From Planctomycetaceae bacterium (GTDB lineage: Bacteria; Planctomycetota; Planctomycetia; Planctomycetales; Planctomycetaceae), in NCBI GenBank assembly GCA_024742875.1, contig JANSXP010000064.1:1-40202 (forward strand): a stretch of DNA of 40,202 nt, read 5' to 3'. Below the pieces are notes generated by a model. That model worked only from the letters and a program-made list of their open reading frames with translations. It ran no database searches and was not told the DNA's origin. The translations under genes and the position numbers were made by a program. Shown piece after piece: positions 1-40,202 of the stretch. The first letter of the stretch is position 1. Each line of letters opens with the position of its first letter.

Positions 1-1300
1 CAATGTGGCCTTCAATCTGATTCACCTTTTCCGTGGCGATATCAAACGTGGTGCAGAACTCGGCCGCGAATTCAGCAAACCGAATGGCGTCTTCATCAAA
101 GACGGCGATATTGCCCGATGTCTGGTATGCGACATGGACTTCGTGTTCCTGTGCGGCCAGTCGAATGAGCGTGCCGCCCATCGATATCACGTCGTCATCG
201 GGATGCGGAGAAAAGCAGATCACGCGTTTGGGAAAGATGTGGTCAAATTTCCCGTCACGGTCGCCGGGCAGCTTGGCGTGTTCCGGCTTACCTCCCGGCC
301 ATCCGATCAGGGTGCCCTGCAGATGACGAAAGACAATCAAATTGATTTCGTAGGCGGAGCCGTATTCGGCCAGCAGACTCTGCAGCCCTTCTTCGTTGTA
401 ATCCGCGTCCGTCAGTTTCAGGATTGCCTTGTCCACCTTTTCAGCCAGCCAGATTACCGCACGGCGAATCAGCAGCGGCGTCCATTCCACAGTCCCCACC
501 AGCCAGGGAAACTGAGCGCGGGTCAGCGCGGAACTGGCCGCCTGATCCAGCAGCAGTTCCACGTTGCGATGTGTCTGCAGGTAGGTGGCCGGCACAGACG
601 GGCTGGGCGCCCCTTCGACAGTGCGGGCAACGATGGGCGCTTTGTTTTCACCAAACGCGAGGATGAAGATTTTCCACGCGTTCAGAATGGTGCCGACCCC
701 CATGGTGATCGCGCGGCGGGGCACGTTTTCGGCCCCAAAAAAGTCGCTCGCCGCGTCGGTGCGGGTAACGGTGTCCAGCGTAATCAGTCGCGTGCGACTG
801 GTCTCATCAGACCCGGGTTCGTTAAAGCCAATATGCCCCGTTCGACCAATACCAAGCAGCTGAATATCGATGCCACCAGCGTCCTCGATGTTCTGCTCGT
901 ACTGCTGACAGTATTGCGCCACTTTTTCGACGGGGATCGTCCCGTCAGGGATATGGACCTGGTCCTGGGGGATGTCAATATGATCGAACAGATGCTCGTT
1001 CATGAACCGCACGTAACTTTGCAGTTCCTCCGGCCCCATCGGATAGTACTCATCCAGATTGAACGTGATCACGTTCTGAAAGGACAGTCCCTCCTCGCGG
1101 TGCATCCGAACCAGTTCGGCATAAATGCCGACAGGGGTGGAGCCTGTGGCTAAACCAAGGACGCAGTTTTTCTGCTTGGCGGCACGCGTGCGAATCAGAT
1201 CGGCAATCTGCACGGCCACGTAACGCGACGCCGCGGGAGCATTGGTGAAGACTTCGCACGGCAGCCGTTCCAGCTTGCCTGTTTCCTGTATTGCCGTCAT
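1..1300 (-). CDS. Glucosamine-6-phosphate deaminase-like / PIG-L deacetylase fusion (3' end outside window)
   Basis: The open frame runs leftwards from an ATG at 1298-1300 off the window edge, giving 433 residues and no stop. Residues about 15-270 match NagB (glucosamine-6-phosphate isomerase/deaminase): ATGSTPVGIY at 51-60, FNLDEY at 80-85, and GIGRTGHIGFNEP at 150-162. Residues about 355-433 open a PIG-L/LmbE deacetylase domain with the metal-binding motif HPDDD at 366-370 followed by MGGTLIRLA. Such fusions are known from Bacteroidetes and planctomycetes and probably act in the cytoplasm on amino-sugar compounds. The aspartate that E. coli NagB uses at position 141 is Thr154 here, while the following His156 and Glu161 are kept, so the reaction may differ from plain deamination. 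A weak GGAAAAG lies just before the ATG. The fusion is sure; the exact substrate is not. Confidence 0.9.
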   Translation of the reverse strand, partial: MTAIQETGKLERLPCEVFTNAPAASRYVAVQIADLIRTRAAKQKNCVLGLATGSTPVGIYAELVRMHREEGLSFQNVITFNLDEYYPMGPEELQSYVRFMNEHLFDHIDIPQDQVHIPDGTIPVEKVAQYCQQYEQNIEDAGGIDIQLLGIGRTGHIGFNEPGSDETSRTRLITLDTVTRTDAASDFFGAENVPRRAITMGVGTILNAWKIFILAFGENKAPIVARTVEGAPSPSVPATYLQTHRNVELLLDQAASSALTRAQFPWLVGTVEWTPLLIRRAVIWLAEKVDKAILKLTDADYNEEGLQSLLAEYGSAYEINLIVFRHLQGTLIGWPGGKPEHAKLPGDRDGKFDHIFPKRVICFSPHPDDDVISMGGTLIRLAAQEHEVHVAYQTSGNIAVFDEDAIRFAEFAAEFCTTFDIATEKVNQIEGHI

Positions 1301-1524
1301 CTTTTCCGACCCGGTTTGAGCAATGAATGTCCAGCCCAAGTCTATCGGGTCGCTCGGCGTTATCGAACGTGTCCAATCAGGAAACATCAATTTCCAGGCA
1401 ACTGCACGGCCGTCCATTCGACCTGCACCAGCCTCCCGTCAGCCGACCTGCAGCGGCGGGAACCGTGCCAGGCGGCTCTGGTACGGACAGATCGCCTGAT
1501 CGGACAGTGGCGCACATTCCGGTG

Positions 1525-4335
1525 TCAAAGCACAAGCTGCGCCTTGTCAATACGACGATCCGAAAGTTCCGACAGCGCCTCGTCCGTGCTCGAAGGGTCA
1601 ACCTCCCGACACGAGTCGGTCAGCAGAGCGGCCAGTTCCGCCAGATCAGACCGCCAGCGGTCTCCGGGAATGTCGGGCGGCACGATTTGAGCGTATTCGC
1701 CACACAGCAAAATCATCCGCAGACAGTGCCGAAAGATAATGCCCTCCTGTTTGGTCAAATCGCGGGCGCGAACGAACTTATTAAAATCGCCCCCAAACTG
1801 CAGCAGGTCGCCGACGCACCAGACAGCAGTGGTGCGGGCATCGTGAATTCCCGGGTAATCACTGCGAAACAGCAGATGCGCCTTGTCAGCGAGCTTCATC
1901 GGCGGAATGTTGCGTTCCAAAACTTCGTCACGGTAACCGCGCAAATCGTTCTGCGTGACCAGGCCCCGCGTCAGCAGTTCGGCGTCCAGAAATTCGGTGG
2001 CCAGCGGACCATGCGGCAGCTTGTCGGGAAACGGCACCCGCACGCTGCGGGCCACTGACATTGGCATGTTGAGGGCACCTTCCATCAGCTGCAGCCGTTC
2101 TTCATAGCCCGCCCTGGGAAACAGCTCCGCCAGGAACAGGGCGTAGACCGGATTCACACTGCGAAAAGCGAACATCAGATCCAGCTGCGGTGTGGCGACG
2201 GCGTAATCCGGCTCGTAGTCCTTCCAGCGAACGTCGACGACCGGCTCCGATCTGGACGCTTTGGGCCGATCGTCGGATTTCTGAGGCACGGGGCGACTGG
2301 ACGCTGCCACGCCGCCGGAATCCCGCGCCTCGCTGATCAACTGGCCCAGGAGTCCGGGGGCCGCTGCGGGCCCGCTCCCATCATCGTCAGGTGGCGACGG
2401 TTCCTCCCCCTGCCTCTCGCCAGTTGTCCCGTGCCCCGGTTGCTGCTCGTCGACCGCAGACGACTTGTCAGCGTCCATGTTGCTGCTGGAGGAGGACTCT
2501 GAAGCGTCTCGATTTTGCTCGTCCGTTTCGTCGGCGAAGACCCCCAAACCAAAATCCGGATCTTCCTCGGCAACACCCGCGCTAAAGTCAACCACATCGC
2601 CCAGGCCGGTGTCTTCCTGCTGCAGACCGCTGCCCCAGACAGATGTGGTGACGGAACGTCCCTCCTGCACCTGGTCCACTGCCAGTTCTACGCCTTCATC
2701 CTCAGCCAGCACGCTGCGAAATGCTTCCTGCTGGTCCGCCTGCTGGGCCGCCTGTCCCTCGACGCCTGCCTGCTCCTCCCGGATGCGGTGCGGTGGGGCC
2801 GGCGTGAGTGTCACCAGCCCTGCGGCGTCCAGAGTGATCAACATCCTTTTCAGATTTTCGAGCGCCTGTTCTTTTTCCTTCGTGTCGAGCAGTCGTTTTC
2901 TGATCGCCGACCGCAGGCCAGTGACGGCTCCTGACTTGCGAATCAGAAACGCCAGCAGTCGCCATGGGAAACGCCCCTTGCTGGCCAGCTTCGCGGGGGG
3001 CGCCGACTGCAGCTGCTCAAACTGCGGCTCCGACCAGTACTGCTGCCCCGAACGCCGCCGGGGCATCTTCTTTTTCAGGTTCTTTTTCGCCCGCCGCAGC
3101 CCCGGGTCTTTGGTGTCTTCGGGAATCTGATCGTACTTCTCCTGCCAGCGGTGAATCTTTACATCGTCTTCATGGGCCACGGCAAACACAAAGCCCTGAT
3201 CATCAAACTGCGGGCGACCGGCACGGCCAAACATCTGGTGTGCCGAACTGGCATCGATGACTGTCATTTTTCCCCGCGGTCCTTTCAGCAGAGAGGTCAT
3301 CACGACGGAACGCGCAGGGAGGTTGATTCCGGCAGCCAGGGTTTCCGTACAGACACATACCGAAAGCAGTTTCTTCTGAAACAGACTCTCCACAGCGCGT
3401 CGATACCGGGGAAGTAACCCGGCATGATGAATGCCGATACCACGAATCAGGATCTGTTTCAGTTTCCCCCCGGCCCCGACGCTCCAGTCCAGACCGTCGA
3501 TTTCCTGCTGCAGCTGTTTCTGCTGACCGCTGGCCAGCAGGCGTCGGCCCTTGAGTTGTTCGGCCACGCTCCAGCATTCGCTGCGGTTAAAACAGAACAC
3601 CAGCGCCGGGGTGTAGCGGGCCGATTCTTCCTCGTTGTCCGCCATGATCTCAAGCTGTTCTGACAACAGCTCATCCATGACCCATCGAAACGTGAGGGGC
3701 ACTCGCCGCTCTTCGCTTTGCAGCAGCCGCAGTGTGCGATCATGTTCACGGTTGAGCCAAACGACAAATTCCGGCGCGTTACCCACGGTCGCACTAATCA
3801 GCAGCACCCGCGTGGATTTGGGCAGCATGCCCAGCGACAGCTCCCAGACAATGCCGCGTTCCGGATCATTAAAACTGTGAAATTCATCCATCACCACCGC
3901 AGACACATCGTCGAACGAAAACTCCTCCGGCGACAGCAGGCGATTGAGCAGAATCTCGGCCACCACGACCAGCACGCGGGCGTCCGGATTAATGCGACGG
4001 TTTCCTGTCACCAGTCCCACGTCCTCCCGCGCGAACCCCCAGCGTTCTGCGGAGTCCTGCAGTTCATGAAACTTCTGCTCGGTCAGCGCGATCAGCGGTG
4101 TGGTGTAATAAGCTCGACGTCCGGTGTGCAGAGCCTCATACAGCGCGGTCTCGGCGATGACCGTTTTCCCGGTGCCCGTCGGAGCACAGATCAAAATCCC
4201 ATCTTCCGCCTCAAACCAGGAGTAAATGGCCTGTTCCTGAAACGGATAGGGAGGCCAGGGCAGTTCGTCGATGTAGCGAAACGCAATTTCTTCGGGCGTT
4301 GGCGGAACTGCCTGCCCTTCGTTTTCTGATTCCAT
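1525..4335 (-). CDS. Ski2-like DExH-box helicase
   Basis: The protein has 936 residues from the ATG at 4333-4335. I chose that start over one 15 codons upstream because an AGGA lies seven bases before it. ATP-dependent nucleic-acid unwinding is expected. Visible superfamily 2 motifs are APTGTGKT (51-58), DEFH (150-153), SAT (181-183) and QMFGRAGRP (367-375); the DExH box with the GRAGRP form of motif VI is characteristic of Ski2/Mtr4/Hel308 relatives. After the helicase core, about 170 residues (roughly 520-690) are rich in Gln, Glu, Asp, Ser and Pro and look disordered, followed by a folded C-terminal segment of about 250 residues I cannot assign. The gene runs toward the NagB fusion with a 224-base gap. 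It could be an RNA-decay or DNA-repair helicase; the sequence does not decide which. Confidence 0.9.
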   Translation of the reverse strand: MESENEGQAVPPTPEEIAFRYIDELPWPPYPFQEQAIYSWFEAEDGILICAPTGTGKTVIAETALYEALHTGRRAYYTTPLIALTEQKFHELQDSAERWGFAREDVGLVTGNRRINPDARVLVVVAEILLNRLLSPEEFSFDDVSAVVMDEFHSFNDPERGIVWELSLGMLPKSTRVLLISATVGNAPEFVVWLNREHDRTLRLLQSEERRVPLTFRWVMDELLSEQLEIMADNEEESARYTPALVFCFNRSECWSVAEQLKGRRLLASGQQKQLQQEIDGLDWSVGAGGKLKQILIRGIGIHHAGLLPRYRRAVESLFQKKLLSVCVCTETLAAGINLPARSVVMTSLLKGPRGKMTVIDASSAHQMFGRAGRPQFDDQGFVFAVAHEDDVKIHRWQEKYDQIPEDTKDPGLRRAKKNLKKKMPRRRSGQQYWSEPQFEQLQSAPPAKLASKGRFPWRLLAFLIRKSGAVTGLRSAIRKRLLDTKEKEQALENLKRMLITLDAAGLVTLTPAPPHRIREEQAGVEGQAAQQADQQEAFRSVLAEDEGVELAVDQVQEGRSVTTSVWGSGLQQEDTGLGDVVDFSAGVAEEDPDFGLGVFADETDEQNRDASESSSSSNMDADKSSAVDEQQPGHGTTGERQGEEPSPPDDDGSGPAAAPGLLGQLISEARDSGGVAASSRPVPQKSDDRPKASRSEPVVDVRWKDYEPDYAVATPQLDLMFAFRSVNPVYALFLAELFPRAGYEERLQLMEGALNMPMSVARSVRVPFPDKLPHGPLATEFLDAELLTRGLVTQNDLRGYRDEVLERNIPPMKLADKAHLLFRSDYPGIHDARTTAVWCVGDLLQFGGDFNKFVRARDLTKQEGIIFRHCLRMILLCGEYAQIVPPDIPGDRWRSDLAELAALLTDSCREVDPSSTDEALSELSDRRIDKAQLVL

Positions 4336-4466
4336 TCCTGATTCCTGTCTGTCGGCCGGCCAGCGGCCCCTTCCGGCCATTGATCGCGTATCGTAAAGAC
4401 CCGCTCGCGACCTGTCATTCTCAGTGACCGACTCGAACAGGTTTGCAGAGCACCAGTCCTGCTGCT

Positions 4467-5165
4467 ATGTACGACCGCATGTGGATCAAAATCTGTGGCA
4501 TCACATCGGCTGAAGACGCCCGCGTTGTCTCGTCCTCCGGGGCAGCGGCCATCGGGCTGAACTTCTATCCCGCTTCGAAGCGTTATCTGTCGCCGGACGC
4601 GCTGCCCGAAGTCCGCGCTGCCGTTTCTGAGGACATGGACGTGGTTGGGGTGTTCGTCAACGCCACTACGGAAACAGTCCGGCAACTGACGGAAACCGCC
4701 CGTCTGGACACGGTACAGTTTCACGGAGACGAAACACCAGAGCAGGTGCAGCAGTTTCAGCAAGCGTGTCCCGACACGCACATCATTCGCGCCTTTCGAA
4801 TTGGCGATGCGGGTTTCTCGGCCGCTGACACCTGGCTGCAGAGGGCCGCCCAGTTGGGGGTATCACTGCAGAGTGTGCTGATCGACGCGTACCACCCCGG
4901 AGAATACGGCGGGACAGGCCACCAGATCCGCGCTGACCTGGTGAATGCCTGGCACTGGCCCCGCCAGCCTGGCAACCGCTTCATTCTCGCCGGCGGACTG
5001 CGGCCGGACAACGTGGCGGCCGCGATTTCCGCGACGGCCCCCTTCGGCGTCGATACGGCGAGCGGAGTCGAAGACAGCCCCGGCGTGAAGAACGCGACGG
5101 CCGTGCGTGCGTTTGTTCGCAATGTGGGAATCCCATCAGAACCACCGGGTAATGCACTGCCATGA
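4467..5165 (+). CDS. trpF: Phosphoribosylanthranilate isomerase
   Basis: TrpF isomerises N-(5-phosphoribosyl)anthranilate to CdRP in tryptophan biosynthesis. The family signatures appear in order: KICGIT near the N-terminus, with the catalytic Cys; VGVFV; QFHGDE; DAYHPGEYGGTG; FILAGGL followed by PDNV, carrying the second phosphate loop; and GVDTASGVED..PGVK at the C-terminus. From the ATG at 4467 the protein has 232 residues, close to the usual 200-230. A TTG at 4443 and an ATG at 4479 are alternative starts and none has a clear ribosome binding site; 4479 would put MWIKICG at the N-terminus, as in many relatives. The gene is divergent from the helicase and no other trp gene is visible, as is common in planctomycetes where trp genes are dispersed. 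Confidence 0.95.
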   Translation: MYDRMWIKICGITSAEDARVVSSSGAAAIGLNFYPASKRYLSPDALPEVRAAVSEDMDVVGVFVNATTETVRQLTETARLDTVQFHGDETPEQVQQFQQACPDTHIIRAFRIGDAGFSAADTWLQRAAQLGVSLQSVLIDAYHPGEYGGTGHQIRADLVNAWHWPRQPGNRFILAGGLRPDNVAAAISATAPFGVDTASGVEDSPGVKNATAVRAFVRNVGIPSEPPGNALP

Positions 5166-5407
5166 TACGGACGCGCCAGCAACAGCTGTGGCAGGTTCAG
5201 GGCAGAAACGGCTTCCGCGCACTTTTGCACAGTGCCACTGACCCACCCCCCAAGGTGCAAATCCGCTGAACATCGCGATACCGACGGATTCTCCCGGACA
5301 ACAAAAAAACGTCCGTCCGTTGTCTGTTCTACGGCAGACTTTTCACAACAGTTTCGTCGTCGGGCCCCGATAACGCCACAGGGCCAGCCATTGCATCGGG
5401 TAGAATC

Positions 5408-5623
5408 ATGGTTAAGAACAGCCTGCGAATCCGCATCCTTCTGCAGAGCAAAATCCAGGAGCGTATGGCTGCCGGCATGCAGCCCCGCGTGGCCTTCCAG
5501 CTGCTCCGCCAGGAGTTGGCGCACCACGACCAGATCGACTGGGAACAGCTGGAGTTTGACGACGAATTGTGCGTTATTGAGGAAAAACGCGACATCGACG
5601 ATCGCATGACGCCCGTTCTGTGA
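5408..5623 (+). CDS. Small hypothetical protein (71 aa)
   Basis: I do not recognise this protein. It is short, charged and probably helical, with an N-terminal basic stretch (MVKNSLRIRILLQSKIQERM) and an acidic second half. It has no signal peptide, membrane segment or cysteine motif. Codon use looks like a real gene, with mostly G or C in third position, and the opposite-strand frame gives an Arg/Ser-rich translation typical of noise. The ribosome binding site is weak (GGGTAG seven bases before the ATG). It follows trpF on the same strand after 242 bases in which I see no feature. It is either a genuine small cytoplasmic protein or chance. Confidence 0.5.
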   Translation: MVKNSLRIRILLQSKIQERMAAGMQPRVAFQLLRQELAHHDQIDWEQLEFDDELCVIEEKRDIDDRMTPVL

Positions 5624-5664
5624 CGCCCCCGCTGTGACACCCGTCCGGTGCCCCCCTTACCGTG

Positions 5665-5693
5665 GCTGCCTTCGCCGTCGCTGCCTTCGCCGT
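5665..5693. repeat. Two tandem 15-bp units
   Basis: GCTGCCTTCGCCGT occurs at 5665-5678 and again at 5680-5693, separated by one C. It lies in the gap between the small ORF and the GntR gene. No function is evident. Confidence 0.6.
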
Positions 5694-5733
5694 GTGCCGA
5701 TCACGATGCCCCGTGTCCGGAGCCAGCGGGCTC

Positions 5734-6369
5734 TTATCGGTCGCAGTTCACAATTGACTCAGCACTGAGAGCCACATGACGTCGTGCGAGACGTTCGGCC
5801 TCAGCGGGGCGATTGGCGGCGACGGCTTCAACCACCGCCAGATGCTCAGACCGCAATTGATCGGCATCCCGCTCTGTGACCACCAGATTCCCCACGAATC
5901 GATATCCCACGCTGACGCGCATCAGCGTCTCGTTGCCCGACAGGCTCAGAAAGGCCTGATGAAAACGGTACTCAAGGTCACTGCGTTTGCTGCGGGAACG
6001 GGGACCGCGAGCGGCGTAAATTTGCTCGGCCAGTTCGCGAAGCGTGTCGACATCGTCATGCGAGATTTTTCGGCAGCAAAGTCGCGCGGCCAAACCTTCC
6101 AGCACTTCCCGCACGCGATAAGCGTCGACCAGTTCCTGCCGTTCAAAAGATCGCACCGCAAATCCGCGGGCTGTCCCGACAACCAGTCCCTGCTGTGAAA
6201 GCGACTGCAGACTCTCGCGGATCACGCCCTGAGAAACCTCGTAGAGTTCTGAAAGGGGAATCTGGCGAAGCGCCTCACCGGGGTGGCGCGTTCCGTTCAG
6301 AATTTCCTGCTGCAGTGCCTCCACCACACGCTCTCGCTGTGAGACTGATTTCCCTGACCTGCCTGACAT
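5734..6369 (-). CDS. GntR-family transcriptional regulator (FadR/FCD type)
   Basis: The first 70 or so residues form a GntR winged helix (QRERVVEALQQEILNG, then PLSELYEVSQGVIRESLQSL, then GLVVGTARGFAV). The remainder, from about residue 75, is an all-helical FCD effector domain with ELVDAYRVREVLEG and a conserved FHQAF segment whose His is expected to help bind metal or ligand. From the ATG at 6369 the length is 211 residues; an ATG at 6414 would add 15 residues but sits inside a palindrome and has no ribosome binding site. FCD regulators usually respond to small carboxylic acids or sugar acids and repress their own neighbourhood. The gene is divergent from the VOC-family gene, and candidate operators lie between the two starts, so joint control is likely. 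Confidence 0.9.
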   Translation of the reverse strand: MSGRSGKSVSQRERVVEALQQEILNGTRHPGEALRQIPLSELYEVSQGVIRESLQSLSQQGLVVGTARGFAVRSFERQELVDAYRVREVLEGLAARLCCRKISHDDVDTLRELAEQIYAARGPRSRSKRSDLEYRFHQAFLSLSGNETLMRVSVGYRFVGNLVVTERDADQLRSEHLAVVEAVAANRPAEAERLARRHVALSAESIVNCDR

Positions 6370-6411
6370 CGCATTTGGTATGAACAGAGTTTTGCGGAAT
6401 TCAACGGCTTG

Positions 6412-6454
6412 CATTATCGATAACGATCGATCATCTTGACATCCCGTCGCGGGA
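6412..6454. promoter_or_regulatory. Candidate operator/promoter region between GntR and VOC genes
   Basis: Three elements are packed in 43 bases. A perfect 10-bp palindrome TTATCGATAA lies at 6414-6423, next to CGATCGATCA. A consensus -35 hexamer TTGACA lies at 6436-6441, pointing toward the VOC gene. An inverted repeat TCCCG-TCG-CGGGA at 6442-6454 sits exactly where a -35/-10 spacer would be. I see no good -10 hexamer. Palindromes in the spacer of a promoter divergent from a regulator gene are typical of repressor sites; the link to this GntR protein is inference. Confidence 0.35.
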
Positions 6455-6539
6455 ATGCAATCCGCAGGCCGCCACTGTGTCGATGAAACGCATTACGAAA
6501 TCATCCGTCCCTGCGCCACATTTGTTGGAAACGCGCCCT

Positions 6540-6971
6540 ATGGTTACCCCCTTTCATCTTGCCATTCAGGTTCGAGACGTCGCCGAAGCCCGCGATTTTT
6601 ACGGCAGCAAAATGGGGTTCCCCGAGGGGCGCAGTGACGACTGCTGGATCGACTTCAATATGTTCGGTCACCAGATGGTCGTGCACCTGAACCCGCAGAT
6701 TGGCCGCGAAGGCAGGGTGGCCAGCTACTGCAATCCGGTGGACGATCACGCGGTTCCCGTGCCGCACTTCGGCGTGGTGCTGGAAGTGGAACAGTGGAAA
6801 CAACTCGAAGCGCGAGTGCGCAAATTCGTTGACCGATTCATCATCGAACCTTACGTTCGGTTCGAAGGTCAGCCCGGCGAGCAGTACACGATGTTTTTTG
6901 AAGACCCCAGCGGCAACGCCCTGGAATTCAAAGCTTTTGCCAACATCGAAGAGCAACTGTTTGCCACGTAA
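6540..6971 (+). CDS. VOC-superfamily protein (glyoxalase/dioxygenase-like)
   Basis: This 143-residue protein has the vicinal-oxygen-chelate fold. The N-terminal strand FHLAIQVRDVAEARDFYGSKMGF carries the first metal-ligand His; a second half has PHFGVVLEV and ends in FFEDPSGNALEFKAF, where the last Glu is the usual metal ligand. The family includes glyoxalases, extradiol dioxygenases and antibiotic-binding proteins; nothing in the sequence fixes the substrate. The ATG at 6540 places the first strand where other family members begin; an in-frame GTG at 6477 would add 21 unlikely residues. The start faces the GntR gene, so the substrate may be linked to the signal sensed by that regulator. Confidence 0.88.
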   Translation: MVTPFHLAIQVRDVAEARDFYGSKMGFPEGRSDDCWIDFNMFGHQMVVHLNPQIGREGRVASYCNPVDDHAVPVPHFGVVLEVEQWKQLEARVRKFVDRFIIEPYVRFEGQPGEQYTMFFEDPSGNALEFKAFANIEEQLFAT

Positions 6972-7066
6972 GGCGGTCCGGTCCGGGCGGAACAGCAGAG
7001 AGTCGCCGAAACCCGGGCCACTTCTCCTGCCAGGCTCATCCTCCTGCCCGGCCTGTCATCTCAGGC

Positions 7067-9379
7067 TTAGTCTTCCAGCAGACTCCACACCCGAACGGTG
7101 GTGCGGTTGCGGCCCCGGCCGGGAACGTCTTCACACGTGATGACACGCCCTCCTGTTTTTGACACCGCAAACGAATGCGTCTTTGTGACGCGAATTTGCT
7201 TCACCGTTTTTCCGGTTTGCGGATCCCAGGCGACGATAGCGCGCTGATCAGAACGTTCGTTGTCTCGCAGACTGACCAGGAATCGCCCCTGCTGCACGGC
7301 GACGGCACCCTGCTGCGACTGAACGGAAAAGGTGTGCCGCTGCAAAAGCTGACCCGACACGCGATCCCACACGACAGCCGTCTGTTCGGCATCAACGGCC
7401 ACCACAAGGGAATCGTCGCTGGTAAAGCTCACGGACTGCGGAACGAAGTTTTCCGCCGCGTAGCTGACAACGTCATCGGCATCGTTCAGGGAATGCACCT
7501 CGACATGCTTCTCTTCGCGTGCCACGAAGGCAACATGTGTGCCGGATGAACAAAAGGCGGGTTCATGGCCTTTCTTTCGCAGTCGCCGCTGACGTTCGCC
7601 CAGGGCATTGATCAGAAACAGACCGTTTGCCGTCTGCTGCACGACATCGCCGGTCGACGACACATCCAGCCGCGTGGGGATGGCAAAGCTCTCCTTCCAA
7701 ACGGCGCGTCCGTCGCTCAGGCGGAATTTTGCCAGGTCGTCATTGATCTTCCCGTAGACGAACTTTCCGTCATCTGAAGGCACCAGGTAACCGTTGATCC
7801 GCGGGCCATGCACAGGCAGGGTCTTCTCAACCGATCCATCCTCAAGGTTCCAGACCCGGAGTTGCGAATCCAGGGAAACCGTGACACCCCGTTCCTCAGA
7901 CAGCAGACAGATGCCCCGTACCCCTGCAGCGTGAGCCAGCAGACTTCTGAACGCTGGATACTCCTGTTTGTCAAATCCGGAGTCCGTCCGTTCAATCTCA
8001 ACGCTGGCGGCATCCGTCAGTTGCTGAACAGACACCAGATCCACGTCGCCTTCGACCTCAATCCGTTTTTCCGTGCCATCACGAAATCGGATCACAATGA
8101 TGACTCCCAGCAGCAACAACAGCCCTCCGAAGCCCGCCAGACGGATGGCCGGCCGGGGTTTCACTGGAGGCCTGTCATCAAAGCAGAAAGGTTCCAGCAT
8201 GCGGGCGACCTGCGCGGCGCTTGAGGGTCGCCGATCCGGCTCGCAGTCCATCATCAGCCGGACGATGTGCGCAAGTTCACGAGGCACGTCCGGTCGAAGC
8301 GTGCGGACATCCGGTCGCGACCGGGTCGCGTGTGCCAGCAGTTTCTGAGAGGCCGTTGATTCGTCCGGCCCGCAGAACGGAGGACGTCCGGAGAGCAGCG
8401 CGAACAGCGTGCAGCCCAGCGCGTAAATATCGGAACGCGCATCGACGGCCTGTGTGTCTCGGCCCTGTTCGGGCGCCAGATAATCAAGCGACCCCAGAAT
8501 CACGGTTCTGTCAGTTTCACTGCCGTCGCAGGCTGTCGTCTCCGATTCATGCACCAGTCCCAGGTCGAGCACCCGCACATGTCCCTTTGAATCCACCATG
8601 AGATTGGACGGCTTCACGTCGCGGTGCACCAGTCCTGCCTCATGCGCGGCCTGGAGACCAAGGGCGGCCTGACGCGTCACATCGCACGCATTTTTGACTG
8701 GCAGTAAACGCGCCCCCTTTTTCTCTGCACCGTCAGCCGCTGGAATGGAAGTCCGAAGATACGTCCCCAGGTCCACTCCCCGCAGAAGTTCCATCACCAG
8801 ATAGGGCCGACCGTCGACTTCCCCGGCATCATGCGCCTGGACAAGATGTGGATGAGAGAGCCGCCCGACCGCCCGCATTTCGCGTTCAAAACGCGCGACA
8901 GGTGCCAACGGAGCGGCAGGGCGGACCACTTTCACGGCAACTTCCCGATTCAGCCTGATGTGGCGAGCGCGGTAAACCACCCCCATGCCGCCACGGCCAA
9001 TTTCCTCAAACACTTCGTAACCGGGAATCCGCAATACAGGCAGGTGCCTGGACTCCTCTGACGGCCAGCAGGCGGACACGTTTTCGCCCGCGGTATCCAG
9101 TGTCGGTTCTGCGAGCGTTGTGCGCTGGCGATCGCGCACAGCATCAGTAGGCGCCGCGTGGCCTGCTGCCCGCACGCGGTCCCAGATGCGACGCTGCCCC
9201 GCGGACAGGCTGTCTTCTGCATCGAACGCTGTCATTGCCTCCAGTCGCTGCTGACAGCGATCGCAGGTCTCCACATGCTCCACCATTTCGCTGACGTGGT
9301 CGCCCGTCTGACCGTGCAGAATACGCGACAGAGTCGAATCCCCGGGGCACGTGGCTTTGCGTTCTGTGACGGACATCAT
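7067..9379 (-). CDS. Transmembrane Ser/Thr protein kinase with N-terminal zinc-finger and WD40-like domain
   Basis: This 770-residue membrane kinase has four parts. Residues 35-42 hold an H-x3-C-x2-C motif like the zinc-binding anti-sigma fold. Residues 121-395 are a Hanks-type kinase with glycine loop GRGGMG (128-133), Lys150, Glu167, HRDVKPSN (252-259), DLG in place of DFG (272-274) and APEQ (302-305). A single transmembrane helix spans about 412-431. The last 320 residues contain repeats such as VRVWSLLED, VAVDAEQTAVVWD and LRVWNLEDG, resembling a WD40/quinoprotein propeller placed outside the membrane. It starts five bases after the stop of the sigma-factor gene, with AGGAAG inside that gene serving as ribosome binding site, so the two form an operon. 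The kinase probably controls its partner sigma factor. Confidence 0.92.
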   Translation of the reverse strand: MMSVTERKATCPGDSTLSRILHGQTGDHVSEMVEHVETCDRCQQRLEAMTAFDAEDSLSAGQRRIWDRVRAAGHAAPTDAVRDRQRTTLAEPTLDTAGENVSACWPSEESRHLPVLRIPGYEVFEEIGRGGMGVVYRARHIRLNREVAVKVVRPAAPLAPVARFEREMRAVGRLSHPHLVQAHDAGEVDGRPYLVMELLRGVDLGTYLRTSIPAADGAEKKGARLLPVKNACDVTRQAALGLQAAHEAGLVHRDVKPSNLMVDSKGHVRVLDLGLVHESETTACDGSETDRTVILGSLDYLAPEQGRDTQAVDARSDIYALGCTLFALLSGRPPFCGPDESTASQKLLAHATRSRPDVRTLRPDVPRELAHIVRLMMDCEPDRRPSSAAQVARMLEPFCFDDRPPVKPRPAIRLAGFGGLLLLLGVIIVIRFRDGTEKRIEVEGDVDLVSVQQLTDAASVEIERTDSGFDKQEYPAFRSLLAHAAGVRGICLLSEERGVTVSLDSQLRVWNLEDGSVEKTLPVHGPRINGYLVPSDDGKFVYGKINDDLAKFRLSDGRAVWKESFAIPTRLDVSSTGDVVQQTANGLFLINALGERQRRLRKKGHEPAFCSSGTHVAFVAREEKHVEVHSLNDADDVVSYAAENFVPQSVSFTSDDSLVVAVDAEQTAVVWDRVSGQLLQRHTFSVQSQQGAVAVQQGRFLVSLRDNERSDQRAIVAWDPQTGKTVKQIRVTKTHSFAVSKTGGRVITCEDVPGRGRNRTTVRVWSLLED

Positions 9380-9383
9380 GCTT

Positions 9384-10004
9384 TCAGTCTTCCTGAGGTT
9401 CGAGTCGTCGAATTTCGTGGCGCAGAGCCTTCAACACTTCACTTTTGGCAACGTAAACGTGAGCAATTTTCATTTGCAGTTCGTCGGCCACCTGTGCGGC
9501 CGGGCGGTCCTGCAGGGCCGTCATCTCAAATGCCTGCCAGGTCCGCGGCTGAACCCGCATCCGGACCCGCAGGACGGCGAGTTCCTGCAGCTCACTGTCG
9601 TACTGTTCCTCCAGCCGCCGCGCCAGATCCTCGCGCGCTTCCACCGAAGCGATTCGTTCGTGCATGGCTGTGTCGCCACCGCCACGACCAGGCCGCTCGT
9701 TCCTGCGGGCCAGCGCCGTCCAGGCGTTCCTCGTCACCGTTTTCAGCCACGCCCGGAAGCTTCGCGTCGAATCGTATTCGAAACTCTGCATCGCGCGTGA
9801 CAAGCTCAACAGGACCTCCTGAGTCACGTCATGACGATCAGAATGCTGCAGCCCCCATGAGCGACACCATTTTTCAATGAGGCCCACGTAGCGTTCGACA
9901 AACTGATCCCAAAGTCCGTTATCAGCGGGATTTTGCCGGATCGCAAACAGCAGCGACGCGCGCGTCGCTGCTGAATCCCGCGGTGTGTATGAGTTCACGT
10001 TCAC
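9384..10004 (-). CDS. ECF-family RNA polymerase sigma factor (planctomycete type)
   Basis: This 206-residue protein has an ECF sigma layout. Region 2 (about residues 28-90) has QFVERYVGLIEKW, DVTQEVLLSLSRAM for promoter melting, and SFRAWLKTVTRNAW. Region 4 (about 145-200) has TWQAFEMTALQDRPAAQVADELQ followed by a recognition helix with HVYVAKSEVLKALR. The reading frame begins GTG AAC GTG AAC; an AGGA lies four bases upstream of the first GTG and ten before the second, so either could start. There is no separate anti-sigma gene; the zinc-finger kinase immediately downstream carries an anti-sigma-like N-terminus and is the likely control element. This pairing is well known in planctomycetes. 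Confidence 0.93.
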   Translation of the reverse strand: MNVNSYTPRDSAATRASLLFAIRQNPADNGLWDQFVERYVGLIEKWCRSWGLQHSDRHDVTQEVLLSLSRAMQSFEYDSTRSFRAWLKTVTRNAWTALARRNERPGRGGGDTAMHERIASVEAREDLARRLEEQYDSELQELAVLRVRMRVQPRTWQAFEMTALQDRPAAQVADELQMKIAHVYVAKSEVLKALRHEIRRLEPQED

Positions 10005-10288
10005 TGATTCCTGATAGCAGGCCGTCCGCGAAATCTAAGACGCAATTTGCTCATTTTTTTAAGATAGCTTTCTCTGCCCCCGGAAACCACCGCCCCCCAC
10101 CTCCCCGTGTGCTTTTCATCACACCTTGGGGTAAGCAGAACGTGTTTGGGAAAGTTTCTCGGATTTTGACTTAGGTTCACCACAACCAACCCCTACTGCC
10201 TTTGAGATTTGCGCACCTGCCCCACTGGTCGGCCGTGCAGATCGCCCCCACTGGATGCTTCTCTCAGTTCTCACAAAGGCCCCGATCA

Positions 10289-13200
10289 ATGTTGATCAAT
10301 TCCTGGTTGAAATCTCTGCAGTCCCACCGCCCCATTGCCCCCAAAGGAAGACGGCAACGCCCGGGAAGGGCGCCCGCACCGCCCCGCAGCATCGAAATGC
10401 TCGAAAGCCGACAGTTGCTCACCACTTTCACCGTCAACTCACTGGCCGATACGGCAGACGCCAACCCCGGTGACGGCATTGCAGCTGACGCCAATGGGGA
10501 AACCTCGCTGCGAGCGGCCATCGAAGAAGCCAACCTGCTGGCCGGAAGTGACACAATTGCGTTCAACGACGGCAGCCTGCCAGGCGTGAATTTTCACGAC
10601 GCAACTCCGGATGTCATCACACTGAGCGGAAGCCCGCTGAGCATTTCTTCCGACGTGGTCATCAACGGCCCCGCGGCCGATCTGCTGTCGATCAGTGGTG
10701 GTGGCACTTCGCGTGTCATCGCCATCGGCACGGCTGCCAGCGTGACCATCGATGCCCTGTCAGTGATCGATGGCCAGTCGAACAACGGTGGCGGGATCAA
10801 TTCCTCTGGTGACCTGACGCTGCGGAACGTCTCGGTCCACAACAACAGGGCCCGCGGTATTCAGAACGGGGGATCCGGCAGCCTGACGGTGATCAACAGC
10901 ACGGTCCGCGACAATTTCGATGCGGGCATTCGCAGCTTCGGCGACGTCCTCGTGATTAACTCCACCGTCTCTGAAAACGACGGCAACGGCATTCGGCAAT
11001 CGGGCACCAGTGGCAATGTGAAAATCGTCAACAGCACCGTCGTGAGCAATGCCACAAACGGCGTGAACAATCAGAACAGCGGACCACTGGAAATCGTCAA
11101 CAGTATTGTCGCGGGCAACGGCATCCAGCTGTTTGGTTCCATCGATGTCAATCTCAACAACATCATTCGCAACAACGAAAATGGCGTGGTGGAACGGCTG
11201 CAGGACAACGGCGGGCCCACCCGAACCCACGCTCTGGTGCCAGGCTCAGCGGCAATCAACGGCGGTGACGATGCGCTGGCTCTGGACGAGAATGGCGCAC
11301 CACTCACATCCGACCAGCTCGGCAACACACGTTTTCTTCGCACCGTGGATATCGGAGCGGTGGAGTACCGAGAGGCGGACAGTCTGGTCGTGACCACAGA
11401 CGCGGATATCGTCGATCCCACAGACAGTCTCACCAGCCTGCGGGAAGCCGTCGCATTTGCCAATTCCAACCCTGATGTCAGCGACATCACCTTCGGGAAC
11501 GGCACCGCTCTGGCCGGAGGAACTGACTTCACCGATGCCGCAGCCGATGTGATCACGCTGGGAGGAACGCAGTTGGACGTGAACTCCGACGTGAGCGTAT
11601 CAGGCCCCGCCGCACAGTTGCTGACGATCAGCGGCAACGATCAAAGTCGCGTATTCCGCGTCGGCAGCGGAGACGTTCTGTTTTCTGATCTCACCGTGGC
11701 CAATGGCAGCACGAATGGTGATGGCGCTGGCATTCTGGTGACCACGGCGGCGGATGTCACACTCGATCGTGTCGTCCTGTCCGACAACACAGCCGGCACG
11801 TTTGAAGAGGGCGGTGCGATTCGAAACAACGGTCGACTCACGGTCAGCGACAGCTATTTTGTGGGTAACGAAAGCCGACGCGGCGGCGGCATTTTTAACA
11901 GGTCGTCGCTGGTCATTTCCGGCAGTACGTTTGCCGACAACACGGCCGACACCTTTGGAGGAGCCGTCTTCAACGAAGGCACACTCACCGTGGTGAATTC
12001 CACGCTGTCCGGCAATCAGGCGCGCAGTGGCGGAGGAGGGCTGTTCAATCTGGGCGGCGCGACAGTAATCAACTCCACAATCACCGGCAACACGTCCTCG
12101 TCAGGGCAGGGCGGCGGTCTGCGAAATTCGGGCATCAACGGCACACTGACCGTTCAAAACTCCATCGTTGTGGGCAATACGGCCAACACCGGCAACAACA
12201 CCGCTGGCGGACTGACGCCCGCCAGTGGCAGCAATCTGACAAGTGGCATCGCAGCCGACGTACTGGACCCGGTATTGTCTGACAACGGCGGCACCACGCT
12301 GACTCACGCACTCGCCTCGGGATCAGCGGCCATCAATGCCGGCAACGACACCCTCGCACTAAACGCCGATGGGGCGGCTCTGGTCACTGATCAGCGAGGT
12401 GCCGCCCGAATCGTGGGCACCGTGGATATTGGCGCCGTGGAGGCCTCGGCCGCCACACTGGCCACACCGCTGGCTGACCTCACGGTAGATGAAGATGCCG
12501 CAGACCTTGTGATTGATCTGTCCACCACGTTTGCAGACACGTCTGTGGCTGTATCAGGTGTCTCCAGCGATGCGCCCGGTCTCGTCAGCGCTGTGCTCAG
12601 CGGCACTGAGCTGACACTCAGCTTTGCCGCTGACCAGTCTGGTTCCGCCACCATCACGGTGACAGCCACTGACTCGGCAGTCACCACGGCAGAGAGCTTT
12701 GTGGTCACCGTAACGCCGGTCAACGATGCTCCCACCGTGCAGACCGGGCTGTCTAACGTTGAAGTTGAAGAAGGTGTGGCCGACGTGGCCATCGATCTTC
12801 TGCCCGTCTTTGCCGACATCGATGACCCCACGCTGACGTATTCTGCCACATCGTCCAGCACAGCTGTGGTGGCAGACGTTTCCGGCAGCACCCTGACACT
12901 CAGCTTCCCAACAGACGGAACGGCCATCGTCACTGTCACAGCCACAGACGCTGCCGGTGCGAGCGTTTCGACGGAATTTGAGGTGACCGTGAACAATGTG
13001 CCTGACCCCGGCGTCGAGGTCATCGATGGCAAGCTGATCATCACAGGGACAGACGGCGATGACGAAGTTCTGATTCAGCGGTTCTGGGGCAGCTATTTTG
13101 TATTCACCAGCATCGAAGGAGCACAGTTCACACGCGTCCACGTTTCTGACGTGCAGGAAATCTGCGTTGACGGTGCAGACGGCGACGACGTGATCGTCAT

Positions 13201-13765
13201 GGGCTGGTTTGTTTTCGCCCCCACGACCCTTTCCGGTGGAGCCGGCAATGACATCATCGTGGGCGGCTGGGGCAACGACACCATCGATGGCGGAGCGGGG
13301 GATGACTGTCTGCACGGCAGCTTTGGAGATGACACACTCCACGGCGGCGACGGTGACGACTGGATTGATGCGGATGCCGGCAATGACATTGTGTACGCCG
13401 GCGCTGGAGATGACCGAGTCTGGGGTGGACGAGGCAATGATATCCTGCTGGGGCAGTCAGGCGATGACCTGCTGTTTGGCGGACGTGGCCTGGACCTGCT
13501 GATTGGCGGCGACGGCAGCGATCAGCTGTTCGGACGAAGCCGCCAGGACATCATCATCACAGGCGACACCAATGTTGACGATGACGAAGACAGCCTGAGA
13601 CTGATTCGGGACATCTGGACAGGGGGAGGCTCCACAGACAGCCGTATCGAGGCCATTGAAGCGACACAGCTGGAAGTGCTTCATGACGACGATGTTGACG
13701 AAGTCTGGGGAGGCTCCGGCCGGGACTGGCTGTTGTTCGATGATGAACTTGACCTGGTTCACTAA
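10289..13765 (+). CDS. Giant cell-surface protein: LEPR-XLL-like, CSLREA/choice-of-anchor Q modules, Ig-like repeats, RTX repeats
   Basis: This is a 1158-residue exoprotein. The N-terminus is basic and carries MLESRQLL at about 37-44, resembling the LEPR-XLL motif of planctomycete surface proteins. Two copies follow of a module made of a CSLREA-like segment (SLRAAIEEAN near 80; SLREAVAFAN near 385), a beta-helix rich in VVNSTLSGN-type repeats, and a choice-of-anchor Q end (LxDNGGxTxTHAL...AIN.G...TVDIGAVE; about 304-361 and 663-721). Two cadherin/Ig-like domains span roughly 726-908, and about ten glycine-aspartate RTX repeats bind calcium near 983-1083. I chose the ATG at 10289 because AAAGG lies nine bases upstream; a TTG at 10202 is the alternative. 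Adhesion or a cell-surface matrix role is likely. The classic CSLREA cysteine is absent in both copies. Confidence 0.9.
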   Translation: MLINSWLKSLQSHRPIAPKGRRQRPGRAPAPPRSIEMLESRQLLTTFTVNSLADTADANPGDGIAADANGETSLRAAIEEANLLAGSDTIAFNDGSLPGVNFHDATPDVITLSGSPLSISSDVVINGPAADLLSISGGGTSRVIAIGTAASVTIDALSVIDGQSNNGGGINSSGDLTLRNVSVHNNRARGIQNGGSGSLTVINSTVRDNFDAGIRSFGDVLVINSTVSENDGNGIRQSGTSGNVKIVNSTVVSNATNGVNNQNSGPLEIVNSIVAGNGIQLFGSIDVNLNNIIRNNENGVVERLQDNGGPTRTHALVPGSAAINGGDDALALDENGAPLTSDQLGNTRFLRTVDIGAVEYREADSLVVTTDADIVDPTDSLTSLREAVAFANSNPDVSDITFGNGTALAGGTDFTDAAADVITLGGTQLDVNSDVSVSGPAAQLLTISGNDQSRVFRVGSGDVLFSDLTVANGSTNGDGAGILVTTAADVTLDRVVLSDNTAGTFEEGGAIRNNGRLTVSDSYFVGNESRRGGGIFNRSSLVISGSTFADNTADTFGGAVFNEGTLTVVNSTLSGNQARSGGGGLFNLGGATVINSTITGNTSSSGQGGGLRNSGINGTLTVQNSIVVGNTANTGNNTAGGLTPASGSNLTSGIAADVLDPVLSDNGGTTLTHALASGSAAINAGNDTLALNADGAALVTDQRGAARIVGTVDIGAVEASAATLATPLADLTVDEDAADLVIDLSTTFADTSVAVSGVSSDAPGLVSAVLSGTELTLSFAADQSGSATITVTATDSAVTTAESFVVTVTPVNDAPTVQTGLSNVEVEEGVADVAIDLLPVFADIDDPTLTYSATSSSTAVVADVSGSTLTLSFPTDGTAIVTVTATDAAGASVSTEFEVTVNNVPDPGVEVIDGKLIITGTDGDDEVLIQRFWGSYFVFTSIEGAQFTRVHVSDVQEICVDGADGDDVIVMGWFVFAPTTLSGGAGNDIIVGGWGNDTIDGGAGDDCLHGSFGDDTLHGGDGDDWIDADAGNDIVYAGAGDDRVWGGRGNDILLGQSGDDLLFGGRGLDLLIGGDGSDQLFGRSRQDIIITGDTNVDDDEDSLRLIRDIWTGGGSTDSRIEAIEATQLEVLHDDDVDEVWGGSGRDWLLFDDELDLVH
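13235..13535 (+). repeat. RTX nonapeptide-coding repeats
   Basis: About ten units of roughly 27 bp encode GGxGxDxxx nonapeptides (GGAGNDIIV, GGAGDDCLH, GGDGDDWID, GGRGNDILL and so on) within the giant exoprotein gene. They should fold as a calcium-loaded parallel beta-roll. Confidence 0.9.
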
Positions 13766-13793
13766 ATCGACCATCAGTCGCCAGCGTGTCACA

Positions 13794-13821
13794 GGCTGGC
13801 CGGGCTCAGTTCCGGCCAGCC
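13794..13821. terminator. Strong hairpin between convergent genes
   Basis: GGCTGGCCGG and CCGGCCAGCC form a perfect 10-bp stem around the loop GCTCAGTT, 29 bases after the exoprotein stop and 33 bases beyond the stop of the convergent DegT gene. There is no clear T-run on either side, so it may be a bidirectional or factor-assisted terminator. Confidence 0.5.
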
Positions 13822-13853
13822 GACTGCTTCCCCGGCTGTTCTGTGAAGCCGCT

Positions 13854-15068
13854 TCATTGCGTGCGACCTGCCGCAGAAGTCTGTGCGTGCTGCTCGACCG
13901 TCAGTAAACAGGCGACCATTCTTCGCACTTCTGACGCGGGCATTTCTGCGTAGATCGGCAGATAGACGGTGTTCGCCAGCATGGCTCGTGCGACGGCTGT
14001 GGACTCCGGTACAGATTCGGACACCGGTCGCAGCGCGTTGCTGCTGGTGGCATCGAATCCGTGGCGTCGCAGCTCTTTCAGGGTGGTATCGGGATGCTGC
14101 ACCTGAACCATCGCCAGCCAGTAACTGTGGAACTTCGCCGCTCCGCCGGGACAGCGACAAAGCGACAACTCCTGTGTCAGCATTCGCCCCAGCGCCGCGC
14201 GACGTTCGATCAGGCGATCCGGATATCGCCGGACCCGTCGTGCCATCAGTCTCAGTAACGGACCGCACGGCTGTTGCCGCAGACTGGCGATGAACTGACC
14301 ACCGGGGAAATTGCGCACCGAGCCATTCAGGAATTTCTCCAGATCTTTTCCTAAACGAATGCAGCACCAGACAAACGCGGCGAACACACGCTTTTGCCCA
14401 AGAAATCGCAGCAGGCTGTAGAACCCGATTCGCTTCAGAAAACGCCATCGCGACTGCACGGGATACGTGCCCTGCAGTTGCCGCATTTGATTCCTGACTG
14501 AATTACTCCGCACCCGCAGCAGCGCCCCTCCCAGGGCTGTGGCCGTCTTGATTGGACCAAAGCTGAACATCGACACGTCGGCCTGCTCGTGTCCGCGGTA
14601 CGCCGTTCCCGCGTAGGCCTGTGCACAGTCTTCGATCACCATCAGACTGTGGCGACGGGCAAAGTCACAGATCGGCGTCACATCGGCCACAACCCCCAGC
14701 AGGTGGGCCACAAGAATCGCCCGCGTCTGCGGCGTCACCAGTGACTCCAGCTGCGCGCAGTCAACGGAGGCGTCATCCGTTCGCAGATCAACGGCCACGA
14801 TCTTTAACTGATGGTGTTCAACCACCTGAACCATGCCGCCAATGTTGACCGCGGACATGAGGATCTCGCTGCCGGAGGGCCAGTTCATTGTCTGCAGCAG
14901 CAAGTCCAGTCCGCTGCGCACTGACAAACAGGCCAGCGCAGATCCATCGGATATCCAGGCCGCTTCTGCATCCGCCACAGCCGCCGTCCGTCGCCCCGGC
15001 ACCAGACAACAGACGGCTCCGAAGGCAAGATCCGACCAGCCGATATCAATGCGTTTTCGAGCCCACAT
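13854..15068 (-). CDS. DegT/DnrJ/EryC1/StrS-type PLP-dependent aminotransferase
   Basis: The 404-residue protein has the fold-type I PLP features of the DegT family: SVRSGLDLLLQTMNWPSGSEIL at the N-terminal substrate loop, VIEDCAQAYAG with the cofactor Asp147, and FSFGPIKTATALGG with Lys174 as the expected Schiff-base lysine. Members usually aminate nucleotide-linked keto sugars for surface polysaccharides. The C-terminal half is Arg-rich and diverges from typical members. I chose the ATG at 15068 because the domain starts there; the frame stays open 101 codons further upstream, but that stretch reads through the 17-bp repeats and looks non-coding. No ribosome binding site is clear. The gene stands alone between convergent and divergent neighbours, so its sugar pathway is not visible here. 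Confidence 0.85.
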   Translation of the reverse strand: MWARKRIDIGWSDLAFGAVCCLVPGRRTAAVADAEAAWISDGSALACLSVRSGLDLLLQTMNWPSGSEILMSAVNIGGMVQVVEHHQLKIVAVDLRTDDASVDCAQLESLVTPQTRAILVAHLLGVVADVTPICDFARRHSLMVIEDCAQAYAGTAYRGHEQADVSMFSFGPIKTATALGGALLRVRSNSVRNQMRQLQGTYPVQSRWRFLKRIGFYSLLRFLGQKRVFAAFVWCCIRLGKDLEKFLNGSVRNFPGGQFIASLRQQPCGPLLRLMARRVRRYPDRLIERRAALGRMLTQELSLCRCPGGAAKFHSYWLAMVQVQHPDTTLKELRRHGFDATSSNALRPVSESVPESTAVARAMLANTVYLPIYAEMPASEVRRMVACLLTVEQHAQTSAAGRTQ

Positions 15069-15120
15069 GTGGTGTACCGAAATGGCGGAACTGGGAACCA
15101 ATCGGGGGACAGAGTCGAAT

Positions 15121-15171
15121 GCGCCAGGTGCGGCCCAGCGCCAGGTGCGGCCCAGCGTCAGGTGCGGCCCC
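15121..15171. repeat. Three tandem 17-bp direct repeats in a divergent intergenic region
   Basis: GCGCCAGGTGCGGCCCA occurs at 15121-15137 and 15138-15154, and with two changes at 15155-15171. The array lies 53 bases upstream of the DegT start and about 180 bases upstream of the PQQ-protein start. It may be a regulator-binding array or a simple slippage repeat. Confidence 0.85.
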
Positions 15172-15353
15172 CACACACGACATATTACAAAAGACAGGGC
15201 GAATCGCGATGCACGGCGGTCATCAGGCCGACGCCAGTCGGGGGAACCGCTTAACGGGATCCTAACGCGGTATTCGAGGAATCCTGGTGACTGTTGTGAG
15301 GATGTGGCCACATCTGACTTCGTCCTCGCGTCTGCTGACCCAGGGATTCTGAA

Positions 15354-18257
15354 ATGCTCTGCCGCCCACAATCACTCACCTGCGTTTCTTTCCTGCTGTT
15401 CGTTCTGGCCAGCGGCCCGGAGTGCCGCAGCGATAACGATGACTTTGCCGAATTGGCGTCGGCCCGTGGTCTGTGTGTGCAGATCGGTTTCGACGAACGA
15501 ACTTTCAAGCCCCTGGCAGCCAGTCAGCATCGGCTGCTGCACTGTCTGGATCAGGACCGCGGTGCCATCGCGCGACTGCATCAACGACAGGCCACCGATC
15601 CGGACGTTCGCGCCAGCATTGTTGGCGAACACTGGGTCCATCCGACGCTGCCGCACGCTGACAACCTCGCCAATGTGGTGGTCGTGCACGGGAATCTGGT
15701 TCCCGCAGAAGAAGTGTACCGCATTCTCCGCCCTGGTGGCGTGGCTCTGTTCTGCACGGGAACAGACGTCACACGCTATGTGAAACCGAATCCCGCAGAC
15801 ACCGATGAATGGTCACATCAGTGGCATGCGACGGACGGCGGACTGACAAGCGAAGACCGGCGGGTTGGCGTTCCGACGGGAGTCCAGTGGATTGCCGGTC
15901 CTCTCTTTGCAATGGCCGGCAGAAAATCAAGCACCCAGACACTGGTGACCTCCGGTGGTATTAACTTCTACGTCACCCAGAATGTTTCCGAAAACGTGGG
16001 GCGTGCTGCGGACCAGATGCAGCAGTATCTGGTCGCACTCGACTCCTACAACGGGATACTGCTTTGGAAGCGACCATGGACGGGCCCGTTTGTGTCCGGC
16101 AACGGAGAAACCAACCCCCGCATGATTGCGGCTCCCCATGCCCTGTACGCTGTCACGGATCCGGGATCGGTCGTTGTGATCGATCCGCTGAACGGTCAGA
16201 CGACCGACCGTTTCCCGCTCGATGAGTCGCACCAGATCGACAAGATCATGCTGCACGCCAACCGACTGTTTGTGCAGTCGAGGACACGTTTGACGGCGTT
16301 TGACGCAGAACGAAAGACGAAGCTCTGGCATCTGGATCGTCGCGAACAGTCAAGCCTGACAGCAAACGACGACCGTCTGTTCCTGCTGTCGGCCGGTCGA
16401 TCGAGCGATGGCCGGTTTCGCCATGAGCTGATCTGCGTCAATGCTGCGGACGGCAGCATCGTCTATCGTCAGAACACACAGCCGCACGTGACGGCAGCCC
16501 GCGTACGCATCAATTTTGTGGCCGACGATTACGTGGCCCTGCAGGCTCACGGATCTCTGCACCTGTTTGCCGCTGCGGACGGCAGTCACTTGTGGACGAA
16601 GACGACAGATGCCCGCCCTGGCAAGACCTACGTCGACGAACGTTACGTCGGGCACTTCTACCGGCGGGGTCTGGTCTGGATGCTGTCGCAGAACTCCCCC
16701 CGTGAATCGTTCGGGCAGAATGTCTGGTTGGCGCTGAATCCCGCCACAGGGGAGACAGTCAGAGAACTAACAACGCAGGGAGAATGGCCACGCACGGACA
16801 CCCCCGCCAAAATGGGCTGCCAGGTACTGATTGCCTCAGACCGTTACATCATGATTCCCCGGCAGGCCACGTTTATCGATTTCGATACCGGAGAAAAACG
16901 TGCGTTCAAATTCACCCGGGGCGGATGCGGCCTGGGCTTCGTGCCGGCCAACGGTCTGCTTTACTCCCACCCTCATGCATGTGGCTGCTTTACGGAAGCA
17001 CTGCGGGGCTTTATGGGCATGCACTCGCTGGATGCCCCCACGGCCACGCCACCTCCCACGGCAGCCCTAACCAGTTTCCAGCCCGCTGCCCAGGACAAAA
17101 CTGCTGAAGGCGCCGTGCCGTGGCCCGTCTACCGTGGCAATGCCGAACGCAGTGGATACTCACCGGCTCGACTCGGCAAGAGGCTCCGCCGGAAATGGTC
17201 TGTCCGCATCCGTACCAGTGACAGCAGCGTCTCCCGAGACGGCTGGTCCCTGCGGACTGGCAACACACTGACGGCAGCCACCGTCGCAGCTGGGAAAGTG
17301 TTTGTGGCTGACGCTGATGCAGGTCGCCTCGTCGCTCTGGATGTCGCCACCGGTGAGCCGCTGTGGCAGTTTCATGCGGCAGGACGCATCGACAGCCCTC
17401 CCACCTTTTATGAGGGGCTGTGCGTGTTTGGAGCCCATGACGGCTGCGTCTACTGTCTGCAGGCGGCAACCGGAGAGCCGTGCTGGAAACGCCGACTTGC
17501 GCCGACGGACCGCCGTATCGTCGCGTACGGTGGTCTGGAATCTGCGTGGCCGGTGTCCGGAACAACTCTTGTTCGTAACGGCCTGATCCTGGCCGCTGCC
17601 GGACGGGCGCCCGATGCCGATGGTGGCCTGTTTGCAGAAGCGATCGATCCTGGCACCGGTCAGCCCGTGTGGCAGCAGCAACTGTCGGGCGGTGCACTCC
17701 GGGGTCTGTGTGATTACTTCATCGCCGACCAGAACAGCGTGTATCTGGCGAACTGGAAATTCGATCCCGCCACCGGTTTCGGCGCACCGGCCGCTGACTC
17801 GACGCATCTGCAGGGCGGCAAAGCGGGACTGCTGGAATCCTCCTGGCGGAAACATGACCTGGCGATCCGCAAGAACATTCAAACCTGGACGGCTCAGGGC
17901 ATGGCCGGACAACTGCTGGTGTGGTCGCCGCACGCACAGGCCGCCTTTGACGCAGAGACAGGAGCACTCACCATCAGGCACGCCACCGTCGACGAACCCC
18001 GTCAGCTCCAGTTGTCCCCCCAAGAGCAAATCACCGCCATGGCCATCACGCCCGAGGTTCTGATCATTGCAGGCGGCACGGACCGCACGGATGCCGGACA
18101 GCCAGGCTTTCTCAGACTCATCGATCTGCGCACCGGACACATTCGACACAGCGAGCGTCTGCCTGCCGAAGCGGGCTTTGACAGCCTTGCGGTGGCAGAC
18201 GGGCGGTTGTTCGTCTGTGCGCAGAATGGCACCATTCTGAGTTTTGAAACCAGGTGA
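15354..18257 (+). CDS. Secreted PQQ-type beta-propeller protein with degenerate methyltransferase-like N-terminus
   Basis: The 967-residue product begins with a signal peptide (about 1-24). Residues about 38-140 resemble the second half of a Rossmann methyltransferase: LCVQIGFDERT where motif I would be, DNLANVVVVHG near 103-113, and the typical EVYRILRPGGVALF at 120-133. The GxGxG loop for S-adenosylmethionine is missing, so catalysis by this part is doubtful. From about 200 to the end there are many quinoprotein-propeller blades (VVVIDPLNGQTTDRF, LVALDVATGEPLWQFHA, CVYCLQAATGEPCWKRRLA), split by a Pro/Thr-rich linker near 560-580 into two propellers. It is probably periplasmic or attached outside the cell. 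AGGGA lies about nine bases before the ATG. It precedes the DUF1592 and DUF1552 genes on the same strand. Confidence 0.88.
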   Translation: MLCRPQSLTCVSFLLFVLASGPECRSDNDDFAELASARGLCVQIGFDERTFKPLAASQHRLLHCLDQDRGAIARLHQRQATDPDVRASIVGEHWVHPTLPHADNLANVVVVHGNLVPAEEVYRILRPGGVALFCTGTDVTRYVKPNPADTDEWSHQWHATDGGLTSEDRRVGVPTGVQWIAGPLFAMAGRKSSTQTLVTSGGINFYVTQNVSENVGRAADQMQQYLVALDSYNGILLWKRPWTGPFVSGNGETNPRMIAAPHALYAVTDPGSVVVIDPLNGQTTDRFPLDESHQIDKIMLHANRLFVQSRTRLTAFDAERKTKLWHLDRREQSSLTANDDRLFLLSAGRSSDGRFRHELICVNAADGSIVYRQNTQPHVTAARVRINFVADDYVALQAHGSLHLFAAADGSHLWTKTTDARPGKTYVDERYVGHFYRRGLVWMLSQNSPRESFGQNVWLALNPATGETVRELTTQGEWPRTDTPAKMGCQVLIASDRYIMIPRQATFIDFDTGEKRAFKFTRGGCGLGFVPANGLLYSHPHACGCFTEALRGFMGMHSLDAPTATPPPTAALTSFQPAAQDKTAEGAVPWPVYRGNAERSGYSPARLGKRLRRKWSVRIRTSDSSVSRDGWSLRTGNTLTAATVAAGKVFVADADAGRLVALDVATGEPLWQFHAAGRIDSPPTFYEGLCVFGAHDGCVYCLQAATGEPCWKRRLAPTDRRIVAYGGLESAWPVSGTTLVRNGLILAAAGRAPDADGGLFAEAIDPGTGQPVWQQQLSGGALRGLCDYFIADQNSVYLANWKFDPATGFGAPAADSTHLQGGKAGLLESSWRKHDLAIRKNIQTWTAQGMAGQLLVWSPHAQAAFDAETGALTIRHATVDEPRQLQLSPQEQITAMAITPEVLIIAGGTDRTDAGQPGFLRLIDLRTGHIRHSERLPAEAGFDSLAVADGRLFVCAQNGTILSFETR

Positions 18258-18371
18258 CCCGACGTGGACGAACGATTCAATCTCTGCGGGTAAAACTGGG
18301 CCAGGCTTGTATTGAATCGGGTGGGCGGAGACGGGAAACTGCGGACTTAGTCAGCTTTCCCGGAGAGTTCT

Positions 18372-20723
18372 GTGCGCGCCATTTTGATTACCGCGAGTTG
18401 TGTTTGTCTGGTGCGTCTGGCGGACGTGGATGCGGCCGACCACCAACTCCCGCACCACTCCCACACAGCGGCGGTCGATGAATCGCCGGCTCGGGAAACC
18501 AGAGAGCAATCGCCGGACAAAGAAACGTCAGACAGGGTTGCGTCAGATCGCGTTCCCGTGACGCCCCCCCTGCAAAAGTTGCTCAATTCGCACTGCCGCG
18601 ACTGCCATGGCGGCGATCTGCAGGAAGCCGGCGTCCGCTTCGACAGTTTCTCTCGCCAGTCGAAGGCCGAGCAGACAGCTTTGCTGAACCGCATCGAAGA
18701 ACAGGTCTACCTGCGTCGGATGCCGCCGGCAGACTCCACACCGCTGTCCGACGCTCAGCACAGCGAACTACTCAGCGCCGTGCAGCGACAATTCACTGCC
18801 CTGGGCTCACGGTCCGTGTTCCAGGAAAAGATGAAGTCACCCGCGTTTGGCAACTCCATCAGCCACGAACAGTTATTCAGCGGTGAGATCACCACACCCG
18901 CGTATTCACCCGCGAGACTGTGGCGGACCAGTCCCTATGTTTTTGACAATGTGAAATCGCAGCAGGGAGCCGACCCCAAACTCCTGCGGCAGCCGTTTAT
19001 TGTTGATGACCGAACGGGGATTCGCGACTACGCGGCGCTGCTGTTCGCAGACTCCGCGGTCGTGGATGTTCTGATGTCCAATGCGGGCAGGTCAGCCGAC
19101 CGACTGCTGGAAACAGACCCCGCTTTACGCAAACTTCTGGACGAACGGCAGCCGACTGCAGAACAGGTCAGGGGCGTGATCGAGCGGCAGTTTCGCCGAG
19201 TCATCTATCGCGCACCCACAGCTGACGAAACGCGACGATTCACCGCGCTCTTTCAACAGACGGCACAGCAGGCAGACAGTGCAGAAGCGCTGCGTGTGAT
19301 CCTGATGGCCACCATGCTGCACCATGAATCGGTTTACCGGCTGGAGATCGGCCTGGGAGCGAAGCTGCCGGACGGGCGGCGCATGCTGTCACCAACGGAA
19401 CTGGCGTTTGCCATCAGCTTCGCCCTGACCGATCAACCGCCCGACGATGTGCTGCTGCAGACGGTTCGCGGCGGCGGTCTGCGCAATCGCGAAGACGTGC
19501 GGCAGCAGGTTCTTCGTCTGCTGCAGGATGACGCCATCAGCAAGCCCCGCATCCTGCGGTTCTTTCAGGAGTTCTTCGGTTACGCACAGGCCCACAAGGT
19601 GTTTAAAGACGCCAAACGATCCGGCGGATTCTCGTACTATGGCGAAAACTACCCGCAGATGTACGAACGTGACGCGGACTTTTTTGTCATGAACATTCTG
19701 GAAGAGGACCGCGATGTCTTCCGCAGACTGCTGACGTCCGATCGCTACTACATTCTCAATCGCCAGACGTTTCGCAATACCGTTTACGACTTCTGGAGGA
19801 AGTACGAACAGCAGATTGAGAACGACATCCTGACGGACGAAATGACGACCGAACTTCTGGCCCGTCTGGACTTAAAGAGCTGGGACGAACTCAACGTCAA
19901 ATACAATCTGCACAACTTCAACAAGGGCTTCAACGGCAGTGTTCGCGCAATCAAACAGATCGTGAAGGAATGTCGGCAGTGGAAGAACACGGAAGACGAA
20001 GACAAACTGCTGCATGGCATGCAGCCGCTGTATAAGAAATACACGATGGTCTATGACCTTGAGGATCAGGAACAGGATTTCCTCCTGACTCAGCCCTACC
20101 AGCGCCCCCATCGTGCGGGGCTGCTCACGCATCCGGCCTGGCTGATTGCTCATTCGCTCAACGACGCCACGGATCCGATTCGTCGCGGCAAGTGGATTCG
20201 CGAACGTCTGCTGGCCGACACCGTTCCTGACCTGCCCATCACGGTCGATGCCACGATACCGGAAGATCCTCATAAGACACTGCGAGAACGCATGGTGGTC
20301 ACTGAAGCAGAAGCATGCTGGCGCTGCCACCGGAAGATGAATCCACTCGGCTACCCGTTTGAGATTTATGATGACTTTGGTCGTTATCGAACGCAGGAGT
20401 CACTTGATAAGCTGCCCAAAGCAGACGGGAGGCATCCCTCCAGACCAGTCGTGGCCAGCACGCAGCTGACCGATTCTCCAGACCCGACACTCGATGGCCC
20501 GGTAAACGACGCACTGGATCTGATTGAACGCCTGGCTTCCTCCGATCGGGTACGCCAGAGCATCATTCGTCACGCATTTCGATACTTTTTGGGCCGAAAT
20601 GAAAGGCTGTCTGATTCGCAAACGCTGATCGCCGCAGATCGCGCGTATCTGACCAGTGACGGCAGCTTTAATGCCCTGATTGTCGCCCTGTTAACCTCAG
20701 ACTCTTTCCTGTATCGCAGGTAA
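18372..20723 (+). CDS. DUF1592/DUF1588/DUF1585-family protein with two CxxCH motifs
   Basis: This 783-residue protein is of the planctomycete type exported with a cytochrome-like head. A GTG start at 18372 is supported by GGAG six bases upstream. After a short weak signal sequence, residues 75-79 are CRDCH, a c-type heme motif of the PSCyt1-like domain. Then come DUF1595 (RAPTADETRRFTALF near 275), DUF1592 (MLSPTELAFAISFALTD, then FFQEFFGYAQAHKVFKD), DUF1588 (HRAGLLTHPAWLIAHS, then a second CWRCH at 649-653 and KMNPLGYPFEIYDDFGRYR) and DUF1585 at the C-terminus (IIRHAFRYFLGRNE). The biochemical role is unknown; proteins of this kind are often linked to polysaccharide breakdown or electron transfer outside the cytoplasm. 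It pairs with the DUF1552 gene 18 bases downstream. Confidence 0.92.
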   Translation: MRAILITASCVCLVRLADVDAADHQLPHHSHTAAVDESPARETREQSPDKETSDRVASDRVPVTPPLQKLLNSHCRDCHGGDLQEAGVRFDSFSRQSKAEQTALLNRIEEQVYLRRMPPADSTPLSDAQHSELLSAVQRQFTALGSRSVFQEKMKSPAFGNSISHEQLFSGEITTPAYSPARLWRTSPYVFDNVKSQQGADPKLLRQPFIVDDRTGIRDYAALLFADSAVVDVLMSNAGRSADRLLETDPALRKLLDERQPTAEQVRGVIERQFRRVIYRAPTADETRRFTALFQQTAQQADSAEALRVILMATMLHHESVYRLEIGLGAKLPDGRRMLSPTELAFAISFALTDQPPDDVLLQTVRGGGLRNREDVRQQVLRLLQDDAISKPRILRFFQEFFGYAQAHKVFKDAKRSGGFSYYGENYPQMYERDADFFVMNILEEDRDVFRRLLTSDRYYILNRQTFRNTVYDFWRKYEQQIENDILTDEMTTELLARLDLKSWDELNVKYNLHNFNKGFNGSVRAIKQIVKECRQWKNTEDEDKLLHGMQPLYKKYTMVYDLEDQEQDFLLTQPYQRPHRAGLLTHPAWLIAHSLNDATDPIRRGKWIRERLLADTVPDLPITVDATIPEDPHKTLRERMVVTEAEACWRCHRKMNPLGYPFEIYDDFGRYRTQESLDKLPKADGRHPSRPVVASTQLTDSPDPTLDGPVNDALDLIERLASSDRVRQSIIRHAFRYFLGRNERLSDSQTLIAADRAYLTSDGSFNALIVALLTSDSFLYRR

Positions 20724-20741
20724 ACGTTTCCGGAGCCCCCT

Positions 20742-22109
20742 ATGTCATCAAATCGACGCGACGCTCTCAAAGGTCTGAGCCTTGGTGCTGGCAGCTTTCT
20801 GCTGTCGCCGCTGTTGCAGCAGGCAACCGCACAGGCTTCTCTGCAAACGCCCCGACCGCAGCGATTTGTGTTTGTGGTCAAATCCAGCGGGATCGTGCCC
20901 GAAGGCGTCACGCCCCCTTCGATCACCAGCACAGATGCGGTCAACCAGTCGCTGCAGGGTGTCAGGCTGCCTGATTCGATGGCACCACTGGAGCCGTTTA
21001 AAGATCAGCTGGCCATCATTCAGGGGCTGTCCGGAAAGATGTGCCGCGGCGGGCACAGCAGTTGGTTTGGCGCGATGGGCGTTTACATGACGGGCGGTGA
21101 GCACGATCGCGGCGCTATTTTGCGCGCCACCGCCGATGCGGAACTGGCTCGTTTGTCGCCGGCTCCCTTTCAGCATGTGGGTCTGGCTGTGCGCGGCCCG
21201 GCGCTGTCGCGTTCTTATGGCGGCGTTTTGTATCCTGGCATCACGGCTGTTGGCGCCAACAAGGAACTTCCGTTTCAGGGCAGCCCCGATCTGGCCTACC
21301 AACAGCTGTTTGGTTCGGCGGCCGAGGGCGGCACGGCCAGAACCAGATTCCGCGTGCAGAAAAACCTGCTGGACTTCATGGTAGACGACATTCGCAAAGT
21401 GAACCAGGCCATTCCCGGCCCGGAAAAAACCAAGCTGGATGCCTACCTGAATGCCTTCGAAGAACTGCAGGAGCGGCACAGCCGGCTGTCGAGCATGAAA
21501 GACCGGATCCGCGCCAGCGCACCGGGATTCGATGACAAGTTTACATCTGAGGTGGAAGAGGTCAGACAGGAGGCACACTTCGATCTGGCGTCGGCTGCCC
21601 TGATTGCCGGATTGACCAACTGCGTCACCATTCGCCTGGACAATCTCTCCACCGTGTATTCCGAGCTGGGCCTGGCCAAACACAATCACGGGATTGGCCA
21701 CAACGAGAGCACACGCACCCAGGAAGAATGTCGCGACATCATCCGCAACCATCACTGCACTCTGCTCGCTTCGATGGCCGCCAAACTCAAAGCCGTCCCC
21801 GAAGGCGATGGCAACATGCTGGACAACACGATGATCGTGTTTCTCAGTGACTCGGCCAACAAGCATCACGGTGACTGCACACAGTGGCCCTATGTGGTGA
21901 TCGGGGGCTGCTCTGGCCGACTGAATATTCCCGGCCGCTACATCCGCTACCCGGATTACGGCACTGACGATTGCCGGACGATCGGCAACTGGTGGACCAC
22001 ACTGTTAAATGCCTACGGCAACCCCGTGGAGCATTACGGCAACGAAGACCTCGTGCTCAAGCAAAACGGGGTTTCTTATCGCGGTCCTCTTAGTGAGCTG
22101 CTCACGTAG
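20742..22109 (+). CDS. DUF1552 protein with twin-arginine-like signal
   Basis: This 455-residue protein starts with NRRDALKGLSLGAGSFLLS, a twin-arginine-like signal, so export in folded form is likely. The body matches DUF1552: RFVFVVKSSGIVPEG, then SGKMCRGGHSSWFGAMGVYMTG, then DNTMIVFLSDSANKHHGDCTQWPYVVIGG and GNWWTTLLNAYGNPVEHYGNED at the C-terminus. The fold is related to the alkaline phosphatase/sulfatase-like DUF1501 group, but function is not established. GGAG six bases before the ATG and the 18-base gap to the DUF1592 gene support an operon. Such pairs are a hallmark of planctomycete genomes. Confidence 0.93.
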   Translation: MSSNRRDALKGLSLGAGSFLLSPLLQQATAQASLQTPRPQRFVFVVKSSGIVPEGVTPPSITSTDAVNQSLQGVRLPDSMAPLEPFKDQLAIIQGLSGKMCRGGHSSWFGAMGVYMTGGEHDRGAILRATADAELARLSPAPFQHVGLAVRGPALSRSYGGVLYPGITAVGANKELPFQGSPDLAYQQLFGSAAEGGTARTRFRVQKNLLDFMVDDIRKVNQAIPGPEKTKLDAYLNAFEELQERHSRLSSMKDRIRASAPGFDDKFTSEVEEVRQEAHFDLASAALIAGLTNCVTIRLDNLSTVYSELGLAKHNHGIGHNESTRTQEECRDIIRNHHCTLLASMAAKLKAVPEGDGNMLDNTMIVFLSDSANKHHGDCTQWPYVVIGGCSGRLNIPGRYIRYPDYGTDDCRTIGNWWTTLLNAYGNPVEHYGNEDLVLKQNGVSYRGPLSELLT

Positions 22110-22479
22110 TCGATCCGGCGGTACCGAGCCGCCCGGGAGAGCCATGTCTCAGCGTCAACGGCACATGCGACGAACAGCAGTTCGCACGGATGTACCGCAA
22201 CGCAACCATATCGGGTGACCGCGTACTCTCATGCGGCCCCCCCCGCGGTAGGGTCAACCGTCTTCCCAGGAAAAGTCATTCGCCGGCACCGCACGGGCGA
22301 TCCGGGATGCCTATGGTGATAGTCGAGCCTCTGGAAGGGAGCGGCTGTCGCCGTGTGTCGACCGGGCTCCATGGGTCGGATCGCAACCTCCGATCAGAGC
22401 GACTGATCGCGGCGATGGACCACAACGCACGTCAGGCGACCGTCACCTTATCTGGCGCGGGCAAACGAGATGTGCCCCC
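22110..22479 (+). other. 370-base gap upstream of the nuclease operon
   Basis: I see no supported gene here. A 195-codon frame starting at 22190 gives an Arg/Pro/Ser-rich translation without any domain and then runs through the nuclease gene. No clear promoter, terminator, att site or transposon end was found. The region presumably holds the promoter of the three-gene operon that follows. Confidence 0.5.
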
Positions 22480-24018
22480 ATGCCTTCACCGGCTGACAAG
22501 CGATTCGTCAGAACAACGTCGGCTCAAACGCAGCCCACCGCAGCACCGCCGACCGTTCGGCGACCGATTGGGCAATGCCGTTACCTGCGAGAAGAGCCAA
22601 AGTCGCAACAGGAAACACTGCGGCGCAGCAGCCAGTCTGATTCCGCTACACCAACCGTCGAATCAACCGTCGAATCAACCGCAGATGCGAGCGATCCCCC
22701 GCCGTCCGCAAACCAGTCTCTCGCCCCACCTCCTGCACAATCCCCGGACGACTCATTTCTTACTAAGGACCAGCTGACGGCACTCCGGCTGCCAAACAGA
22801 GAATCGCCTGACGTCAATGCCCCGTCCGCTTCCGATGCCGATCGGCAACGTGCCCGCGGACTTTGTGGCAGTCATGGTCACAGTCGCATTCCTGCCGGCG
22901 AATCGCATAAGACAGACAGGTCGTCCGGGCACAGCGGCCACGCTTCTGCCATCGACGACAGCGCAGACCGTGAGCGAACGCCCGTCATCACCGCCTCACA
23001 GCCCCGGCTATTGCCAGCTCCTCTGCAGTCCGGCGTGGTGCAGGGCGTCTTCGCAGCAGACCTTCGCACAGCGGCCGCTCAGCTGGCAGACGACATCGTC
23101 GCCGAACAGCGAAGAGTCGTCATCTGCCAGCTCAACGATCCGCCGGCACACACGCGGCTGCTGGATTGTCTGGCTCAGGAACTGGCGCAGGCGGCGCTGC
23201 TGCTCTGGCCGGACTGGTACGGTCCACACGTCCAGCTGTCTGAGGAGTCCGCCACCACCAGAGTCACGACAGACAGCAACCTGAAGACGCTGCTGAATGC
23301 CCAGGTGCGTGTGGACGCCGCCTGGTTTCGCCGCGCCTCACTGCTGGCCAATCGCAGCCAGAGGCCCTGTGTGCCCGACACCTCGGTTACACGACAGGTC
23401 CGCGAACTGGCGGCCTGCCTTCGATACGAAGACATCTGCATCATTGTCACCATCGCCCTGCCGGCCGCTGAGGACCATCGACTGCACACCATCCTGCAGG
23501 CGCTGGAGTGGCTGGCCCGCGAAACGGACGCCCCCGTCGTCGCAGTGACCGCAGAAAACGCTGTACCGGCGGACTGCCAGGTGCCCTTTCATCCCATCAC
23601 CGCACCTGAATCGGCGGCAGTACCTGTCGAGGAAGAGTTTCGCCAGCGAATCCTGCCATTTGTGGGACGCCCCCATCCCTACAGTCCGGGAGAACGGCAA
23701 CTGGCCGCCGCTCTGGCCACAGACCATGAACTCACCGGCCTGTTTGAATTCAACCAGCCGATCACAGTCGCATCAGGAAGTCGCTTTGTCGTGGACCTGC
23801 TGTGGTCGCAGGGAAAAGTGGTCGTGGAAGTGGATGGCTACAGCAACCACTCTCACCCGGAAATGTTCTGCAGCGATCGCCATCGCGATTACGAGCTGCT
23901 GATTTCTGATTACGCCGTGCTGCGGGTGCCGCACACGGACGTCATCAACAACGTGGAAGCTGTGATGCAAAAAATTCGCCAGGTGGTCCGCTGGCGCAGC
24001 AAAGGAGAAACAACGTGA
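22480..24018 (+). CDS. PD-(D/E)XK nuclease, DUF559/Vsr-like C-terminal domain
   Basis: The 512-residue frame has two parts. Residues 1-175 are Pro/Ser/Thr-rich with no fold, and include two near-perfect 12-bp tandem units (22653-22676, encoding VEST repeats). Residues 176-385 look folded but unassigned (RLLDCLAQELAQAALLLWPDWYG; ICIIVTIALP). Residues about 388-500 form a DUF559/Vsr-like endonuclease domain: Glu405 in SPGERQL, Asp439 in FVVDLLW, Glu450-x-Asp452 in VVVEVDGYSNH, then RDYELLISDYAVLRVPH. This matches the E...D...ExD/K order of PD-(D/E)XK enzymes, although the last position is Asp rather than Lys. The start is uncertain: the ATG at 22480 has no ribosome binding site, and a start near 23011-23038 is possible. 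Its TGA overlaps the GTG of the next gene, so it is translationally coupled to a possible defence operon. Confidence 0.75.
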   Translation: MPSPADKRFVRTTSAQTQPTAAPPTVRRPIGQCRYLREEPKSQQETLRRSSQSDSATPTVESTVESTADASDPPPSANQSLAPPPAQSPDDSFLTKDQLTALRLPNRESPDVNAPSASDADRQRARGLCGSHGHSRIPAGESHKTDRSSGHSGHASAIDDSADRERTPVITASQPRLLPAPLQSGVVQGVFAADLRTAAAQLADDIVAEQRRVVICQLNDPPAHTRLLDCLAQELAQAALLLWPDWYGPHVQLSEESATTRVTTDSNLKTLLNAQVRVDAAWFRRASLLANRSQRPCVPDTSVTRQVRELAACLRYEDICIIVTIALPAAEDHRLHTILQALEWLARETDAPVVAVTAENAVPADCQVPFHPITAPESAAVPVEEEFRQRILPFVGRPHPYSPGERQLAAALATDHELTGLFEFNQPITVASGSRFVVDLLWSQGKVVVEVDGYSNHSHPEMFCSDRHRDYELLISDYAVLRVPHTDVINNVEAVMQKIRQVVRWRSKGETT

Positions 24019-24677
24019 TTGAAAGCGAACTGGAATCGCAGCAGCAACTGCTGCTGTGGCTGCTGATGGTTAGTGACGACGGGGGCATGTTCCTGACTGA
24101 CGTAAAATTGTCGTTCGAATCCGCCGCAAAGCGGACCGCGCTGATGCGGCAGGGGCTGACGGAAGAAGCAAAGCGAAAACGCGCCACAACCAATCGCGAC
24201 GCCACCTACATTGAACTGACGGAGAAAGGCTGGGCCTGGTGTCAGGATCACCTCGGCACACCTCTGCAGAGCAAATCTCCGATGGTGGCTGTGGTGCTTA
24301 ATCGTCTGCGCGAGATCCTTAGAAAATTTTTTCGACAGCAGAACCACTGCAGTTCCATCGGGGAACTGGTGCTGATTTCCAGCCAGGCGCCCACTGAAGA
24401 GCGCGAACATGATCTGCAGGAAATCATCGAGCAGGAGTGTCTGAAAGCCGGCGGCGGGCGTGAAAACGTCCGCGTGCGTCTGGCCGAACTGCGCCCTCGC
24501 CTTTCGCAGTTCACGCGGCAGGCCGTCGACGACGAACTGCTGGCCCTGGAACGCACGGGCCGGCTCAGCATCTGGCGTCTGAACGACCCCACAGAAATCA
24601 CGGCCGCGGACAGGGAAGCGGCCATCGTCTCCGGCGGACGACCCAATCACATTGTGTACTACGGAGAAAACTCATGA
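24015..24677 (+). CDS. Winged-helix-like hypothetical protein of the nuclease/ATPase operon
   Basis: I do not recognise this 220-residue family. It starts at a GTG that overlaps the previous stop, with AAAGGAG seven bases upstream, which is a strong ribosome binding site. Residues about 8-80 look like a winged helix: QQQLLLWLLMVSDDGG, then AAKRTALMRQGLTEEAKRK and the wing-like TYIELTEKGWAWCQDHL. Residues 85-120 are helical and basic (VVLNRLREILRKFFRQ). The C-terminal half has alternating helices (FTRQAVDDELLALERTGRLSIWRLN) and a second possible winged helix. A role as DNA-binding or bridging subunit between the nuclease and the large ATPase is inferred from gene order and size. Its TGA overlaps the ATG of the ATPase gene. 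Confidence 0.8.
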   Translation: MIESELESQQQLLLWLLMVSDDGGMFLTDVKLSFESAAKRTALMRQGLTEEAKRKRATTNRDATYIELTEKGWAWCQDHLGTPLQSKSPMVAVVLNRLREILRKFFRQQNHCSSIGELVLISSQAPTEEREHDLQEIIEQECLKAGGGRENVRVRLAELRPRLSQFTRQAVDDELLALERTGRLSIWRLNDPTEITAADREAAIVSGGRPNHIVYYGENS

Positions 24678-27600
24678 GCACGACCACCCAAACAGATGCT
24701 GCACTGGACGCGATCCGACACATCGACTTCGACTGGTGTGTGCGGTTGAGCGACGTCTGGCTGGATGCCCCCGGTGATGTCGCATCGCTGCACAGCCATC
24801 AGCGAAAACGACTGTGCGAACATCTGGATAACCTGCTAAGCCAAACCGCCTCCCCGTTCTCCCTGCCAATCATCGGCGAGGGAGGCTCAGGCAAAACTCA
24901 CCTGCTGAGTTTTCTGCGTCAGCAGCCCCTCAAACGGAATGCCACGTTTGTGCTGGTCGACATGACCGACGTGCAGGATTTCTGGGTGACTACGCTGCAG
25001 GGCTACGTAGATTCGTTGCAGCACAACCTTGGCGAGCACGATCAGCAGTCTTTGATCCTGCAGAGATTCCTTGGTAAAGCCTCAAAGGATGCCGTCGAAG
25101 AAACGCTGGGCAAGCTCAAAGGCTACACGCCCGCACGGCTGAAAAAGAACATCAACAATGTAATCAAAGGCCTGGCGGAAACGACAAGCCGCCAGCTGGT
25201 CCTGCGACATCAGGATGTCATTCGCGCCATCTGCTGCCTGAACTCGGACAACTTTGAAACACAGAGTATCGGTCTGACATGGCTGCAGGGACAGGAACTG
25301 GAAGCAGCGCAAAAGCGAGCGCTGGGATTTCAGACAAAGTCCGAGAGCTGCCGACACATTGTCCAGGGACTCAGCTGGTTCATTAGCCTGACCGGCCCGA
25401 CGGTGGTGGCCTTTGATCAGCTGGACCCCATTGTCCACCAGACATTTCATCAGTCGACAGCGCGGCTGCAGGAGCAGGAAGCAGCCCGCAGCATTGTGCA
25501 GGACATCGGCAACGGCTTTGCCACCCTGCGGGAACTCGCCTGGACATGGCCGGTGGTCAGCTGCATCGAAAGCACGTGGGCGCGTCTCACTGACACTGTC
25601 ATGCAGGCACTGACCGACCGGTTTGATTCACCGCAACGACTGCTCAATGCCGACGACAGCGTGGCCCAGCGGCTCATCAAGCGCCGCCTGAAGACGGCGT
25701 TTGACCGATCCGGTTTCCAGGCCCCCCATGACACCTGGCCGTTTGAGCCCGACGCGCTGAGCCGACTGGACGCAAAAACTCCCCGAGAGTTGCTGCAGGG
25801 ATGCCACAAAGAATGCCAAAACATGCTCACCCAGCAGCAGGTCTGGGAGGTGGCTCACTTTGGCGAAACAACGACACCGATCAACACTCCGATCGACGTT
25901 GCCCAACTGGACGAGCAATTCGAACACCTTCGTATTGCCACCACAGTGGACGAATATCTGGACGAGCGTCAGGAGGACCAGCAGTTGGCCCCGCTGCTGG
26001 TCACCGCTATTCGCGCTTTGCTGGTCGAACGAGCCCAGCAGATTCCCAGTTCCATCACCCCCGTCATTGACGAACAGTTTTCCGGCAATACCAACGCGGT
26101 GCCGCTGCATGCTCGCCTGCGTCTGATCTTTCACGACGAGAACGAACGCGAAGAACACTACAGCCTGCGATCTCTGCAGCGTTCCAATCCCATGGCGTTT
26201 CAGAACCGGCTGCGAGCGGCAATAAACCATGCGGGCATCAGCGATGACCTCAGTTTCCGACATTTGACCATCCTCCGCAGCGGCCCGGTTCCCAGCGGAC
26301 CAGTGACTGCCACACTGAAGGACACTCTCGAGCATGCCGGCGGGCGGATTCATGAGTTGACAGACGAAGAAGTTCAGGTCCTGGTCGCGGTGAACATCAT
26401 GTTCGAAGACAAAGATCCGCTGCTGGAGGCGTGGCTCAAACAGCGTCGGCCGATTTCCTCACTGGCAGAGTTCGTCCGCTGCCTGTTTCACGGCTCTGTG
26501 CTCGCAGAACCGTCTGATATTCCCCCGCCCGATCACGAACCTGTCAAAACTGAAGTCACCAGCACCGAGATCATGAACACCACACAAACCGACGATGAAT
26601 CAATCGACGAGAGACACACGGATATCGAAGACCTCGAACCGGAACCGCTCACGATCCCTCTCGGGCGGACGATCGATCGATCGCGTTCAGAAGACCTGAT
26701 TCGCCTGCCAATCGCCAATCTGGCAAGGCACACCATGATCATGGGGGCTTCCGGGTCCGGCAAATCCGTTACTGTTCGAAGGCTCGTGGAAGGAGCCGCC
26801 CTGGCCGGTATTCCTTCTGTGATCATCGACGGAGCAGGGGATATGTGCACATTCGAGCAGCCGCGCTCCACCGCCTCGCCTCACTGGCTGTACGGCGACG
26901 ACTCGCAGGCAAAGCGATTTCACAAAGTCACGGAACAGGTGATCTACACGCCCGGTGCCCGCAGCGGGCGTCCGCTGTCCCTGACTCTGATACCGGACTT
27001 CGTGGCTCTGCGAGACAACCAGGAAGTTCTGGCCACCACGATCGATATGGTGGTGGCCTCCATCACTGAACTGGCTGCCACAGGCACGAAAGAAAAGATC
27101 AGCAAAAAAAGTGCGATCCTGGCGGGCGCTGTAACGGAGTTTGCCCGAACGGCCAAAGAGTGTAGTCTGTCGTCGTTCATTGATTTTCTGTGCGACGTCC
27201 CGGAAAGAGCCAGGCTGAATATCCAGCGAGAAGATCAGCTGTGCCGTGAAGTCATTGACTGCCTGAAGATTCAGCAGGTCCAAAACCCACTGCTGCGACA
27301 CGGCGGTGAAGCACTCGATCCCCATCAACTCTTCTCTCCGACAGCAACCGGCAGAACGCCGGTCACCGCCATCAGCATGGCTGGACTTCCCGAGCAGTCT
27401 CAGCGCTGCACATTTGTCAATCAGCTGGCCATGCTGCTGTTCCGCTGGCTGAAAGCGAATCCCACGCCCAAAGAGAATCGGCCGCTGCACGGATTACTGG
27501 TGATTGACGAGGCGCGGGATTTTGTGCCGTCAGGCAAAGACTCCGCCTGCAAAGAGAGCATGCGGACACTCGCCGCTCAGGCCCGAAAATATGGGCTGGG

Positions 27601-27889
27601 CCTTGTCCTGGCCACGCAGCACCCCAAAGATGTCGATACGAAAATCGTGGGCAACTGCGGCACGCAGATGTACGGACGGATGGGCAGCCCGGCTTCCCTG
27701 AATGCGGCCAAAGAATTCCTCGGAATGCTGGGACTAAAACACCCAAAAATCGCAGATCTGACGGCGGGACAGTTTTGGGTGCACTCCGCAGATGGCAGCG
27801 AAGGGGCACGCTTGCTGCAGTTCCCCGAGTCTCTGTCACAGCCGTCAACACTAACGGCTGACGAAATCCTGTCGAAGTCTGCGAGGTAA
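24674..27889 (+). CDS. Dual P-loop ATPase: AAA/ORC-like N-terminal half fused to HerA/VirB4-like C-terminal half
   Basis: The 1071-residue protein contains two separate nucleotide-binding modules. The N-terminal one (about 20-400) has Walker A GEGGSGKTH at 68-76 and a Walker B-like VVAFDQLD near 245, followed by helices with RLIKRRLKTAFDRSGF and DALSRLDAKTPRELLQGCHKEC, recalling ORC/STAND-type AAA proteins. A Glu/Asp/Thr-rich linker lies near 610-660. The C-terminal module (about 665-1040) has GASGSGKSVTVRRLVEGA, then SVIIDGAGDM, Walker B GLLVIDEARDF near 939-949, and LVLATQHPKDVD, which is the pattern of HerA/FtsK/VirB4-type DNA pumps. A good ribosome binding site (GGAG, seven bases away) precedes the ATG, which overlaps the upstream stop. 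A DNA-translocating motor working with the nuclease is the simplest reading. Confidence 0.88.
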   Translation: MSTTTQTDAALDAIRHIDFDWCVRLSDVWLDAPGDVASLHSHQRKRLCEHLDNLLSQTASPFSLPIIGEGGSGKTHLLSFLRQQPLKRNATFVLVDMTDVQDFWVTTLQGYVDSLQHNLGEHDQQSLILQRFLGKASKDAVEETLGKLKGYTPARLKKNINNVIKGLAETTSRQLVLRHQDVIRAICCLNSDNFETQSIGLTWLQGQELEAAQKRALGFQTKSESCRHIVQGLSWFISLTGPTVVAFDQLDPIVHQTFHQSTARLQEQEAARSIVQDIGNGFATLRELAWTWPVVSCIESTWARLTDTVMQALTDRFDSPQRLLNADDSVAQRLIKRRLKTAFDRSGFQAPHDTWPFEPDALSRLDAKTPRELLQGCHKECQNMLTQQQVWEVAHFGETTTPINTPIDVAQLDEQFEHLRIATTVDEYLDERQEDQQLAPLLVTAIRALLVERAQQIPSSITPVIDEQFSGNTNAVPLHARLRLIFHDENEREEHYSLRSLQRSNPMAFQNRLRAAINHAGISDDLSFRHLTILRSGPVPSGPVTATLKDTLEHAGGRIHELTDEEVQVLVAVNIMFEDKDPLLEAWLKQRRPISSLAEFVRCLFHGSVLAEPSDIPPPDHEPVKTEVTSTEIMNTTQTDDESIDERHTDIEDLEPEPLTIPLGRTIDRSRSEDLIRLPIANLARHTMIMGASGSGKSVTVRRLVEGAALAGIPSVIIDGAGDMCTFEQPRSTASPHWLYGDDSQAKRFHKVTEQVIYTPGARSGRPLSLTLIPDFVALRDNQEVLATTIDMVVASITELAATGTKEKISKKSAILAGAVTEFARTAKECSLSSFIDFLCDVPERARLNIQREDQLCREVIDCLKIQQVQNPLLRHGGEALDPHQLFSPTATGRTPVTAISMAGLPEQSQRCTFVNQLAMLLFRWLKANPTPKENRPLHGLLVIDEARDFVPSGKDSACKESMRTLAAQARKYGLGLVLATQHPKDVDTKIVGNCGTQMYGRMGSPASLNAAKEFLGMLGLKHPKIADLTAGQFWVHSADGSEGARLLQFPESLSQPSTLTADEILSKSAR

Positions 27890-27983
27890 ATCAGTCTGAT
27901 CCGCGGCAACAGATCGTCAGCCTTGCCGCAATTCGGCTCGACCGAACCATGATCCTTCAGGGACGGTGGAAGGCTCGAACCAG

Positions 27984-28583
27984 TTATGGCTTGACGCCGG
28001 AATCTGAATCCGACGTTGTGTCCGGAGTCTTTTCGGACGATGCCACCTCGCTGGGCGCTACGATGATTGCCACGTAGGCCAGCGTCTCGAACTGCACGCC
28101 CGACTCCTCGCCTTCCGGGCCGCGTTTGTAGCCAACTTTGGCAATCCTGCGATTCCCCGGTTCGGGAGTGATGACGTTTCCCACAAGGTCGGCACCGCCT
28201 GGTGTCCAGCCGATCAACTCCACCTTGCATCGCCCATCCGGCTGGACAAACGTGGAGCCACCGACAGGGCACCCCCAGCTTTTTCCGTTCACGGTAGCGT
28301 TCCAGACGTCGACAGAATCAAATTCTCCCGACGGCAACCGAACCCAGGACGTCACAGCACGCAGCTCAGCCTGCCCCTGCTTTTTTAAGGCCCCCTGAAT
28401 CCACTTCTCGACGGGAAAGTTGTCGGGGGAAGGCTTCGGCGGGGCCACTTCCGGCAGCATGACCTTCACGAACAAAACGGGTTGAGTCGTGTGTTGCCGC
28501 TCGTCGGCGAATGCCCCGGCAGACAGCAGCAAACAGACCACCAGTGACCCCGTTTTTGACAATGTGCAAACGCTGTTTCGCAT
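27984..28583 (-). CDS. Secreted hypothetical protein
   Basis: This 199-residue protein has a signal peptide (about 1-27, LVVCLLLSAGAFADE). I do not recognise the family. The mature part contains WIQGALKKQG, a middle with VNGKSWGCPVGGSTFVQPDGRCKVELIGWTP (two cysteines that could pair) and a Ser/Thr/Asp-rich tail. The ATG at 28583 has AGGAG six bases upstream, better than the frame's first ATG at 28634. The gene is convergent with the ATPase operon and has no obvious functional link to it. Location in the periplasm or outside is inferred only from the signal. Confidence 0.8.
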   Translation of the reverse strand: MRNSVCTLSKTGSLVVCLLLSAGAFADERQHTTQPVLFVKVMLPEVAPPKPSPDNFPVEKWIQGALKKQGQAELRAVTSWVRLPSGEFDSVDVWNATVNGKSWGCPVGGSTFVQPDGRCKVELIGWTPGGADLVGNVITPEPGNRRIAKVGYKRGPEGEESGVQFETLAYVAIIVAPSEVASSEKTPDTTSDSDSGVKP

Positions 28584-28733
28584 CCCCGGCTCCTGCTCCA
28601 CGTGAGTTTTTTCGGCAAGCGTCTCACCTGCCATGCTGCGTCATGAAGTGCGCCGCTGCCACCTACCGTTCAAAAGATTTCCACAATCCTCAAACGGGCA
28701 GCGTACGCCCACAGAAAAGAGGTGCCCCCGGTG

Positions 28734-30698
28734 TTACGGCGTGCCAAACACAACCGCGCCGTCATCATCCACCTGACAACGAAATTTTGCATCAGGCAGG
28801 GAGACGCTCAATGTGCCTGTCCCCCATCCCGCCTGAATGACGGGGCTGTCGTACACAGCTGCCGTCGCCAAATCTCGACGCACACCATTGCGCCAGACGC
28901 CCAGCTGCAGCGGGTCATTATTCCAGTGGATGCCCAGCCATTTGCCATCGCTCGATTTGTACCGGGCGACTCCCGCTGACAGCTCTGTCGTATCCACATC
29001 AGCTGACAGAACGGCTCTTACAAATTGATCAAAGCTGCCATGCGTCTGCCTTTCCCCCACTTCGACGGCCAGTCCGCACCAGCCCTCCGCACGTCCTTTC
29101 GCACTGAGCACCTTGTGGTCCACAAAGCGATTCTTCCGATCTTCGGTCAGCCGTTTTGACAGCTCCGGATCCAATTTGAGCGCGGTGCCTCCCAGCGTTC
29201 GCACGGCCACCCATGTGCGGTCGCACTTCAGAAACGTGACATCTTTGCGAACACTGACTTCCACAGACTCGGGAATCACCCAAAGCCACGGCGCTGTGCC
29301 GTCTTTGACCAGCCACAAAGCCAGATTTTCCTGCTGCGCCACGCGATTGCGTCCGGCCACCACACCGCGTTTGTACATCGGTGAACCGGGAAGCGACGGA
29401 TTGCTGCCCGGCACTGCGTGCAGAGCGATCGCTCCGTCCGTCTCATCAAACGCCAGAATCTTAAACCCGTTGACGTCACCTCCGTCCTCGGACGTCCCGC
29501 TCGTTAGTGTGCCCATCTGAAACGTATGACCGATGTACTGCGTTTCCAAATGTTCCGGCTGGCTGTCATGACGAAACTGCGTGGTCGCGTCGTACGCCGG
29601 TTTGGCGGCAAAAATTTCCACTGGGCGAGGGAACTGTTTGCGCGCGAGCTTCACGGCCGCCAGAGGAGGGCGATAGGCGCTGGTGATCTGATGGACTTCG
29701 TCGGACTCCCAGTGATCATTCTTACCGCTCGGATGATTGCCGTACCACATCCAGAGCGAATTGGCCGCACTGCCGCCAAACGGCTGCGGATGGTTGTAGT
29801 CCCGTTTCGTGGGGCCGTTGAATCCACCGCGGTAGTATTTGACGGCTCCCGCGATGGCATAAAAATCCAGACACGCTTTGGCGGCCGCCTGCACAGATTC
29901 GTCACGTGCGAAGTCATACAGATTCAGCAGCGGACCAATGGAATGGCCGTGATAGTTTTCGGAATCCCATTCTCCAATGCCAATGCGATACAGCGTCTTT
30001 GTGTAGTTCAGCAGGTGCTGGCGATACCGCTGCCGTGTCGCTTCATTGCCCGTCTCCTCGGCCATAAGATAGACGCTGGTGGTTCGCATCAGCCACAGGT
30101 TTTCGGTACTCCGCACGTCCACCCAGCTGTTGCGTGCATCAGGCCCCCAGCCTTCTTTCGGGCCAGTATGCGCATAATGCGGCCGCCTCAGTGGATCTTT
30201 CGCTGTCCAGCGTTTCGCCCCGTCAAACATCCGGCGTCGGTAGTCCGACTCCAGCAGGTCTCCAAAATAAAAGTACTTGCGTATCTGATGCTTGAGTGTG
30301 AAACAGGCGTAGTAATCGATCCCCGCTGTTTCTCGATGCCACTGCTCGTGCTGGTGATCGCGTGCCTGCAGGTCTTTGAGCGCCTGTTCGTGGCGTCCGC
30401 CAAGCACATGGGCCATCAGGAAGCCATACGAGCGTTTTTCATTTTCGAAATACGTATTCACGCCGCCTTTGATGTCCCTCGCCTGTGCGGCGATCACTCG
30501 CTCGGCCCGCTTCTGAAATTCCGCTTCGAGAGCCGGCGGCCACGCATTGATCAGCTTTGAGGGAACAGGCTGGGCATGGAATACGGCCCCGCGGCTGGTC
30601 CGCGTCACCATTTTTGACAGATCCCACTGCGCGACGCATGGTCTCGCAATGACAACAGCGACACCAACCGCCAGAAACATCCTGCGTGAATTTGCCAC
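28734..30698 (-). CDS. Secreted protein, possible polysaccharide lyase-like
   Basis: The product has 654 residues starting from a GTG at 30698, chosen because GGGAG lies six bases upstream and because SRRMFLAVGVAVVIARPCVAQ then forms a proper signal peptide; the longer frame from 30881 would overlap the divergent gene. The middle part (about 150-330) is rich in aromatic and helical segments such as RSTENLWLMRTTSVYLMAEETGN, SENYHGHSIGPLLNLYDFA and SLWMWYGNHPSG, which recalls an alpha/alpha-toroid like heparinase or alginate-lyase enzymes, with a beta-rich C-terminal third (LALWLVKDGTAPWLWVIPESVEV). I cannot name the family with certainty. A role in breaking down a secreted or environmental polymer is inference. 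Confidence 0.78.
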   Translation of the reverse strand: MANSRRMFLAVGVAVVIARPCVAQWDLSKMVTRTSRGAVFHAQPVPSKLINAWPPALEAEFQKRAERVIAAQARDIKGGVNTYFENEKRSYGFLMAHVLGGRHEQALKDLQARDHQHEQWHRETAGIDYYACFTLKHQIRKYFYFGDLLESDYRRRMFDGAKRWTAKDPLRRPHYAHTGPKEGWGPDARNSWVDVRSTENLWLMRTTSVYLMAEETGNEATRQRYRQHLLNYTKTLYRIGIGEWDSENYHGHSIGPLLNLYDFARDESVQAAAKACLDFYAIAGAVKYYRGGFNGPTKRDYNHPQPFGGSAANSLWMWYGNHPSGKNDHWESDEVHQITSAYRPPLAAVKLARKQFPRPVEIFAAKPAYDATTQFRHDSQPEHLETQYIGHTFQMGTLTSGTSEDGGDVNGFKILAFDETDGAIALHAVPGSNPSLPGSPMYKRGVVAGRNRVAQQENLALWLVKDGTAPWLWVIPESVEVSVRKDVTFLKCDRTWVAVRTLGGTALKLDPELSKRLTEDRKNRFVDHKVLSAKGRAEGWCGLAVEVGERQTHGSFDQFVRAVLSADVDTTELSAGVARYKSSDGKWLGIHWNNDPLQLGVWRNGVRRDLATAAVYDSPVIQAGWGTGTLSVSLPDAKFRCQVDDDGAVVFGTP

Positions 30699-30870
30699 AC
30701 TCGTCTCCCACCTTCCGATCTGCTTTGTCCGTGCATTGAGCGTAACAGGGAAATCTGCGGCCCACAAACTGACGCCAGAAACACAGTTGCGGTAGACTTG
30801 TCTGCGGCGAGAAACGGGGAACCAGTGAGACACCAGGGCGGCGGATTGCCCCTTTACAGATCGAGCCGAA

Positions 30871-31788
30871 ATGAGACGCACGCGCCTTTTCTGCGTCCTT
30901 CAATCCTGCATCGTGTCTCTCGCGATGCAACATCCGGCCTGCGGCGATGAAGACGTTTCCCAGTGGCCGGCGATCAGCCGATCTACCTGGTCAAACGTCA
31001 AAGAATCGTGGGAGCAGCTGAGGACAGGGGCGTTTGCAGCCAGCGGATCACTGCACCTTCCCGCGACGGACAAGACCATTGAGCTGCAGCTGTCCTATGC
31101 GTTTGATCGTCCGAAAAACTCGTGGAGCAGTCTGGCGTCTGGATTTCATGGCCGCAGTGGCGCCGCGTTCCAGCTGATCAATTTGGAGTACCAACTGCGA
31201 TGGCCGGAAACCTCGGCAAAAACGGCAGGCGTCTACGCGCTCGTGGACTACGAAGAACTGTCCAGCTCAGAGCGCCGCGTGCTGGCTCCCTATTCCATGT
31301 CTGTTGCCGCACCGTCCCGTGCGGGGCGTCCGTTTGGTGCCGTCCTGCCGGAGGTCACAGCTCCACCGACAGAAGATCTCATTGCGCATCTGGAAGAGAA
31401 CAACGGCATTCGTGAGATCGTCTACCATGGCCACGGGCAAACCTATTGCTATTGCTTCGACGTCAACAACGGGTGCGTGCCCATTGCGACGCGCGTCGGT
31501 CGAGCGGCCGCTGACAACCCTCGCGACATTGCGGTGCCCGGATACACGATTGAAACTGAGTGGCAGAGTCTGGACGGCGTCATGGTGCCCGTGCTGCACC
31601 GGATGCGTCAATTCACGCAGCAGGAGCTTCGCAGCGACCAGTCGCTGACTCTGTCGTGGGACTTCGTCAACAAAGACATCCCCGCCAGCCGCTTTACGTG
31701 GCAGGACGCCGGACTGCCGGAAGGAGTGAAAGTGTATGACCAGCGCGTCGAAAGTGGCCCGCTGATGGGGATCACTGGACGGGCCTGA
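30871..31788 (+). CDS. Secreted/surface hypothetical protein, tail displaced by a possible frameshift
   Basis: This 305-residue frame begins with a short signal sequence (about 1-25, FCVLQSCIVSLAMQHPACGDED). The body is beta-rich with no recognised domain; YCYCFDVNNGCVPIATRV holds three cysteines. It ends at a TGA at 31786-31788. In the -1 frame, which is open from about 31740, the codons continue from 31785 to a TGA at 31914-31916 and encode a membrane helix (LVLGATATILVAAIFWW) followed by a basic stretch (RRQKRR). That is the expected C-terminal anchor, so the original product was probably about 348 residues. The start is divergent from the 28734-30698 gene, 172 bases away. Confidence 0.7.
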   Translation: MRRTRLFCVLQSCIVSLAMQHPACGDEDVSQWPAISRSTWSNVKESWEQLRTGAFAASGSLHLPATDKTIELQLSYAFDRPKNSWSSLASGFHGRSGAAFQLINLEYQLRWPETSAKTAGVYALVDYEELSSSERRVLAPYSMSVAAPSRAGRPFGAVLPEVTAPPTEDLIAHLEENNGIREIVYHGHGQTYCYCFDVNNGCVPIATRVGRAAADNPRDIAVPGYTIETEWQSLDGVMVPVLHRMRQFTQQELRSDQSLTLSWDFVNKDIPASRFTWQDAGLPEGVKVYDQRVESGPLMGITGRA

Positions 31789-31916
31789 AGGGACGGGGAC
31801 CTGGCCTCGGCAAATGGCTGGTGCTGGGGGCGACGGCCACAATCTTAGTCGCAGCGATTTTCTGGTGGAACTGGCGGCGGCAGAAACGACGGTCGCCTGC
31901 TTCTGAACAAAACTGA
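31785..31916 (+). pseudogene. Out-of-frame membrane anchor of the preceding gene
   Basis: A 43-codon stretch in the -1 frame relative to the preceding gene encodes a hydrophobic helix of about 17 residues and a basic tail, then a stop. It has no start codon of its own with a ribosome binding site. It looks like the detached C-terminus of the 30871-31788 protein after a one-base indel. Confidence 0.55.
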
Positions 31917-32221
31917 CCTCCGCCTGCACCCGCCTCCTGCGGAGCGCCGCTCGGTGCACCAGCGATCGAGCCGAGTGGGATCGGGTCGCCCGCGTCACAT
32001 CGGGGCCTGAGAAAACTCACACAGTCGCCCGGGGTTGCAGATTCTGCCAAAACACGCGGCAAAACGGGCCTTCCATCGCTGGCAATACTGGCCGTTTGAC
32101 AACGGCCCGTCTAAACTCGCCGAGACGAACACGGCTGCCCTGGACGCTGACAGATCAACTGTCACTTCTGACCCTTGGCGGCCGCCGAAAACGACAGCAT
32201 CATTCACTCCAGGCAACCACA
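31917..32221 (+). other. 305-base gap upstream of the four-helix membrane protein
   Basis: I see no gene here. An in-frame extension of the following ORF back to 32096 is Arg/Thr-rich and not credible. No strong hairpin or promoter stands out. Confidence 0.5.
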
Positions 32222-32956
32222 ATGTCCGACAGCGCCAACGCGGAAAAGTCAGCGGCTGACGATCTGAAGTCTTCAGGCTCTCAGCAGTTTGCCCCCGTCT
32301 TTCTTGTCTCTTACCCCAGTATCGTGTTCCTGTATCCCTCAGTGCTGGCCGCCCTGTTTGGTGGCATTTTCATGATGTGGAACGGAAACTCCGCCGACGC
32401 CGACTACGCCGTGATTCCCGCACGAATCTTTCTGGTTGTACTGATGGTGAACCTGGTTGTCGTGTCGTTCGACTTCCCGCGAACCACCTCACTCACGTGG
32501 TTTTTTGCCGTTGTCGCGGGCGTCATCCTGCTGTTCATGATGTTTCAGCTGAAGCCAGACCTGAGCCGCACGGTCACGGCGTGGCTTAACCAGATCACAC
32601 CGAAAACAAACGCCGCCTTTTACTTTATCTATTTTCTGGGGATGTCGCTCCTGTACCTGATCGTCGTGATCAGCCGCCGCTTTGACTACTGGGAAGTTCG
32701 CAGCAATGAACTGCTGCACCACCACGGCATTTTGAGTGACCTGAAACGATTCTCCGCGCCCAGTCTGCGCATCGACAAAGAAATCAACGATGTGTTTGAG
32801 TACCTGTTGCTGCGATCCGGCCGACTGATTCTGCATCCCAGTCAGGAACGCAAAGCGATCGTGCTGGACAACGTCTTCTTCATCAATCGCAAAGAAGAAC
32901 GCATCACCAAAATGCTGGGTGCCTTGCAGGTTCGCGTCAAAGTGGATCAACACTGA
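32222..32956 (+). CDS. Integral membrane protein with C-terminal cytoplasmic PH-like domain
   Basis: The product has 244 residues from the ATG at 32222, with AGG nine bases upstream. Four membrane helices are visible: SIVFLYPSVLAALFGGIFMMW, ARIFLVVLMVNLVVVSF, LTWFFAVVAGVILLFMMF and FYFIYFLGMSLLYLIVVIS. The last 70 or so residues (YWEVRSNELLHHHGILSDLKRFSAP, then FEYLLLRSGRLILHP and KAIVLDNVFFINRKEERI) resemble the bacterial PH/bPH2 type membrane-protein domain, where a strand pattern follows 'EVRSNEL..HHG'. The role is unknown. The gene is convergent with katG. Confidence 0.8.
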   Translation: MSDSANAEKSAADDLKSSGSQQFAPVFLVSYPSIVFLYPSVLAALFGGIFMMWNGNSADADYAVIPARIFLVVLMVNLVVVSFDFPRTTSLTWFFAVVAGVILLFMMFQLKPDLSRTVTAWLNQITPKTNAAFYFIYFLGMSLLYLIVVISRRFDYWEVRSNELLHHHGILSDLKRFSAPSLRIDKEINDVFEYLLLRSGRLILHPSQERKAIVLDNVFFINRKEERITKMLGALQVRVKVDQH

Positions 32957-32986
32957 GCCGGCACGCGTCAGCCTCAAAAACAGATT

Positions 32987-33024
32987 GCCCCCGCCATGCA
33001 CCGCACAGGTCGCATCGCGGGGGC
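32987..33024. terminator. Possible terminator hairpin between convergent genes
   Basis: GCCCCCGC (32987-32994) and GCGGGGGC (33017-33024) pair across a 22-base loop, between the stops of the membrane protein and katG. The following T-run is weak, so it may not be fully rho-independent. Confidence 0.4.
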
Positions 33025-33051
33025 GTTTGCTAAAGGTGACCAGGGCCCCGG

Positions 33052-35460
<2,409 letters not shown>

Positions 35461-35545
35461 CAAAAATACACACCATACTAAAAACGCATCAACACATCAC
35501 AACCTGAGAGCACAAAACCGGGCTTGTGAAGCGGCCAACAAAAAA

Positions 35546-35583
35546 GCCAGTGCTCCGATCGCAAAACGGATCAGAGCACTGGC
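35546..35583 (-). terminator. Rho-independent terminator of the kinase-HlyD gene
   Basis: On the minus strand the stem GCCAGTGCTC...GAGCACTGGC closes on a short loop, with one internal mismatch, and is followed directly by six T (A6 at 35540-35545 on the plus strand). It starts 45 bases after the stop of the kinase-HlyD frame. Confidence 0.85.
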
Positions 35584-35628
35584 GCTGGATTGGGGCCAAA
35601 GCTGCTGTCGGCGGTTGCCCGGGGAGAA

Positions 35629-38352
35629 TTACTTCCCCTGTGAGTCGTCAGCAGGTGGGGACGGGGCTTCCTCTTCCTGTCCGTCGGACGAGTAATGCCT
35701 GAGCAATGCCTGTGTGGTTCGCAGGTCCGCCTCCGCAGCTGCTGCGGCCTGTTCCGTTTCACTCACCTGTGTGGCATCAGCGTCTCCCATCTCAAACCGC
35801 TGCCGGGCGATATCATGCAGTTGTCGGTGCAGGGCAATTCTCTCCTTCACCGAATCCAGATAAGTCTGCAGGACCTTCCGGGCAAACTCGGCGTCGCTTT
35901 TGGGATCTGACTCCGCAGTGCCGATCCTGTTGTAGTAATTGAGCAGCAGTTGCAGCTGCTGCAGAGTCGCGGACGCGTCAGCGACACCCAGTTCACGTTC
36001 CATCAGGTCCGTGACCGGAGATTGTCCCAGCCGGCGTTGCTGCTCAGCCTGCTGTCGCATGGTCTTCTGCCAGCCGTATCGCTCCCTGGCGGCATTCAGC
36101 TGTGTCTCGAGAATAGAAATTGCGGTGGCCCGGTCACGGCTGTTTTCCACCTGAGCGGAAGTCTGCGTCTGCGGATTGGCCCCATCAAGCCCCTTGGGAA
36201 ACAACTGCCGCATTCGTCGCCCCAGTGACAGGGCCGTTTCAATGGCGCTGGACACTGCCAGGGCCGAAGCCGGTTGACCGGGAATGCCGGCGATGTCCTG
36301 TGGTCGAAAAACGTCTGACGCGACCTGCGTCACAGACGAGGATTCCTGCACTGGCTGTGGAGCGATATTGCCTCGCGAAACGGGCGCGGATTGCTGTGTG
36401 CTGATGTAACACACCACATCGCCTGTTTTCAAAATCTGCAGTCCACTGAGCTGCGTCAGAACGCCGTCCATGGGCGCCACAATTGAGTAGGACTGCTGCC
36501 GCGCTAGTTTGATTTTTGTCTCCTCCAGTTCCTTTCGGGCTTTTGCCAGATTGGCCTGCGAGGAGGACACAGTGCTTTCCGCTTCCGCGAGGCTGGCCGC
36601 GTCGTCGAACACTTTCGCCTTCGCGTCGGCGATGTCTGCTTCAAACTGCTGTCGTCTGGCCAGAGATTCGCTCTTCACTGCGGCGACCTTGATCTCGGCC
36701 GATTTGATAGCGGACACGGCTCCATCAACCTGAGCCTGCTGCTCGGCCAGCTGGCGTTCTGCCAGCTGAACTTTCAATTCCGAAACCACGGCCGACTCAA
36801 ACAGCTTCTGCTGCCGAGCCAGTTCTGTTTCACGCTGCTTCAGGACAGCGTTGATCGAATCCAGCTTTTTCTTCTCGACCTCCACTTTCTGCAGATGGGC
36901 GTCCAGCAGGTCCTGACTGGCCTGCTCCGACTGATTCTGACTGTCTTCCAGGGCGACCAGTCGAGACTTACTGAAGTCCAGTCTGTTGGTGACAGCTCTC
37001 ACCCGCGCTTCGGTCGCTTCCAGCGCTGACTGCATGGCCACCAGATTGGTTTCCTGCACCTGCGTCTGCGCCTCCAGCCGCTGCATCATGTTGGGATCCA
37101 CGTCGACAATCTGTGCAATCAACTGCCCCTTTTCGACCCGGGAATTTTCCACGATGCCTTCGCTCCAGCGTATGGCTCCTGCGATGGGAGACTGCAGGGC
37201 CTGCCGGCGACCCACGCGACGTTCCGGCGTGGCCACCGAAAGATCCGCAGGACCGGCGCCACGCTGCCAGATAAAGTCCCGCAGGCGAGGTGTTTCATCT
37301 GACACCGCTGAGTCAGCATCCACAGCCACGGCTCCGCTGATACGCCCCTCACGCATCCGCAGTGTGAGGGAGCCGGTCGCCGCGTCTCCCACTTTCCAGC
37401 GGCCCGTGAATCTCCGCTGCAGCCGCGACCATTCCAACTGCAACGCACCTTTGCGCCCCTGCTGGTCAACAAACGCCCCGCTGTACCAGCCGGCCGCATT
37501 TTCCACCGTCGAAAGCTCAACAGCGGGCCACGCTTCGCCGCCCCAGTTGCCCTGAATATCCGGAGGAGATGTCGCCTGCCAGACAACCAAAGCCAGCGCG
37601 ATGGTGGCGATACTTCCGAGAGCCGTCCTGCCCAGACGCAGGGATCCCAGCTTCTGAAAAACTCGTTGCAACAATGGCTGTGACTCTGCGGTCGCCGTGC
37701 CGCCGCGGTAGGCAGGTTCAGCCATTGCGCCGTGGGCAGGATCGGACGGCAAAGCGACCACTTCCGGCTGCTGCAGATGGGCCAGACACTGCTCCAGAAT
37801 CTGAGCCACTTCAGCCGCATCGGAAAATCGATCCACGGGATCCTTGGCCATCAGTCGCTCAATAATACGGCACAGCCACTGCGGGATCTCGGGATTAAGT
37901 TCGCGAATACTGCGCGGCTGAGTGTCCGTAATCCGACGCAGAATTCCCCAGGCCGCTTCGGCGCGAAACGGGGCGCGGCCCGTGCAGGCCGTATACAGCA
38001 CGCTGCCCATACTGAACAGGTCGCTGCTGGGACTGACGGATTCGCCGCGCGCCTGTTCGGGCGACATGTACTGCGGCGTACCGGCAATCACGCCCGTTTG
38101 TGTCATCGACGCATCATCGACCGCGCGAGCCACGCCAAAGTCTGTGATCCACAGACGTTCGATCCCCTCATTGAGCAGAATATTGGCCGGCTTGATATCC
38201 CGATGCACCAGTCCCTGTTCGTGAGCGGCCGCCAGACCGGCAGCAATCTGCCGGCCGATGCGGACCACTTCGACCGTGGCCAATGGTCCGCTTTCATCCA
38301 GTCGCTTCTGCAGCGACGGCCCCCTGGCAAACGGCATCACCAGATAGGGCAC
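35629..38352 (-). CDS. Ser/Thr kinase C-lobe + transmembrane helix + HlyD-like adaptor (C-terminal part of frameshifted gene)
   Basis: This 907-residue frame begins in the middle of a kinase domain: PYLVMPFARGPSLQKRL, HRDIKPAN (50-57), TDFG (70-73), SPEQARG. The first 45 residues continue the hinge of the upstream frame, so its GTG 'start' is not real. A membrane helix spans about 244-262. Next is a domain of about 110 residues (ALQLEWSRLQRRFTGRW). Then comes a HlyD/membrane-fusion-protein architecture: SPIAGAIRWSEGIVENSRVEKGQ (386-410), about 200 residues of coiled-coil, and a second lipoyl-like half, YSIVAPMDGVLTQLSGLQIL (about 619-638). The last 200 residues are long helices resembling TolC repeats (RFEMGDADATQVSETEQ). 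A kinase joined to a periplasmic adaptor is unusual. The gene belongs to the operon with the sigma factor. Confidence 0.85.
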   Translation of the reverse strand: MPYLVMPFARGPSLQKRLDESGPLATVEVVRIGRQIAAGLAAAHEQGLVHRDIKPANILLNEGIERLWITDFGVARAVDDASMTQTGVIAGTPQYMSPEQARGESVSPSSDLFSMGSVLYTACTGRAPFRAEAAWGILRRITDTQPRSIRELNPEIPQWLCRIIERLMAKDPVDRFSDAAEVAQILEQCLAHLQQPEVVALPSDPAHGAMAEPAYRGGTATAESQPLLQRVFQKLGSLRLGRTALGSIATIALALVVWQATSPPDIQGNWGGEAWPAVELSTVENAAGWYSGAFVDQQGRKGALQLEWSRLQRRFTGRWKVGDAATGSLTLRMREGRISGAVAVDADSAVSDETPRLRDFIWQRGAGPADLSVATPERRVGRRQALQSPIAGAIRWSEGIVENSRVEKGQLIAQIVDVDPNMMQRLEAQTQVQETNLVAMQSALEATEARVRAVTNRLDFSKSRLVALEDSQNQSEQASQDLLDAHLQKVEVEKKKLDSINAVLKQRETELARQQKLFESAVVSELKVQLAERQLAEQQAQVDGAVSAIKSAEIKVAAVKSESLARRQQFEADIADAKAKVFDDAASLAEAESTVSSSQANLAKARKELEETKIKLARQQSYSIVAPMDGVLTQLSGLQILKTGDVVCYISTQQSAPVSRGNIAPQPVQESSSVTQVASDVFRPQDIAGIPGQPASALAVSSAIETALSLGRRMRQLFPKGLDGANPQTQTSAQVENSRDRATAISILETQLNAARERYGWQKTMRQQAEQQRRLGQSPVTDLMERELGVADASATLQQLQLLLNYYNRIGTAESDPKSDAEFARKVLQTYLDSVKERIALHRQLHDIARQRFEMGDADATQVSETEQAAAAAEADLRTTQALLRHYSSDGQEEEAPSPPADDSQGK

Positions 38353-38882
38353 TCCCCCGCTTCGGAAACGCCATAGGTGTCGATCACGTTGTCGTGCGTG
38401 ATGGCCGCCGCGGCGCGGGCCTCCCGTTGAAAACGCTGCCGCGCAGATCCACTGTCCGCCAGGTGCGGAGCCATCACTTTGATGGCGACGACGCGTCGCA
38501 GCGAGGGGTCAAAGCCCTTCAGCACGGCCCCCATGCCTCCCTGGCCGACAACACCGCTGACTTCATAGTCGCCCAGCCGCCCCAGCATTTCGGGAAAATC
38601 TGTGGGCGTCAGCAGTCCGAGCACCGCCTGCAGACTGCGAGTCCGCTGACCGGAAAACTCGGCCGCCGAGTCCTCATCGCCTCCGCCAACAGCCGTCTCG
38701 CTGAGCAGTTGCACGGCGTCGCGCCAAACATCGGGGTCCGCTGCACGGCGTTCCAGCTCCACCTGACACGAACTGCAGTCCGTCAGATGCAGTTCCAGTT
38801 CTTCCCTCTGCTGCGGGGAAAGTCGCTCGTCCAGATAATCATCGATCCGCTGACGGTCGCACGTTTGATGGGTCGGATTCAT
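38337..38882 (-). CDS. Zinc-finger and kinase N-lobe (N-terminal part of frameshifted kinase-HlyD gene)
   Basis: This 181-residue frame holds an anti-sigma-like zinc motif H-x3-C-x2-C (His32, Cys36, Cys39) and a Hanks kinase N-lobe: glycine loop GQGGMG (113-118), AIK with Lys135, and the alpha-C Glu154. It stops at 38337 just after VSEAGECPIW. The bottom-strand run of five G (plus strand C5 at 38354-38358) is the break point: with six G the reading would continue as SEAGGVPYLVMPF, the standard kinase hinge. The full product would have 1084 residues. The ATG overlaps the TGA of the sigma-factor gene, so both are translationally coupled. Confidence 0.85.
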   Translation of the reverse strand: MNPTHQTCDRQRIDDYLDERLSPQQREELELHLTDCSSCQVELERRAADPDVWRDAVQLLSETAVGGGDEDSAAEFSGQRTRSLQAVLGLLTPTDFPEMLGRLGDYEVSGVVGQGGMGAVLKGFDPSLRRVVAIKVMAPHLADSGSARQRFQREARAAAAITHDNVIDTYGVSEAGECPIW

Positions 38883-39493
38883 CGCTGGTCCTCTTCTGTT
38901 TCCAAATCGTCCAGTTCCGCAACCGTGTCACGCAATCGCCGCATCACCCGACTGCGGGCCGCATAGATACTGCCTGTCGAACGAGACAACTGGCTGGCGG
39001 CCTGTTCGATGCTCAGGCTCTGCAAAGCCGTCAGCTCAAACGCCAGCCAGATGCCGTCAGACACTTCAGACCGCACGCGTTCGGCGGCGCGCTGAAACAG
39101 CTCGCGTCGATACTCCAGCCGAATCAAAGCGTCGGTCTGCGGATCTGACATCAACTCCTCCGCCTGCAGGTCCAAAATGACAGAACCTCCGGCAGCGCGA
39201 TCGCGGGGCTGACGCGTGAGTGCCTTGAGAATGGCATTGCGTGTGACCCGGCTGAGCCAGTTGCGAAACCGGATTTCGCCGGTTCGCTGCTCATAGCGAT
39301 CAATCGATGCCGCCACAGACATCAGCACCTGCTGAACCAGATCTGACGCGTCGGCGTGCTGCAGTCCCCGGGCCCGGGCGATACGGAAAATAACCGGTCG
39401 ATACAGATGCTCAAATCGATCCCACGCCGCCCGATTGGACGGGTCGCGGACTTTGAGAATCAGGCTTTCGACAGTGTCGGGAAACTCGGGCAC
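38879..39493 (-). CDS. ECF-family RNA polymerase sigma factor
   Basis: This 204-residue sigma factor starts at a GTG with AGGAG seven bases upstream. Region 2 covers about residues 22-92 (FEHLYRPVIFRIARARGLQ, DASDLVQQVLMSVAASIDRYE, IRFRNWLSRVTRNAILKAL) and region 4 about 140-195 (GIWLAFELTALQSLSIEQAASQLS followed by the recognition helix GSIYAARSRVMRRLR). It is the first gene of an operon with the kinase-HlyD gene, whose ATG overlaps its stop. The layout mirrors the 7067-10004 operon, but the proteins are clearly different paralogues. Confidence 0.93.
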   Translation of the reverse strand: MPEFPDTVESLILKVRDPSNRAAWDRFEHLYRPVIFRIARARGLQHADASDLVQQVLMSVAASIDRYEQRTGEIRFRNWLSRVTRNAILKALTRQPRDRAAGGSVILDLQAEELMSDPQTDALIRLEYRRELFQRAAERVRSEVSDGIWLAFELTALQSLSIEQAASQLSRSTGSIYAARSRVMRRLRDTVAELDDLETEEDQR

Positions 39494-39656
39494 GATGATC
39501 TCCTGCGGCTATCGTACCTAATCCCGTCCCCGAAACCTTCTGACAAACTATTGGTGCAAATTCCGGATTTTGTCCAAACTCGGCGGCCCTGCCTGGCAAC
39601 AGCAGCGAAGACAGGGCGAAGACAAAACCGCTGCCAGTCGCTCAACATGAGCGGAC

Positions 39657-40202
39657 TCATATCTGCATGCGACGACGATAGGCACCGGGAGTCTCACCGC
39701 TTTCCCGCTTGAAGACGGCCGCCAGTCGTTCTTTGTGGCGGTATCCGGCCAGCGGGGCCATCTCCTCCAGTGTCAGGTCGCTTTCGCGCAGTAATTCGCG
39801 TACGCGCTCCACCTGAATGGCCGTGATGGCTTCGTGAGGCGTCTGCTGAAGCTGTTGGCGAAATCGCCGTTCCAGCTGCCGCCGCGAAAGCGATGTAAAT
39901 TCCGCCACATCATTCACATCGATTCCATCACAGGCGAATTCCCGAATAAATCGCACCACGCGCGCCAGTTCGCGATCTTCCACAGCCATGACCTGAGTGG
40001 ACAGCCGCTGCACGACCGAGGTGGGGGGTATCAGTTCGAGCGCGCTGCCGGGCGGCTGCCCCTGCATCATCTGATCCAGCACTTCCGCCGCGCGGTAGCC
40101 GACCCGTTCCGCGTCGGGCCGTACACTGGAAAGCGGTGGACTCGACAGCGGGCAAATGGCGTCATCATCGTCCACGCCGATGACGCCCAAATCATCGGGC
40201 AC
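39657..40202 (-). CDS. XylR-like AraC-family regulator (5' end outside window)
   Basis: 181 residues are visible up to the right edge; the real start lies outside. The N-terminal part (about 1-60) is the end of a LacI/periplasmic-binding-type sensor domain (DLGVIGVDDDD..CPLSSPPLSSV, GYRAAEVLDQMM). Residues about 75-181 are an AraC DNA-binding domain with two helix-turn-helices (IDVNDVAEFTSLSRRQLERRF and LTLEEMAPLAGYRHKERLAAVFKRESGETPGAYR). This order matches XylR, which activates xylose genes upon sugar binding. The sensed sugar is not shown here. Confidence 0.9.
   Translation of the reverse strand: MPDDLGVIGVDDDDAICPLSSPPLSSVRPDAERVGYRAAEVLDQMMQGQPPGSALELIPPTSVVQRLSTQVMAVEDRELARVVRFIREFACDGIDVNDVAEFTSLSRRQLERRFRQQLQQTPHEAITAIQVERVRELLRESDLTLEEMAPLAGYRHKERLAAVFKRESGETPGAYRRRMQI

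Follow-up and report, generated by a model that had tools for sequence, protein, structure and literature searches.

HerA-DUF4297, Sir2-HerA and NurA-HerA systems share a HerA-type motor and a partner enzyme. In 2024, Rakesh, Aravind and Krishnan described, computationally, a class of ‘HerA/FtsK capture’ neighbourhoods (PMC10853773), which according to the main text of that paper comprise an ORC/CDC6 ATPase, an inactive restriction endonuclease (REase) placed behind the AAA+ core, an active REase, a HerA/FtsK domain and a wHTH, ‘in single or multiple polypeptides’. The active REase is there drawn from one of two families, and in that paper's tree the HerA domain belongs to clade 2, 4 or 5. In the literature, we found no experimental test of a capture system in the form seen here. 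That form is a planctomycete operon of three genes, encoding a nuclease, a small, probable DNA-binding protein (‘WH’) and a 1071-aa double ATPase. Judging from its sequence, we consider it, with a probability of about 0.6, an accessory anti-invader restriction system that captures and destroys invading DNA.

The three open reading frames occupy positions 22480–24018, 24015–24677 and 24674–27889, all on the + strand, of the window (the whole 40,202-nucleotide stretch of DNA that was analysed). Adjacent genes overlap by four bases. At the nuclease/WH junction (GTGA), the GTG at 24015 overlaps the TGA at 24016–24018; at the WH/ATPase junction (ATGA), the ATG at 24674 overlaps the TGA at 24675–24677. 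Ribosome-binding sites lie inside the upstream genes, each 7 bases before the start that it serves: AAAGGAG (24001–24007, +) within the nuclease gene for WH, and GGAG (24663–24666, +) within the WH gene for the ATPase. These overlaps and internal sites, reported in a preliminary description of the locus, are confirmed, and the translational coupling proposed there is supported by the recurrence of the overlaps in homologous loci (WH/ATPase in 78 of 89, nuclease/WH in 42 of 58, using starts picked by a codon-usage gene caller). Since both gene order and overlaps recur across phyla, the layout is not due to chance.

In its longest form (22480–24018, +), the first gene encodes a 512-aa PD-(D/E)XK nuclease of the DUF559 family. 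The 22480 start is doubtful because residues 1–177 have no counterpart in 11 aligned homologues, and because the codon-usage gene caller chooses 23011 instead, giving a 335-aa form; the homologues also begin near the position equivalent to 23011. The only in-frame starts before 23035 are the ATG at 22480 and the TTG at 23011, and the true start probably lies, with some uncertainty, nearer the latter. Thus the frame originally described as 22480–24018 exists, and its stated beginning is the less likely one. The AlphaFold2 (AF2) model of the nuclease (mean pLDDT 86.4) and the alignment define a conserved N-terminal alpha/beta domain (23011–23691, +), whose Foldseek hits, mostly P-loop NTPases, have TM values near 0.2 and in no case reach E 0.001. 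Behind it lies the catalytic domain (23692–23988, +; Pfam, alignment and AF2), with the element order alpha-beta-beta-beta-alpha-beta. Pfam DUF559 matches this C-terminal part at E 5e-8, and the predicted catalytic residues E405, D439, E450 and D452 (in the 335-aa numbering E228, D262, E273 and D275) do not vary in any of the 47 aligned nucleases, in agreement with the initial assignment as a DUF559/Vsr-like enzyme carrying these four residues. The domain also resembles the ‘Endonuclease-Like Protein’ 3hrl (profile E 1.3e-13) and I-Bth0305I (3r3p; Foldseek TM 0.75–0.78 of target, E 0.016–0.018). Profile comparison reveals no relation between nuclease and ATPase.

The second gene (24015–24677, +) encodes a 220-aa protein for which the winged-helix-like character first suggested is probable, on the strength of weak profile matches to a minority of its family. 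Eight of 47 members match the DUF6293_C winged helix weakly (best E 0.0012), and other HTH families match single or double members only; profile matching of the window's own protein gives no winged-helix or HTH match. A profile search against the PDB returned calmodulin matches, which we dismissed as noise.

The 1071-aa protein (24674–27889, +) joins an ORC/STAND-like AAA+ module to a HerA-like module, as first described, and its architecture is defined by Pfam, PADLOC, alignment and AF2. On residues ~44–281 of the AAA+ module (24674–25858, +; Pfam, alignment), the Pfam families AAA_22 (4e-11), AAA_16 (6e-9) and BrxC_BrxD (1.8e-8) match. The Pfam model named ORC-CDC6-like does so at E 0.12 only, and so placement in the ORC/CDC6 clade rests on the BrxC/D resemblance. 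Walker A is G68–T75. The Walker B-like motif, D248-Q249-x-D251, is conserved at all three positions (D248 in 79 of 80 aligned proteins, Q249 and D251 in 80 of 80), and carries Gln where Walker B usually has the catalytic Glu. The middle alpha/beta domain (25886–26509, +; AF2 secondary structure, alignment) has, in the AF2 model, the alpha-beta-beta-beta-alpha-beta order of the REase fold. According to the alignment, its strand 2 (residues 480–486) has no conserved acid, and E493-x-H495 lies in strand 3. It matches no PDB sequence, and profile comparison shows no relation to the nuclease; the modelled topology suggests a probable inactive REase. A disordered linker (26510–26638, +; AF2 pLDDT <50 at residues 614–650) leads to the HerA/FtsK-like translocase module (26639–27886, +; alignment, structure matches). 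Here, Pfam DUF87 (HerA) matches residues ~662–841 at E 7e-12, and K697, D945-E946, R971 and Q982 are invariant in 80 of 80 proteins; residue 698 is T in 79 of the 80 and S in the window protein. The module matches PDB HerA (profile E 5e-13; Foldseek E 5e-14) and, among others, chains of the Sir2-HerA and HerA-DUF4297 antiphage complexes (8wiv/8wld, 8xau, 9c1m, 8ziq).

A single-sequence scan of genome contigs gave no relative; an alignment-based scan succeeded. Our survey comprises 92 distinct loci, selected by ATPase similarity rather than at random, from Planctomycetota, Actinomycetota, Pseudomonadota, Cyanobacteriota and Thermodesulfobacteriota. Homologues keep the gene order: WH directly precedes the ATPase in 91 of 92 loci (in the remaining one, L050, the locus starts within the ATPase), and the DUF559 nuclease stands upstream of WH in 58 of 92, from five phyla. 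The trio is a real unit. Its occurrence is patchy. A full-length match is present in 11 of 147 relatives (two of these in two pieces), and none of seven congeners has a match at E 1e-30. Within a single mycobacterial genus, 16 of 60 genomes are positive. In 23 informative loci from several lineages, mycobacteria included, the WH-ATPase pair has neither a linked nuclease nor the PADLOC candidate PDC-M02; 17 of 20 searched genomes of such nuclease-less loci carry no full-length nuclease elsewhere. Plain restriction does not explain these loci. Scans of viral contigs and phage records found no relative, and megablast against E. coli found no match, which is uninformative at such sequence distance. 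In the empty-site comparison, four of the seven congeners retain the genes to the left, which are of DUF1592 and DUF1552 type. The right-flank gene was found in none of the seven (threshold E 1e-60), no right-flank gene follows, and a clean insertion could therefore not be demonstrated.

In the window, no defence gene occurs among the ten neighbours scanned (of 22 other called genes). Among genes adjoining the system in the sampled loci (125 of 252 sampled), matches at E 1e-15 include AbiU (3), LmuB (at least 2), LmuC (1), PDC-M28B (1) and WYL (1), all absent from the farther genes (125 of 306 sampled). The contrast is modest, since both sets match other PADLOC models: mad3 (3), RtcR-like (1) and PDC-S03 (1) far away, and mad3 (2) and an amino-acid transporter model (1) close by. 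AbiU directly follows WH-ATPase in three nuclease-less loci (L085, L086 and L119), and as these form one related group, independent associations are few. In seven loci, which fall at two separate points of the tree, PDC-M02B takes the nuclease's place directly upstream of WH, with PDC-M02A beyond it in six; PADLOC scored two of the seven (L060 and L058), and the rest were placed by BLAST cluster. That PDC-M02 is a true exchangeable effector is weakened by an actinobacterial-order sample in which none of 14 PDC-M02B loci has WH or the ATPase within 9 kb, and in which the genes behind PDC-M02B vary. PDC-M02 is often independent of WH-ATPase. Plasmid records gave no PDC-M02B match, and a literature search for PDC-M02 found nothing. 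Of the 40 largest neighbour clusters, none besides the system and PDC-M02 holds a fixed position in more than four loci; no extra gene, then, travels with the trio.

How might the trio act? We suppose that all three proteins assemble into one complex, in which the ORC-like module, helped by the WH subunit, would load on particular DNA. The HerA module would then translocate this DNA, to be cut by the DUF559 nuclease that the complex carries. The invariant Gln at the Walker B Glu site suggests that HerA is the motor, while the N-terminal AAA serves chiefly as a clamp or switch in its ATP-bound state. The target would be invading DNA. Gene order, invariant nuclease and HerA motifs, patchiness and the antiphage HerA matches all support the anti-invader reading, as do the defence matches among near genes, PDC-M02 in the nuclease's place and a published class with the same domains. 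Against it stand the lack of defence neighbours in the window, the few AbiU associations, the modest near/far contrast, the nuclease-less loci, the independence of PDC-M02 and the lack of viral or phage relatives. If correct, the trio offers a small and testable representative of a class described so far, as far as we could find, from sequence only, one that needs three genes for loader, motor and nuclease and occurs in five phyla; it would also give the defence catalogues used a model that they lack. The nuclease-less loci would be a natural experiment on whether DNA capture alone protects. More tentatively, and against the odds as we see them, the loci may represent an uncatalogued, widespread and modular immune core, WH-(ORC-iREase-HerA), each chain combining an active ATPase with a hydrolysis-impaired one. 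Effector cassettes (DUF559 or PDC-M02AB upstream, AbiU downstream) would be combined with this core or lost, and the bare core would, in mycobacteria and others, defend by capturing DNA without cutting it.

Other functions deserve consideration. The chain's best structural match is the HerA-NurA complex of T. kodakarensis (9x1m), and this, with the retention of WH-ATPase pairs that lack a linked nuclease, would suit a machine for DNA end processing or repair on the model of archaeal NurA-HerA, in which the nuclease receives broken ends from the motor during recombination. The patchiness within one genus and among congeners is unlike core repair, however, and the nuclease is DUF559, not NurA. 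Cellular HerA has a HAS barrel before the HerA core; here the disordered linker is at that position. We consider a repair role unlikely.

Equally improbable, in our estimate, is a role in plasmid or conjugation interference or maintenance, in which the ORC-HerA protein would take hold of DNA during segregation or transfer and phages would not be the main target. The HerA/FtsK modules of capture systems have been proposed to intercept DNA during segregation or transfer, TrwB (1e9s), a coupling protein of conjugation, is among the matches of the HerA module, and a 1.57-Mb Methylobacterium plasmid record carries a full-length homologue. The remaining two full-length matches on plasmids may be chromosomal, however, one record being 11.8 Mb long and the other bearing ribosomal protein genes, and no conjugation family occurs among the ten window neighbours scanned. 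Less probable still is a mobile-element part that targets and cuts DNA for its own insertion rather than for defence. The combination of ORC-like ATPase and nuclease recalls TnsC and TnsA, which form a similar pairing in Tn7-type elements; but the recurring companion that such an element might show is missing from the 40 neighbour clusters, which were compared without transposase annotation.

Among known systems, HerA-DUF4297, Sir2-HerA and NurA-HerA differ from the trio in the partner, here DUF559, in the fusion of HerA to an ORC-like module, and in the third subunit, WH; Pfam detects no DUF4297, Sir2 or NurA on any of the three proteins. DndFGH is likewise a nuclease-bearing system with a HerA/FtsK module (DndH C-domain, 7es4; Foldseek 3.1e-9), but PADLOC DndH matches the HerA part at E 0.001 only, and no DndF or DndG model matches. 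MADS is a multi-gene mad set with a methyltransferase; the HerA module resembles PADLOC mad8 (1.2e-21), but the conserved unit includes no other MADS-like gene, and no methyltransferase occurs among the ten window genes scanned. The BrxC_BrxD match of the N-terminal AAA+ recalls BREX, from which the trio differs in its C-terminal HerA and in the absence of PglZ and methyltransferase from its three proteins and the same ten genes. PDC-M02 sits where DUF559 stands elsewhere, yet is also found apart. The preliminary description held that the combination matched no known system. This is true of PADLOC-DB 2023, Pfam and NCBIfam, no model of which names such a trio; passages of PMC7159879 contain no matching trio, and literature searches on DUF559 with HerA or DUF87 in defence or phages found nothing related, a stray mention of DUF559 being possible. 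It is not true of the capture class, already predicted from sequence in 2024, which the trio resembles closely: it shares the ORC/CDC6-type AAA+ and HerA/FtsK, and beside these has a predicted active REase with invariant residues, a probable wHTH (weak matches) and, separating AAA+ from HerA, a domain that is probably an inactive REase. The main text of PMC10853773 mentions neither DUF559 nor planctomycetes, and compared with that description the trio is provisionally most aptly classed among the capture systems, as a variant that joins ORC, probable iREase and HerA in a single chain and is equipped with a DUF559 nuclease.

The gene order of this operon recurs in other genomes, a point the preliminary description had left to be checked. 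A 1071-aa double ATPase (24674–27889, forward strand) follows a 220-aa probable winged-helix protein, 'WH' (24015–24677), which follows a DUF559 nuclease (22480–24018). Their three reading frames, four-base overlaps and internal ribosome-binding sites are confirmed on the window sequence. Besides the window itself, the comparison drew on 3 plasmid loci, 11 relatives and 80 loci from a contig scan, 95 in all, or 92 once 3 duplicates were dropped. WH adjoins the ATPase on the same strand in 91/92 by profile count, the exception being L050, where the sequence begins inside the ATPase; the gene caller places it immediately upstream (position −1) in 89/92. The two genes overlap in 78/89 loci and lie within 30 bases of each other in 87/89. 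At position −2 is the DUF559 nuclease in 58/92, overlapping WH in 42/58 and within 30 bases of it in 56/58 (gene caller); PDC-M02B, of the PADLOC candidate PDC-M02, in 7/92 (with PDC-M02A beyond it in 6); and neither in 27/92, of which 23 are informative, as contigs L047, L050, L071 and L114 end upstream. Mapped onto an ATPase tree built by a quick method under a simple model from 91 rows (L050 omitted as short), these three states require no fewer than 10 changes, where shuffling gives 27.0 on average. PDC-M02 alone requires 2; the tree does not separate gain from loss.

At 1e-30, the ATPase is matched in 21/148 genomes, counting the window's own, and in none of 7 congeners. Twelve of the 21, the window's included, match over the whole chain, two of them in two pieces. 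It is also present in 16/60 genomes of one mycobacterial genus, and matches 15 plasmid records, with 80% or more of the chain covered in 3 of them. A GTDB contig profile scan (E 1e-3) confirmed at least 470 relatives, partial ones counted. The best 80 of these were kept, and among the loci kept the family occurs in Planctomycetota, Actinomycetota, Pseudomonadota, Cyanobacteriota and Thermodesulfobacteriota. A planctomycete relative carries a partial second ATPase copy directly 3′ of the complete one (L037:11408–13474, the same as L043:13471–15537), and a Rhodococcus contig has two tandem WH–ATPase pairs (L082:1128–9579). Seven loci from Tsukamurella, Rhodococcus and Williamsia (L028, L082, L092, L095, L107, L109 and L115) have ribosomal protein genes next to the system, rplN in all seven and rpsQ in five, so that a ribosomal operon may contain an insertion hotspot.

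Both ATPase modules announced for a single chain were found. The protein begins with an ORC/BrxC-D-like AAA+ module and ends with a HerA/FtsK module; between them lie an alpha/beta domain, here called the middle domain, and then a linker that is disordered (Pfam, AF2 and Foldseek; mean pLDDT 89.5). Both Walker A lysines, and D945-E946 of the HerA-module Walker B, are invariant in 80/80 homologues (numbering from 24674). The N-terminal Walker B has Gln249 in 80/80, at a place where a catalytic Glu is usual. In the AF2 model the secondary-structure elements of the middle domain follow the order of an REase; the homologue alignment has no conserved acid on its strand 2, and sequence searches speak neither for nor against REase identity. 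For WH, winged-helix matches exist, although all are weak. The nuclease has its DUF559 domain at the C-terminal end (Pfam, 5e-8), and a profile built from 47 homologues finds a solved structure, the 'Endonuclease-Like Protein' 3hrl, at 1.3e-13. In the AF2 model (mean pLDDT 86.4), this domain is predicted to be alpha-beta-beta-beta-alpha-beta and resembles the homing nuclease I-Bth0305I (TM 0.75–0.78 of target, Foldseek E 0.016–0.018); the N-terminal alpha/beta domain gave no significant Foldseek match. E405, D439, E450 and D452 (numbering from ATG 22480) are invariant in the 47 aligned rows, taken from the 49 nucleases of the window and contig scan with L098 (cut by a contig end) and L110 (shortened) omitted. 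Nine nucleases from other sources were also omitted, and appear among the 12 rows of a separate alignment. In L110, from Methylobacterium, the match (8238–9301) spreads over two reading frames, which suggests a frameshift or sequencing error. The nuclease frame first described stands, but its start at 22480 is doubtful: of the two in-frame starts ahead of the conserved region, ATG 22480 and TTG 23011, a codon-usage caller chooses the latter, and residues 1–177 have no counterpart in 11 aligned homologues.

A nuclease profile that detected both positive controls was run on 20 genomes of the 23 nuclease-less loci (L039, L040 and L057 omitted). Three (those of L075, L104 and L119) have a full-length match elsewhere; 17/20 do not, 13 having partial, mostly C-terminal matches and 4 nothing at 1e-8. 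The WH–ATPase core therefore persists without its nuclease, and a plain restriction model gives no account of this. In three related, nuclease-less actinobacterial loci, an AbiU-type gene that may be another effector of the core begins −4 to 19 bases after the ATPase: L086:13104–14825 (PADLOC AbiU, 1.6e-110) and its relatives L119:13122–14840 (80% identity) and L085:13120–13620 (78%). In two Mycolicibacterium genomes, a gene lies 7 bases behind a nuclease-less pair (L116:13092–13589, a Macro-domain protein; L120:13110–13604, of the same cluster). In L118 (Actinophytocola), a ParA/CATASP-type gene at −2 (PADLOC PDC-M28B, 1.8e-29) ends 9 bases before WH. PDC-M02B lies 20–49 bases upstream of WH in its 7 loci; neither WH nor the ATPase occurs near PDC-M02B in 14 other loci (9 kb fetched each, from a sample of 249 genomes). 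In one locus, L146, PDC-M02AB is followed 47 bases on by a different large protein of 989 aa, a hint that PDC-M02AB may partner with several large proteins.

A PADLOC scan at 1e-15 covered 125/252 genes next to the system and 125/306 farther genes. Near genes matched AbiU (3), LmuB (at least 2), LmuC, PDC-M28B and WYL (1 each), none of which was matched among the 125 farther genes; they also matched mad3 (2) and an amino-acid transporter model (1). Farther genes matched mad3 (3), an RtcR/CARF-type model (1) and PDC-S03 (1). This contrast lends modest support to a defence role, modest because the AbiU cases fall in one tree group. Pfam found no defence gene among the 10 scanned of the window's 22 other called genes. 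Peroxidase-family (33052–35403) and protein-kinase (35629–38352) genes, with no visible defence link, lie 3′ of the operon.

The preliminary view that the trio matches no known system holds for PADLOC-DB 2023, Pfam and NCBIfam, none of which has it as a named system, but a class that it resembles had already been predicted. PMC10853773 describes a class of neighbourhoods that combine, on a single polypeptide or on several, ORC/CDC6, inactive and active REases, HerA/FtsK and wHTH; PMC12839542 returns to this theme and describes a further system built around HerA. The former suggests that ORC helps to localise the apparatus and that HerA/FtsK intercepts DNA, and the operon may act likewise; we would add that the N-terminal ATPase may be clamp-like and the effector detachable. 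Of six membership points, two are present, the ORC/CDC6-type AAA+ and the HerA/FtsK ATPases; three others have candidates in the REase-like middle domain, the DUF559 nuclease as the active REase and the weakly matched winged helix. Since its gene and domain content fits the class as presented there, we file the operon, by sequence content, as a putative variant of this already predicted class.
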